This document shows positions 1 through 64,000 of a stretch of 64,000 bases of DNA, in pieces. Below the pieces are notes generated by a model. The model saw only the letters and a list, made by a program, of their open reading frames with translations. It did not search any database and had not been told where the DNA came from. Both the position numbers and the translations under genes were made by a program. Within the stretch, counting starts at the first letter, position 1; every line of letters starts with the position of its first letter. Origin of the DNA: Bryoerythrophyllum caledonicum (taxonomy: Eukaryota; Streptophyta; Bryopsida; Pottiales; Pottiaceae); assembly GCA_963971425.1 (NCBI GenBank), contig OZ020523.1, forward strand, positions 15,868,867 to 15,932,866. Direction: 5' to 3'.

Positions 1-1113
1 TCATTGACTCATAAACAAAAGATCAAGTCACACACTTGTCTTTTATTTTATTTATTTTATTTAAACTTTCTATAATTAATTGTATAAATTTATGCTTGCC
101 ACTCACAAGTTCTATCAATTAAATTAATATCAATTTTAATTCACAAGATGGTACGTCACTCATGAATTTAATTAAATTGTAAATTATTCTCACACAATAA
201 TTTACTATCAAGGTGTTTCCTTAATGTTTCCAATGAAGAACTATTTTTTATATTTTATATAATTTATGACAATGACTTCTACATGCCTTCACTCGTCCCA
301 AGTGTAAGACTATGCAACACAAGTCATAAAACAACGAAGACAAAACAAGTGCAAAAACACTAAGACTACAAATGCACAAGGACACTCTTACAACTCCATT
401 GAAGACGAATCCTTGAAACACCATCTAGCTTCGCTCCAAGCTAGGACGCACACCGCCTTGTATTAATGTGGTAAATTGTTTACAATTTTCAATCTATTTA
501 TAGTTGTTTTTCTACAGAGGTATGAATCTTTGGACGGGACTTTTTCCTTTTGATTGCCAATAATTTATCTCGAAACCTTTCAATGCAACCTTTCATTTGG
601 GTCGCGTCCAGCCGTCACAACCTTCTGTAAAGGTGTACCCCTTCTCAAAAGGTGTACTTTTACCCTCATTTACACTACTTGGGTGTTATTAGCCTAGTTT
701 ATGTCTTCTAAGGTATTTAGTGTAACTTTCTCCACTAACTATCTATTTTAAAATTGTTTTTAACCTCCTTTTTCACTTAATTTTCCAAAAAAGACTAAAA
801 ACTTAATAATAGCTCTACACTGTTGTACTTGAACATCATAAGGGTAAGATATTGAAATAACCTTCAAATAAAAGATATTGGTTGAAGAATCATGAATCCA
901 AAGGTGCATGTCTTACTAAATTTTAATACATATTTATATATTCTGAGAGTAAAATATATGATTGTATATATGGTCCCTTACAAAATTTTGACGATTTACA
1001 TTATGGTAATGAATTCAGACCTTATGTAGTGTAGAAGTTTGACACCAAGTGAAGTCCAAGTCTCCTAGTCTACTCAACCCAAGGATGAAAATGAACAAAT
1101 TTCTCTACTATAG
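1..1113. other. AT-rich intergenic DNA, no gene seen
   Basis: No coding signal is convincing here. The stretch is AT-rich, with many in-frame stops in all frames and no recognisable protein motif. It leads into a repeat copy that begins near 1114. Confidence 0.5.
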
Positions 1114-3224
1114 ACCCTAAAGGCCCGCAATATTTTAGCACCCAAACTCACTAAAAATTGCCATTATCGAAGCATTCAACACAAAATGCAAATAAACACA
1201 ATTTTTACATATCTAACCGTAGTATCTTGGACTAGGATTATACAAGTGTGATAAAAAATTTGTTCAATTTGATTGCACGAATTAAAAGATAATAGCCTTT
1301 CAAGTGAGAGATAAAATATTTTTGAGGTCCTTTCAAAACCTTTAACAAACTTCGACAACAAACTTCTTGCACTATGGTCCGTGATTTCTAATTTTGATTT
1401 TAAAAGGATCATATTAGACACTTGTTGCAGAGTCAAATTCCTAAAACTAGCATTTAAAAAAAAATTGTAAAAAGGGTTGTAGATATGTTAAGAATTAGAT
1501 AATTAGTGTTAATGTTTACACTAAGTAACTAATTAATTTAAAAATACCTATTTATATCTAATAATTGAGGAATAGTGAGAAATGGGTTTAATTCATATCC
1601 TTTGGTAGAAATACACCTTTTCATGAAGAGGTGTAGGAATATAATTAGAAGAAGCCTATTGGTTAGAAATGGAAAAAACCTATGTGCTAAAAGGTGCAAC
1701 CTTTGGATTTAGCCTAGTGTAAGTAGGTAGGAATTTAGACACTATGTGCCATTACTACAAGGAAGATTGGAGTAAGGAAAAAAGCTAGTTGGTGACTCTC
1801 AATGTCGTAAGAGCACTTATATATATATATATATAATTGTATTTGCATGTGTTAAAGTCTTGTGTGTGATTTAAATCATATGTATAAATGCAATAATGTT
1901 AGATCTTTCTAGATTAAGTAAGGAATTGTGTGTTAATGAGTTAATCATAAATGTGTATGAGATTCATGTGAGTTAATGTGTGATTAATTGACTTAATGCA
2001 TTAGAGAGGGAAATCATGAGTAATTGATAAAGTCTTAAGTATGAGTGTAGGAACTTGAATCTTAAGTCATAAGTAGGTTATCTTATGCATGTGTAATTGA
2101 GTAACTTAAGTCCACATTGAGTAAGAACTTAAGTATAAGTACAAAACCTTAAGTCTGAGAGATACAACTTAAGGTATGCAAGTGAAAAAGTGTAGGTCAC
2201 TACTTACATTAAAGTATTAACAATTATTTGGTCGAACAAACTTAAGTCAGAACCTTAAATATAATTAATTTTGACTTGGTCTAATTTGTGTGTTGTTTGA
2301 GGCTAATACTTGTGATGAGGACATGAGTACGCAAACCGTTGGACGTACGTGAGAAGTGGAGGTTGTTGTACGAGATAAACTCATGATTTCTAAAAAGATA
2401 ATTAAGGAACAAGCAATGAGTGCAATGGATAAAATCCATTTGCTAAAGATCGCTAGGTCTAGGAGTCTAACCAAACACATTTACAACTATTAAGGAGCAA
2501 GGCTCTTTTTAAGCACTTAGATCCTTGGGAAATGAGCTTTAAGAGTGATGTTAAGAGAGATGTATGAAAAGACTTAAATCCCTAAAATAAGTATAGAACC
2601 TTGAGTAATTTAATAGAAGACATCTTTTAATGCACATACAGAGCATAACTACTTAACATTAGAGGAAAGATCATTCTGGAGAGAAAATCTAGATTTAAGA
2701 GTGAATCTTTGGTGTTTTGAGAGTACAAATTTTATGCTTTAGACAGGTGCACCAAATTTTAGTAGAAGATGGGCAAAAGATGTCCTTCAAAATCCTACAA
2801 TGCAATTATGTGCTAAGAATTAAAAATACACTTCAAGTTTTGTATATATAATATTCTCCTCATATTTTGGGATTTCAAAAATTTATACGATAGATGCAAA
2901 GATGTCCATTTCGTTTCCAAGAGGATTTTTAATAAATTTGTAAATGGACAAAACTTGAATTTTTATTGAGTTTGGAACTAATTGAAAATTCGGCAACACT
3001 ATTTGTAATATGTCACACGGACCGCTGCACTATTTGTATATGTTACTGAAAAAAATTGTAACTTTGAACAGTAAGTCGGATTTCTACAAAAATCATGTCT
3101 ATGGGAAGCTAATAAAAAGTTGATGATTCAGTAAAACATCTAAGAAAATCATGCCTCAATTTGAGATTGTGGAAGCTTATCCAAACTCAAATTGTTCCGC
3201 GACATGACATTGGGCCTTTAGAGG
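1114..3224. repeat. TTAA-family MITE, group C, split by a later insertion
   Basis: The left part (1114 to about 1420) matches the start of the uninterrupted copy at 36315. The right part (about 2739 to 3224) matches the rest of that copy, ending in a degenerate CCTTTAGAGG terminus. The shared text includes the block around 'accaaattttag' and the block on a plant-like AT-rich core. About 1.3 kb of unrelated DNA separates the two halves. No protein is encoded. Confidence 0.6.
1421..2738. mobile_element. 1.3-kb insertion inside a group C MITE
   Basis: This DNA is absent from the matching repeat at 36315-37133, so it was inserted. TTAGACA occurs at 1414-1420 and again at 2739-2745, a candidate 7-bp target-site duplication. 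The insertion has an (AT)n run near 1816 and no long ORF or recognisable domain. It could be a solo LTR or a non-autonomous DNA transposon. Its exact ends are uncertain because the left flank still resembles the reference for a few bases. Confidence 0.4.
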
Positions 3225-4285
3225 TTTAATACTTAATTTTCAAAACGTGCTCTTAAAGCTTATGAATTTTGTAGGTATGTTACTTAACAAGTCTCATTAG
3301 AGATCCTATGGTTAAAAATAGAACTAAAAGTTTCTTACTACTTATTTATTGCACTAGAATCAACACTTTTGAAATATTTTTGGACAATATAGACACTATG
3401 AGATTGTGCACATCATCATATACGTGATGGATACATTTCAACTTTGTCTAGTTGTTGCTCTTCATGACAAACTACCTAAATTAGGTGCATGGAGTTATTT
3501 TTGGACAATAACAGAGATTGTCTCACGGCCAGATCATCTTAATCAACCTCGCAATCCTCACATGTTGACATTCACCTTTTCGGATTTGGCTTTGGTCAGC
3601 TTAATCAAACCCTGGCTGTTGTCATGGTATGTGGCATGGGGGGTGTCAATACATCTTGTCTTTTCTTTGCGTAGGTTAGTTCTAGCTAATTTACATGTGA
3701 TGAACGTGCGTCTGGTGCACTCCATTCATCCAACGCATAAAATTCATCTGTTAGGATTTTGTGGATGTGTGTATAGCGGCACGCAAATCCTTTATATGAC
3801 ATTTTTGTCAAGTCAAACTTTGTAAGTGAGTTTAGAAAGTGATAGTGATTGTCTTTGCTTGTAAGTGATGTTATTTCATTAGTAAAGATGTCATACCTCC
3901 TATTCTACACTTGCACTTGTTGATTCTCTTTGCGATTGTAGTGTGATTTACTCATTTCTCACATGTCAACAAAGATCCTCCTACATTTCTAACTTTAGGT
4001 CTCAAATTTGAGCTTGGGTGATTGAAGAAAAATTATAGACACTCAAAATGGTGTCATGGAGCGCGTTAAGACAAAGCCAATGCCTCAATTGGACAATTTT
4101 TTAGCAAAATGTGAGCTGTGCAAGAATTGGAGGAAAGTGAAGAGCTACCGGACCTGATTCTACAAGTTTTCATCCACTGCACAATTTTCATCCGCAATCA
4201 ATTTTTTATCCACAAGTTTTTATCAAAGTATGCATTTCCGCTAAGATATGTAATTGCTTTGGACCCTTTTTGTTTGCCGGACCTT
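3225..4285. other. intergenic DNA, no supported gene
   Basis: One 139-codon ORF (3406-3825, plus) lies here. It has no recognisable domain, no coding-like composition and no flanking gene structure, so I do not call it a gene. Confidence 0.45.
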
Positions 4286-4289
4286 TTAA

Positions 4290-5215
4290 CCCCTAAAGGA
4301 CTAAGAGCTATTTCGCTCTAAAACCAGTCCAAAACTGCCACTGTCAAAAAGAGACATGTAAATCACATTTTAAAGTGAATTTCGGATTTTCAACCGTAAG
4401 ATCTTGAAATAGACTTCCATATAAACATGCCATCACATTTTGGTTGCAATCCACCGCACGGATTGATAGATTTTAGTGTTTAAAGTCAAAACAGTGGTTC
4501 ATTTTCATCCCTGCGTTGAGTAGATCAACAGACTTTGACTTCACTTTGTATCAAATTTTTGCATTGTACAAGGTCTAAATCTTTTACCATTGTCTTAAGC
4601 ATGATGTTATTTCCCAACACACCAATTTTTAGAGGTAAAAATGAGGTGTAGCATATTCAAAACAAGTGTGCAAGGAGTGGAGGTTCAAAAATTGCCATTT
4701 CACGTTTTATTTTTTTGTGAACTACGTATGTATTCAAATGATAATCCAAACGGTCAATAAGAAGGTTTTCACCACATATTGTTGTTGAAAAAATGAAAAG
4801 TGAAAAATATGAAGATCTCTAGGTTTTATGTAGAAAAGATGAAGTTTTTTTCCCTCGTTGCCCAACAATGTGTGAAAATGTTTGACTTGGAATAAAATGC
4901 CTTTTTACACTAAAGACAAGATTTTTTTTGGAAAATTTCTAAAGAAGGAAATATTCTTTATATGTGTGAAAAATCCCAATGTCAATAGAAACTTTTGTCA
5001 AAAATTTTGGAGGTGCCCGGAGTCCCCACTTTTGGCTTAAGTGGTACTAACTTTCAAACCACAAATCCAAAAATAAATAAATAAATATCTCCACGAAGCT
5101 CTTATCAGATCCTATCTTGAAAAAAAAATCCAATTAAATTTTATTTATTTTTTAATCATAGGTACCTGCCCAAATTCACCAGAGGCCCGTTTTGGTCCTC
5201 TTAGTCCTTTAGGGG
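4290..5215 (+). repeat. TTAA-family MITE, group A, copy 1 (926 bp)
   Basis: The element starts CCCCTAAAGGACTAAGAG and ends in the exact inverse of those 18 bases. TTAA flanks it on both sides (4286-4289 and 5216-5219). A near-identical element of exactly the same length is at 28134-29059. No ORF of note lies inside, so it is non-autonomous. TTAA duplications with ends starting CCC are typical of piggyBac-type transposons; assignment to that superfamily is inference. Confidence 0.8.
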
Positions 5216-6750
5216 TTAAACCATCAACTAAAATTTCAGGAAGTCCTTGGAATGGAAACTAAAATTTCTATCTTTTGCAAGAATGATTATTTTTCATTTT
5301 TGATTGCGGAATTGAAAACATGTAGATACCACAAACTTTGTACGGAAGGTAATTTTTGAGTATCAGATATTTTTTAAAACCACAATTTAATGTGGGTTCT
5401 ATTAAATTTAATAAAAATAGAGTCCCAGACTTGAATGTCATTTGTTGGCACACTATAGCTCTAATCAGAAAATATTTTTGCCTCCTTCATGTGAAATTGG
5501 CTAAAAAATCCATTTATAATACTAGATTGGCTTTGAAAATTCATTTTCCACCTTAAATGACTATTTTCATGGACTAAAAAGTATTTTTCAACTCCAATTT
5601 TAAAGTATTTCATAAAATTTCAAGGAGTGGAATACGGGGCGGGGGGAAATACTTTTAGCATTTATCTTGTGTTATTGCAGGTGTTTGAGATTTTTGTGAC
5701 CATCCATTGCATGTGCATGCCAATGACTTTCATCACTTTGTCTTTTCCTGCTTTAATATTGTTGAGGGAGGATACAGTGTGCATTTTCTGGATTGTGTTT
5801 GGGGTACCTCCTCCGTGTTGTAGGTCGTTGTTGCTGGAGTTTTCTGGTGCCCCATTTCCTATTGTCACTAGTTTTTCATAGGCATACTGTAGGGGCAAAG
5901 CTAGGGTTACCGGAGGTGATGAATCATAACCGATCAATTGCATAGTTTGATGATTTTGCAGATACATGTTGTCGTTACCCTTTGGGTGGTTGTCATATGT
6001 AGATTGGATAGGGTGAGTACCAAGAATTGGTATTATTGCTCTTCCTCACTTGACTACCCAGAGAGTACGTCCACTACAGATCTTGGGCCAAGGTCGGATA
6101 CCAATGAGGATTTTGAGCATATTTTGATGTTGGATAACAATTGTAGGCTTTGGATTTGGGGTGTGGGCACGAGTAATGACATGGAGGATGATCACTGTCA
6201 TATCTTGCGAGACTGATCTTCAGAACGGGCTAAAGCATCTCCATGCCCGATTGGAGGCTACAATTTCAAACTTGGATGAAGGAGAAGGGTTAGAGGATAT
6301 CCTTCCCTAAAGAGTAGTATTCTTATAATTTTCTGCCACAACATCTGGAGTTAGAGGTTCTTCAAACATATAGGTAGTGGTGGCGCAACACAAGGAGGGT
6401 TTTGACCTAGTCGAGAAATATTGGCGTGAGCGGATGGAATTGGTGACCGCGCTCAAGGAGAGTGTGGTTGCTCATGTCCTATCTGCTAATGGTGTGCCTA
6501 AAGTGGAGGAGAGCTCTTCTAGTAGGGACAGTAGGCAAAAGGACAACCCTCTTGAGGGTGAAGGTGCTGGCATGAAGGCAATGTTGATGGTGGTTGGCAA
6601 ACCGCCAGCCGTTGACCTCCTAGCACATTTTGTGGGTCTTTTAGAGGTGGAGTGTAGGGGATTTTGGTGCGATATGATGCAACGCATGTAGGATTTCTGC
6701 AGCAAAAAAAAGGATACTCCATGCACCATATATACCTGATTGGCACGCTT
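5216..6750 (+). other. possible decayed coding region, unidentified
   Basis: From about 5,630 the composition becomes less AT-rich, and short open frames follow one another on the plus strand: 5938-6216 (92 codons) and 6377-6691 (104 codons, with a charged, helix-prone first half). They are interrupted by stops and I recognise no domain. It could be the remains of a retroelement gag region or of a host gene. Before 5,630 there is only AT-rich DNA. Confidence 0.3.
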
Positions 6751-7351
6751 GTCTTTGGAAGAGTGAAGCTATTTTGTAAGCAAAAAGCGACGAGCCGTGA
6801 GCAGATAAAAAATGGTTTTAGCCTTATAGGTAGAAATACCTGAAAACTTGATGATATTTATATGAAAAATATTTTTAAATGGCTATAAATAATGTATTTT
6901 TCTATTATTGGATTTTTTTGAATTAATAGTTGTGAAAAATGAATGAGCCTATAATCGTGGAAGTGAAATTTTTTGTAATTGCATTTACACATTGAGAATG
7001 AGATAAGGATTTTGGGATGGTTTGAAAATTCAACTTAGCAACATATTGAATTAAAAATATTAAAACTATGCATTTATTCACTATGTACACACTACCTTTA
7101 TAACATTCAGACATAGATAGTAATTTCTTCAAAGTGATTTCTTCCCAGTATTCTAAATAATGAAGAGAATTTCATACAATGTATTTGGTATAGGGCAAAT
7201 AGGATTAAGAGTACTACTATAAAGCATATCAAACATGGTAAGATGAAATTGGAGAGCCTGGATGCATGTATTGCAATATGAATTGGTGGCCCTTTTAGTC
7301 TCACCACTATTTCAATAAAATATGCAATGATAGGTACAATAGAACCAATTG

Positions 7352-9148
7352 TCAAACCGTTACAACAATTTGGCACTTCAGTAGAAGAACTTCCAACACG
7401 CTTTTGATTTTGCTATAGTTGAAACTCGGTGCGTGGATAAATTGATCTACTTCAGGAAGCACATGACAAAGCCGAGTAAAAATATAATACATATAGTTGC
7501 AATTAACCCATTGACCACGCTTACCAAGAGACTTTGTTTCCATATCCTTGAAAAATGGACAGTTGCACCTCAAAATTGCCCAATTGTGATAAGATATGAC
7601 AAAGCCTTGAATCCTTGGCAAGATTCAAACGTTTTAATTGAACCCAATTTTGGAGATGAAAACATCGAGGCTTTGAAAATTTTACCGTTAACAGAAAAGG
7701 CAGACACATAGTTGTTGGAGTGCTTTGTGGATGGTACCTTTGGGTTGCACCAAATGTTATTTCCAAATCTGTGCTTTCAATACTCGTTAGGGAAATCTGT
7801 TCCTAGATAGTCATCAAAATTAATAAGTCGTCTGAATTCACCGAACAACTCATGTGGTGCAAGTGCATGGCGTTCTTCCAATAGAAATCCTGCATGCTCT
7901 AGAGCAAAGACTTCCTGCTGAGTAAGATTGGTACCAAGTCTGATAGGCCAAATCTTGGGCACCGGAGGTTTTTCCACAACCCACTTGCGCCTTATGTCCT
8001 TCACACAATGCTCAATATTCCATCTACTCCACCTTGTTCTTCTTATAATAGGTCATCATCCCCGTATAAGTAGGAGATGTTCTAGACTTGATGTTGAACA
8101 ATATTCCATCTACTCCATCTACTCCATCTTGGCAACGCACTTTTTCTTTGTTATTGCTTGCTGTGCAAAACAAGCTTTTCCTAAAGTCTTTTGAAGTCGC
8201 GCTATGTGCCACTCCTTCTCATGACAAGTTGTCTCAAGGGCCACCTTTGTATGATGCGGAATTGGTATGGCCGTTGTTGTTTTTGCAATTGGAGGAATGT
8301 CCATTATAGATTCCCACTCATAGTCTTGTGTAAGATTGACAATGTTGTTTTCACTGTATTGTATTCTGTATACCGATCGAGACATGCTCATCTTGTTAGG
8401 GCAATGAGAGTCTTACTCCGATCCAATGGGGATGTCTGCCCTAAGCTTTAGAGAAAAGAACACCTCTTCACCTTCCAAATGTGTCTCTCTAGTGCAAAAT
8501 TCTAAAGCATCTGGCATTACTACTAAGGCCTCTTGTAGCTTCTTTGTGTCTTCGATGCTTTTGGCATTGTGTTCAGCAAGGCAAACACAAAGATCTTCTT
8601 TATTAGGTCTTGTGCTTGCTCTATCGCCCTTGGAGAACTGATAATATGCAAGCACCTGCGTGAATGCTCTAACGTAGTCGTTCATGATCGCCACATACAA
8701 ATCATTTTCCCTCTTTCCAGATTGTTGGAGCCATTTGTTGTGCACCATCTCTACAAGGTTGCAAGAGGACATTTCCACGAGTTCCTCTTCCGTGAGGTCC
8801 TACCACATGGAGCTACGTGTTAGCCAAGAAATTATTAGTGAATTGACATTTCCAATCATAAGTAAGATGAAAATTCATACAATTATGAAATATATCACTT
8901 ACAAGCTCGATAAATCCACCCCATTGGCGGTAATGGAAGTGCCAAAAAGCAAGCCAAAGGTCTAGGCAAACAAGGCCTTCCTCAGTTGTAGCACCTGATG
9001 ATAGGGAAAAAGCTTGTATGTACGTAGAGAGCGAAGAGCAAAGAGCGGAGAGGAAAAAAATAGTGCAGAAAATCTTACATTTTGTGTGCACATAATGCAT
9101 TAAAGGGGCCCTATTACTGTGGGCTATTTTTAGTAAAATTTGAAACAT
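7352..9148 (-). pseudogene. decayed SWIM-like zinc-finger protein gene
   Basis: On the minus strand, conserved-looking peptide blocks occur in order but in changing frames. At about 9080-8900 is a block with LDLWLAFWHFHYRQWGGFIE. Then 8778-8413 carries MVHNKWLQQSGKREND and a segment ending in THLEGEEVFFS. About 8220-8119 has ACFAQQAITKKKCVAK, 8004-7777 has KWVVEKPPVPKIWPIRLGTN, and 7621-7352 has CNCPFFKDM followed by WVNCNYMYYIF. The last block has the C-x-C...C-x-H layout of a SWIM finger with the final His replaced by Tyr. I believe this is a dispersed, transposon-associated family of seedless plants, from memory of similar sequences. Frameshifts and stops make this copy non-functional. Confidence 0.55.
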
Positions 9149-9580
9149 AGGTAGTCATTTGCTTTTTTTGATTTATTTAAAGAAATTAGGGCTGACATCA
9201 TTGTGAATGATTATCAGAAAAAGTGATTATAAATAATTAGTGTTGACGTCATTGTGAACGGAAATTAAAAAGAACATATCATAAAAATGAAGCTCTGAAA
9301 GCCATATCACAAAAAATTCATGCTCAAATACTAGTTCCTCTTCAAATCGGCACTAGGACTAGTAGTCAACATCTACGTTGAATCGCATAAGGGGCTGCCA
9401 TACATTTGACCAACCAAATAAAATGGGCGGTTGGCGGTTCCGTTCAGCACGATCAACAGCCCTCCGTAACATGATAATCAATTGGTGAAGCTCAAATGCC
9501 TCCAACGTCTGCACTCGTCGAGGCAATGCTACATCAAATGGCGATGGAATGATCGTCCACGCACTCAACGACAGAAGATT
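9149..9580. other. intergenic, short direct repeat and a minor ORF
   Basis: Two imperfect copies of about 21 bp (TGACATCATTGTGAA-like) lie near 9190 and 9240. A 69-codon minus-strand ORF (9359-9568) has no recognisable motif and may be a further piece of the decayed gene above or of the retroelement below. Confidence 0.3.
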
Positions 9581-11403
9581 GTGTCTGATACTCTGTCAAA
9601 ATTGAAGAATCCAAATGTGCCGAGGTCAAGGGCCGTGTCTGCGGCCCCTTTAAACTAGAGCCATGTGAATGGAAGCCCTTTGTCGTAGTCTAGTGATTTG
9701 TAATTCTCAAAGTTAACCAAAATTAACGTTAAGCGAGCCCACCTAACCAGATCATTTCCAAGGATTTTTATCGTGTGTCAAAATCTCTAAATCTTAACAA
9801 CATTTCACACTTAATACCTCAGCACATCCCGGATGATGGCTTCCCCGATACCGTAGCGACCAGTAACAAGTTATCCACAAGTGTTTAGTTTAAACTCTGT
9901 TGAACGTCAGAGTAGTTTTCCGGTAAGTTTTTACACTGCCCAGAAAGTCACTGCCCTCCATTCTTGTAGTCTACGGGCCAAAAATCCACAATCTAACTCT
10001 ACACCTTGAAAGGGTTAAAAAGGTTGCAGCTAGTTTACAGGTCTTTACAATCTACTGGAAACTAGTTCCGGTAAATCGGCCACGCAAAACCGAGTTCCAA
10101 CTACAACCACACCCAATGAATCAAACAAAGAAGATACAAGAATCGCAATAGTCTAATGCTAAGCAAGACAACCTTCCACGGGGATTGTCGGACCTCGTCC
10201 ATTGTAAGGGTAGAAAGTCCGGAATACTTCGGACTCAGGCTTAGACGGGATTTCTCCCGGTGTACCAAGAGTGGGGATATTATCCCTCCTCCCCACCAAT
10301 CCAAACACTTCCCACTTAAGGGAGGCTATCATAAATAGCCGTGGGCTTTCCGGATTCCATCCGATAAGCAACTCTTCCCGGTCCCACCGGTCAAGGGTTT
10401 GAAGTAAATCCCGGATCTTACTCCACCTATCCAACTTGGATTTCCTACACCCTCCAAAAGCCTCTACTCACATTCAATTACATAACATTCAACAAATCAC
10501 AACCTTACACATCCTAGCAAAGACTCACTAGGAGGATTCAACCCTCTCCACCTCTACTCACACAAGCTCAACAAAAGACTCTAGACACAAGCAATGAAGG
10601 CAAGACATAAGCAAAGAAACAAAGAGAAGAGTACTTAACACAAGAGCCCAAGGCTACTGAAATACACAAAGGCTACTAGCTATCCTCCAAAACTAGATCT
10701 CCAAAAGGTAGAAATGGCATCTAGCTCCTAGAGAATACACAAAAGTCAATAGCTACCCTCCAAAACTAGATCCTAAAATCAAGGGCGGCCTACTCATCGA
10801 CGGATTGCCGGTAGATTGATAAACCGGAAAAATCCTTGTCCAAGACCGGTAAAACATTCCCTACCAAAAGTAAGTAGCCGGAAAAATCACTCTAATGGTA
10901 GTGACCGGGTGCGCCATGGGGCCCCATCAACATCACTACTCTCACCCTAGTGTTTAAATCTAGCAACTTTAACATCCTATCAACCGATATGATAAATCAA
11001 CAATAACACATAACATATAACAAAGGCTCAACTGGAAGACCCATCTGGAAGAGTAAAATTACCTCTCGGTAGATTCATGGAAGGATTAACCGGAAGATTA
11101 AGTTTAAAAACTCAATCACCTTCCTCAAACTATTCTCCTATCGCAATATCCTCTTAATTGTTCGGGTCAATCTTCGAAAGCCTCCGTGTTACCGGTGGAG
11201 TCATGTTGTCCGAGATGGACTTATTCCAGGATGTGCCTTGTATTTACACCAATCTCACTATCAACTTATCACAAACTCCGGTCCGGCCCGGAAAACATAA
11301 GTATACCGGACAACCGGTATATTTTCTCCGGAACACTTTACTAGACTAACGTGGATGTAAGTATTGCACGTATCTAGTAACACAACAAACAAAACAACAT
11401 CAC
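9580..11403 (-). repeat. candidate 3' LTR of the Ty3 element
   Basis: This stretch follows the reverse-transcriptase region in the minus-strand direction and shares its unusual richness in CCGG and ACCGG words. On the minus strand a purine-rich run (TTGAAGGGGTCAA) lies just before a TG-starting sequence near 11403, as expected for a polypurine tract and LTR start. There is no second copy after 14567 to prove it is an LTR, and the outer end near 9580 is a guess. No protein is supported here. Confidence 0.35.
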
Positions 11404-12101
11404 AATTGACCCCTTCAAGGAGATGACTTGGGAAAACAAAAAGTTGGAAGGGGGTTTCCCGGTTGACCGGGAAGACCGGGAAAAATATAGAAAGATTAGA
11501 TTCTTAAAAGCATGTTGTCTAATCTCCGTCCACACATACTCAACTTCTTTCTTTAGTAATTCAGTTAGTAGAGAAGCTAGCCGGGCATAGTTGACAATAA
11601 ATTTGCGATAATACCCCACACATCCTACAAATTCTCTAATTTTCCGGACACTCTTAGGAGGAAACAAGGCTAATATTGCCTTAACTTTGTCAAAATTCGC
11701 TTCTAAACCACGTTTACTAACAATATGACCTAGTAGCAAACGGCTCATCATTCCAAAGAAATATTTATTGGGATGAAGCTTCAAATTGGTTTCTCGGCAT
11801 CTCTTAAATGTCTTCCGGAGGTTGGTCAAGTGATCTATCCACCGGTTAAAACTGTGAAGTCATCCATAAAGACTTCCAAAAAATGCTTCAAAAAGTCCCA
11901 GAAAATGTCAGCCAGGAGCCGCTGAAATGTACCCGGAGCATTGCAAAGACCAAATGGCATTCTATTGAACTCAAAAGTATCCCAATTGGTAGTGAAGGTG
12001 ATTTTTAATTGATCGACGTTCCAGATAAACACTTGGTTGTATCCAGAAAATCCATCAAGAAAATTGAAACATTCTTGACTAGCAACATGATCAAGAATCA
12101 T
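11374..12101 (-). pseudogene. Ty3-type reverse transcriptase, broken
   Basis: Two minus-strand frames carry reverse-transcriptase blocks. The first, 12101-11835, includes FLDGFSGYNQV, the FNRMPFGLCNAPGTFQR block and the catalytic FMDDF. The second, 11829-11374, continues with LHPNKYFFG, the LGHIVSKRGLEA block and FVGCVGYYRKFI, typical of the RT thumb and connection to RNase H in plant Ty3 elements. A frame change separates the two. The frame then loses similarity after about 11500, so RNase H and integrase are missing. Non-functional. Confidence 0.85.
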
Positions 12102-12161
12102 ATCAATGAAAGGTAAAGGAAAGTGATCCTTTCGGGTTGCCGCATTTAGCTTCTGGAAATC

Positions 12162-12988
12162 TTAACAAACCCGGATCTTTACCTTACCATCCGCACCTAC
12201 CTTCTTAGGCACTATTACGATTGGTGATACCCACTCGGAATTATTTACCGGATAAATAATTCCGGCCTCCAACAACTTGTCCAACTCCTCCTTAACCATC
12301 AAGGAGTACTTGGAGTTCAACCGGTATTGCCGTTGCCGGATCGGAGTAGAGTCATCCTTCAAATCAATGGCATGTTCTCCCAACTCCGGAGGGATTCCTC
12401 TCAAGTCCGTCAATGACCAAGCAAAGACATCACAGAACTCTATCAATAAAGCCATATACTCCTTACGTTCTCTCTTAGATAGTCTTTTCCCTAGATAGAA
12501 GGTCTTACCTACCTCTACCTCCACGGCTTCATAGTCATCCAAAGCAACCACTGTCTTGATCTTCTTGACTTCATCCACATTGGCAGTGGCATACAAATCC
12601 GCCCAAGTTACCGATCTACCGGTGGAAGTGCATGGCACCGGTGAGAGGGTTTGGTCCTTCATCTATTGTCTAATCCACTCCGACGATAATAGGACATTAG
12701 ATTCTCCTAAGGATCGGTCCTCCGGTTTCCTCTCCAGGACATCTTCCTCGTCCAAGTCTTAGTTAACTACTCCTATCTCCGGGATAGGCTCCGGAAAATC
12801 AAATTCGACTCCATATCTTGGATGTACTGCTCTATTCTGTAGGATGGAATAGAGTTTGTTTCCTTCAAGTCTATCCAATCTGAGGTATATCCATCAGATT
12901 CTGAGGTTTCACCTTGGTGCTCTTCCAGAAACCATGGAATGCTTACCGGAGGATTACCGAAGACAAAGGCCTTCCTCTCCCAATTCAC
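12162..12988 (-). pseudogene. Ty3 pol: protease-RT linker and RT start
   Basis: The frame 12662-12162 contains FCDVFAWSLTDLRGIP, then the RQRQYRLN block and EELDKLLEAGIIYPV, then WVSPIVIVPKK, which is the standard N-terminal RT region of Ty3 polyproteins. It stops in the middle of the RT (after KIRVC, where the family continues with a DFRKLN-type motif), and the next frame resumes at 12101. A preceding 71-codon frame (12988-12773) fits the protease-RT linker. These belong to the same broken polyprotein as the neighbouring entries. Confidence 0.75.
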
Positions 12989-13054
12989 CTTAACACCGGC
13001 TAAGTAGAGCTACGGTCTCTCTAACAAAAGAGGAAACGGTTTGCCCAAACCTAC

Positions 13055-13741
13055 CTAGATAATAATATAGTTCAAAGGGTAAGTAGTGCCACAAATTAAG
13101 GTTGGGATACCGGACAACTTACTGGCAGAAACTACTCTCAATTGGTCCGCCATCCAGAGAGTTTGCTCGGTGGATTTGAGGTTAGTGTTTCCTAGGTCAA
13201 AAGCCGTAGTCCCCAACATAAGATTCACTCCGGATCCACCGTCTACCGAGACGTTCTGGATTAGACATCCATCTATCTCTACCAAGATCTCCGGAGCGCC
13301 AAAGTCTTCAACTTTTGCAAAATTGATCGCTACCATAGGCAACTTGATCTTGCGCCTACGAAGCCGGATCAATGAGTCCTTGAGCTGCTTCTGGTAATTT
13401 GGGTTGTCATGTAGAAGTTGACCGATCATCACATTGGTCTTCTGTGCTCGAAGATCGTGTAAGATGTCATACTCATCTACCCGGGTGCCTATATTCGGGT
13501 GGATGATTACCGAGCTACCAAAAAAAATCACCTTCCTAGTGCTAGGCTCTATTCTATCTCTATTAATTTGATCTCTAACTTCCTGGCTAATGTCCAGAAG
13601 AGGGTTGGCTAGTCCGACCCCTTTTTTGGCTTGAGCTACGGGTGGAGGAGTCACTATAGGTGGTTCAGGGTTTGGCTCCTCCTCCGATCCTCCAGATACA
13701 TCGGATGTTTCCGGGGTCGGAATTCTACGACTCCGGTCCAC
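13055..13741 (-). pseudogene. Ty3 aspartic protease region
   Basis: This 228-codon minus-strand frame has a proline- and glutamate-rich start and then a retropepsin-like domain. The candidate active site reads VDGGSGVNLM, preceded by APEILVEIDG. Retropepsins normally show D-T/S-G; here Asp is followed by GGSG, as seen in some plant retroelements, so activity is uncertain. It sits between the nucleocapsid remains (13960-14567) and the RT (12662-11374), in the gag-protease-RT order of Ty3 elements. The flanking frames are broken. Confidence 0.65.
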
Positions 13742-13959
13742 CCGAGACGGTCTCCGATAAGAGTGTCTTTCTACTCTATCGGTAACGGAGCTGCGAGTGG
13801 CGAGTGCTTACCCGGTTTACTTCCGGATCCGGTTGCAGCTCCACCGGTGGTTGTCACTTGATAGGCCGTTCCACGCCTCCTGCATGCCCGTAGTTCAAGG
13901 TTGTCTGCTCCAGGGGAGAGTTGTCAACCTTCTTGTAGATGACCTTTGGCTTGGGAGGC

Positions 13960-14567
13960 TCGTGACATTGATCAGCAGTATGGCCATTCTCCCCACAATT
14001 CTGGCATGGTAGCTACTTGGTTGTATCCCACACCAAAGTGAACTCTTGCTGGGCAATCCCGGGCAAAATGCCCGGGTTCTCCACACATAAAACATACACA
14101 ATACTACTTCACAAATGGCACCGGTTGCCTATGAACTAGAAGTGTAGACTTAAGCTGTGAAATATTCCCTTGGAAGTTCTCGGTGGCCTTTTTTTAGGCT
14201 GGTAGAAAGGATAGGAACCTTATCTCCGACCGTATGATCGCACAACGTTGTTGACCTCTGATTCTTCCAGTTCCTCCTCTTCACACTCCGCCGGATAGTA
14301 CCTCGTTCCATCAGAATCTACGAAGTGAACGGAACGTGAGCATATGCACTCACCACTGTTGTAGCCGTTCTCTCCATAGTTGTTGCACCAGACATTCTTC
14401 CGGTTGGTTGGAATGACTCTCCGGGTCTTCTGTGGTGCCGCCAACTGTGCGGTAAGCTTGGTTATGGCCTTGGTGAGGTCCTTCATTATATGCTTACCGG
14501 TGTCCAGAGTCTCTACCTTCACTTCAACTCTCGGTCCGTCGCCGACGTTCCGGTGACTAGAACTCAT
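13960..14567 (-). pseudogene. Ty3 gag nucleocapsid remnant with zinc knuckles
   Basis: Three CCHC-type knuckles can be traced on the minus strand. In frame 14567-14220 the block VWCNNYGENGYNSGEC has lost one Cys and the His. At 14094-14053 the block CFMCGEPGHFARDC is an intact C-x2-C-x4-H-x4-C. At about 14006-13965 the block CQNCGENGHTADQC is also intact but in another frame. Stops and frameshifts separate them. The order and strand fit the 5' part of the Ty3 element. No 5' LTR was found upstream. Confidence 0.7.
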
Positions 14568-14766
14568 TTAGTGGCACATCTCTCCCCATCTCTAATGATA
14601 TTTTAGAATTTCCAACTTCTCAAGCTCAGCCATGACTGAGGGTTGGTTTTTGATTAGGCATCTATTTTTTGGTGTTGGTAGGAATTGTTGTACTACGTTT
14701 TAGCTCAAATTTTGGAGCATTTTGTTGAATGGGACTATACTTCACTATTTATTTGCTCTAGTACTT

Positions 14767-14918
14767 ATGGCTACCCGTTACATAGTGCCTACCCTCGAAA
14801 GGGGGAAGTAGTTCTAGCTTACTAATTCCCTATTCGGTGGGCATGGTCTTAGTAGTGGAACGAACAGACACTTTATTCACGCCCGTCCCCTTTGGAAACC
14901 GGCGTTCTTCTTCTTCTA
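14767..14918 (+). mobile_element. 152-bp 5'-truncated LINE copy with target-site duplication
   Basis: The sequence matches the 3' tail of the LINE at 24799-26121 (shared 'gggggaagtagttc' and 'ggaacgaacagacac' blocks) and ends in a TTC run. CTCTAGTACTT occurs directly before (14756-14766) and after (14919-14929), an exact 11-bp target-site duplication. It carries no coding sequence. The run of TTC at the 3' end instead of poly(A) is shared by both copies. Confidence 0.9.
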
Positions 14919-14929
14919 CTCTAGTACTT

Positions 14930-15285
14930 GTAAACAAATCACTACGTTTGTATGGGTTTTTGAGCACATATTGTGCACACAATCTGTAGTAATACATATT
15001 ATCTGATAACTAATCTAGTCACTTCAAAATAACTCTCTAATCACTATGTAATAATTGTAAAGAATTGATCTCAATAACTCTTCAATAACTGTGAAGATAC
15101 TTGAACTGTCATTAGAAAATGACCCAAATGAGTACAAAACAACTCTATAACAACTATACAATAACTAGTGAATAAATGTGACGTAACCAATTTTTTTTAA
15201 AAATAACTAGAGATAATCTACCCCAAAAAAAACTAATAAATAACTATGTAGTGTGCACATAGATTTCATCCAATCAAAGGCCTCC
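14930..15285. other. AT-rich DNA, no gene seen
   Basis: Rich in 'aataact' words but without a regular repeat period; no ORF of interest. Confidence 0.4.
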
Positions 15286-15530
15286 ACGTAATAGCAAGTG
15301 GGTTCCAAAAGAAGTGACACGTAAGTTGCCACATATGAATACACGTCATCACGGAAAACATGTCATCATGCACGTCAACTGCCACCTCAATCTCCATGTC
15401 ATCGTGAAATCCAGGTCAATATCCACCTCAAATTCCACGTAATACTCAAATCCACGTCATCAGCCGCTTCATCATTCCCCCATGATGACATTCCATGTTG
15501 ACAGATGGATGAGAAATCCACGTGGCAAAA
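15286..15530. promoter_or_regulatory. cluster of ACGT-core / CA(C/T)GTCATC words
   Basis: In about 240 bp there are at least nine words of the form CA(C/T)GT(C/A)A, including several ACGTCA (the inverse TGACGT is the classic plant bZIP/TGA site) and one CCACGTGGC (G-box like). The words recur irregularly within a CCAC-rich text. A retroelement or promoter control region is possible. No gene clearly starts next to it; the decayed Ty3 remnant at 16-17.5 kb lies downstream on the plus strand. Confidence 0.35.
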
Positions 15531-15605
15531 AGAAAGAACTACATAAATCAATAACTCACAACAATATTTGTGCCCGTTTCAAATATTTTACAGTTATGCT
15601 TTGGT

Positions 15606-15660
15606 TTTGCCTCTTTGTTTAATTATTGATTGCCAATCTATTACTGAACAAAGAGGCAAA
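15606..15660. repeat. 14-bp perfect inverted repeat (hairpin)
   Basis: TTTGCCTCTTTGTT at 15606-15619 is followed after 27 bases by its exact inverse at 15647-15660. No poly-T tail or adjacent gene gives it a role. Confidence 0.6.
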
Positions 15661-15871
15661 CCCCTAGTTTTTTGTTCCTGGATTTCTGATTAGTAACGTT
15701 GACCAGTAAAGATGGTCTTCAACAGTTGAATCACGTGGATTTGATGATTATTGGATGGCCTTAATAAGGCTATTTACGTGCTGATCATAGACAAGGATTT
15801 GATGACCCACGATCAAGTTTCTTTGCGGATTTGTCCATGCTCATGTAGTGGTAGATTACCCACCAATCGGT

Positions 15872-15926
15872 CCATTGGAGGACACACTTATTGGGAATAC
15901 ATTTTCAAAAATGTGTCCTCCAATGG
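15872..15926. repeat. 15-bp perfect inverted repeat
   Basis: CCATTGGAGGACACA at 15872-15886 is inverted at 15912-15926. A third, partly matching copy (CCATTGGAAGACACACA) lies near 15950. It probably belongs to a repeat, and ORFs crossing it are not supported. Confidence 0.6.
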
Positions 15927-16079
15927 GCCATTGAGTGGAGCCTACACAACCCATTGGAAGACACACAAGTGAAGGTGTCTGAAGATGGTGCATATATCCA
16001 TCACATTTTTGGTCCTCCCACTTTTGTGAATGTCGCCGCGTTGGGCTCATGTGCCCATAGGCCATGTTGAATTTAGACC

Positions 16080-17050
16080 AACCGAACTATTTTGGCGGCA
16101 CTCACCTTAGCACTAGCTTAGATTCAATGACCCGCTCATCGTGAGGTCAATGACATCTTGGATGATCACCGTGTTTGTACGGAGGTCACCAATGATGATG
16201 AGCCAATCTTGGCCGTAGTGAATTGCGTAGGCTTTACTTGAAGGGCATTTCCTATAATAATAGATTACTCATGGTCCTTCGCTTTTTCGACACGGGGTCA
16301 AGGCATGGTTTGGAATTCTGCTTCCCAAACTTGTAAGGAGCCTTCTATTGATGAGCGTAAGCAAGCAATGGGCTTTTTGACGCGCACCACTGCCGCACCG
16401 GATCTCTTTGAAGGCCAACGTTGTTTCTTGTTGGGTCAAACCATTGACCTCAACACTCTAGTTTGAGTCTGTGGCCTTTGTTTCGCCATCGACCAATGTC
16501 TTTGTTGCCATCTACGCGCGCTAGAAGTAGACTCAGATGGTCAGGGAGTAGTGGTGCCACAACTCACAGAGGTCGAAATAACGGAGCTACTTTTTTGTTT
16601 GGAGAGGCATGCAACACAGGAGCTTTGAGGTCAACATGTCTTTGCCACTTTGATATCTTTTCCCGGTTTTATCACCAAGATACAAGATTATTTGTGGATC
16701 TCGTGAGTGAGGAGTTTGGAGGCAAACATGCCCATTGTGCTACAAAGTAGCAATCACTGGACGTGCCGGTATGCGGTGGTTTTCTAATGGTGAAGAAGAA
16801 GACCACGGAATTTGATGACTTGCCTTTGGATTTGGGGCCACATCTTACTGGTGCCAAAGCACAAAAGGTATGAGTATTCATACATTTGTATTGTAGTTGT
16901 TTTCCCTTTAGTCTCCAATATTTGGAGGGCTACAAAGTCAAATCAATTCATATCTAGTTGGAGGAGGACCACTCGATCTTCCAACTACCGTACAAGCTCA
17001 GTCTTTTAGAGAAAGTTGGGGTTCAAACTCGTACAGATATGTCATTAAAG
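16080..17050 (+). pseudogene. probable gag/protease part of a decayed Ty3 element
   Basis: Short plus-strand frames without recognisable domains precede a clear RT remnant in the same orientation, so by position this is likely the upstream part of the same element. The composition is less AT-rich than the surroundings. I see no zinc knuckle or protease motif, so the call rests on context only. Confidence 0.3.
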
Positions 17051-17450
17051 AAGGATATCTTTGGTAGTTGGAAGGAGAAATGGATGTGTGGGGATTGTAG
17101 GTCGTCAATCGCAAGACCAAGTCAGACCGGTATTCCATGCCGACATCGCACGAGTTGTTTGATGTGGTAGAACATGCTAGAGTATTTACTACTCAAGATT
17201 TACGGTACGGGTATCACCAGTTAACATTGATGGTTGAGGACCGGGTAACAACCGCATTCCAGGAAGTTGATCAAGATGGAAGATATCAAGTTAATCATTA
17301 GAAGTTTCTTCCCATTGGCCTCAAGAATGCACTTGCTGAGTTTCAGAGGGTGATGGACCGGATCTTGGCCATATTACCGTTTGCCTGATGCTACATTGAT
17401 GATGTTATCTTTTTTAGTAGTATCCCTCAAGCAATATTCAAGAAGTTACG
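17050..17450 (+). pseudogene. Ty3-type reverse transcriptase remnant
   Basis: In the plus strand, after a frame change near 17110, the text reads KTKSDRYSMP, then HELFDVVEHARVFTTQDLRY and GYHQLTL, a frame with LPIGLKNALAEFQRVMDRIL, and then CYIDDVIFF, which carries the YIDD form of the RT catalytic box. In-frame stops occur after the QVNH and LPFA segments. This is a second, older Ty3 element unrelated in orientation to the one at 11-14.6 kb. Confidence 0.8.
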
Positions 17451-17639
17451 TCACTAGGGATTGCGCTTGCACCATGGTTGCAAATAAACGCAATGAAGTA
17501 GATGCGTTCATTCTAAAAAGAGGTATCGTCAACCTCCTTTGTTAATTTATAACATTATTTTTTGAAATTTTTACAATAGATGGACATTACTAAAATATTT
17601 TTGTGTGTCTAATTTTTTTCTAAAATCAACATTTTATGA

Positions 17640-18410
17640 AATAGTTATAGGTTTTGAAGTTCAAATGGGAAAGCGAGCACATTGGGCAACTCCAAAAACT
17701 TTTGTTAGGACACTCAATTGAATGTGGAATTTTCAATGCTAGCTAATAACAATATTTCCGTTCATGTTGTCAAAAAAATCTCTTGTTTATAGTGAAAAAA
17801 TCATATAAATCCAAGTCAAACATTTTCAAACATTATTGCACATTGTTGGGCAAGGTACCAAAAAAACTTCTTTTTTTTCACATAAAACTTTGAGATCATC
17901 ATATTTTTTACTCTTTTTTTTTCCGCAGCATTATGTGGTGTGAACCTTCTTATTGACCATTTGGATTTTCATTCTAAAACATACTAAGTTTGCAAAAAAG
18001 TATAATGCAAATTGAAATTTTTTGAACCTCCACTCCTTGCACAATTTTTTTGAATATGCTACACCCTTTCTCTCCCTCTTAAAATTGGAGCACAAGGAAC
18101 TAATATCATGCTTAATATGATGGAAATGGATTTAGACCTTGTATAGTGCAAAAATTTCAGACCAAGTGAAGTCAAAGTCTACTGATCTACTACAGGCAAG
18201 GAAGAAAATGGGCCCTTTTCTCTACTTCAAACACTATAATATTACAATCCGTGCGATCAAAATTTTTGAAAAAAATTGTGTAAGTTACTCAGTAAGTCTT
18301 AATTGAGATCCTATGATTTAAACTAGAAGTTAAAGTTTTTCGTTTTGTCCTTACTTATTGCACTAAAACGAGGAGTTTTGAAGTGTTTTATTGTCAAAGA
18401 AATTTAGGGG
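17640..18410 (-). repeat. TTAA-family MITE, group B, copy 1 (right part)
   Basis: The text is the inverse of the group A core and matches the copies at 18415, 21916 and 39814 in the same direction. It ends TTTAGGGG followed by TTAA at 18411-18414. The left end is lost or too diverged to place. No coding content. Confidence 0.6.
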
Positions 18411-18414
18411 TTAA

Positions 18415-19709
18415 TCCTTAAAGGTATGATGGGAAGAGTATACACAGTCACATATTTTAATCTCAATGTACAAAAAATGTATCAATTTTTTTGCAATACA
18501 TCCTTGAATTCAAGATTCTTCAACTAATATCTTTCATTAGAGTTCATTTCAACATCTAAACCTAATTGTGTTCAAATACGACACCATACATGTAGAATAC
18601 ATGACCATTTTGCAACTTCTCAAAAATGTAGCAAGTGCAGTAATGATCTAGAATTGAAATGCCATATGCCATTGGATTGTGCTAAGCACAGATACAAAAT
18701 TTTGTAACTATTGTATGCATTAGGTTTTAAACCTTGTATGGTAATTCCTAAATGATAAAATTCTTGAGGTGGCCTTTTTGCAAATCATGGGCACGTTTCC
18801 ATAGTTGCAAATTATATCTACAATTCTTGAAATTTTGTACAAAGATGCAAGAGGACAAGAGGTATACGAGAATCTAATTTTATTCTCACAGAAGCTCCAA
18901 AAACAAAGTTGTGCCATCTTAAGAAAAACTTCTTGAGTGCATGCACGTAGGACAATTCCAAAAACTTATGCTATGACATCCTATTAAATGTGAGAATTTC
19001 AATTCTAGCAATTAATATAATTTTCTTTAATAGTGTAAAAAAAAATCCCTTGTCTTTAGTGGAAAATAGCAATTTAACCCAAGTAAAAAAATTCACACTT
19101 TGTTGGACAAGGTACCAACAAAACTTCTTCTTTTCCACATAAAACTTAGAGATCTTCATATTTTTTTCTTTTTTCTTCTTACACTAAAAGATGAGATGTT
19201 TACCTTCTTATTGGCCATTTGGATTCTCATTCTAAAACATACTACGTTCAACAACCAAAAAATGTGAATTGGCAGTTTTTGAACCTCCACTCCTTGCACA
19301 ATTTTTTAAAATATGCTTCACTTCTTTTCTACCTCTAAAAATTAGTGTACAAGGAATCAATATCATGCTTGACATGATGGTAATGAATTTAGACCTTGTG
19401 TAGTGCAAACATTTGACATCAAGCAAAGTCAAAGTTTGCTATTCCACTCAACGCAAGGAAGTAAGTGAATTGTTTTCTCTACTTCAAACACAATATAATA
19501 ATCTTTCAATCCATATAATAATCTTTCAATCCGTGCAGTCAAAGTTGATGAAATATTGTGAGTATGTTGCATAATAATTCTCAATTGAGATCCTACAGTT
19601 TGAAATTAGAAATGAAAGTTTTTGTTTTCTTCCTTACTCATTGCATTGGAACCAAGTCCCAACAATTTTGAAGTGTTCATGTTTTGTAATTGTCAAAGAA
19701 ATTTGGGAG
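18415..19709 (-). repeat. TTAA-family MITE, group B, copy 2 (about 1.3 kb)
   Basis: It begins just after the TTAA at 18411-18414 with TCCTTAAAGG and ends just before the TTAA at 19710-19713. Its first 150 bp match the starts near 35046 and 39819; its later part matches the other group B and inverted group A copies. It shares its flanking TTAA with the elements on both sides. Confidence 0.6.
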
Positions 19710-19713
19710 TTAA

Positions 19714-20550
19714 TCCCTAAAGGAATTTTTTTTCCTACGGGGGACATATCGATTTTTAGGCAGGTTCCTAAAAATCCATTTTTGAAGAGAACTTCTTGAA
19801 ATTTGTACTTCTTTGCAGGGAATTCTTTCTTTTGTTGTTGGACTTTCAAGGGAAAACTTATGGTGCTTCAAACATAAAAAGCTCGACTCTTTTGGTTATG
19901 ATAGAGATGAATAGTACTACTTTAAATTTGACAATTGCACTTTTTTGAGGCGGGTAGTAGTGAAGAAAAGTTCTTGGCTATTTTCATTCTTTTCACTTTA
20001 AAATGCATAGAAATTGAAATTTTTAATTTTTAAAAATTTTCTATTGTGAGAATAAGTCAGAATAACTCTGTACACCATTTGGATTTTAGATCCAACAATG
20101 ATTTCTCTATTTAAAAAATAAAATTGGTTTTTTTAAGTAAAGAGCCACTTTCTATACCCGTAGTCGTTGCACGTCCCTTTTCTTATTGAAAACACCTCCA
20201 TTACTTGTGATTTTTGGCGTGCAATAACCTAACACAAGGTAGAACATAGATACATTGAATTCGTGCAATGTGTAATGGAAAAATATGTCACTATCTTGAG
20301 TCAAAGTACGTTGAACATGTCCAAGCATAGTGAAAAGTAAAAAAATTGCACTCTTGAAATGCATATATCTTTCCATCCGTACGGTCAAAGTTTATAAAAA
20401 AAAATTAGGGCGTCTTCTCTTAGTAGTTAACTTGAAGATCCATGGGTTGAAAATAGTAAAATATTTGTTAAATAAGTTAAATAGTATCTCTTCTCGAAAT
20501 GGCACTTTGGGGTGGTTTTGGTGAAGCACAAGGCATGGTCTTTCAAGGGT
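19714..20550 (+). repeat. TTAA-family MITE, group D, copy 1
   Basis: It starts TCCCTAAAGG right after the TTAA at 19710-19713 and runs to a degenerate end near 20550. It matches the element at 24124-26465 once the LINE in that copy is removed. The small ORFs inside are not supported as genes. Confidence 0.55.
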
Positions 20551-20720
20551 CAAATACACGGAAACATCATGTTGCAGCTTAAATCTGGCTTCCCATACTT
20601 TTAAGAGTCAAGACCATGGCCCACTTTTCAAAATACACTAGTTGGACCAAAATACAGGCGTCCATTCAACCGGTCAACATATCTAATCACAAGAAGGACC
20701 TTTTGAGAGGATTTGCCTAA

Positions 20721-21245
20721 ATCTCCGGTTGAGTGTTGCACCAAGCCTCAAGCTCGGGAGGGTGGGGGAGGGTAGAGACCAAATCGGCCCTTATTTTTAT
20801 GTTGAAGGGGGCCCTATTTGATCACAGGGGGGCCCTCCTATGATAATTTGAGGCCGCATGCTCCAAATTTGGCCAAAAAAATCCTACAAAATCCTTTAGA
20901 ATGCCAAAAGTTAGAAGGCCAAAAAATTGGACCCACCCAAGGTTGAGATTTGGTGCAACGCTCAACCAGGGGTAAATCCTTGGATTTGCCTATTTACCCC
21001 GGTCGAGTGGTGCACCGAGCCACAGGCTCGGCGGGGGTTGGGAGGGGTGGGACAAAACCTGCTCCTATTTTTGTATTGGAGTGGGGCCCTATTTAATCCT
21101 AGGGGGGGTCACTTGTGGTAATTTGGGGCCGCAGTCCCTAATTTTGTAAAAAAAAGAAACCAAAAAAAGGCTCTAAAACAGGTAGGGCCAGAAAAATGAA
21201 CCCACCCGAGACTGAGGTTTGGTGCACCGCTCGACCAGGGTCAAT
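20721..21245. repeat. two MITE-like units in tandem, each with inverted ends
   Basis: Unit 1 (about 20721-20981) and unit 2 (about 20996-21243) are diverged copies, with a period near 274 bp. Each begins like CCGGTCGAGTGGTGCACC and ends in the inverse of that. They are GC-rich (GGGGCCC runs) compared with the surroundings. No protein is encoded. Confidence 0.65.
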
Positions 21246-21383
21246 AAGGTGAACCTAAATCCTTTGAGGCCTCATCAAGCCGCATCCTCAACCTAGAAAA
21301 AAACAACAAAAAAAAAAACAAAACAGAAAGACATGCACAACAATATCCATAAGAGGTTAAATTATTTGACATTTATAAAGGCA

Positions 21384-21535
21384 TGTCCACTGGGTCTACA
21401 TTCAATGTATACCTACCATAGAACAACAGTAGATATCCTCTGGGTCAAAATTCAATGTATACCTACCATAGAACAACAGTAGAGAGTAGGTGTGTCTACA
21501 TGCAAGGTTTACTACCGTACAACCAAAAGCATTGT
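21384..21535. repeat. 50-bp tandem duplication
   Basis: A unit ending in 'cctaccatagaacaacag' occurs at about 21384-21433 and again at 21434-21484, with a weaker third copy to about 21535. Confidence 0.7.
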
Positions 21536-21915
21536 AGAGGCTCCATACTTTGCTAAACGTTTGAAATTTGACTGCCAGGTGGTTGCAGTATTTTGAGGCA
21601 AAGTCAACGTCAAAATCTAACTATTTGAGGAAGATCTGAAATGCCATTTTCTAAACCCCTAAAGATAAAATAATCCTGAGGTATGTTTTTTTTATATGTC
21701 CGGCACGTTCACATGATGATTGCATTTCGTACTTCTAAGGGGGTTTCACACTTGGACCAAGGACCGAACTCCTTCAAAGACCAAATTATTCTAGGAAGTG
21801 GTCGCTTTTGGACACTCCATACTAAACTAATTATTTTTCCAGATTGTAGCGATTTGGACACAATGGGTACCAATGGGTATTCCCTTGGCATTACATGAGT
21901 ATCACCTAGATATTA

Positions 21916-22862
21916 TCCCTTGTAGACCCAAGTGTCCCTTGGGCAAGTTCCTAAATTTTGATTAAAAAATATTTTGATTTTGATTTTGGACAAGTTCCTA
22001 ATTTTTTTTAAAAATCTTTATAAAAAAAAATCTTATATTAGATTTTCCCTAACAAGAGCTCCATGGAGATATTTTTATTATTATTTTTGGATTCATGGTT
22101 TGAAAGTTAGTACCACTTGAAGTTAGAAATGGGGATTCCGAGTAGCTCTAAAATTTTGCTAGAAGTCTTCATTGACATTGAGATTTTCCATACATGTAGA
22201 GAATATTTTCTTCTTTGAAGATGTGACTTTTGTTTTGTCTTTAGTGTAAAAAAACATTCTAACTCAAGTCAAACATTTTTACACATCTCGGGCAAGCCGC
22301 AAAAAAAACTTCATCTTTTCTACATAAAACCTAGAGATATTCATATTTTTCACTTTTTATTTTTTCTACAACAATATGTAGTATAAACCTTCCTATTTGT
22401 CGTTTAGATTATCATTCTAAAACATATTAAATTCACAAAAGAATTAGTCATGAATTGACAATTTTTGAACCTCCACTCCTTGCACACTTGTTTTGGATAT
22501 GCTACATCCCTTCTCTACCTCTAAAAATTGGTGTATACGGAACTAACATCATGCTCAACACTATGGTAGAAGATTTAGACCTTGTGTAGTGCAAAAATTT
22601 GATACCAAGTGAAGTCAAAGTCTACTGATCCACTATACACGGGAAAGCAAATGAACCATTTTCTTGACTTCAAACACTATAATCTTTCTATTTGTGCGGT
22701 CAAAGTGTATGAAATGTTGTGAGTATGTTACTTAGTAAGCCTTAATGGAGATCGTGCGTTCAAAAGGATAAATTTGAGGTTTTGTTTCCTTCCTTACTCA
22801 TTGCACTAGAATCAAGAATTTTGAAGTGTTTTTGGTGTGAAATTGTCACAGGCCTTTAGGGG
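21916..22862 (-). repeat. TTAA-family MITE, group B, copy 3 (about 0.95 kb)
   Basis: The right end CCTTTAGGGG is followed by TTAA (22863-22866). The left end is degenerate (TTATCCCTTG). The body is the inverse of the group A elements at 4290 and 28134 over its length, at lower identity. Confidence 0.65.
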
Positions 22863-22866
22863 TTAA

Positions 22867-24119
22867 ACCGGTATCACCTAGACAAATCTCTTTAATTTTA
22901 CAAAAAATTAGACATTTTCTGTTTTGAATTATTTATGTACAAAACTCGTAACTGTGTATTGTATGCATAGAGGACAAGTTTTGGAGTTGGAAAAAAACAT
23001 TAAAATATGTAGTTTGCGGACTTAGAGTCCTTGTAGTGTGAAAGCCCAAGGGCCGAGTTGAGAGGTCATGATTCATAATATCTGACAAATTCCTAACCAA
23101 TTTTTACTTCTTAAGGGTCCTTATTTTTTTGAAGCTTTCCTCTCTTACTTTATTTAGTTATGAAGCCTAGAAAAGAACACATTTTTGGTTAAAATAAATA
23201 AAATAAATAACATCGCCAAAATTCTCACTACACGAAAAAACTTAGCACAAGCACAGGCACAAAAAATATCAAGTAAAAGTTTTAAGTAGAAAATGTAGTG
23301 AAGAACTTTAGATACATTTTAAAGAAAATTATTTAGGTAAAAAGAAGTTATTGATTCAATCAAACGGTTGAGATCTTGTTAGATTTTAAACATTTAAATG
23401 AAATAATATTTGGCACCCCTATTCTTGCCCAAACTCTCAAAAAGTGTTGCCATGTAGGCATGTTGGACGCGTCAACCAACCTTGGTCCCTAGTGAGAAAG
23501 CCAAGAGGCTGACCAAGGCCGATTATGAGGCTCCAGACCAATCAAATTGCTAGTAGTAGTTGGCCTCAACCCTTGGTCAGAAAGTGAAACCTCCCTAATT
23601 CTTCAAATTTCGTACGGAGATGCATGATGATAAAAGCTACGTGGATTTTTTTATTTTTTTATTTATTTTGGTAGGATCCATAGAGAAAAGTTTATACCAT
23701 CTTTATATTTTGATTGTCAAAGGTGGGCACATGAGGCAACTCCAAAAACTTTTGCTACGACACTTTATCAAATGTAAGATTTTAAATACAAGCAAGTAAT
23801 ATTATTTTAGTTAGTTTGTTGATTAAATATCATTCTAATGTAGTAAACTTTCACTCTTGCAAGACAAGTCAAAGTTTCCTCATCAATTTTTAGCAAGGTG
23901 CTATAAAAAAATAAAATCATTTTCTCATTAAAACTAGAGATCTTTATTTTTTCCCACTTAATTTTTTTCCTTCATATAGAAGCATGAACTTTAGCTTTGA
24001 CAATTGGAATGTTGAAATTTCAAAAACATGGATCTAAAATTAAATACAATATGTTTTTGGCAATTTTTGAACGTCTTATCAATACCTAATATGCTTCATT
24101 TTTCCTCTACATTCAACAA
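22867..24119. other. AT-rich repeat debris, no gene seen
   Basis: About 22970-23600 resembles the inner part of the MITE at 30211-30751 (shared 'cggttgagatcttgt' and 'gttgccatgtaggca' type text). From about 23700 there is a truncated piece of the group B MITE. No ORF is supported. Confidence 0.5.
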
Positions 24120-24798
24120 TTAACCCCTAAAGGACAATTTGTACCTATGGAGTACAACTTAATTTTGGGTAGGTTCCTAAAAATCAATTTCTGAAGAGAA
24201 CTTCTTGAATTTTTTACTAGGAAAAGGAATACGAGTTACCTTTGCGAGGATTTTTTTGGACTTATAGGGAAAAAGTTATGGTGCATCAAATATAAAAAAA
24301 CGTGTTTCTTTTGGCAGTAGGGCGGTGTACTATAGAAATGAATAGTGCTACTATAGAGTTGACGATTGCACTTTTTTGAGGCGAGTAGTAGTGAAGGAAA
24401 GCTCTTGGCAACCTTCATTTTTTTTACTTAAAGACACATAGAAATTGAAGATTTTTTAAATTTTTATTTGGTTTAAAATAAGTCATGATAATTCTCTTTA
24501 CCATTCGGATTTTAGATCCAACAATTATTTCTCTATTTGAAAAATAAAATTGCTTTCTAAAGTAAAGGGTTACTTTTCATACCCCAAGTTGTTGCCGGCC
24601 CATTTTTCTTATTGTAAACACCTCCATTACTTGTGATTTTTGGTGTTTGATGACTTAACACAAGGCAAAACATAAACCCATTGAATTTATGCAGTGTGTA
24701 GTGGAAAAATATGTCATTATCTTGAGTCAAAGTATGCTCGCCTTATGCAGGCATGAAAAAAAAATTGCATTCTTTATATGTATGTATCTTACAATCCA

Positions 24799-26121
24799 AA
24801 ACACACAAAAATGCCAAAGACCCACACAAACATGCCCATGCCACCCCATACTACTTTCAAAAAGAAGATTGACCTTCCAAAGAAGATACCCCCGACAAAG
24901 GCCTGATTAGATTTTTGGGCAAATATCTCAAAAAAAAAGACTTCTACAACAACCTTGATACAATCTCAGACAACTTCCCTAACATAGAAAAGTGGACTAA
25001 CAACAATGACATAGACAATGAACTCTCTACAAATTTTTGGAAAAACCCCATCATCACCGATTCACAAATCACATGCCTTATCAAATTCCGTACCGGTCAA
25101 TACATGGGAAACGCCCGTAAACAACTCTTATTTGGAATAGAAAGATTCCCATCCATAACATGCCCCATATGCCCCTCAACGGACCCCGACACATGGCTTC
25201 ATGTTCTACTCAAATGCCAAAACCACCACATTCACTCTCTAATTGTTAGAAGACATAATAAAGCGGTATGGGAAGTCCGAAAACTAATCACCTCCTACAA
25301 TAAATCGAGATGTTTTATACTAATGAACGCTGGCACTTTTAATAACAATCCACAAGAAAATACGGTCCCTCCTTGACTACACCCATGCTCATGTATGACC
25401 CAAAGATGTCATTGCAACGCTAGGCTCAAAGTGGACATCCTCTGTGTTAAAGGTTTACCATATAATGATCCACCACCCGATCACACTAACCAAGACTACA
25501 CCATTCAATTCATTGAATTCACATATTGCAATGATAGATTTTCCCCGGAAACAATCCAAAATAAAATTGACAAATACCAACCCCTTATTGACGACATCAT
25601 TGCCCTTGGAAGGAATGTGGACCCCCTTATTGTAATCACATCCGGCGCTCGTGCCACCACCTTTATCCCAACTATGAAAACTCTAGAAGATACCTTCAAA
25701 ATACCCATTGAAACAATTAAAACCACCTTTCAAAACATTAACACCATCGCTATTCAATATGCCATGTCCATTTTACTACATAAACGCAAAATTGAAAACA
25801 ACCAAGCCCTTTCCGATACACAAGACCCCCTTAATTTCTTTCCCCCGCTTTGATTTTTCTTGATTGGTTGGCTTTGTGGTTCCTGGCTACTTGCTAGGTT
25901 GGTTTGTGGTTTTTTGGCTATTTGCTTGGTTAGATGGATGGTTTTATGGTTGGGTGTTTGTTTAGCAGGTTTATGGCTACCTGTTACATAGTGTCTACCC
26001 TCAAAAGGGGGAAGTAGTTCCTGCTTGCTAATTCCTTGTCCGGTGGACATGGTCTTGGTAGTGGAACGAACAGACACTTTATTCACGCCGGTCCCCCTTC
26101 GGATACCGGCATTCTTCTTCT
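24799..26121 (+). mobile_element. 5'-truncated LINE (non-LTR retrotransposon)
   Basis: TATCTTACAATCCA lies at 24785-24798 and again at 26122-26135, an exact 14-bp target-site duplication, so both ends are fixed. The element keeps only the C-terminal part of its ORF and a 3' tail that ends in a TTC run. The 3' tail recurs at 14767-14918. A related minus-strand fragment at 35656-36272 has an RNase H piece before the same C-terminal segment, so the full element had RNase H downstream of the RT. Confidence 0.93.
24915..25853 (+). pseudogene. C-terminal part of LINE polyprotein
   Basis: Two open pieces, 24915-25376 and 25395-25853, are in the same frame and separated only by a stop at 25374-25376, after the segment with GTFNNNPQENTV. 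The first contains a zinc-finger-like C-P-x-C block followed by LHVLLKCQNHHIHSL, as in the C-terminal finger of many LINE ORF2 proteins. The second contains CHCNARLKVDILCVKG and a DPLIVITSGARATT block. The RT and RNase H domains are missing because the insertion is 5'-truncated. It cannot make an active protein. Confidence 0.8.
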
Positions 26122-26465
26122 TATCTTACAATCCACACTATCAAAGTTTACAAAAGTTTTTGGGTGTCTTCTTCTAGTAGTTAGCTTGAAGATAGTGGAA
26201 AAATATGCCATTATCTTGAGTCAAAGTATGCTGGCCTTATGCAGGCACGATGGAAAAATAATTTTGCACTCTTCATATGCATGTATCTTACAATCCACAC
26301 AATCAAATTTACAAAAGTTTTTGGGTGTCTTCTTCTAGTAGTTAGCTTGAAGATTGTACAGTTGAAAATAGTAAACGGTTCTTTGAATTAGTCTAATAAT
26401 ATTTCATCTCAAAGTGGCAGTTTTGGGATGGTTTTGGTGAAGCATAAGGCATAGACCTTTAGGGA

Positions 26466-27362
26466 TTAGTGTACAAGCAACCGACAAAAGTCTCTCATCG
26501 AGCCCTTTGTAGAACCATAGTGCGCATAAACAAGACAATATCATCTTGAAGAACATCGATCAAGGATCTCGTGGGAGGGGTGTTCTAAACCAAGGTTGAC
26601 TCATTATCCCCTAAAGAACAAAGCCCATGACTATGACATCAATTCCAATTTCCATTCCATTGTGTGCTCTATTTCTTCATTAAAATATAGGTGGAATTTT
26701 TTAAATATTATTTTTCACACACGAGATCACATGTCTTGCTAACGTCAAAAAATTGCAGATGTTTTGATGGAAATTTATATATTATTTCGATTTTATGAAT
26801 TACAATAACTTATTCAATTTTATGTATTTCTCAAAAAAACAAATTTGGAATGGAAACTACACTTCATAATCTTTGTTTTATTGGTTGGACTCACATTTAA
26901 AAAGTTAAATTTTAATGACTCAAATTAAGATTTAGAACAGAAGCTAGAAGTTATTAAAATACAGTTCATTGAGATCTATGTCACAAAGATTTTCTTCTCT
27001 AGATAAAACATAACTACCTCAATGAGGCAAGTTTCATAATCATCTAATACTTTCACATTCAATGAACTCTCCAAAAAAGAAATGATTGAAAAAAGATCAT
27101 TCAAATTGATTATCATCCTGAATTGTCATCCAAGAAACCACTTTTGGGCTCCTCTGTCCTTTAGGGGTTATACCCAAATGTAGGTCAGGATGATGGGGGT
27201 ACTATAACAGGACCCTTGAATTGCAACCCCGTGGGTGATCAGCAAGAGCATGATCAATAGTGAGGGAGTGCAGGCACGCAACGTGTGAATCCATCTTTTG
27301 ATTCCTTCGCAAAACCACACGTTGTAAAACCATGCAAGCCAAGAAGCTTGTTGGCAATAGTA
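26466..27362. other. intergenic, a TTAA-type terminus near 27160
   Basis: AT-rich with no supported ORF. Text near 27150-27170 (GTCCTTTAGGGGTTA) looks like a right end of another TTAA-family MITE whose left end I could not place. Confidence 0.4.
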
Positions 27363-27363
27363 A

Positions 27364-27502
27364 GGGTGTATCTCCATGTGAGCCTGACTTGACATTTGGA
27401 CAGAGGGTTCACTGTTGAGATTTGGATGTCCACCATTATTCCTCCCATCATCCAAGTAAACCCATCGTCCAAATGTAAGGTCAGGCTCACATAGATACAC
27501 CC
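27364..27502. repeat. long imperfect hairpin (37-bp arms, about 63-nt loop)
   Basis: The left arm at 27364-27402 and the right arm at about 27466-27502 pair with a 2-nt bulge and about two mismatches. The shape resembles a young plant MIR precursor or a small inverted-repeat element. Overlapping ORFs (27168-27548 and 27254-27655, minus) cross it and are not supported as genes. Confidence 0.6.
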
Positions 27503-27954
27503 TAAGACTGTGCTTGGTGCATGCCATGTCGGTAAATGTTGAGAGCATTTGGATGACAGCAAATCACTGGTCTTGGGCCACACAACCACCAGTCTCAGCC
27601 AGCATTTTCCAGTAATTTTATAAATTATATCGATGAAAGGTAAATTATAAGTCATTTGAATGACTCATTTATTGAAGAGAAATGGAAAGCAACTCTTTTT
27701 GTGCAGCTTGACAAGTGTTTTGGGCCATGTAATTGGAAGCAGATTTTACCCCTTGGGCCTCTGTGCACTCACTTTGCTACACCGGTCAGTGTATATAGTG
27801 TGGATTTATTATGGATGTGAATCACCTGCACTAATTATATCAAGTAAATGCATGTCAAGTTCATATAGGATATTTGTTTTTAAGTAAGTGTGTGTTAGTT
27901 GACAATTGCATGTATGTTTACAATTAGTGTTGAAACTCAAACTATTCTGGTCCA

Positions 27955-28122
27955 CACTACATTTAATGAACAATGTAGTATTTCACTCACTCTACCACTC
28001 TTGGAAAGATGGTGTGAGATGACCATCCAATATACCAAATATTGGTAAACTATAGGAGAGCCGATCATTACTTGGTATACTCAATGGTCATCTCATACCT
28101 TCTTCCTAGTAGTGTAATTAAT
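27955..28122. repeat. small inverted-repeat element, MITE-like
   Basis: A 28-bp imperfect inverted repeat (left arm about 28010-28041, right arm about 28073-28100) is nested between outer ends CACTAC and GTAGTG. It lies immediately before the TTAA-family element at 28134. Confidence 0.45.
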
Positions 28123-28133
28123 TATTAAATTAA

Positions 28134-29059
28134 CCCCTAAAGGACCACGACCACTTTCGCTTCAAAACTAGTCCAAAACTGCCACTGCCAAAAAGAGACA
28201 TGAAAATCACATTTTAAAGTGAATTTCGGATTTTCAACCGTAAGATCTTAAAATAGACTTCTATATAAACATGCCATAGAATTTTGGTTGCAATCCACCG
28301 CACGGATTGATAGATTTTAGTGTTTAAAGTCAAAACAGTGGTTCATTTTCTTCCCTGCGTTGAGTAGATCAACAGACTTTGACTTCACTTTGTATCAAAT
28401 TTTTGCATTGTACAAGGTCTAAATCTTTTACCATTGTCTTAAGCATGATGTTGTTTCCCAACACACCAATTTTTAGAGGTAAAAAAGGGGTGTAGCATAT
28501 TCAAAACAAGTGTGCAAGGAGTGGAGGTTCAAAAATTGCCATTTCACGTTTTTTTTTTTTGTGAACTACGTATGTATTTGAATGATAATCCAAACGGTCA
28601 ATAAGAAGGTTTTCACCACATATTGTTGTTGAAAAAATGAAAAGTGAAAAATATGAAGATCTCTAGGTTTTATGTAGAAAAGATGAAGTTTTTTTCCCTC
28701 GTTGCCCAACAATGTGTGAAAATGTTTGACTTGGAATAAAATGCCTTTTTACACTAAAGACAAGATTATTTTTTGAAAATTTCCAGAAAAGAAAATATTC
28801 TTTATATGTGTGAAAAATCTCAATGTCAATAGAAACTTTTGTCAAAATTTTTGGAGGTGCCCGGTGTCCCCACTTTTAGCTTTAAGTGGTACTAACTTTC
28901 AAACCACAAATCCAAAAAATAAAATAAAAATATGCCCACAAAGCTCTTATCAGAGGCAATCTAGAATAAAAATTTAAGAGAAAAAGGATTTTTTTTCGAA
29001 TTTTAGGAACCTACCCAAAATCAGAAATCCCCCCGAAGGAGACTGTGGTCCTTTAGGGG
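28134..29059 (+). repeat. TTAA-family MITE, group A, copy 2 (926 bp)
   Basis: It is flanked by TTAA (28130-28133 and 29060-29063), begins CCCCTAAAGGACCAC and ends in the inverse of that. Its length is the same as the copy at 4290-5215 and the sequences are near identical by eye, so these two are the youngest pair of the family seen here. Its minus-strand ORF (28663-28845) is not supported. Confidence 0.85.
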
Positions 29060-29063
29060 TTAA

Positions 29064-30210
29064 TAATAGAGATAGATTGTCATTTGATTACATGCCTAAC
29101 TATCGTACACGCCGGTCAGTTTCAGACACTCCCTACCGAAGTATTTATTTTTTCCAATTCACAATGGTTTGGACACAATGGGTACCTAGGTATCACATGA
29201 GCATTGCCTAAAAATTGATAAGTTGATGGAAATCATCCGTGGATGAATGCGGTGCGCCGCCGTATGTCCCTAAACCATAGATTAGTAACAAAATAATATA
29301 TGCTAAAACACTACAATGCGGAGAGGCCCTCGACGCCACGTCCCGTGACATTCCGTTTGACACCAATAGTAAAGAAATTCCAGATACCAACAGAAATTTC
29401 ACGCAACAAAGAACGTTTGGAAATGGATTTCAGATTAGTCGAGTCAATAAACACCAAACGAAGCTAAGATTGGTCTTTGAATGTGATGATTATCAAAGAG
29501 TTCACTTGACCCAATTCCTATGAGTAAACAAAGCACTAATATCTCAAAAACTGCAATCCTTTTAGAAGATAGTCCTAAGCAATAATTCATGAAAAAATCA
29601 AATCGAAACCTCAACACTCATGGCCTACTCTCAAACGAAGCAAATGAAGTAGACTCACCCTTTGAAAAAAAATTAAAAATCCAAAGGCTATGTGGGCAAG
29701 GGAGATTGAACGTTTGTCATCTCTATCACCTTTGTCATTCATTTCACCTTTGTCATCCATCCGATCACTTATTCTATCACTCATCCAATCACTTATCTAT
29801 CCATCTTGTTAATGTCACACTTTCACTACACTTTTTGGTATTATCAAGGGTGATAGGGATATTAACAAGGGAGTTTTGAACTAGGGAAATTGGTTTCAAG
29901 GTTTTGGATGACAATATCAAGGTGTTCTATTAACAAGGGTGATAATATCAAGGTTAGTCTGTTTGCATAGACCATGTGAAAGACAGATTTAGTGTCAGTC
30001 CAAGAAACCAAACATTGACAACTTATCATAAGCTTCCGGACAAAGTGTTGCATCACTCTGACGTCAAGGAAAGGTAAAACCAAGCCTAAATGAACAAGTC
30101 AGCCAACGAAGTTAGCCTAGAAACTGCTCAAAATTTCTCCAGAAAACAGAACCTCTTCCACTAAACCGGCTTTTCCCCCTCTTTGCACCAAATGGGGCTG
30201 TTTTCAACAC
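29064..30210. other. intergenic, low-complexity patches
   Basis: About 29720-29800 is a quasi-repeat of 'atcac/tcatcc' words, and 29830-29960 repeats 'tatcaagg' and 'taacaaggg' words. I see no gene; the 96-codon ORF at 29589-29879 runs through the low-complexity text. Confidence 0.4.
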
Positions 30211-30751
30211 TGAGGGCCGCTTCACACCGGGCCGAGTTGAGAATCCGTCCGTCAAAATTTGAACCCAAACTATGGCGAGAGTCCAAACTTTTGGATTAAA
30301 AAAAAACATTAAAATATATATATTGAAGCCTTCGGGCGGCTGTGCTGTGAAGCCCCAAAGCCCAAGTCCATAGTCCAAACCCCATATCATTATGCCAAAA
30401 AATATTAGCCAATAAAAACCAGCCAAAAATGATCAGCCAAAAAATTCGGCCTCTTTCATCTAACGGTCTAGATCTTGTCAGATTTTGATTATTTTATTGA
30501 AAATATCGACGAACTCTTGATGGAAGTTTGGGTCAACTAAAAACGGCTACCCAAGTTTTGCTCGAGAGTTCATCGCCTTGACACCAAAACTCTCCAAAAG
30601 TATTGCCATGTAGGCACATTGGAAGACGACAACCTTTGGACTTTGGCCTTTGGTGTGAAGGCCAATAGGCTGGACTTTGGCCATTTAAGCAATCTCATTG
30701 GTGGAAACCGACGGACTCTCGACTCGGGCGTTAGGTGTGAAGCGGCCCTCA
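30211..30751. repeat. 541-bp MITE with about 40-bp imperfect inverted ends
   Basis: TGAGGGCCGCTTCACACC at 30211-30228 is repeated in inverse at the other end (to 30751), and similarity continues inward for about 40 bp with small gaps. No clear target-site duplication was found. An older relative lies at about 22970-23600. No coding sequence is supported. Confidence 0.7.
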
Positions 30752-30780
30752 AAATTTGACAGTTTGGTAATCATGAAGTG

Positions 30781-31228
30781 TCACCAATAAAAAGAAAAAA
30801 AAGAAAAAAAAAGTGTTTGAATGTGTCGAAAACTTGTGAATAGTGTCGAAATGAGCCCCATTTGTAGCACAGAAAGAACTTCCACCAAGCTGTTTCTTTT
30901 CTCTTTCTGGTGATACGAAACTTGCTTTGATCCAAAGAGAATGAAGTTAGAATCTGCTGAGCAGATTAGGATGGCTCGCCGCATGTCCTGGCACTCTTGC
31001 GACATGGAGTTAAATATAGCACCCTCCCAAGAATGGGATAAGAGTGTCTGCCAAAGATCTGGAAGGTTATACTTCTGTCGCCTTTCCCGTTTGCCCTCTC
31101 GAGTTGCCGCATCCGCATCTCGAACCTGCCTGCGATTCCCTCCCGCCACCTCATCATCTCCACTGCACCCACGAGTACTTCTGTCAAGTCAAGGGGAAGA
31201 AAAAGAGGAGGAAACCAACTTAGGCTAG
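30781..31228. other. ORFs on both strands, coding status unclear
   Basis: A minus-strand frame (31149-30781, 122 codons) and a plus-strand frame (30941-31228, 95 codons) overlap. The first half of the minus-strand frame is moderately GC-rich and protein-like, but its end runs into poly-A/T text. I recognise neither. This may be part of the upstream region of the small ORF at 31593. Confidence 0.2.
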
Positions 31229-31592
31229 CTCTCTTTCCACTGGCGCAACCTGCACGTTGTCGCCATTGCCTGCTGCTCGCCGCCGTGTGGAAAGTTTTAT
31301 ATTAGTTTTCAAGGGTAGGTAGAAACCGAGCGCGCGTGTTGCTATACATTGGAATCCGGTCTTGCACCTTCAGTCTATCTCACAGCGCTTGGAGAGTGCC
31401 TGAAACTTGAGAGTATTCTGGAATTTCAGCTGTGAAGTGAGTTTGAGAGCTGATAACTGATCGGTCGGTGCCATTATAGTACTCCAGCTTGTGCCTGAAC
31501 TAGAGCTTGGAGAGCGTCGATAGTGTGACTCTGATTCGCTGAGCAGATTCAGCTTTCAAGTGAGGACTCTGGTCTGTTCTTTTGGCTTGGTG

Positions 31593-31802
31593 ATGGAGTC
31601 TGTGGCGGGTTTGGACGAGAGGAGGCGGGTGGCGGACGCGGCAGCACCCGAGGGGACGCCCGCCAGGACGAACCCGTATGCGAACGGGTACATGGGCGCC
31701 GCGAACGGGACCAAGCGCACTGCCGCGTTGTGGAAGAGGAACCGCATCACGCCCATCAATTCCAGAGACTCGCCTCATGTGCTTGCTCAAGAAGCCAGGT
31801 GA
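31593..31802 (+). CDS. small unidentified GC-rich ORF or first exon
   Basis: This 69-residue frame (an upstream ATG at 31560 would give 80 residues) is much more GC-rich than its surroundings, rich in Ala, Arg and Gly, and contains the segment NPYANGYMGAANGTKR. A TATA-like sequence lies near 31290. The frame ends in CCAGGTGAAG, which could also be a splice donor, so this may be a first exon rather than a complete protein. I do not recognise the family. An opposite-strand frame of similar length overlaps it, a usual by-product of GC-rich DNA. Confidence 0.4.
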   Translation: MESVAGLDERRRVADAAAPEGTPARTNPYANGYMGAANGTKRTAALWKRNRITPINSRDSPHVLAQEAR

Positions 31803-31853
31803 AGATGGAGGTTATGACCAGGCTGGAGAATATCATGCACTGGCCGGATTCAG

Positions 31854-31931
31854 TAGAGATTTTGTCCTTTGAGATGAGCTTTGGCAGCTGGTATTTAGGT
31901 CTAGAGATTTTGTCCTTTGAGATGAGCTTTG
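31854..31931. repeat. 28-bp direct repeat, 50 bp apart
   Basis: The block AGAGATTTTGTCCTTTGAGA and its continuation occur at about 31854-31881 and 31904-31931, just after the small ORF. Confidence 0.7.
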
Positions 31932-33927
31932 TGTAAAGGGCGGTGAGAAGTTTGGCTTTTGGGCGCTGCGAATAGGCACGCTTTAGGCATTGTTCAATTT
32001 TGTACAGCATCAATGGAATTACTGGCTTGTGTTCAACATGGCTGTTTGGAAGCCATGACTTCGTAAATATGGATCTATATATATAGTGTATCGCTTGAAC
32101 CCATTTTGAACTAAAATCTCGGTTTGGCAAACACGGAACTGCCTAGATTGAATGAATTGATCTCCATCAAACTTCAGTTATATCTGAAAGGAGTTCGATT
32201 AGCTGTTGATTGGCAGTCGTACTCCTGGCTTCGGCAATCTAGGGAGCCCTCTCTAAATATCACGAATATGTAGTGTATTTAGAACCTCAAAATCTCACTT
32301 TGGCAAGCCTTAAATTTCTGTGAAAGGAGTGAATTGATCTCCATCTAGCCTTTGCTCTTCATGCTTTGATTAAGTTTCTCGGATTGACAGAAAAGTTTGA
32401 GTTGTAAGGACAATTTCCGCTGATGGGTCTTTGCACTTTAGGTAGGACTGCGAAAGAAGAGCATTTACACTAGGTCGTGATGGGATGGTACAGATAAGAG
32501 TATGTGGCTTTTGCAATGCCTTTTTGACACCTGAAGGGGCAGAAGTTATAGAAGTGTTTTCGCTTTGTTATAGCACATATTCTTGGTTCAAGAAAAAAGT
32601 GATCCTAAGTTAGTGCACATGTCTTGAGGACAATACCTTAAAGTGATGTTCGGTTTGTCTAAAAAAATCGTTTCGAATCACTAGAATTTTCCTTGAAAGT
32701 AAAGGGGGTGACCTTGCATATCCCCTACTTTATGGTTTTCTGATTATAATTGGGACCACGTAGTTAGGGTGACTTGGTTTGGGGAACGTATGGAGGAATC
32801 TTTGGTCAACTCTTTGGGAACTTAGAGTACGTTTGGGGGAGCTTCAGCTTGAATTGAGTAGGTTCCAAGAGCATTGATTGCTTTGACTACTCATGCATTT
32901 CAGGCCTTTTGTTTTGGTTTCAGAGTTTTAGCGAGATTTGGCTAGAGTGGCGACACAAACTTTTTGACGACCGCAAGTTTGGCGACACAAAGTTTCTCTT
33001 GAAACCATACAAAACCAAATTTTCTCCGTAAATATCCATTTTGGAGAATTCATCTCTATAAACATAGATTTGTACATCCCTTTTGGCGACAAGTTGGAGT
33101 CCCCATTGTTCATTAGTAGCAATATGGCGATATGCCAACGGCCATCAATGAAGTTTTGGAAATATTAAATCTTAAATTTTCCCAATTTTTTGGGAATATT
33201 CTATTTTTGGAAATAAAAATCACTATTTGGCTGTAGGTCGCCAAAAACAAAAGGCCTGATGCATTTCATTGGTACAAAAATTGGGAGTCTGAAACGTATT
33301 TTGCTCTATTTTGGTTCATATTTAATCTCACCCTGCCTTTCTCTTCTCTTTCCTTCTTGACAAGGAATTTAAGGAAAACTCTACCTTTGTCCATAGTTTT
33401 GTGAATCTAGAAAATATTGCCTAAACTAAACAATAATTCTACTCCACATATAGGGTGCAGCTAGAATATACATTCATCCCTTCCATAAGTAATAGCCAAA
33501 TGTGGCGCCAAGGATGGAGGTTTTAAGAACTTAGTAGAGGTTAAAAGTTAGTAGAGGGCTTGAAAACTTAGCCGATTTCACCTCCAACCATGTGCACTAT
33601 TAAGCGGTTCAGTGGAAGAGACGGCGGGTGCATTGGAAAGAGTTCCTTCAACAAAGGAGATGGAGTAACCCAACGGTTCAACGGAGAGCAACACCGCAAC
33701 GCAACGGAGTTCAACAAAGCTAGAAATGGCGACTGTGCATGGCGGTAGTGAGGGCAACGAAGAGAGATTAGGTTATGGGCAACAATGGGGTGGATAACAC
33801 CCGGGAGGTGTTTGTAATCTTGGGCATCGTGGTGTCGTCCAACATCGAGCATCTTGAGATTCTCAATAAGGAGAAACACATCTTCACTAGTGCATGTTGA
33901 ACACTGGCCACTACCTGTAGAACTACC
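31932..33927. other. intergenic, no supported gene
   Basis: No domain or long coding-like frame is visible. Minus-strand frames near 32920-33138 and 33568-33974 have no recognisable features. Confidence 0.45.
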
Positions 33928-34134
33928 ATGCTATGCAAAGAACAAAACGTCAACGGTCGGCACTCCACCACCATGCTTGAGTCCTACGTCATCAACGTGT
34001 CTGACGACAATATGCACACGGAGATGCACATGTTCGCCGACACTGTCATCATGTGCAACCTCAAGTCCTTGGTGCAAGTCATCGAGTAGTGCACCATCAA
34101 GGCCATGACCAACCAATTCTCTGCTTCGTTGGTG
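33928..34134 (+). pseudogene. short coding-like fragment with one in-frame stop
   Basis: From the ATG at 33928 a 53-codon frame reaches a TAG at 34087-34089 and then stays open to a TGA at about 34132. It includes TTMLESYVINVSDDN and MHMFADTVIMCNLKSLVQVI, which look like protein rather than random text. Codon positions here are rich in C and G, unlike the surroundings. I do not recognise the family; it may be a fragment of a host gene carried into repeat DNA. Confidence 0.35.
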
Positions 34135-35045
34135 TGAAGAGTTATACCAAGAAAATGTTTGCTTGGATTTGGAAATCTCCGCCCATAGCTTTGCTACAAA
34201 GAGCATGTTTTTCTTGACCTTAAGCTGTAGACTCAAATCTAATTTACATAGCAACATTGTATTTTGGAAGAAAAAGCCTACATCAACTTCATAGTGGAGG
34301 TTATAACTTGCCAGTGATTACATGTCAGCAATGCTTATAAGATAGCTAAGGTTTTAAAGCAACGGCATTATAACTTATGAAAGGTATAACTTATGGGAGG
34401 ATGAGCGTAGATAATTTCCTTATAACTTAGGGCGTGCTTCCTTGTATCATCCAACCCTTCCATGACCATTTTGGAAACCCACGCTCATTTTGAGATCCCC
34501 ATCCATTAAATTTCATAGAGTTTTGAGGGATCTCTCAAGAAATTAAGACAAGAAACTTATGAGGATTCTTCACGAAGCTATCACTAAACAAATCCCAATG
34601 CTGTTGCAATTTGTTCAATAGAAGATGAGGAAGTTATCTGTTGTGTTTCTTCTTTTGGACATACTTTACGATTATCTAAATTGTGTTCAAATTTGAGGTC
34701 TTGGTAGGTCTCCAATGGCGTTCCAAATTGCACCAAGCCAATGCGAGCTAGCTTGTAACTTAAGCCAAACTTGCCTTTGAGTCCAAATATATGGGCCATG
34801 AGCGAAGGCCATGTGAGCTGGCACATCAGCCCAAGGTGAAGAGAGAAGGATGAATATAGGGTCTCAAGGACCAATAGAAATCTGGTTCGGTCACAGTGTG
34901 CGTCCAACCATTGTTTCCTCTTGTTTTCAGTTTAATTCATTCAAAATGGTAGTTTATATGCATGAATTTCTAATCATATGCATTAGAGAATGCAAGAATC
35001 TTTTTCCAGGTACCATCGGCTCCCTCTACAACAGCCCTGTATGTT
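34135..35045. other. intergenic with dispersed 'ttataactta' repeat
   Basis: Text near 34360-34410 matches the end of the tandem repeat after the 506-codon gene (near 44475-44515), so it is a dispersed repeat. The minus-strand 107-codon ORF (34584-34907) is not recognised. Confidence 0.4.
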
Positions 35046-35480
35046 TAACCCTTAAAGGTTAGTGGGGAACCATATATACGAGGGACCATATATAGTCGCA
35101 TATTTTACTCTTAACATACAATAAATGTACAATATTTTAGCAAGACATACACCTTTGGATTGAAAATTCTTCAACTAACATGTTTTGTTTGGAGGTCATT
35201 TTAATATCTGAACCTTATCATGTTCAAATACAACACCATAAATGTAGAATATATGACCATTTTGCAACTTCTAGAGCTTGTAGTAGGTGCAATAATGATC
35301 TAAATTAAATTTTTCATGTGTCAATAGACCACGCTCAACACAAATACAAACTTTTGCAACTATTGTATACATCAACTATTGCACCTTATATGTCAAATAC
35401 ACAGAACACATCATGTTGCAACCCAAATGTGGCTTCTCATACCTTTCAAGGTTAAATATCATCTATTACAATATCCTTGT
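35046..35480. repeat. TTAA-family MITE, group B, left-end fragment
   Basis: It starts with a TTAACCCTTAAAGG terminus and matches the first few hundred bases of the elements at 18415 and 39819. It has no matching right end before the LINE fragment. Confidence 0.5.
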
Positions 35481-35655
35481 TGTAGAGGGATCTAATTGTT
35501 GTAACAAATGCTCTTGTAAAGGAAGCTGAATGTATCCCTGCCATACTACTTCATATTAGTCTAGTGGAGACCAGGTTTTTTTGTGGGTTATTATTGAAGG
35601 TTCCAACATTTGCAAAAATAAAGCAACCAAATTTATTTGAAGATGCTATATGTTT

Positions 35656-36272
35656 TCAAATTTCCAAGACATCTTTGTTGTGTCTCTTGACAATCAAAGA
35701 GTTTATGTGGTGTTGACATTTGAGTAGGACATGAAGCCACGTGTTTGATTTTGTTGGTAATACAATGGGGCATGTAATGGATGGATATCTTTCTATACCA
35801 AAGAAACTTTGTTTGCGAGCATCACCCATATATTGGCTAGTACAGAATTTGATAAGACATGCTCTTTGTGAGTCTCTAATCATCGGGTTTCACAAAAGTT
35901 TGTGGAGAGTTCATTGTCTATGTTGTTGTAGCATGTCCATTTATTAATGTTAAAAAATAGTTATGTCATCAAATCAAGATCGTTCTTAAAATTTTGTTTT
36001 GAGAGATGTTTGTCTACAGATCTAATGGGGCCTTTGTTAGGGAGCTCTTCCATAGAAGCTCAATCTTCCTAGTGGAAATAGTATAGAGTTGCATGGGCAT
36101 TTTTAAATGGATGTTTGGCATCTCTACAAGATTTCTCTCTTCCTTCTTTTGTTAATTTATATGCTTGTTCATTTCTATTTATATCAACATGAGCTCTAAT
36201 TTTACAGAGAGTTGTAATTTTTGTGCAATTTTGTAGCATTTGAACCATAGATATTAGCATAATTATAGTCAA
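35656..36272 (-). pseudogene. LINE fragment: RNase H end and C-terminal domain
   Basis: On the minus strand, 36272-36069 contains CKIRAHVDINRNEQAYKLTK, which fits the C-terminal part of an RNase H domain (the usual 'RAHVGI.GNE.AD' motif, with Tyr in place of the Asp). After stops, 35883-35656 carries CLIKFCTSQYMGDARK and WLHVLLKCQHHINSLIV, closely matching the LINE at 24915-25376 but with the first Cys pair disrupted. Related but older than the copy at 24799. Confidence 0.75.
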
Positions 36273-36314
36273 GGTGATTGTTGTGGAAGATAGGGTGTAT
36301 TATTTGTATGTTAA

Positions 36315-37133
36315 CCTCTAAAGGCCTGCAACATTTTAGCACTCAAACTCACTAAAAAATTGTTAGCTTCAATGCATTCAACACAAAATGCAAATAAACA
36401 AAGTTTGCATATCAAACTGTAGGATCTTGTACTAGAATTGTGCAAGTGCTACACCACTTGACTGCACGGATTGAAAGATATTAGCCTTTGAACATAGACA
36501 TAAACTCTTCTTGAGGTTATACTATACACCTTCAACAAACTTCAACCACCTTCTATGGCAAATTTTTACACTATGGTCTATGATTTTCTAATTTTGACTA
36601 AAAAATGATCATGTTAGGCACATGTGCACCAAATTTTAGAAGTAGAAGAGGTGTAGAGTCTTAAAACATTTTCTTTGGACATTTTGGACATTTAAAATTG
36701 TGCAATGCAACTATGTGCTGAGAATTAACAATACACTTGAAGTTTTGCATATATCATACCCTTTTCATAATTTTGAAATGCAAAAATTTGTACGGTAGAT
36801 GCAAAGATTTCCATTCCCTTTCCAAGAGGAATTTTTCTTTTTTTAATAAATGGAAAAAAACTCAAATTTCTATTGAATTTAGAATTAATTAAAATTTTCT
36901 ACACTATTTTTTATATGTCACATTAAACCGCTTTACTATTTGTGTATGTTACTGAAATGTTTTTGTAACTTTTGAACCATAAGTCAAATATCTACAAAAA
37001 TAATGTCTACAAGAAGCTAATTAGAAGTTGGTCATTCAATAAAAAAATCTCAAAAAATCATGCCTAAATTTGAGATTGTGGGACCCTATCCAAAATCAAA
37101 ATGTCCCCCAAGGAGACATTGGTCCTTTAGGGG
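36315..37133 (+). repeat. TTAA-family MITE, group C, complete copy (819 bp)
   Basis: TTAA flanks both sides (36311-36314 and 37134-37137). The ends are CCTCTAAAGGCC and the near-inverse of that (GGTCCTTTAGGGG on the right). It is the reference for the split copy at 1114-3224 and the partial copy near 38130-38896. No gene. Confidence 0.75.
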
Positions 37134-37366
37134 TTAAGTAAATATAAGGCATTCACACAGTCTTTGAATATGTCTATTGGTTTGTTGGAATAATGTGTAC
37201 TAATAATTTGCAGGGTTTTTGTAGATGGCCATCAATTTTGCTCTAATGATATTTTGAAGTCAATGAAGTCTTTGGGCTAGTTTGATTTCTTTGATAGGGT
37301 TGTATATTCCATATCCAACTTTTTCTCTATGCCAATGTCAAGGACTAACTTACGTTGCTTCTTTAA

Positions 37367-37667
37367 CCCCTTAGTGCCGAAGAGGCCCTAGCAAGGTCGT
37401 ATATTGTGCTTTTTCTCTTGTAACTCTTTCTATATTAGTCTATTGTCTCTTGTGTACTCTAAACGCATTTTGAGCGCCTCATTAGCTTTTCAACGAATCA
37501 TTCCAATCTCAAATCTATGTAGGCATCAACAAACTACAGTGATTTCTATGAAATGAAGTCGTAGATTATTGTGCTAAAATGTATCCAATGTGTAAATGAT
37601 GTTTTGCCTAATCTACTACACTCATAGATTATCTCTAACTCTTGTAGTCCACGTAGGCGCTAAAGGA
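37367..37667 (+). repeat. TTAA-family MITE, group E (301 bp)
   Basis: TTAA at 37363-37366 and 37668-37671 flanks it. The ends are CCCCTTAGTGCC and its imperfect inverse, GGCGCTAAAGGA. It shares a 'tctactacactcrtagatt' segment with the 122-bp element at 41052. Confidence 0.6.
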
Positions 37668-37671
37668 TTAA

Positions 37672-38129
37672 CCATTTAACAACTAAGTGGACCATAAGAC
37701 CTTGAGAGAATCTACGAGTATAATAGATTCTTTGCAACATCATCTACATAGTGGATACATTTTATCACAACCCTACTTCAGGAAACTGCTGTGGTTTGTC
37801 AATGCTAAAATCAATTGGAAATGAGGAAGACGCATTGGAAAGCTCTAGCAAACCTCCAAGTGCGTTTTACAGACCGCGACAACAAGAGTCAATCATGGAA
37901 AAAGTTACAACATCCAAAGCATCAAAATTGACCTTCCCAGGGCCTCGTAGGCTTTCAAGGGTGAAAGGATCCATACATATCATAGCTGAACGCGAGGTTG
38001 AATTTTAAAGGATGTTGCTTTGATAGTTGGAAAGTAGAGGAAGTGCAATAGACCTACAATAGCACCAAAGCCTTAGAAATAATATTGTGATCAATTTAAG
38101 TTCTAAGAAAATAAATCACATGTTGAGAA
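37672..38129. other. intergenic; one unsupported 85-codon ORF
   Basis: The plus-strand frame at 37751-38008 has a mixed composition (SSSKPPSAFYRPRQQE) and could be a fragment of a gene, but nothing flanks or identifies it. Confidence 0.25.
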
Positions 38130-38896
38130 TTTGGTTTACCTGCCATTTTCAGCGCAATCAACACAAAATGATACAAAATCATTTTTTTGAAAATTTAACC
38201 GTAGGATCTTGTACTAGACTTGTATGAGAGTGTGTGGTGAGAATTTTGGTAAGTTTGACCGCACGGATTGAAAGATATTAGCCTTTGAAGTGCGACATAA
38301 TCTCTTTTTCAGGTCATACTATACACCTTCAACAAACTTCGACCACCTTCTATGGCAACTTTTTGCACTACGGGCTGTGATTTTATTGTCTTAACTTGAA
38401 AAGGATCATGTTAGGCACATGTGCACCAAATTTTTGAAGTAGAAGAGGTGTAGAAGATGTCCTAAAAAATCCTGCAATGCACCTATGTGCCGAGAATCAA
38501 CAATACACTTTATGTTTTGCATGTATCATATCCTTCTCAAATATTTGAAATTCACAAATCCGTACGGTAGATGCAAAGATCTCAATTTCCTTTCAAAAAG
38601 GACATTTTCAGTCTTTTAAATGGATAAAAACTCGAATTTCTATTGAAGTTATTAAAGTTTGGTGACAATATTTGTGATATGTCACACTAAACTGCTGCAC
38701 TATTTGTATATGTAAGTGAAAATAAATTGTAACTTTTGAACCGTAAGTCGGAATTCTACGAAATTTGTGTCTACGCAAAGCTAATCAAAAGTTGGCCATT
38801 CAATAAAAAATCTCAGAAAATAATGCCTAGAATTGAGAACGTGGTACCTTACCCAAACTCAAAACGTTCCCCGAGGGGACATTGGTCCTTTAGGGG
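38130..38896 (+). repeat. TTAA-family MITE, group C, left-truncated copy
   Basis: It matches the element at 36315 from a little inside its left end to the right terminus GGTCCTTTAGGGG, followed by TTAA at 38897-38900. Confidence 0.65.
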
Positions 38897-39286
38897 TTAA
38901 ACGTATGGAAAATGTTTTTTTGCCTGAAATGTAATTGAAACTTATCTCCAAAAAGACTTTCTATTTTTTTTAATGCTGATTTCTCTCATTACATACTAAA
39001 CTTCCATTATGACTTGACAAGTTTTCAAACATTTTGTATACAATCAAGTAGACAAAAGATGAAAAATTTATTACAAATCATGCGTAAATGTCTACTTTAT
39101 ACGTTATACGTCAATGTGAAGCTATCAACATTATATGCACATTTAAACCACTTCCATTTCAAGAACAGTAAGCTCTCTTTATACAAGCATATGATACAAC
39201 AACAATATCGTTATAACATGCACCTTGGATCAAAACCAATCTTCTATCTTTATGATAACAACACTTGGCGTACACTCATTTATCCC

Positions 39287-39445
39287 GCTTTTTTTTTTTT
39301 TTTTTTTTTGACACAAGCTTAGAGAACCTTTACTGCCGACACAAGCAAAGAGAACCTTTATTGCCGACACAAGCAAAGAGAACCTTTACTGCAACACAAG
39401 CAAAGAGAACCTTTACTGCGACACAAGCAAAGAGAACCTTTACTG
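39287..39445 (-). mobile_element. retro-inserted short tandem repeat with poly(A) tail
   Basis: A run of 21 T (39289-39309) is followed by five units of 26-28 bp (39311 to about 39445, core AAGCAAAGAGAACCTTTACT). CATTTATCCC occurs directly before (39277-39286) and after (39446-39455), an exact 10-bp duplication. Read on the minus strand this is a repeat-containing transcript with a poly(A) tail, copied back into DNA, presumably by LINE machinery. The 102- and 74-codon ORFs that cross it are chance frames. Confidence 0.75.
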
Positions 39446-39813
39446 CATTTATCCCCCTTTTTCATTATAACAACAGCTCAATACAGTAGACTCCATATAT
39501 AGCAAATAAAATCAAAGAGATTGTTGTAAAGGAAGCCAACTGTACAAATTTTCTAGCAAGGTTGTATCAATTGGTAAAATAGTACATCCTCTAAAGTCTA
39601 TAATATCTACTACCTACATAGGCTTACTTCAAACACTATAATCTATTCATCAACCATTTGATGTTGATTTCAAATTTTACCCAAAGTATGGATCATCGGT
39701 AAATCCGATTGTATAAGATCAAATACTAAAAGAAGACATTTTATTTCATCAAATGCAGCTCATAGAACACAACCAACACAATATTGTAGGAATGTCTCTA
39801 GCACTAATGGTTG

Positions 39814-40905
39814 ACCCTTAAACGTCATTTGGGAACTGTATATACATGCATGTAATTTACGTTGTGGAATACAAAAAATGATTAAAAATTAACAAGACTT
39901 ACACCTTTGGATTGAAAATTCTTCAACCAACATTTTTTAGTAGAGGACGTTTCAATATCCCAAAAGAACCAAGTGTCAAAAACGGGCTTTTTGAAAGTTT
40001 GATCAAGCTCCTATGGTGTCAATTTCCAAAATTCTTCTTTGAAATTTTTACTATAGAAAGTAATTACCAAGACCTAAGTAGGAAAACAATTTTTTTCCTA
40101 AATTGGACATTTGATGAAAAAGTTACAGGGTTTTGAATTTCAAATGGGGAGAGCGGGCACCTCTAATAACTTTTGCTAGGACACTCTATTGAATGTGAGA
40201 TTTTCAATACTTGCAAGTATTATTGTTTCACTTCATGTTGTCAAAAAAGTTCTTGTCTTTAGTGAAAAATAGCATATCAACCTAAGTCAAACATTTTCAC
40301 ACATTGTCATTCATTGTCAGACAAGGTACCAAAAAAACTTCTTCTTTTCCACATAAAACCTAGATATCTTGATATTTTTCACTTTTTATTTTTCCCACAA
40401 CAATATGTGGTGTAAACCTTCATATTGACCATTCGGATTATCAATCTCAAACATATTAAGTTCACAAAAAAATTAAAGTGTGAATTGGCAAATTTCAAAC
40501 CTCTACTCCTTGCACAGTTGTATTAAATATGCTACACCCATCCTCTACCTCTAAAAACTGGTGTTTCAAGAAATAACATCATGCTTAACAAGATGGTAAT
40601 GGATTTAGACCTTCTATTGTGCAAAAATTTGACACCAAGTGAAGTCAAAGTCTCCTGATCCACTAAACATAAGGAAGAAAATGAACCATTTGCTTGACTT
40701 CAAACACTATAATCTTTCTATCCGTGTGGTCAAAGTTTATGAAATTTTGTAAATATATATTACTTAATAAGTCTTAGTTGAGATCCTATAGTCAGAACTA
40801 GAAATCGAAGTTTTTGTTTCCTTCTTTGTTCATTACACTAGAATCCAACAACTTTGAAGTGTTTTTGGTGTAAAACTATCACGGTACCTTATGGGATAAG
40901 GATTG
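39814..40905 (-). repeat. TTAA-family MITE, group B, copy 4 (about 1.1 kb)
   Basis: The left end is TTGACCCTTAAACG and the right end runs into AAGGATTGACCC, so both TTAA sites are mutated to TTGA. The body matches copies at 18415 and 21916. The ORF at 39912-40136 is within the repeat and not supported. Confidence 0.6.
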
Positions 40906-41051
40906 ACCCTTTAAGAAACAAGGCAGTTTAGAGGAATTGTACATGATGTGGTGAAAACATTGTGAATTTTCACCATAAAAATTAAAAGATACTTGCAGTC
41001 AAAGTGAAAAATTCTATCCGCCATACAAGCACTTGGTCTTGTAGGCATTAA

Positions 41052-41173
41052 CCCTTTTAGCACTAGGCTGACTATGGTTGATGGTCGAATCAAAGAACGT
41101 AATAGATTCAGTTTAATATCATCTACTACACTCGTAGATTCACATCAGCCATAGCCAACCTGCCGTTAAAGGG
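41052..41173 (+). repeat. TTAA-family MITE, group E, small copy (122 bp)
   Basis: TTAA flanks it at 41048-41051 and 41174-41177. The ends CCCTTTTAGCAC and GCCGTTAAAGGG are imperfect inverses, and the similarity extends to about 30 bp. Confidence 0.65.
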
Positions 41174-41177
41174 TTAA

Positions 41178-42644
41178 TGGTTTGGTGGATGATTAGGACC
41201 AAATTATGTTAGTCTTGAGAATGCTGTGACGACCATTCTAGAGACAGTTTCCGTAGCACTAGAGTCTCTTGGATTTTTGTAAGCAAACATGTGGATGGCG
41301 TGTAGTCAAAGCATATCTTGTTAGAAACAGAGTACACTAGTACCTCCCACATTTGTCTCCAACAGCAACAGCACCTGGGGTCCCTCAAAATTGCTAATTC
41401 GGACGGGCTTAAACTGAAAAACTGTAACTAGATATTTGAACAAGTTTGTACTGACTGAGGTTCGAGGATGAATTTGAGGCATCTCCTGATCAACTGCAAA
41501 TGTTGTGGTCATGCAACTCCATGTACAAACTGCGGAAGAAGATTCTCCCAACGTTGGCAGCACCTGGTGAGAACAATATCCTGTCTCATGTTGAACAACT
41601 AACTGAAAATGTGGACTTGGCCACCAACTTGCACGAATCTCTGCACAACACATGTGACCGCTCAAACCACTTCTGACACATGTGACACAACGTTATTCAT
41701 ACATGTATGCTACAATAGAGGTATGGAGAACTCTAGATGAAGGCGGATTATACAAATGGTTGTACGATAAATGAGGATTATATGCCAGTCTAAGTGATTC
41801 GAACTTGGCATCTGGGTACTGCAACGGAATGGCATGGTTGAGAATTACGGCCTGCGAATATGGTCACGCTGACACATTCGGCAAACAGACACACTGTTCC
41901 AACGACTTGTTGTCTAGTCTCAGCTTGCCACGATTTGCAAAAGTAAACACTGCACATGCTTGTAAAAATCCTTGCTAGTATATAATCCATCAAACGTCTG
42001 AGAGTCAGGACTCACAAAACCTACTGATTTTCTGCTGTTTCTTGCTAGTCTGAAATTTAAAGTGACCACCCCGCAGTAGACTTATCTAACTCTGCATCTG
42101 TTCTTTTGGATTTTGGGTCAAAGGCTTCTTTTGATGTCCTCGTCTGTATAGTTAGGCCAATCAATGGCCTATGATCGCTCGGAACTCGATTGCAGCTAGA
42201 AACCATCCATCACATGACTTGATACCAACTTGACCACTGGAAGTTGAAGCTCATGGGAGGGCGTTTCAAACTTCTCTGACAACACTCCTGCGTTGTGCTG
42301 CGGTGGAATCGGAGTGAGAAGGAGTGGATCTGTTCAAACATGGTCACGACACAAAATATGGTGAGAAAAACATGTAGCAATTCTGACACAGATCAAACCT
42401 TGAGATTAGTCACATATACTAGCTGCCAAATTTCACGAACCTGCGTGAACTCAAGTTTCATAGATGTCGCAGTTGCACAGATTCATCAAACCACACATGT
42501 CTAGAGATCCCTGAATATCCTTTGCAATGAATTTCTGAACCGGGATGCGCAGCTGCATCAGTTGTCCATTCAAGTCTGGATTGGTGGCAAACTTGATGCT
42601 GAATATGCTACGACTAATTCTCATAGCGTGACCATGTTGTCAAA
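41178..42644 (+). other. upstream region of the 506-codon ORF
   Basis: Less AT-rich than the repeats, with several short frames (for example 42295-42504) that have no recognised domain. It may hold the promoter and 5' UTR, possibly with an upstream exon, of the gene that starts at 42645. Confidence 0.35.
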
Positions 42645-44165
42645 ATGCAGCCCCACACGCTGGGCGGCGGAGAGCACCAGCCACCGCGGCCAATCTACAC
42701 CGGCAACCGAAGTGGTCCTGCGCACAGACTCCGCACCGAGCCATACGAGTACAACAGCGCCTCCAACAACGTACCCCCAGCTGGTGAATTTCTCCGGGCA
42801 CCTGTGTGCTGTTCAGAATGTGAGGACTTTTGGAAAGCACTCATCCTGGAGGTTGACGAGAAGCACACAAGCCGGGTACCTGCAGGAAAAGCATTCCTCG
42901 TGATGGCGAAGGGCGCCAGCGGCAGCGTCCTCCAGATCAAGTCCACCAAGCAGCACAAGGAGAGAAGATTCTTCTCAGGACTGGGATGCAAGGGCTCTGG
43001 AGATGCGTTCCATACTTCGTGCCAGCCGCGTCTGTCTTCACTCAGAGGCCATGAGTATCCGCAGCGGAAGCTCAACATCACAACGCCCATGCGAAGCAAC
43101 CACGCGTACGTGAGACAGTCCGAAGTGCAGGAGAGCTTGCAGAGAAGCACAGTTGGGTACAATGCACAAAAGCACGATGTGATCTCCACTCCACGGCGCC
43201 AAATGTCCTACACTGACAGACCAAGAAGCGCAGTCTATCCGCAGCCTCCGGAGCCGAACTTCACTCCGACACACAGCCAAGCTCGTGCGCATGCAGCCCC
43301 TAACTTGAAACCAATTCGCACACACATCGATCCGCAAGAGGAGCGGTTCAGCCATCACCAACGTATCTTCACAGGCTCCCAAAGTGCACGCTGTCCGTCC
43401 TACGCCGATGCGTCTCAACTAAAGCCATTATTTCGTCCAAATGATGAGAAGCCCACTTCTCGAGCTCAGCCTCGGGAGTTTCTGAGCCACCCCTCTACGC
43501 CACGCATGTACACGCCCATGTCACAAACACCACGAACCGCAGAGAATCGTGTCCAGGAGTTTCTGCACCGAAATTTTCCATCACCAACTCCAAGCTCAAG
43601 ACAGAGATGGGGCACCCAGAGCTACATGAGATACCGGGAAATGGGAGATTCTACACCATCACCATTGCCAAATCCTCATGACATCGCCACACCATCACCA
43701 AGGCATCAGGCTGCAAATCCGAAACCCAACCCAGGAGATTCAGGTCATGGCAGACCTCAACTGAGCCGGACTTCGACGATTGAGAGCGGGTACACGTCCT
43801 TGAGCATTCCGCGCTCCACCTGCTCTGCGTCGTCCGCTGAAGAGCTCGACTCGCCGTCTCCGAAGATCGCCCGAGGGCGCGTCTTCCACACGAAGACGCA
43901 TCGGCCCCAGGACTTGATGCGGAACAACTTGAGCCGGACCTCGACCTCCGCGTCGTCTCTGCTGGAGCCCATCGTGCTGTTCACCGGGCACGGGTGCCGA
44001 TCCGAGACGGACGAGAACTCCGAGAACGAGGTGGACGTGGTGGTGACCAATCCTAGCTACTTCAAGCACATCATTGCCAACCCGAATTACATCAAGCAAG
44101 TGATCAAGCCACAACCGCCGATTCCTTCGACAAATCAGGTTCCCAAGGATGTGAAAATTGCTTGA
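42645..44165 (+). CDS. unidentified Ser/Pro-rich protein, 506 residues, intronless
   Basis: One uninterrupted frame of 506 codons, GC-rich compared with the AT-rich DNA on both sides. It is by far the longest single frame outside the MULE. The first 110 residues hold a CCSEC cysteine cluster (about residue 54) and look the most structured part (FWKALILEVDEKHTSRV). Residues about 150-440 are low in hydrophobics and rich in Ser, Pro and Thr, with many SP and TP sites, so probably disordered and phosphorylated. The C-terminal 60 residues become acidic (ETDENSENEVDVVV) and end with two repeats of a NPxYxK type motif (NPSYFKHI, NPNYIKQV). I do not recognise the family. It has no transposon feature, and a plant-specific or lineage-specific host gene is the most likely reading. 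The ATG at 42645 is the first in frame. Confidence 0.65.
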   Translation: MQPHTLGGGEHQPPRPIYTGNRSGPAHRLRTEPYEYNSASNNVPPAGEFLRAPVCCSECEDFWKALILEVDEKHTSRVPAGKAFLVMAKGASGSVLQIKSTKQHKERRFFSGLGCKGSGDAFHTSCQPRLSSLRGHEYPQRKLNITTPMRSNHAYVRQSEVQESLQRSTVGYNAQKHDVISTPRRQMSYTDRPRSAVYPQPPEPNFTPTHSQARAHAAPNLKPIRTHIDPQEERFSHHQRIFTGSQSARCPSYADASQLKPLFRPNDEKPTSRAQPREFLSHPSTPRMYTPMSQTPRTAENRVQEFLHRNFPSPTPSSRQRWGTQSYMRYREMGDSTPSPLPNPHDIATPSPRHQAANPKPNPGDSGHGRPQLSRTSTIESGYTSLSIPRSTCSASSAEELDSPSPKIARGRVFHTKTHRPQDLMRNNLSRTSTSASSLLEPIVLFTGHGCRSETDENSENEVDVVVTNPSYFKHIIANPNYIKQVIKPQPPIPSTNQVPKDVKIA

Positions 44166-44341
44166 CTTTTGTAGAATGGGGCTCTTTCGCTGTCAGTTGT
44201 AAATCTGTGAACAAACCTTCAGCGTTGGCTCTGCATTTCGTTTAGTGCTTCTTGTTCTGAAGATCTGGATGTCATTGTGAGTTGAAGGTTTTGTAAGAAA
44301 ATATAATGTGTAGGTTTTTACATGGTTGTACGTTAGCTGAG

Positions 44342-44475
44342 GTTATAAGTTATCTGAGTTTATAAGTTAGTTGAGTTTGTAAGTTAGTTGAGGTTATAAG
44401 TTAGCTGAGTTTATAAGTTGGTTGAGTTTATAAGTTGGTTGAGTTTATAAGTTGGTTGAGTTTATAAGTTAGCAA
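44342..44475. repeat. 17-bp tandem repeat, about 8 units
   Basis: Units of the form TTTATAAGTTGGTTGAG run from 44342 with a strict 17-bp period and few changes. They start about 180 bp after the stop codon of the 506-codon gene and may lie in its 3' UTR. The text just after (44475-44515) recurs at about 34365. Confidence 0.9.
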
Positions 44476-44515
44476 CATTATAACTTATCATAGGTATAAC
44501 CCATGGGAGAGGTAA

Positions 44516-45150
44516 TTGTACCATGGTGGTATTTGGGAAAGTGTGTAATCGATAGGGTGGCTTTAGAGCGGGGAGGGTGATTACTGATGGTGATACACTA
44601 TTTCCTTTAGTGTAAAGTTTGAACCTTGAAGCTATAAAAAAATTTACTTTGAGGTAAGCAAACTAAAGTGTGCTTTTAAAAATAGTGTCATTGTTTGCAA
44701 CGACTATGTTGAAAATGGTAATTAGTATCATATAACATTTAATGTCATAGTAAGGATACTATTCATCTACTTTAGTTATAACATTTTTAGCTTTATGTAT
44801 ACCAAATAACTTTATGTATGTCATATAATGTACCTAGTTGAAAATATCAATACATCATGACATTTGGTGTGGGTGACACTAGGGCCTTGATTGACAATTA
44901 AAATTGAGTAAGACAATTATAATTTGTGATAGTTTTTTTATCATTTTTAATGTAGTAGGTGATTTTTACAATGCCTATCTACTTTGTAATAAACTGAGGT
45001 ATGTTTTACTTCAGGGTCAAATTCAGTAGAAGAAGAAGAATGGTGTTGACTTTTGGTTCACCAATGTGATTTTTTTTTGTTGGAGGTAGCTCTACTACGT
45101 ACAATTTGATAGGATATCCCCCACACTAGGACTTACCAAACATAGGGGTA
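44516..45150. other. AT-rich intergenic DNA
   Basis: Nothing recognisable; no long frame. Confidence 0.4.
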
Positions 45151-45520
45151 TCGATGGATGGAAAGCAACCCGCTCCCCTCACTCCCGGGCAACACCCGTT
45201 TCATCCAACGAACCATGTCCCCCGCCCGATCCCTTCACAGGCTTTGTTGTGCCCAACCCCGTGCCGCACTTTCCATCTCGATTTTCCGCTCTCAACGTCC
45301 CACTTGGCTTGCTTGCTCTGCGCACGCTCGTTCAATTTTCCACTCTCAATTTTCCTTTCGATACGAATTTGGTAATAAAGTATGGTTGTAGATGCTGCGA
45401 GAGTGTTTCTGCGAGGCACGACGATGAACAAGCATGTGTGGTGGTGCTAGGCGGAGTGAACGAGCATGCCAATGTGGATTACGTTCCATGCCAATGTGGA
45501 TTACGTTTTTTAATTTAGTT
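45151..45520 (+). other. GC-richer patch with overlapping short ORFs
   Basis: Three plus frames and two minus frames of 70-90 codons overlap here, all without recognised motif. Pro-rich reading in one frame (45154-45375) may be chance. A decayed gene is possible. Confidence 0.25.
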
Positions 45521-46640
45521 TCATATTGCATTATCAATTTCATAAAGAAGTTGCATTTCAAATTGAAAGTTGGATTTTTAGATTTAAATATATAACACTG
45601 TAGAGTCTACAAGAATAACAAAACAAAAGAATTAGATTTGTTGTAATTTGTAACATTTTAGAATCTACAAGAATGACAAAACAAAGGAATTTGATTAGTT
45701 GTAAATTATAACACTTATCCCAAAAATGTCAATTTTGGGATGCTTTTTTGGTGAAACATGTTCATAGAACTTTAGGGATTAATCTAGAAAATTGTAAAAC
45801 ATTGGAGTTATTTGAAAGGGCAACTAAAGTTTCAGGGGATATTGGTCTTTGTATTGTTACTATCAGTATTGAATTACTCTCAATAGGTACTTCATATGGA
45901 TAGAACTTGGTGGTCTATATTTATTAACCCTTAAAAGAGTGAACTATTTTTCATATAATGACATGTTTGGGTTGTGAGCACATACTTTGATTTATATCAC
46001 CTACACAAGGAGTTTAGTTATTATAAAATTTATAGTACACATTGGTGTAGTCCATGGTGAAATCAACCTTAACCGTTTGAATACATTTTTCCATTCATAT
46101 TTAATTCAACAAAAAAGTCCAAATACACATATTCCACCCTTCGAATGTTCATAACTTATGAAAGCCAAATCAAAACTTACATGTGAATATAGATTTACTT
46201 TTTTACCATCCACGGCTTGTGCGCACCAAATGGACTCGCTCGTGCATCCCCTAATACCTATTCATGCCCCCCTAATACTAGTTCCTCCCCAAGGATCCAT
46301 TTGCGTCCCTCCAATACCCGTTCGCGTCCACTAATACCTGTTCACAAATCACGACTTCCCGGAGCGAATGTAGGGGCGAGTTTTTTTACTAAAAATATAA
46401 CAAAATTCATCAAATTTCCAAATTAAATGCTATTTTTGGCCACTCAAAAGAAGACAACAAAGCACAAAAACTTTAAGAAAACACAATGCTAAAACACATT
46501 TCAATAAAATAGAGCAAACCTAAATAGTTTGAGTTCCTACACTAATTGGAAAAATTGGACGTTTTAGAAAATGATCCACCTTCTCTAGCCATGCAAAAAC
46601 AAGGAGAACAAGAACGTAATTACTCAAGAAAATCAAGAAA
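45521..46640. other. AT-rich DNA with a group D MITE right end
   Basis: Text near 45725-45782 matches the right end of the group D MITEs (TTTAGGGA then TTAA at about 45779). No gene is supported. Confidence 0.4.
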
Positions 46641-46870
46641 GCCAACTAAAGAAATAAACGTAAGAGAGCGCGCGCGCATCCCCTCCTCCCAGATGCACAT
46701 GGCCCCCCCCAGAAGCAGTCCCTCCCTCCAAACGCACACACCCCTTCTTTTAGACGTGTGCCCCTCCTCCAGAAGCGCACTTCCCCCCTCCCCAAGGCCC
46801 GCGCTCCCCTTCTTTAAGTGCGCGTGCCCCACCCCTTAAGGTGCGCGCGCCCCAGACGTGCGCCCCCTCC
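46641..46870. repeat. C-rich low-complexity tract
   Basis: Imperfect repeats of CCCCTCCTCC and GCGCGC words with a strong strand bias (C over G). ORFs across it (46546-46839 plus, 46620-46832 minus) are low-complexity by-products. Confidence 0.5.
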
Positions 46871-47408
46871 ATGTCATCTTTATTCTTTGGAATATTTGGT
46901 GACATGTTGGACATGTGACATCCTATGTAGACAAGGTAAATCCCTGTTAATCATTTGGGCGGTCAACCCTAAGTTGACCAATAACATACGAGATGTGATC
47001 CTTAATAGACAGACATGTAGACCAAACGGATGGACGGGTCTTCACGTCCTGTAATCAACCCTATCATTGTCACACACTAATAATGACAGTGACGGTTCCA
47101 TCCAAACTTCATTTTTGACATCTAAGTGTATGGGATAGTCAAGGTTACCATGAGAACATTGTAGAACCATCTCCCATATTTTTGAAACAACTGCCAAACA
47201 CACGCATAGAATTGCCTACACTTTTGACAAGTCGTTTCCTCACTCTTTCAAGCACAATATCCAAAGTATGCAAACATCTTGTCTGCTCAATAATTAATGG
47301 TGTGATTACAAAAACAACATTTCACTTGCCGTCCGGATCTTAATGGATTGGCGGGCGGGTTTTCAAACCAAAGATTCCATAACCTATTTTTAGGCGTCAT
47401 GGATGATG

Positions 47409-47417
47409 GTGTAGCGT
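47409..47417. repeat. MULE target-site duplication, left
   Basis: GTGTAGCGT here is repeated exactly at 57424-57432. Nine bases is the usual duplication length for Mutator-type insertion. Confidence 0.95.
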
Positions 47418-48063
47418 CCCGGTCACTACAGTCAATCCGAGTTCGCGGTGTCAGGGCCCGGTTTTAGCCCTGACACCGCGAAGACCGGCCCTTCTCCCCA
47501 AGCGCCTTTTCGCCTCCTTCCCACGATAACTGCCACTCTCGCCCTCAATTATTTCGCGCTGCTCGTCTCTCTTTTCGGCACTTCTCGCCGAAAAGCCCCT
47601 TCGCCCCCGCCTTCTCCGGATCACCGAAGTCACCTTCTCGCCCCCGCCTTCTTCGGATCACCGAAGTCTTCTCATCGGCCCGACACGTGTACACCAGAAT
47701 GACCCGCCCTTCTCGGCAGCCCCAAACTGCCATCCACACCGTTTCGTACGGCGCCATCTTTGGCACGATCATTGTGCCGTGTAGAATCCTTTCGGAAGGG
47801 GAGTGATTGTCTGCGCCTGAATTAAGTTCCTCGATCACAATCTTCCCATACACGACAGGTCGAATGGAGATTCTAGCGAGACGGCGCCACCAACCGTTGC
47901 CGATAACGGGGCAGTAGGGAGGAATTGGAGGCGTCAAGGGAGAAAGAAAGAAGCTGGCGTGCAAGAGAAGGGGCTGGAGGACCTTGATGCCGCGATTAGG
48001 GTTTGGCCCGCATGCAGACTACCTGAAGACACACGGTCACAAGGTTCTTCGGATGCGCGATTC
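47418..48063 (+). repeat. MULE left terminal inverted repeat
   Basis: It pairs with 56808-57423, with high identity by eye. About 30 bp near 47620-47670 (CCCCCGCCTTC and GGATCACCGAAGTC) are duplicated here but not on the right, which explains the length difference. An internal hairpin at about 47444-47480 (arms GCGGTGTCAGGGC and inverse) is present in both ends. Confidence 0.9.
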
Positions 48064-48595
48064 GAAGAGTAACGCAATCCAAGCTTATCGCTGATATTTC
48101 CTCAGATTGTAGGTCCAGGCTAATCGGTTTAGGCGGCGTAGGCAATAATCATCATCGCCATCACCATCACCATCAACGTGAAACCCTAATCCAGGCATGG
48201 CAAAGTTTTGTGTGGCGGCACCATTTCCAGCACTTTCGAACAGTGTTTTTTGCCCTCTAGCGACATATCCAGGATCTTCAAGCTCTGCGTCAACGATCGC
48301 TGCTTCAAAACTCCAGGATTTTCAAGCCTCTGCGTCAACGATCGCCGACTGAACTTTTCGGTAAGTTCCCTGCCTTTCTTGCTTTTTATTTAATTCCATT
48401 TCGGTAAGTTCTCTGTCATTCTTACTTTCCATTTCTTTTTGGTGATGCATACAGGCGGTCCTTCTTCCATTCCGTTTCAAATGTGGGGCGTTGGAAAGTA
48501 AGCTGTGTGAAGGTGTAGAAAATTTTGCAAAGCGTCCAGGTTTAGGGTTTAAGAGTTTTAGGGTTATCGATAATCGTTTCTTGCGATAAGGTTTC

Positions 48596-51500
48596 ATGTT
48601 CGGCAATGTCCTTCCTCGCAGGACCGTAAAAATGCCGAAGCGGCCGGTGTGTTTCTGCAAGCCACTGTTTGATGAGATCCCGGTGGAGAACAGGAAAGGG
48701 ATTCCGCCCACCTACAACAAGGAAACGGGGAGGATCGAGCAGCTATTTGTCATTGAGAACGACCACATTTGGCGCGATAGCTGGGAGGTGATGGAGGCGA
48801 GGGACCTTATCCTGGAGCTGCATGGACCGGACTCGCCCATCGTACCGCCTGGACTAACCGGCCCCAAGCAGATACTGTGCATTCATTGCAACACGACGCA
48901 CCACAAGCACAGGTTCAACCTCCACCGGAACCATGCATTGTGCGAAGGGAAGGGGAAGGAGGACGTGAAGATGCCGTCGTATCCCAATTTGGGCGTCAGG
49001 GATGTGGCGAACTTTGTGGCACGACTTCGGGATTGCCAGTCGGCTGAAGATGCAATTCAGGTATTCGGCACCATAGAGCCGATAGCCACGAAGAGGAGGC
49101 CTCGGAAGGGTGCCGATAATGAGGAGGAACCGAACAGTCGACGTCGAATTAAGCGCGGGAAGAAGCTGTCAGAGGAGGGCCCTCCGCAGAAGCATACCGC
49201 GGCGGCTTCTCGGAAAAGACCTCCGCCCCCGAAAGCTATGTCGAGTGACGATACTTCTTCCTCGGCAGAGTCGGGAGGAGATCACAGCACAGATCATGAG
49301 GCCGATAACGCACGGACTCTGACTGTGCACGGCGAGAAGGGCGGTCTTCCGTCCGGGGATGATGCCTCTAGGAATTCCGGTGCCGAGAACCCGATGTCGA
49401 AAGTCCGCACTCGCGCCGGCGCCCAAGAGGGATTCCTCCATCGTCCTCCGGAAGGCGGAGCTTGCGAAGCAGAATGTACCGAAGAAGGTGGCACAAGCTG
49501 AAGAGGCCACGAAGAAGGCGAGATTTGAAGAGTCCTCGAAGAAGGCATTCCTGCCCCCAGCAACGGCAAAAAGGCTACGGGAATGTCTGTGGAAGAGACC
49601 GCGATGGCGAGAAGGCATCGATCCCCACCGGTGCAACAGCGGTTTAGAGAGACGAGTAATGCCGAGAGACCCTCCTACTCTGACGAAGGAACGCCGATTA
49701 CCTCGTACGAATCCCCCCAATCCTCGGCCCAGAAGGAACAGCGACCGCCGCTGACATTGGCCAGTATACTTCGATTAGGCTCTAATGATGGTGCGAATCC
49801 CGATAAGCGCCTCATTCTCCCGGCGAAAGGTAGCAGGGAGCAAGCTTTGGAGTCGGAGAGGGCCGAGATGATACGGCAGGTGCAGGAGGACGCTGCGCGC
49901 CTTTTCCCATTGAAATTGGTGCCCACCCCCGAGAGGAAGGTACCGATAACGCCGCTATATCTACTCCTCAAGCATGGTCTGCTCGACAGTATCACGATGG
50001 GGAGTTTACATTCCGAAGATGAGCTGTTGAAGTACGTCTTGTCCTTGGTGGAGTCTGGAGGCAGCCAGGGGAGGTTCCACCAGGCTCTCGGTGCCTGCAT
50101 TTCCGAAGGGGTCGGCTTCGACGATAACCCTGTTTCGCTTCAACAGTTGTCAAGCCTTTGCAATCTAGCAAAGAATCCGGATTACAGTACAACGAAAGAG
50201 GTCTGGACAGAGGCATCGAGAGGAACGTGGGCATACATGACGCATATGTTGGAGTGCGTCAAGTTAGAAGCGGCTTTACAGGCCAAAAACGACAAACAAA
50301 AGCGGTGCAGGGAGAAGTTAGTCAGGATGGAGATGAGTAGATTTGATGCCGAAAGGGCGGTGGAGATAGAGGCTATTCGATGGGACTTCAACAATCTCTT
50401 CGGGTATTGCGCGATGAACAAGATTCTTCGACCATTGCTGCCCCCACTGCCATGGACGCACAACATTGACGAGGCTCGAGATGTCGTGCACCGTCTAATT
50501 TCTATCAGAATCGACATTGCCCCGTCTCCAGCTCCAGCTAAGCTGTTGAAGTGTTACTTCGTTTGCAACGGGTTCTCGCAGGTGTAAGTTTTTCCTTCTC
50601 GCCACAAACTTGTCCCTTATCGTGTCTTCTCGCCCCTTATCGTGTCTTCTCGCCCCTTATCGTGTCTTCTCGCCCCTTATCGTCTCTCATAGTCTCTTAT
50701 CGTCTCTTATCGTCCGTTATCGTCCCTTATCGTCTCTTATCGTCTCTTATCGTCCCTTATCGGTTTACTTGACTCCGTTGTTTTTCAGGGGCCGGAATAT
50801 GTGCAACCCTACCATATCCCCGGGCCTGCCAGCATTGAATTGTACTTGGACGCTCCAGTGGAAAATTGGGATGGGCCGTCTCAAATGTACGAAGTCCGGA
50901 GTCCCTTCCTCTTCGGAAGGGACGCATCCGATATGCACCTCCCGTTCTCGGCGGCGTTCTTGCGGCTCCGCGATAATAAGAACGGCGGGCGAGATTCTGT
51001 GTTGCGCTTCATCGAAATGGTCCATGCTCGCACTGTCGTGGACACGGCAAGGAGTCATCCAGAGGATTTCGTTCGACAGTGGTGTGCTGCCGATAAGGGT
51101 ACCTACGAACACTGGGATACCCTGGACGAGAACTGCTTGGCAAGGGAGGATCTGGACTTCATGTATGCCGGCTACGTTCCACGTAAGATTTATCCGATAA
51201 CCCCGTCATTCATCTAACTGTTTTCTTCCTCATTCTTGGTATCTTCGTTATTTTCCTGTGACTAACGATAAGGCTTTTGCAGGCACTGTAGATCCTACCG
51301 GGGCACGCGAAAGGAATCTTGCAGAGGCAGATTGCAAGAACGCCGTGTCGCGTCTGGTAAAAAGAGAGTGGGATCGGCGAGAAGGGCATCCAGTGACTTC
51401 ACATGACGAAATTCGGCGGGAGACGTCTACCCAAACAAGGGACCTCGAGGGTGCAGCCACCCTCCTTCACATGGACGAAGGAACCTCGAATGAATTCCGC

Positions 51501-53651
51501 GTCCAGAATCGGTTCCCGGGGAGTAACGAAGACGAAGGATTCCCCGACAAGTGTATGGACGAAGTTACGGAGGAAGCACAAGAGGGGCCTAGCGACGAAA
51601 TACGTCAGGGAGGTGTTCCCGATAGCGTCCAGGAAGAGCCCGCTTCTACAACGGTGAAGTCACCGGGCCGTCCCGCCGATAACCCATCTCCCATGGAGTT
51701 TTCGTGGACACAAGCTATGAATGACCCTACCCTCGGCTTTCCGGAGTCTTCACAGTCGCTGATGGGGCTATCTCAATTCGACACCCCTCTTCAGCATGTT
51801 GTGTTTGGGGGTACGGGGGAGACGGAACCCGGCATTAAACCCCACCGTCTATCGTTCCCTCTGTCGAGTCAAGGTATTGAAAACCTGGACTCTACTGACA
51901 GTCCCCCGGTGGTTCCCGAGGCGCCTTCCGTGACACCCTTTGAAAGTCATCCAATCCCAGAGAAGGCTCCCTCTCCGGACTCCGATTACGCTTCTCCGCC
52001 AGGGCCCGATAACCCTGCTCCTCCGCCAGAGCCCGAGAACCCGCCAGAGCCCGAGAACCCTGCTACCCCACCAGAGCCCCAGAACTATGCCAGTCCGCCA
52101 GAACCCGTTGAGCCTCCTTCAGTGCCAGATCCTGATAGCCCTGTTCTGGTATCTGAGCCCGATAAGCCTGCTCCTTCGCCAGAGCTCGATATGCCTGCTC
52201 CTCCGCCATGACCCGTTCAGGCTCCTCCTCCGCAAGAGCCCGATAACCCTTCTCCAAAGGAGATGGACCCCGAGGAGATGAGACTGGCATTGCGCTTTAT
52301 CAAGGAAGCACATGAATCTGGGATGTCTAGTATTTGGATTTATCCTGGACTCGAAGAGCGTGTTATGAACAGAAGGGAAGGACAGAAGGCGGCGTATACG
52401 TGCATGTCGAAGGAGAACCGCGGAGTATGTACGTCAGACTGTGTGTCCTGGGAGAAAGAGCCCTCGCTCTGCTACGAAGCCGAGGAGCATGACGCATCCA
52501 TGATAGAGAAGAACCTCGACATTATTGTAGAGGTCCTAATGCGGCGGTGAGTGTCGTCGTCTATGTTATCGTGTTCTCTGACACCTACTGTTTATCATCA
52601 CCTATTGTCTAACGTCCGCTTTCTTCTGAATTGCAGGCCTCCTTTTATTCACCCGAAGGACCTGACTGGAGGTATGAGGTTTTTTGGTCCAGACCTTCGG
52701 CAAGCCGTGGATGTCTCGCTCGCACTACAGGACTGGCATTACGTGCTAAAGGACAAGCGGGAAATGGAAGGCACATTTCTGGATTTCATCCTTAGGCATG
52801 TCGTCTACCGTGCGAAGGAGCATGTTCGAATCCAGTATCATCACACGCACAACTGGTTATCGGCGACTTTGCAGTGCTATCTGGCGGATGAAGCGAAGGG
52901 TTGGGATGACATCGTGAGCTTTCTCAGCCGCTCGTTCTGTAGCACCACCCAGACGCCGAATACCCTTATCGTCCCTTACCACGATAAGGGTCACTGGAGC
53001 GTATTCGTCGTGGAGCAAAGGCGAACGTATCACCTGGACCCAGCGAAAGGCATGCACAAGGGTCGGGAAGTGAACAACTTCATCTTCCTTGTGCACATGG
53101 GATGGGCAACCGCGAAGGGCGTGAGGATCGGATCTCGGAGTTGGACTGAATGGCAGAGTCGATCGCCGATAAGGTTGCCTTTGCCTAGTCAGAAAGAAAG
53201 CTGGGAGTGTGGTTTCATGGCAGGCTTGGGCTTTTGGCAGTACCTGATCGCACGTGGTGGGCGCAAAGAGGCGGAGGAGAAGACCGTGACGGAGACCAAA
53301 TATCTGGACTGGGACGGGAAGAAGGCGTACCGATGGTTCATGCAAGCGCTGTATACGGAGATTGTCGCACCGCTTCCGTTCCACGATGCCCTTAATCTAT
53401 GTGGTCAGGATACGGTGGAGTTCGGAAGCGGAAGTCCGGACGTAGTTTTCGTGGAAGCCGGTACAGAGACGGCGAAGAAGAAAGAAGTCCCAGTTCTTGG
53501 TATTTCGGAGACAGTGGGGGATCGTGATCTTCAGGGCTTCAACGTGCTCACAAACCCACCAGTGACTCGAGGAAGGCGGAAGAAGTCAACCGCGCCGAAA
53601 AGCCCGCAAAAAACGAGAAAACCGAAGGGCACCACCAAGACAAAGAAGTAG
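48596..53651 (+). CDS. Ulp1-type protease gene of the MULE, with lesions
   Basis: Predicted exons are 48596-50581, 50789-51182, 51283-52546 and 52637-53651, all with GT/AG borders and matching phases (1553 codons in all including the stop). The N-terminal part has a Cys/His cluster (CIHCNTTHHKHRFNLHRNH) near residue 100. Next comes a Lys- and Glu-rich stretch and a mostly helical middle. Exon 3 ends in repeats of PPEPENP type. The last exon carries a C48 (Ulp1/SENP) protease fold with H in GHWSVFVV (codon 52992), D in YHLDP (53037), Q (53190) and C in WECGF (53208), followed by a Lys-rich tail. Lesions: the frame shifts near 49415 and back near 49570 (two compensating changes, the first frame hits TGA at 49499), and TGA at 52206-52208 region interrupts the Pro repeats. 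If the TGA is real, the protease exons would need their own start (for example ATG 52263). Ulp1-like domains are known in plant MULEs (for example Kaonashi and VANDAL types). Confidence 0.75.
50582..50788 (+). repeat. intron with a 10-bp phased TTATCG array
   Basis: TTATCG starts at 50617, 50637, 50657, 50677, 50697, 50707, 50717, 50727, 50737, 50747 and 50757. All spacings are multiples of 10 bp. A degenerate copy (TCATAG) stands at 50687. The array lies inside the first intron, between donor GTGTAAGT and acceptor TTTTTCAG. The same hexamer is frequent through the whole MULE. Confidence 0.95.
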
Positions 53652-54112
53652 GCGATAAGGGGGGGTGTTGTACATAGCCGATAGACTCCAGGAATTTGTA
53701 CAGATTAATAGGATGCCGATGTTGTACATTTCATTCATTGTAAATGACAATTTTTTCGATAGCGTACATAAACGGATTTTGGGACCCCCTTGCAGAGGCT
53801 TGTAAGCGGAACTTAAAATCCAGTCTTTGCCGATTATATTGAATGTTGAGTTTTAACTTTCAAACTAAAGAAATATCACTTCAGTGGAAATTTCAGCCGA
53901 TGCATGGAACTTAATCTAAGAGCATCTTATCGGCAGTATTCTACCGATAAGATTACTAATGGTTATCGGTGCAGGTTTGTAGCTGAAATCCTCTGCCCTT
54001 TATACTCATCCACATCGGTGCCGATAACCTAAGTTGTTTCTTGAGTTAGTCTTTCGCTAGGTGGAACGGACCTCACCCAAAAACCTCTGGAATCCAGGAA
54101 GTCATGCAACCT
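53652..54112. terminator. intergenic region between the convergent MULE genes
   Basis: About 460 bp between the stop codons of the two genes. It must contain both polyadenylation regions, and is AT-richer than the coding parts. Several TTATCG/CGATAA words lie between 53930 and 54030. I see no clear canonical poly(A) signal for either gene. Confidence 0.5.
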
Positions 54113-56818
54113 TCAGAGCCTCATTCCAAGACCGTCTTCATTTGTGGGGAGCGGTGCAGCTATATCCTGGAGTGGATGAAGCATTCCGGCTTCGATTTCA
54201 GCCTCCAACCTTGAGAGGGTGGCGTCGGTGTTGCGCAAAGCTGCATCCAAGTGTCTTGCTAGCAACGGTTGGCGATAAGCCTTCTCGAGTAGCTTCAGGA
54301 CAAGCTGATGCATACGATCAAAGTCGCATACCCATGTCTCCCCTAATTCTCGAAGGTTGGAAGTCACTGGGATTACATCTCCGGCTTCGGTATCGGAGGG
54401 AACATCATTATCGGGGAAGCCCTCGGTATTCGGGTGTCGACCATTGTCTTGGCGGAGAAGATTCGTCATTCCTCCTTGGATTGTGCCGCGAAGGGAACCC
54501 AGATATCTAGCAATTTTGCCCTCCGCCAGGTCAGGTCTTGTCATTTTCAGGACCTTAACCTGGTGCTTACAGATGTTACTTTTCTGGGAATGAACACATT
54601 GGCAGACGGCCCATTCGGTGCATGGATTGTATACCGCATACGTAATGTGTCTCCTATTCGAGGATTTAACGTATGCAGGACCTCCCGACCACTCGAGCAA
54701 GGTGACCACATTATCGGGAATTGTGTTTGCTTGGTTGATTGCATTGACCATGATCTGCCGCTGCCTCTTGTTCTTTATAAAACCGTTTAGCTTACACCAG
54801 TGACTGTAATCATACTTCTCGATGACATTTCCAGTGAGCTCATAAATAAGCCAGTCCATCCTTTGGCCGATAAGCTTCCTTTTGGATTGCCGGAGCACTG
54901 CTTTCATGTTAGAATGGTATGATTCGATCGCTGCAGTGGTGTCCTGGCCAGCATGGGGGATTTTCCGGTCTCCCACAACCCACATTTTGATTTTCGGGAG
55001 CCATTCCTTGTCGAAGTACTTCCAGTATGCATCAGCGTCTGGCAAGAGACCCTTAGCTTCGCCGTAAACGTGCCGCACCCACTCTACCAAATTCCACACC
55101 TTATCGCCGGGAGCTCTCGCCAAAGGGTCTTGGAAGTCACTAGGTGTCTCTGATACGTACATAAGTGAGCCCACAATTCGCAAAGCTCCGGCCCTCGTCT
55201 CCATGTCTTTCAACTTAGCACATGCATTCTTTTGCCACGCTCGACGAACATGCCAGAGACATAGAAATAGATGCGAGTGCGGCCAAACCTCCCTGCGATA
55301 ACCCGACACGCCGATAAGTACAACTCGCTGAAGCCCGTCACCCGATAACGTAAGAATGCTAAATTGCTTACCAAAGAGAGTTGATCTCATTATCGGCGTC
55401 GTCAAGTACAAAGGCAGTGGGTCTCCAGTCCGGCCTTATCTGCACCAACTTCTGGTTCAGAGCGCGCATCCAAGGGACGAGATCTGCTTGTTTGGATTTC
55501 GCAGTGATCACGAAAGCCACTGGAACACCGTTTCTCCACTCGTCGAATACCATCATCGTGAAGAGCGGATACTGGACACGCAAGCAAGGAATTAAGCGGT
55601 ATGGGAGTGAGTGCTCCTAATTTTTATACGGACCCTACATGGAGCACGGTAAAGGTATGTGTACCTTTTTGTTGTTCGTTGCGAATGTCCCGTCTATAGC
55701 AATAATGTTATCGTGACTGTATTTCAGCATCATGTGCGTCTGAAATGGGGTTTGAATCCTAATTACGAAGGGTACGTTATCGGCATTCAGCACTCCGTCG
55801 ACCTTGCTGCTTGGGTCTTGGTAGTAAAAAACCGTACCTCGGTTTTCTCTTACCCACATTCTCACACTCTCAGCGTCGTTGTCGTGTTTCTTGTATAGTT
55901 CCTGCGCACGGACTCCGCATATGTTGCGGATGTCCTCCATGCTAAGGAAACAATCCCGAGAAGGCGTAAGAGTGCCCTCATCCCGTGCCTTCGGTACCAG
56001 CTTCTGGTGCTTCTGTATTATAGCTGCCATTGGAACTTGCTCTTCAAATTGCCTACGAACCCAAAGCCTTACTTCCTCCGATATGTACTTCCGGAAGCGG
56101 AGCTTTCCCCTTTGCACATTGTCCTTATCGTGGACGATGAGGCCCTGTGTGTCGACATGTTCCGAGCAAAAGTACCCTATCTCGGCGATATATGGTAGAA
56201 AATAGTACCTCTTTACGTAGAATCGACATTGGCAGCCCACTTTCATAGAGCCCCCCTCCTTCGCATCAGTGGCACGAGGGCCTTTCTGGCCAGCGCCGGA
56301 CGTAAGTTGTTTCCCTTTGTGATCGTATTTCGATGGCGTTGGTGTCATTTCGGGCGTGATAGCTTGGATCTTGTCCCTGTTGTCTTCGGGACCGTATTGA
56401 CAACGCCATCTGCTTATCGGCGTTGACCATCAGAGATACGTGCGGTACTGAAGAGATGTAATGGCACAACTGATAAACAGATCTACCGTGTATATTGAAT
56501 GTGATATCAGAGGTCGTGATTCACTTACCGCTGATACTCGATGTGGCAGTTCCACCGATAGTGCATCTTCTCGCCGACGTTTGTGGGGTCGTTCTTGTCG
56601 CGGACGAAGGTAGTCTCTACATCCTTTCGGCCAGACTGCTCACCCTCCACGAAATCCGAGACCCTATCCCAGGGAATGTAGGCGATAAGCTTGGACTGCT
56701 TCCTCTTCGATGATTGCGGATCGTCTACGAACCTCGTATCATTCTCGGCCTCCATGTTCCACCTAAGACATTTCCACGTCAAAATCCCTGGAGGAGGGTT
56801 CTGTAATGAATCGCGCAT
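54113..56818 (-). CDS. MULE transposase, 804 residues, spliced
   Basis: Exons on the minus strand: 56818-56529, 56409-55665, 55571-55372 and 55292-54113. The introns (119, 93 and 79 bp) have GT/AG ends, and the sum (2415 bp) is an exact multiple of three with no internal stop. The N-terminal part (about residues 40-210) has the Cys/His layout of a FAR1-like DNA-binding domain (including KVGCQCRFYVKR). The DDE core is complete: D336 in IAIDGTF, D402/D403 in FVLDDADNE and E535 in AAIESYHSN, with the family motif LCLWHVRRAW between them. A SWIM finger C642-x-C-x8-C653-x-H655 follows. The C-terminal 130 residues are helical and acidic. The start ATG 56818 lies just inside the TIR edge; an alternative in-frame start is the M of MEAEND. 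The gene seems able to encode a full-length, active enzyme. Confidence 0.9.
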
Positions 56819-57423
56819 CCGAAGAACCTTGTGACCGTGTTTCTTCAGGTAGTCTGCATGCTAGCCTTCCCGGAACGCGGCATCAAGGTCCTCCACCCCC
56901 TTCTCACGCACGCCAGCCGGTTTCTTTCTCCCTTGACGCCTCCATTTCCTCCCTGCTGCCCCGTTATCGGCAACGGTTGGTGCCGCCGTCTCGCCAGAAT
57001 TCCCATTCGGCCTGTCTTGGATGGGGAGATTGAGATCGAGGAACTCCATTCACGCGGAGACAAGCACTCCCCTTCCGGCAAAGTGCTACACGGCACAATA
57101 GATCGTGCGAAAGACGGCGCAGTACGAAACGATGTGGATGACACTTCGCGCCGGCATCCGCCGAGAAGGGCGGGTCATTCTGGAGTACACGTGGCGGGGG
57201 CGAGAAGGTGACTTCGGTGATCCGGAGAAGGCGGGGGCGAAGGGGCTTTTCGGCGAGAAGTGCCGAAAAGAGAGACGGGCAGCGCAAAATAATTGAGGGC
57301 GAGAGTGGCAGTTATCGTGGGAAGGAGGCGAAAAGGCGCTTGGGGAGAAGGGCCGGTCTTCGCGGTGTCAGGGCTAAAACCGGGCCCTGACACCGCGAAC
57401 CCGGATTGACTGTAGTGACCGGG
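56808..57423 (-). repeat. MULE right terminal inverted repeat
   Basis: The inverse of 47418-48063 with few changes. Its inner edge holds the transposase start codon (56818), so the transposase promoter must lie in the TIR. ORFs over the TIR (for example 56831-57211 and 57175-57660) are not supported; they appear in both TIRs because the TIR sequence is repeated. Confidence 0.9.
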
Positions 57424-57432
57424 GTGTAGCGT
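57424..57432. repeat. MULE target-site duplication, right
   Basis: GTGTAGCGT, identical to 47409-47417. Confidence 0.95.
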
Positions 57433-60000
57433 TAAGTGCAAGGTCGGGCAAGGCCTTCTAGAACCTTCCTTTGCAATGGGTCTCATGCAATGGATTATTG
57501 TAATAAAAACCCAAGGTCTTGAAATACCACTAGCGAGAATAAGCAAAATAACCTTATGATGATAGAAATTTATACTAAAAATCATGAAGTAGCACACAAA
57601 TTGGAGAAGGTGCAGCAAGGGGCGCGGACGGAGCAGATAGGGTGCAGACGGGGCCAACACAATGCGGACGGAAGTGACAAGACAGAGGAAATAGAACGGA
57701 TAGTGATCCTAAAACTAGGTCTATGTCACAAAATGTAAGCTATGGAAAGGCTTATATCTTGCATTGAAACTCTTTTCTAGTTTTTTATGTAGTTGATGTA
57801 TGTTGATGGGGAGTAATAGAATCATAATTTTGGAGGATGAGGTTCTTGAGTTCTTACTCACTTAGTATGATACCAATACTTGCGAGGGCAAGGAAGGTGA
57901 CGAAGTCCCTGTGGAGGCTATAGTTGGAGCGTAAGAAAAGCTCAATAATGGGGACGAAGCAAGACAAGACGAAGCCACGATGTTTTTGGACAAGAGCAAG
58001 GACGTGATTGTCATAAACTCTATGGACCAAGATGGACAAAGACTTTCAAGAAACCCATACTGGAAACTTGTAAGTTCTATGCCAGAAGTAGGGATGGATA
58101 AACATTAAAACATGTAGGCATTGTCAAGCCAATAGACCTCGATGCTTAGGAGTACCACTCCCCCGACAATATAACCCTAAATATAAGCCGCATTATAGTT
58201 TGTATGTCAACGAGTTGAAAGAAGAGTAGCCAATGTAGTATGAAAAGACAAAGAGAGGTTTAGGTGAGGCAAGGAAGAAAAACATGTAAGCATTTTGACA
58301 TATCCGTTCCATTTATAGGATACTATGCCGTACTATACCAATTCCATGTTTCACTGCACCAATATTTTCTTAGTATATACATCCTGGATATGTAGTCGGA
58401 AGGAGTGGCGGACGAGACCGTACAAGTGCACAGGTGGACGGGAACGGACGAGAGCGGACAGGCAGAGAAGCAGATGAGCGGACGAAAGCGGATAGGAGCA
58501 GGCATGTGGACAATGGTGGGCGGGTGGAGAAGTAGGTCACCTAACGGGCGGACGAGAGCGAAAGGGAACACCGTCGGAGCGTTGTCACATAACGGCCCAA
58601 CTAGCATTTGCCGGCTCCCTTGGTTCATGTGCATTTGCCTATTGTTGCAACTACAAATGCATCAAAAGCAAGGGATTGTAGTGTTGAAATTCCATAGTTA
58701 GAGGAGTGCTCAACCACATTGATCTATTGCAACTATTATATGCTTTGAACCCGTTGCAAGTGGATTGGTGAGCTCATTCTAGAAATCATTGACTAACAAT
58801 TAGAAGGTCTCTTGTTTACTACATTGGGAATCCATGGCTAATTTCTAGTGCGGCTGTTAGATTGTCTTCAATAGGAGCCTTGAAGGATCGACAACTACAT
58901 CAAGTGCGGATTTGAAGGTAACTTTCTTTCCTTGTATAGAGTACCACCAAGTGTAGACATGGTTAGTCTAGTGTTTGGTGGTATTATACATATGCGTAAA
59001 TCTAGATATGTTTATTTACGTTAAATCAATGAGAGCTACGTGAATTTTGCAACACATGCCTGAAGATGAATATAATATTCATTAAGCTGGTGGTTTTATC
59101 CAACTTTCTACACGCAAATTCTAAGTACAAATTAAATATTTTTTATTTGTTTAATACTAAATATGCTCTATTGTGTAGATCCAAGAAGGTATAGAAGATT
59201 TATCTCATGAGAAGAGAGAAAATATAGTATAATCAAAGAGAGATAGTACAATTGGCAATGTGAAATCCGCCAACATAACAAATATAGCGATTAAATGATT
59301 AGTTGGTAGTACTCGTTATCCTAACTTCAGCAATTCAAGAAGCCTTCCTTTAGCATGAAAATATAGTATAGTATTCAAAACTCAAAATTTCATTTTGTCA
59401 AGCTTGAATTTGAACTGTGATGGTAAGAAGTTGGATGTAGTTAGGGAGTTATATTCACCATTGATCTTCCAACTTTGGCTACTTAGGAAACCCTCTCAAA
59501 ACATGAAACTGTTGTGAATTTTTGATTTCATTTTGAACCTCAAACTCTCATTCTGACAAAAATAAAACTACTAGAGTCATGAGTGATATGTCTCCATCAA
59601 ACTACAATAGAATTGTTCACTGAACTAGTAGCTTCTCTCAACTTTGAATGCCTTTGTAACCATGTATATCTAGTGTCTCTTAAAAATAAAAAATATTGTT
59701 TTTGAAATAAACATCTCCACATTTCTTCTACGTAGATGTTTACTTCTGAAGTCATGCATCACAATGCATCCTTAATGCATACCTTGGACCGAACCTTGAA
59801 CCGCAACTACTAGGACATACTTGGAAACGCTAGCTCAACCAACCTGCAAGCAAACCCTTAATTTTTTTTTGGGCTCATGAAGTTTGGCCTCCCACATGTC
59901 ACATTTGCCACCCTCTTGGAGCCCTCAACATCTCCCTCTACATGACCTTCCGTGTTGACTACGATCCGTGTTGATGGTGTCGCTACCACGTCGGATGTAA
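57433..60000. other. AT-rich intergenic DNA with a GGACGAG-rich patch
   Basis: The flank continues the interrupted pre-insertion sequence. About 58395-58570 is a degenerate repeat of GCGGACGAGAG words; the two ORFs that cross it on opposite strands (58323-58634 minus and 58405-58701 plus) are low-complexity by-products. No gene is supported. Confidence 0.4.
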
Positions 60001-61192
60001 AGTGATTGTTCAGGTCACAAAGCAACTGCACAAGGTGTGTTGGGTTGAGGCACAATGCCCTCCATCCTTCCCTCCATTCTTCTGAGGCTTGCTACACATG
60101 ATTGACTTTTGTGGTACGGGGTGCATATTGCATGGATGCATCGAAGATGCTCAAAGGAGATAGAAAGAAAATCCACATATAAGAATCTCCGTTCACACGG
60201 CCAGAAACCCCACACACGCAGGGAAAATATGAGGCCAAAACCCGGCAGACTTGGCCGACTGTGTGGTACACGCGCGGCAAGAATCGGAGCCATCTCCAGT
60301 CTAGCATTCAATTCCGCACGAATCCCACACACAGGCGGCGATCACCAGAGCCTTGAAAGTAGCATCACCCCAAAACCATCACAGTCCACCTCCATCTACC
60401 AAATCTCCGCAACTCTAAAGACCCTCACGCTTTTTACGCCGCGTGCCACATTTCTGAACCATTGCCAAAATAAGAGTTCGGCGAGATCCAAATTTATTAA
60501 AGCACAATAAAGGCCATTCCAGACCATCGACTGTTGTTTGACAGTAAGAAGATTAGAATACACTGCATAACATCCACGTCTCTGGTACATTTGAGTTTGC
60601 CTAAACCGCCAATTAGATCAGATCGCATCACATCTACCAAGTGCATGAATATTTCAACTCGAATTCTACGACTCTTAGAAGTTGTTAGCACTGTCTCGAA
60701 CACCAAAATCCGTTATCGAACGTCTACTTCTTTTAATAGATTACAGCAGCAGAAGTGTAAGACTCTATCGGTTTTAGGCACAGCCGGCTCGGTGACAAGA
60801 AAACGAGCGTCATCTATCAAAACAACCTTCCACTCGTTCAATCTACAAAACGGATTGTTATCTTCGCTAATGTGCCTTTCAGGGTTTTAGGAGGAGTGGC
60901 GGTTTTAGATATCCTTCCCATCCTAAAGAAAGGTGTGGGTTTTCGAAGCGTAAAGGAGAAGTTGCGCAGATTTCCTGATTGAGATATCAAATGGGAAATT
61001 GCGGTGCATTAGGGGTGATGGCTTCTGCGTGCGTGACGGCTTTGATCCTCACGGCCTAGAATGTCGCCAAGTTGCCGCAGAATTGGGGCTCTCATGACGA
61101 GTTCTTTCACTCAATGAGCTGATGTGAAGAGGATGAGAGGATCTTACTGACCGCGAGCTGCATTTGGTTTGGGTTTTGGGTTTTGGGCAGCC
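60001..61192 (+). promoter_or_regulatory. upstream region of DDB2, with uncertain ORFs
   Basis: GC content rises here. Plus-strand frames at 60109-60510 (133 codons) and 60534-60890 (118 codons) and a minus-strand frame at 60332-60015 have no recognised domain, and their coding status is open. The last 300 bp before 61193 should contain the DDB2 promoter and 5' UTR. I see no clear TATA box there. Confidence 0.3.
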
Positions 61193-64000
61193 ATGGCGAT
61201 GACGCGAGCTGCGCTGCGGAAGCGCATGGTGGTGGTGGAGCGCGAGGACGAGAGCGAGGAGTCCTCTGAAGAGGAGGAGGCGGAGTTCCAGGATGACGAT
61301 TACGAGGAGGAAGAGGAGGAGGAGGAGGAGGACAAGGAGGAGGAGAAGGAGGAGGAAGAGGAGAAGGAGAAGGAGGAGGAGGAAGAGGAGAAGCGGCCCA
61401 AGCACAAGGGCCGCATTACTATCAGCCTCAAGGGCCAGAAAGTCTGCAAGGTCTGTTGAAGTCCGTCTTAATTAAGAATTATTGTTGCTTTCTGGTGTAA
61501 AAGCCAGGGTTGTTCATAGTCTTGCTCATGGCTCTGTGCTAAAACCCTGCCCATTGGTTTTGTCTAGGCATTGTGCTTAGAAATGTGACGTGAGTGTCTG
61601 TGTGGTGGCGATCATATGGTGGCAGAATGTCACAACTTGGCGTACATGGAGATCACTTCGTTACTTCGGCAGTTTTGTGGTTGCCAGGACGAGAGGCTGA
61701 TGTTCAAAATTTTCATGTTTGGAGAGGCTTCTTTAAGAGGCTAGGAGAACAGCTGCCATTTAGTTGTGAATTGACGTCAATTGGTTTTGCAGGTATGTAA
61801 GGCGACAGACCATCGAGCTGGTTTTGTGGGCTATGTGTACATGGATTGCCCTAACAAGCCTTGCTACCTTTGCAGAACCCCTGGTACATATTCTTTACTT
61901 GTCGGCCAATCCAATAAAAGGTGTATCACTTCAAATGCTGCTCTCAGTGGTGTGGGCTCCAAGTTGAATTTCTAGTTTTCTGTTGCGTGCAGGTCATACA
62001 ACACTCACATGTCCTCATAGAACTGCAACTGAGCACGGCGTTGTTGCGGCTCCTCGGAGGCGATCATTGGGCCTCCTTGACTTCGTTCATGAGCGACAGC
62101 TCCGCAGCAATTTACCCACGGTTTGTTATTCACCCTCGTTTATCATCACAATCTCTTTGAAAGTTTTTCATTTTTCTTAGGGTTAGGTTTCTTGTTTTAT
62201 GAATCATCTAGCTACATAATTGACTCGTTTTTCATCAGGTTCATTTGCCACAAGTGATTCCAAACAAGGTGTACAGTGCCATCATCCGCCTGCACAGTCG
62301 AAGGGTGACGGATATGGAGTTTCATCCTACAAATGATAACATCTTGATTTCTGGCGATAAGGTAATAACCTCGTATCAAATGTATCTTGAAGAGAAGTTA
62401 CAAAGATAGGATTTAACTGGTTTTGCAAATTCGCCTGACTTTATAACAGAGAGGGCAAATAGGTATATGGGATTTTGAGAAGGTTTTCAACAAAACGGTA
62501 CACGAAGATATCCACGCTGCTTTGGTGAACAGTATCAAGTAAGTTTCTGAAACACCCTTCATGATTGGTTCACGGCATATGAGAATGCTATCATTTAGGA
62601 AGGAAGAGAGTTTGCTACCAAATGAGTATTACGGGTTTCTCCATGGTATTGACAGTTTTTTCTTACTTTGGCAGATTAGGAAGACATCTTCAAACATGAA
62701 TATCTCTATTAATTGTCGTAATCAGTAATGCTATTAATCTACAATCTTGTTGAATGAAGAGCTGTGTGAATCATTTGCAGGTTTCATCCTTGGCAAGAGG
62801 GTATGATGTACACCGCTTCTTCGGATGGGAAGGTTTGCTTCACGGATCTTGAGTCAGGCACATCTAGTGACATTCTTGACCTCAACCCCGATGGATGGGC
62901 GGTAAGTTCTGTTCCTTATCCAAGGTTAGTAGATGTGCACTTCAGTTCCATCAGAAAATGCGAGACGCATACTAACTCGTTTTTTTCTGCAGGGTCCTTC
63001 AACTTGGCGATCTATTCATGGTATGAACTTAAACAATCGGCGAGAGTTGGCTTTGGCTACGGACAACTTTGGGTTCCTCTACCAGTAAGCTCCTGAAATC
63101 TCCCCTGTTCTTTTACGTAATGTGGCTTATTTCTGGTGAGTTAGTATCTTACATCTCGGTTCTTCCTACAGGCTTGATACACGTGCCAACAAGAAGGTGG
63201 AGAAACCTATGTTGGTGCACAAGAAGAATTCGAAGGTGGTCGGCGTGGATTGCCATCCTGTAGACTCTGATGTCTTTCTCACTTGTGGAAATGATCATAA
63301 GGTTCGTGGCACAAGTATCGCGGTTCTGTTTTCTTTAGAGTATGCCAATGTCAGCTTTAAATTTCCAATGGTAATTAAGGTTATTAGTAAAGTCATCCGA
63401 AGTTTCATCAGATAACCCCTCCTTTTTTCATTCTAGAAACTGAAAATCATTTCCAAATAGTTTCCATCGAATTTTGAATGAGCTCAAACTAGAGAAAGGC
63501 AGCTAGCATTCAGGGTACTTCTTTCTTCACTCTCAAAGATGACCAAAACTACTTTGACTGTAGTTTAGAGACAACAAAGCTCTTCCACACCTAATTGAAG
63601 AATTAGACTTGAAAGACCACCAACCTCTTCTATCGATCTAACAACCACTCCCTCTGTTATAAAATGACATATTTTGTGGAAGAAAATAGCACTTCTTTAG
63701 AGACTTGCGATTTTCTCCAAGCAGATTCTCATTTCGAAACAGAAGGAGTGTCAAAACTAAAAAAAATGGTAGTAAAAAGAGGGGGTTTTACAAAGAACTT
63801 TGTCGTCCTTCAGCCGAATGTAAGTCCTTCAATTGAATATTTGAGCTGAACACAAACGGTCTTGAATACTTGGACATGCAGACAAGGCTGTGGGACATGA
63901 GGAAGCTAGCTCCCGACAGCTGCTTAGCGGAGCTAGACCACCCCAGAGTGGTGACCTCGGCGTACTTCTCCCCCATCACGGGAAACAAAATCATGACTAC
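61193..64000 (+). CDS. DDB2: DDB2-like DNA damage-binding protein (N-terminal part)
   Basis: Nine exons can be joined: 61193-61450, 61793-61883, 61993-62120, 62239-62361, 62450-62538, 62781-62901, 62993-63084, 63172-63301 and 63882 to the window edge. All junctions are GT/AG and phases agree, giving 383 residues before the edge. The start is followed by an Asp/Glu tract (about residues 18-66), then the KVCKVCK zinc-finger start and CYLCRTPGHTTLTC, a C-x2-C-x4-H-x4-C knuckle found in plant DDB2. WD40 repeats follow, with HSRRVTDMEFHP, GQIGIWDF, NPDGWAGPSTW and RLWDMRKL. DDB2 is the damage-recognition subunit of the UV-DDB complex, a substrate receptor of the CUL4-DDB1 ubiquitin ligase in nucleotide excision repair, in the nucleus. 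The C-terminal blades lie beyond the window. Confidence 0.92.
61257..61400 (+). repeat. GAG/GAA run coding an acidic tract in DDB2
   Basis: A near-pure GAG microsatellite in exon 1 encodes a Glu-rich tract. An opposite-strand Leu-rich frame here (61405-61049) is its mirror and not a gene. Confidence 0.85.

Follow-up and report, generated by a model that had tools for sequence, protein, structure and literature searches.

Anti-silencing by VANC has been described for the VANDAL21 and VANDAL6 MULEs of Arabidopsis, in parts of PMC5735166 and PMC10398659; these MULEs are among the closest parallels to the element presented here. The same portion of PMC5735166 places the VANC21 sites in non-coding DNA and has VANC diverging faster than VANA. 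In some VANDALs, according to excerpts of a review (PMC13317346), the VANC genes carry a Ulp1 domain; element-specific anti-silencing, documented for Arabidopsis VANDALs, is by this review also known from ULP-bearing eudicot relatives. KAONASHI and other ULP-carrying MULEs and KIU-type VANC genes are treated in extracts of PMC2528002 and PMC13317346, the former reporting ULP sequences in both TIR and non-TIR MULEs. Within the extracted text of PMC2528002, PMC13317346, PMC5735166 and PMC10398659, accumulation of a short motif is reported for VANDALs only, and our literature search returned no paper containing "CGATAA" and "transposon" together as whole words.

The element analyzed here occupies 10,006 bp (47418..57423) of the window, a stretch of 64,000 nucleotides. 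Its ends are exact, as the 9-bp TSD GTGTAGCGT could be read directly on both sides (47409..47417 and 57424..57432), and blastn delimits a left TIR of 646 bp (47418..48063, plus strand) with 86% identity to the right TIR (56808..57423, minus strand). Between them lie two convergent genes. The plus-strand gene consists of exon 1 (48597..50585, putative start and end), intron 1 (50586..50789), exon 2 (50790..51184, an open frame with GT/AG borders), the proline-rich exon 3 with a 27-bp coding repeat (51284..52548) and exon 4 with a Ulp1/C48-like domain (52639..53652). After a gap (53653..54112) follows the minus-strand transposase gene, with exon 4 at 54113..55290, an 81-bp intron at 55291..55371, exons 3 and 2 with approximate ends at 55372..55600 and 55662..56441, and exon 1, an open frame with a putative start, at 56528..56860. 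A transposase exon matches protein P0014 at 41%, and P0014 has PF10551 above the cut-off (E 1.1e-08); the window's own transposase exons, when scanned with Pfam, fell below the PF10551 model and gave no match. A transposase related to PF10551 proteins via P0014, the 9-bp TSD and the long TIRs are shared with the MULE/Mutator superfamily, to which we assign the element.

The first-pass annotation, made by eye, had put the hexamer CGATAA or its reverse complement TTATCG at about 55 copies in this MULE, with about five expected by chance; we counted 56 copies versus 4.2 expected under a first-order Markov model (4.6 under a second-order model). In 500 first-order random sequences the mean was 4.3 and the maximum 11, and CGATAA had the highest z among all hexamers in the element. 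Eleven of the 56 copies sit within one tandem array in intron 1 of the plus-strand gene (50612-50762, period 10/20 bp); with this array masked, 45 copies remained against 4.0 expected, and CGATAA was still the first-ranked hexamer. At least one copy was present in 30 of the 41 bins of 250 bp across the MULE. The saturation of the element with CGATAA is thus real and confirmed. The sequence context had been described as (C/G)CGATAA(G/C), which is roughly right: with the array masked (n = 45), the -1 base was C or G in 34 copies, A in 9 and T in 2, and the +1 base was C or G in 39, T in 6 and A in none. CGAGAA, with 23 copies versus 7.6 expected, was the sole one of the 18 single-base neighbours of CGATAA to exceed 1.8-fold; it exchanges with CGATAA at several aligned sites and is possibly a weaker variant site.

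The scarcity of the motif in the other 54 kb of the window also stood, at 10 copies versus 16.4 expected, although only about six had been noticed by eye. Five random 10-kb pieces of the host genome, the first five of 20 drawn, contained 0, 0, 1, 1 and 1 copies. The top hexamers of other genomic pieces reached z values of up to 16.7, in a random host piece (L040) with 11 CGAGAA; this piece had no match below E 0.2 to the element or the element proteins and looks like another repeat.

Within the element, the motif had been said to occur in TIRs, introns, coding exons of both genes and the intergenic gap, and this holds for all of these features except a pair of small introns of the transposase gene (61 bp and 86 bp), which are free of it in the window copy. 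The TIRs carry two copies each (3.1/kb), exon 1 of the plus-strand gene 5, intron 1 the 11 of the array, the gap 5 and the 81-bp transposase intron 3. Coding DNA contains 26 motifs in 7,123 bp (3.7/kb) and non-coding DNA 28 in 2,260 bp (12.4/kb), 11 of them from the array, with the two motifs of the right TIR outside this sum. Shuffling of synonymous codons left about 6 motifs in the coding exons instead of 26. For the plus-strand gene the comparison was 15 versus 3.0 (maximum 9 in 2,000 shuffles) and for the transposase 11 versus 2.8 (maximum 8 in 2,000).

The window element and its copies are here called family A. Five further copies with 89-96% identity, compared as 10-kb pieces, contained 47-54 motifs each; relative to the window copy, 37-47 motifs were shared, 9-19 missing and 7-12 extra. 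The intron 1 array contributed 11 motifs in the window copy and 1, 3, 4, 6 and 8 in the five others. A raised rate of motif gain was not found among these six close copies, as singleton gains (2 versus 1.2 expected) were near expectation and 14 losses were counted, so that these insertions mostly decay. A footprint of hypomethylation at motif CpGs was likewise not found in 29 copies (of 30, L027 having been dropped beforehand): motif CpGs mutate like other CpGs, both by events (39 of 58 motif sites mutated versus 433 of 646 others) and by copies (0.029 versus 0.039).

A sister family in the same genome and with the same layout, family B, bounded by the TSD GTTGCGGTC and with a TIR of 314 bp at 100%, is saturated as well, with 36 CGATAA versus 5.7 expected. 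Its core is looser, CGATA rather than the CGATAA of family A, because CGATAG (26 versus 6.5) and CGATAT (25 versus 6.9) are also in excess; by occupied bins, CCGAGA (25) even exceeds CGATAA (21). The flank preference is the same as in A (+1 C or G in 31 of 36), and the transposase exons of B hold 6 CGATAA, within the range of synonymous shuffles (maximum 8). In the A/B alignment, in which A has 56 and B 32 motifs in the aligned piece, only 7 motif columns are common, and the saturation of B is therefore mostly independent of that of A. Identity between A and B is 71% for the transposase exon, 40% for the Ulp1-like exon and 34% for the N-terminus of the plus-strand gene; hence the plus-strand gene evolves faster than the transposase. 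In one of the families, 62 of the 66 scored transposase frames are without stops. MULE D, a distant element with a transposase at 39% to that of A, was read as one 4-kb piece from one copy; it had 2 CGATAA versus 1.1 expected and is not saturated in that piece.

The plus-strand gene also encodes a Ulp1-like domain, which the first-pass annotation did not mention. The residues H148, D163, Q214 and C220 of the ORF at 52551-53651 are invariant in all four aligned sequences of exon 4. Pfam C48 was found at E 0.09, below the cut-off, in one of four members, and the sole match up to E 10 in a PDB profile search was SENP2 (E 0.12), with the catalytic residues in register; a three-sequence profile of the exon gave no match in the PDB. 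From these weak scores and the register of the catalytic residues we tentatively consider the exon Ulp1-like. Its AlphaFold model (pLDDT 35) was too poor for a structure search. Exon 1 encodes an N-terminal Cys/His cluster, C-x2-C...H-R-x-N-L-H-x-N-H-A-x-C, which family B has too. Neither a Pfam DNA-binding domain above the cut-off nor DUF1985 (PF09331) was matched in the plus-gene exons scanned; the search of the element's own genome for DUF1985 was also silent, as were the control genomes, so that its absence is not demonstrated. Queried for homologues, the middle exon gave nothing at E 0.001. The plus-strand gene of the window copy is broken: compared with L032-L035, exon 1 has deletions of 8 bp near 49407 and 1 bp near 49575, with the frame shifted between them, and a TGA in exon 3 (52209-52211) occurs in this copy alone, one of 30 (two of which are unaligned there). 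Across six A copies, pN/pS was 0.34 for the Ulp1-like exon and 0.37 and 0.42 for two transposase exons; values well below 1 point to purifying selection on the plus-strand gene.

As far as the excerpted sources describe them, VANDALs share with this element a fast-evolving partner gene beside a conserved transposase, a short motif accumulated over the element and partly arranged in intronic tandem arrays that vary among copies, tandem repeats inside the coding part of the partner gene, and related families with different specificity, which here are only variants of one core. The analogy with VANC drawn in the first-pass annotation is partly supported, by array length variation, motif turnover at similar density, the saturated sister family and the fast-evolving partner. 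In contrast to the VANC21 sites, the motif is also dense in coding exons (26 of 56 copies, above synonymous shuffles, although non-coding density is still higher). DUF1985 went unmatched here, as it did in the controls. The motif also differs, CGATAA here versus YAGTATTAY or AGTTGT(C/A)C there, and the present element has long TIRs, two sister families with a common core and a host that, from its light-harvesting and dynein genes, is probably a green plant outside seed plants. ULP-carrying MULEs, in the portions covered, likewise have a second gene that encodes a Ulp1-like domain and runs opposite to the transposase gene; here, however, strong divergence of the domain keeps Pfam C48 below the cut-off, and the gene adds the Cys/His cluster and lacks a DUF1985 match. 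Hoen 2006, van Leeuwen 2007 and Sasaki 2022 reportedly deal with KAONASHI/ULP-carrying MULEs and KIU-type VANC genes.

What could have produced such a density of sites? Chance, base composition and protein sequence are ruled out by the Markov counts, the synonymous shuffles and the sister family, and an artefact of any kind, tandem duplication included, is very improbable: one array does supply 11 of the copies, and high z values do occur in other genomic pieces (up to the 16.7 of L040), but the excess survives masking of the array, extends over most bins, is shared among the neighbouring hexamers by CGAGAA only and recurs in family B at mostly different sites. It is rather improbable, too, that the transposase is the reader, with interior sites titrating it or concentrating it on its own element. 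Its exon is well conserved between A and B, as is the core motif; yet the TIRs, where transposase sites are expected, are motif-poor (2 copies in 646 bp), and specificity shifted from A to B while the transposase stayed similar.

A somewhat better, though still unlikely, explanation is that a transcription or chromatin factor of the host, for instance of the GATA/I-box or MYB type, binds the motif, and that the element exploits this for expression without encoding a reader of its own. The common core CGATA in A and B, despite plus-strand proteins diverged to 34-40% amino acid identity, would fit a host reader, and so would a non-coding motif density more than three times that of coding DNA. 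Against it, the motif is below expectation in the rest of the window and nearly absent from the random host pieces, the 4 kb read of MULE D show no excess, A and B differ in specificity, and a promoter or enhancer would not need dense sites in internal exons or in the 3' gap.

We give about an even chance to VANC-like, element-specific recognition, in which the MULE tags itself with CGATAA and encodes the reader of the tag for anti-silencing. The reader would be a sequence-specific DNA-binding protein, most likely the plus-strand gene product, whose N-terminal Cys/His cluster, joined to the Ulp1-like C-terminus, may recognise VCGATAAS (core CGAKA). Sites all along the element would bring it to a high local concentration on its own family only, where it might keep or make chromatin accessible, possibly by stripping silencing factors of SUMO; transcription of both genes and movement of the element would follow. 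Several of the results speak against this reading: no DNA-binding domain or DUF1985 was matched in the exons scanned (the DUF1985 controls being silent too), motif CpGs mutate like others, motif gains among close copies are near expectation, nearly half of the motifs are coding, A and B have a common core despite their diverged plus-strand genes, CCGAGA occupies more bins of B than CGATAA does and CGATAA in the transposase exons of B stays within the shuffles, the plus-strand gene of the window copy is broken, the Ulp1 scores are weak, and the family D control is a single 4-kb piece. More tentatively, at somewhat less than an even chance, this may be VANC-like anti-silencing outside seed plants and perhaps of independent origin, with a Ulp1-like protein reading CGATAA through its own Cys/His DNA-binding cluster, codon choice in both genes bent so that the exons carry the tag, and two families of one genome diverging in specificity (CGATAA versus CGATA).

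If true, this would be a second instance of element-specific anti-silencing, in a plant probably outside seed plants. Its origin, its generality and the coevolution of motif and reader would be directly testable, given a ready-made motif, two families of different specificity and, in one family, the many stop-free transposase frames, and the system could supply another sequence-specific tool for epigenome editing.

The MULE at 47418..57423 is flanked by a perfect 9-bp TSD and bounded by 646-bp TIRs of 86% identity, and its transposase gene (minus strand, with PF10551 present in relatives of the protein) converges with a partner gene read from the plus strand. We counted 56 copies of CGATAA/TTATCG in this element, close to the ~55 of the first-pass annotation, compared with 4.2 or 4.6 expected under first- or second-order Markov models and a maximum of 11 in 500 first-order random sequences; no other hexamer in the element reached as high a z score. 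Elsewhere in the window there were 10 copies (about six in the first-pass annotation) against 16.4 expected, and five random 10-kb genome pieces contained 0, 0, 1, 1 and 1. Masking the tandem motif array in intron 1 of the plus-strand gene (50612-50762) left 45 copies versus 4.0 expected, still ranked first, and of 41 bins, each 250 bp long, 30 held at least one motif. At these 45 sites, position +1 was C or G in 39 and A in none, roughly as in the (C/G)CGATAA(G/C) context proposed earlier, and position -1 showed avoidance of T (2/45). Among the 18 single-base neighbours, only CGAGAA stood out (23 vs 7.6 expected), followed by CGATAG, CGATTA and CGAAAA at 1.7-1.8-fold over expectation.

Motif density was 12.4/kb in non-coding and 3.7/kb in coding sequence. 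Introns, exons of both genes and the intergenic gap all carry copies, as had been described: 11 in the 204 bp of plus-strand intron 1, three in an 81-bp minus-strand transposase intron and five in the 460-bp gap, with 3.1/kb in the TIRs. The two short transposase introns have none in the window copy, and a motif at 56471, within one of them, occurs in 27/29 other copies. The coding exons of the plus-strand gene contain 15 motifs compared with 3.0 in synonymous-codon shuffles (maximum 9), and those of the transposase 11 compared with 2.8 (maximum 8; n = 2,000 each, shuffled within each gene, excluding the disturbed-frame stretch 49400-49561); neither codon usage nor protein sequence accounts for the coding excess. 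Eighteen of the 26 coding sites read NNC GAT AAN, giving Asp-Asn or Asp-Lys.

This family (A) is large in the 437-Mb genome, with at least 40 copies by DNA (94-100% identity; 40 scored of 320 candidates) and at least 96 by protein (88-100%; 96 scored of 956). Five further copies, taken as 10-kb pieces of 89-96% overall identity, each contain 47-54 motifs, of which 37-47 are common to the window copy and 7-12 additional, with 9-19 absent; the intron-1 array, with alignable flanks, varies among the six copies from 1, 3, 4, 6 and 8 to 11 motifs. No protection of motif CpGs was found, either by events (39/58 sites changed vs 433/646 other CpGs) or by copies (0.029 vs 0.039), and motif gain was not raised among the six copies (2 singleton gains vs 1.2 expected, with 14 losses). 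Both results count against selection on the copies now present; sampled insertions thus mostly decay, and the maintenance signal sits between lineages. C-to-T change at CpG was raised in these copies, as would be expected of methylated DNA. CGAGAA and CGATAA interchange at several aligned sites among the six copies (window 49333, 49384, 49608, 50747, 52034 and 54282), and CGAGA is raised in the sister family B too; CGAGAA may be a weaker alternative site, or the motif may be shifting.

With query P0002, 66 frames scored higher than family A among 96 scored of 904 candidates, and 62 of these 66 family B transposase frames had no stop, many with equal scores; two of the 66, C514 and C12:5075230, may represent additional lineages. 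A full-length B copy of 10.25 kb (pieces L041 and L044) has the same two-gene layout, 314-bp TIRs of 100% identity and a 9-bp TSD. Stop-free frames, equal scores and identical TIRs point to a recent, perhaps current, transposition burst (L041, L042, L043). In L042, 200 N precede a second B copy in the same orientation (C7:19657180); this arrangement may reflect either insertion in tandem or the assembly itself. Observed and expected counts in B were 36/5.7 for CGATAA, 26/6.5 for CGATAG, 25/6.9 for CGATAT and 11/5.7 for CGATAC, compared with 45, 7, 4 and 2 observed in array-masked A, so that the core is CGATA in B and CGATAA in A; by occupied bins, CCGAGA (25) exceeds CGATAA (21) in B. In synonymous shuffles (n = 1,000), CGATA was in excess in the B plus-strand gene (38 vs 10.8, maximum 24) and transposase (20 vs 7.2, maximum 15), as was CGATAA alone in the former (14 vs 2.4, maximum 10); in the transposase, CGATAA alone did not exceed all shuffles (6 vs 2.3, maximum 8). 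The +1 preference recurs, with C or G at 31/36 sites.

Aligning A with a 9,474-bp B piece gave seven coincident motif columns out of 56 (A) and 32 (B), one in plus-strand intron 1 and none in plus-strand exons; column homology in the plus-strand gene is uncertain, given an identity of 45-52%. Largely independent saturation of two families by one word would be difficult to account for unless something reads it. As a negative control, a 4-kb piece of one copy of a distant MULE (D; transposase identity 39% with A, 37% with B) contained two CGATAA versus 1.1 expected, compared with 21 versus 1.9 (A) and 16 versus 2.5 (B) in equal-size pieces. Genome-wide, three CGATAA within a short distance gave 1,020 matches versus 73 for the reversed pattern; of the 100 that were listed, every one from contig C1, 74 lay within 9 kb of a listed A or B hit, corresponding to 14/26 distinct places, and three of the remaining 12 show a minisatellite. 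Its unit resembles CGATAAAGGAGCAACGTGT (C1 5.69, 6.03 and 6.10 Mb, not near listed MULE hits). In a random host piece (L040), AGAAGA, CCGGAA and further hexamers recur strongly, and its long open frames belong to what looks like another repeat.

Exon 4 of the plus-strand gene can be aligned to its family B counterpart and to two proteins from the database, with His148, Asp163, Gln214 and Cys220 invariant in 4/4. A profile of these four sequences had SENP2 as its sole match among 177,635 PDB sequences (E 0.12, searched up to E 10), all four residues being in register; a profile of three gave no PDB match, and Pfam C48 scored below its cut-off (E 0.09), in one of the four members. Together, the residues, SENP2 and C48 suggest an Ulp1-like domain. 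The N-terminal Cys/His cluster is kept in B. Mean pN/pS across six A copies was 0.34 in the Ulp1-like exon, 0.37 and 0.42 in two transposase exons, 0.52 in the N-terminus, 0.78 in the middle and 0.88 in the proline-rich part, and A-B identity was 71% for the transposase exon, 40% for the Ulp1-like exon and 34% for the N-terminus. The window copy, whose plus-strand gene has two frame-shifting deletions and a TGA found in 1/30 copies, is probably not a source of the protein.

We consider it very likely that the motif is read by a protein; the plus-strand product is the likely reader, and an anti-silencing role for it is plausible, at about an even chance. Its Ulp1-like part could conceivably remove SUMO from silencing complexes. 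As described in PMC5735166, the target of VANC21 is YAGTATTAY, bound in non-coding DNA and often tandemly repeated, VANC6 motifs differ from this, VANC carries DUF1985, and VANA is conserved compared with a fast-evolving VANC with internal tandem repeats; the slowly diverging transposase of our element and its fast, internally repeated partner gene resemble that pair. VANC binding of non-coding regions overlaps with RdDM targets (PMC10398659), ULP domains are reported from several groups of MULEs, in either orientation (PMC2528002), and an Ulp1 domain is present in the VANC genes (KIU) of some VANDALs, a capture dated near the monocot-eudicot split (PMC13317346). The portions of PMC6446971 and PMC12859917 available contain nothing contrary to this picture.

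Host genome matches include 58 light-harvesting genes and 10 dynein heavy chains. This combination indicates a green plant whose sperm are flagellate, probably a bryophyte or fern ally. Weaker light-harvesting-domain matches cluster at 18.74-18.82 Mb of contig C4 and are perhaps ELIP-like genes. If the host is a bryophyte or fern ally, an Ulp1-bearing, motif-saturated MULE would lie far beyond the range given in PMC13317346, a review.
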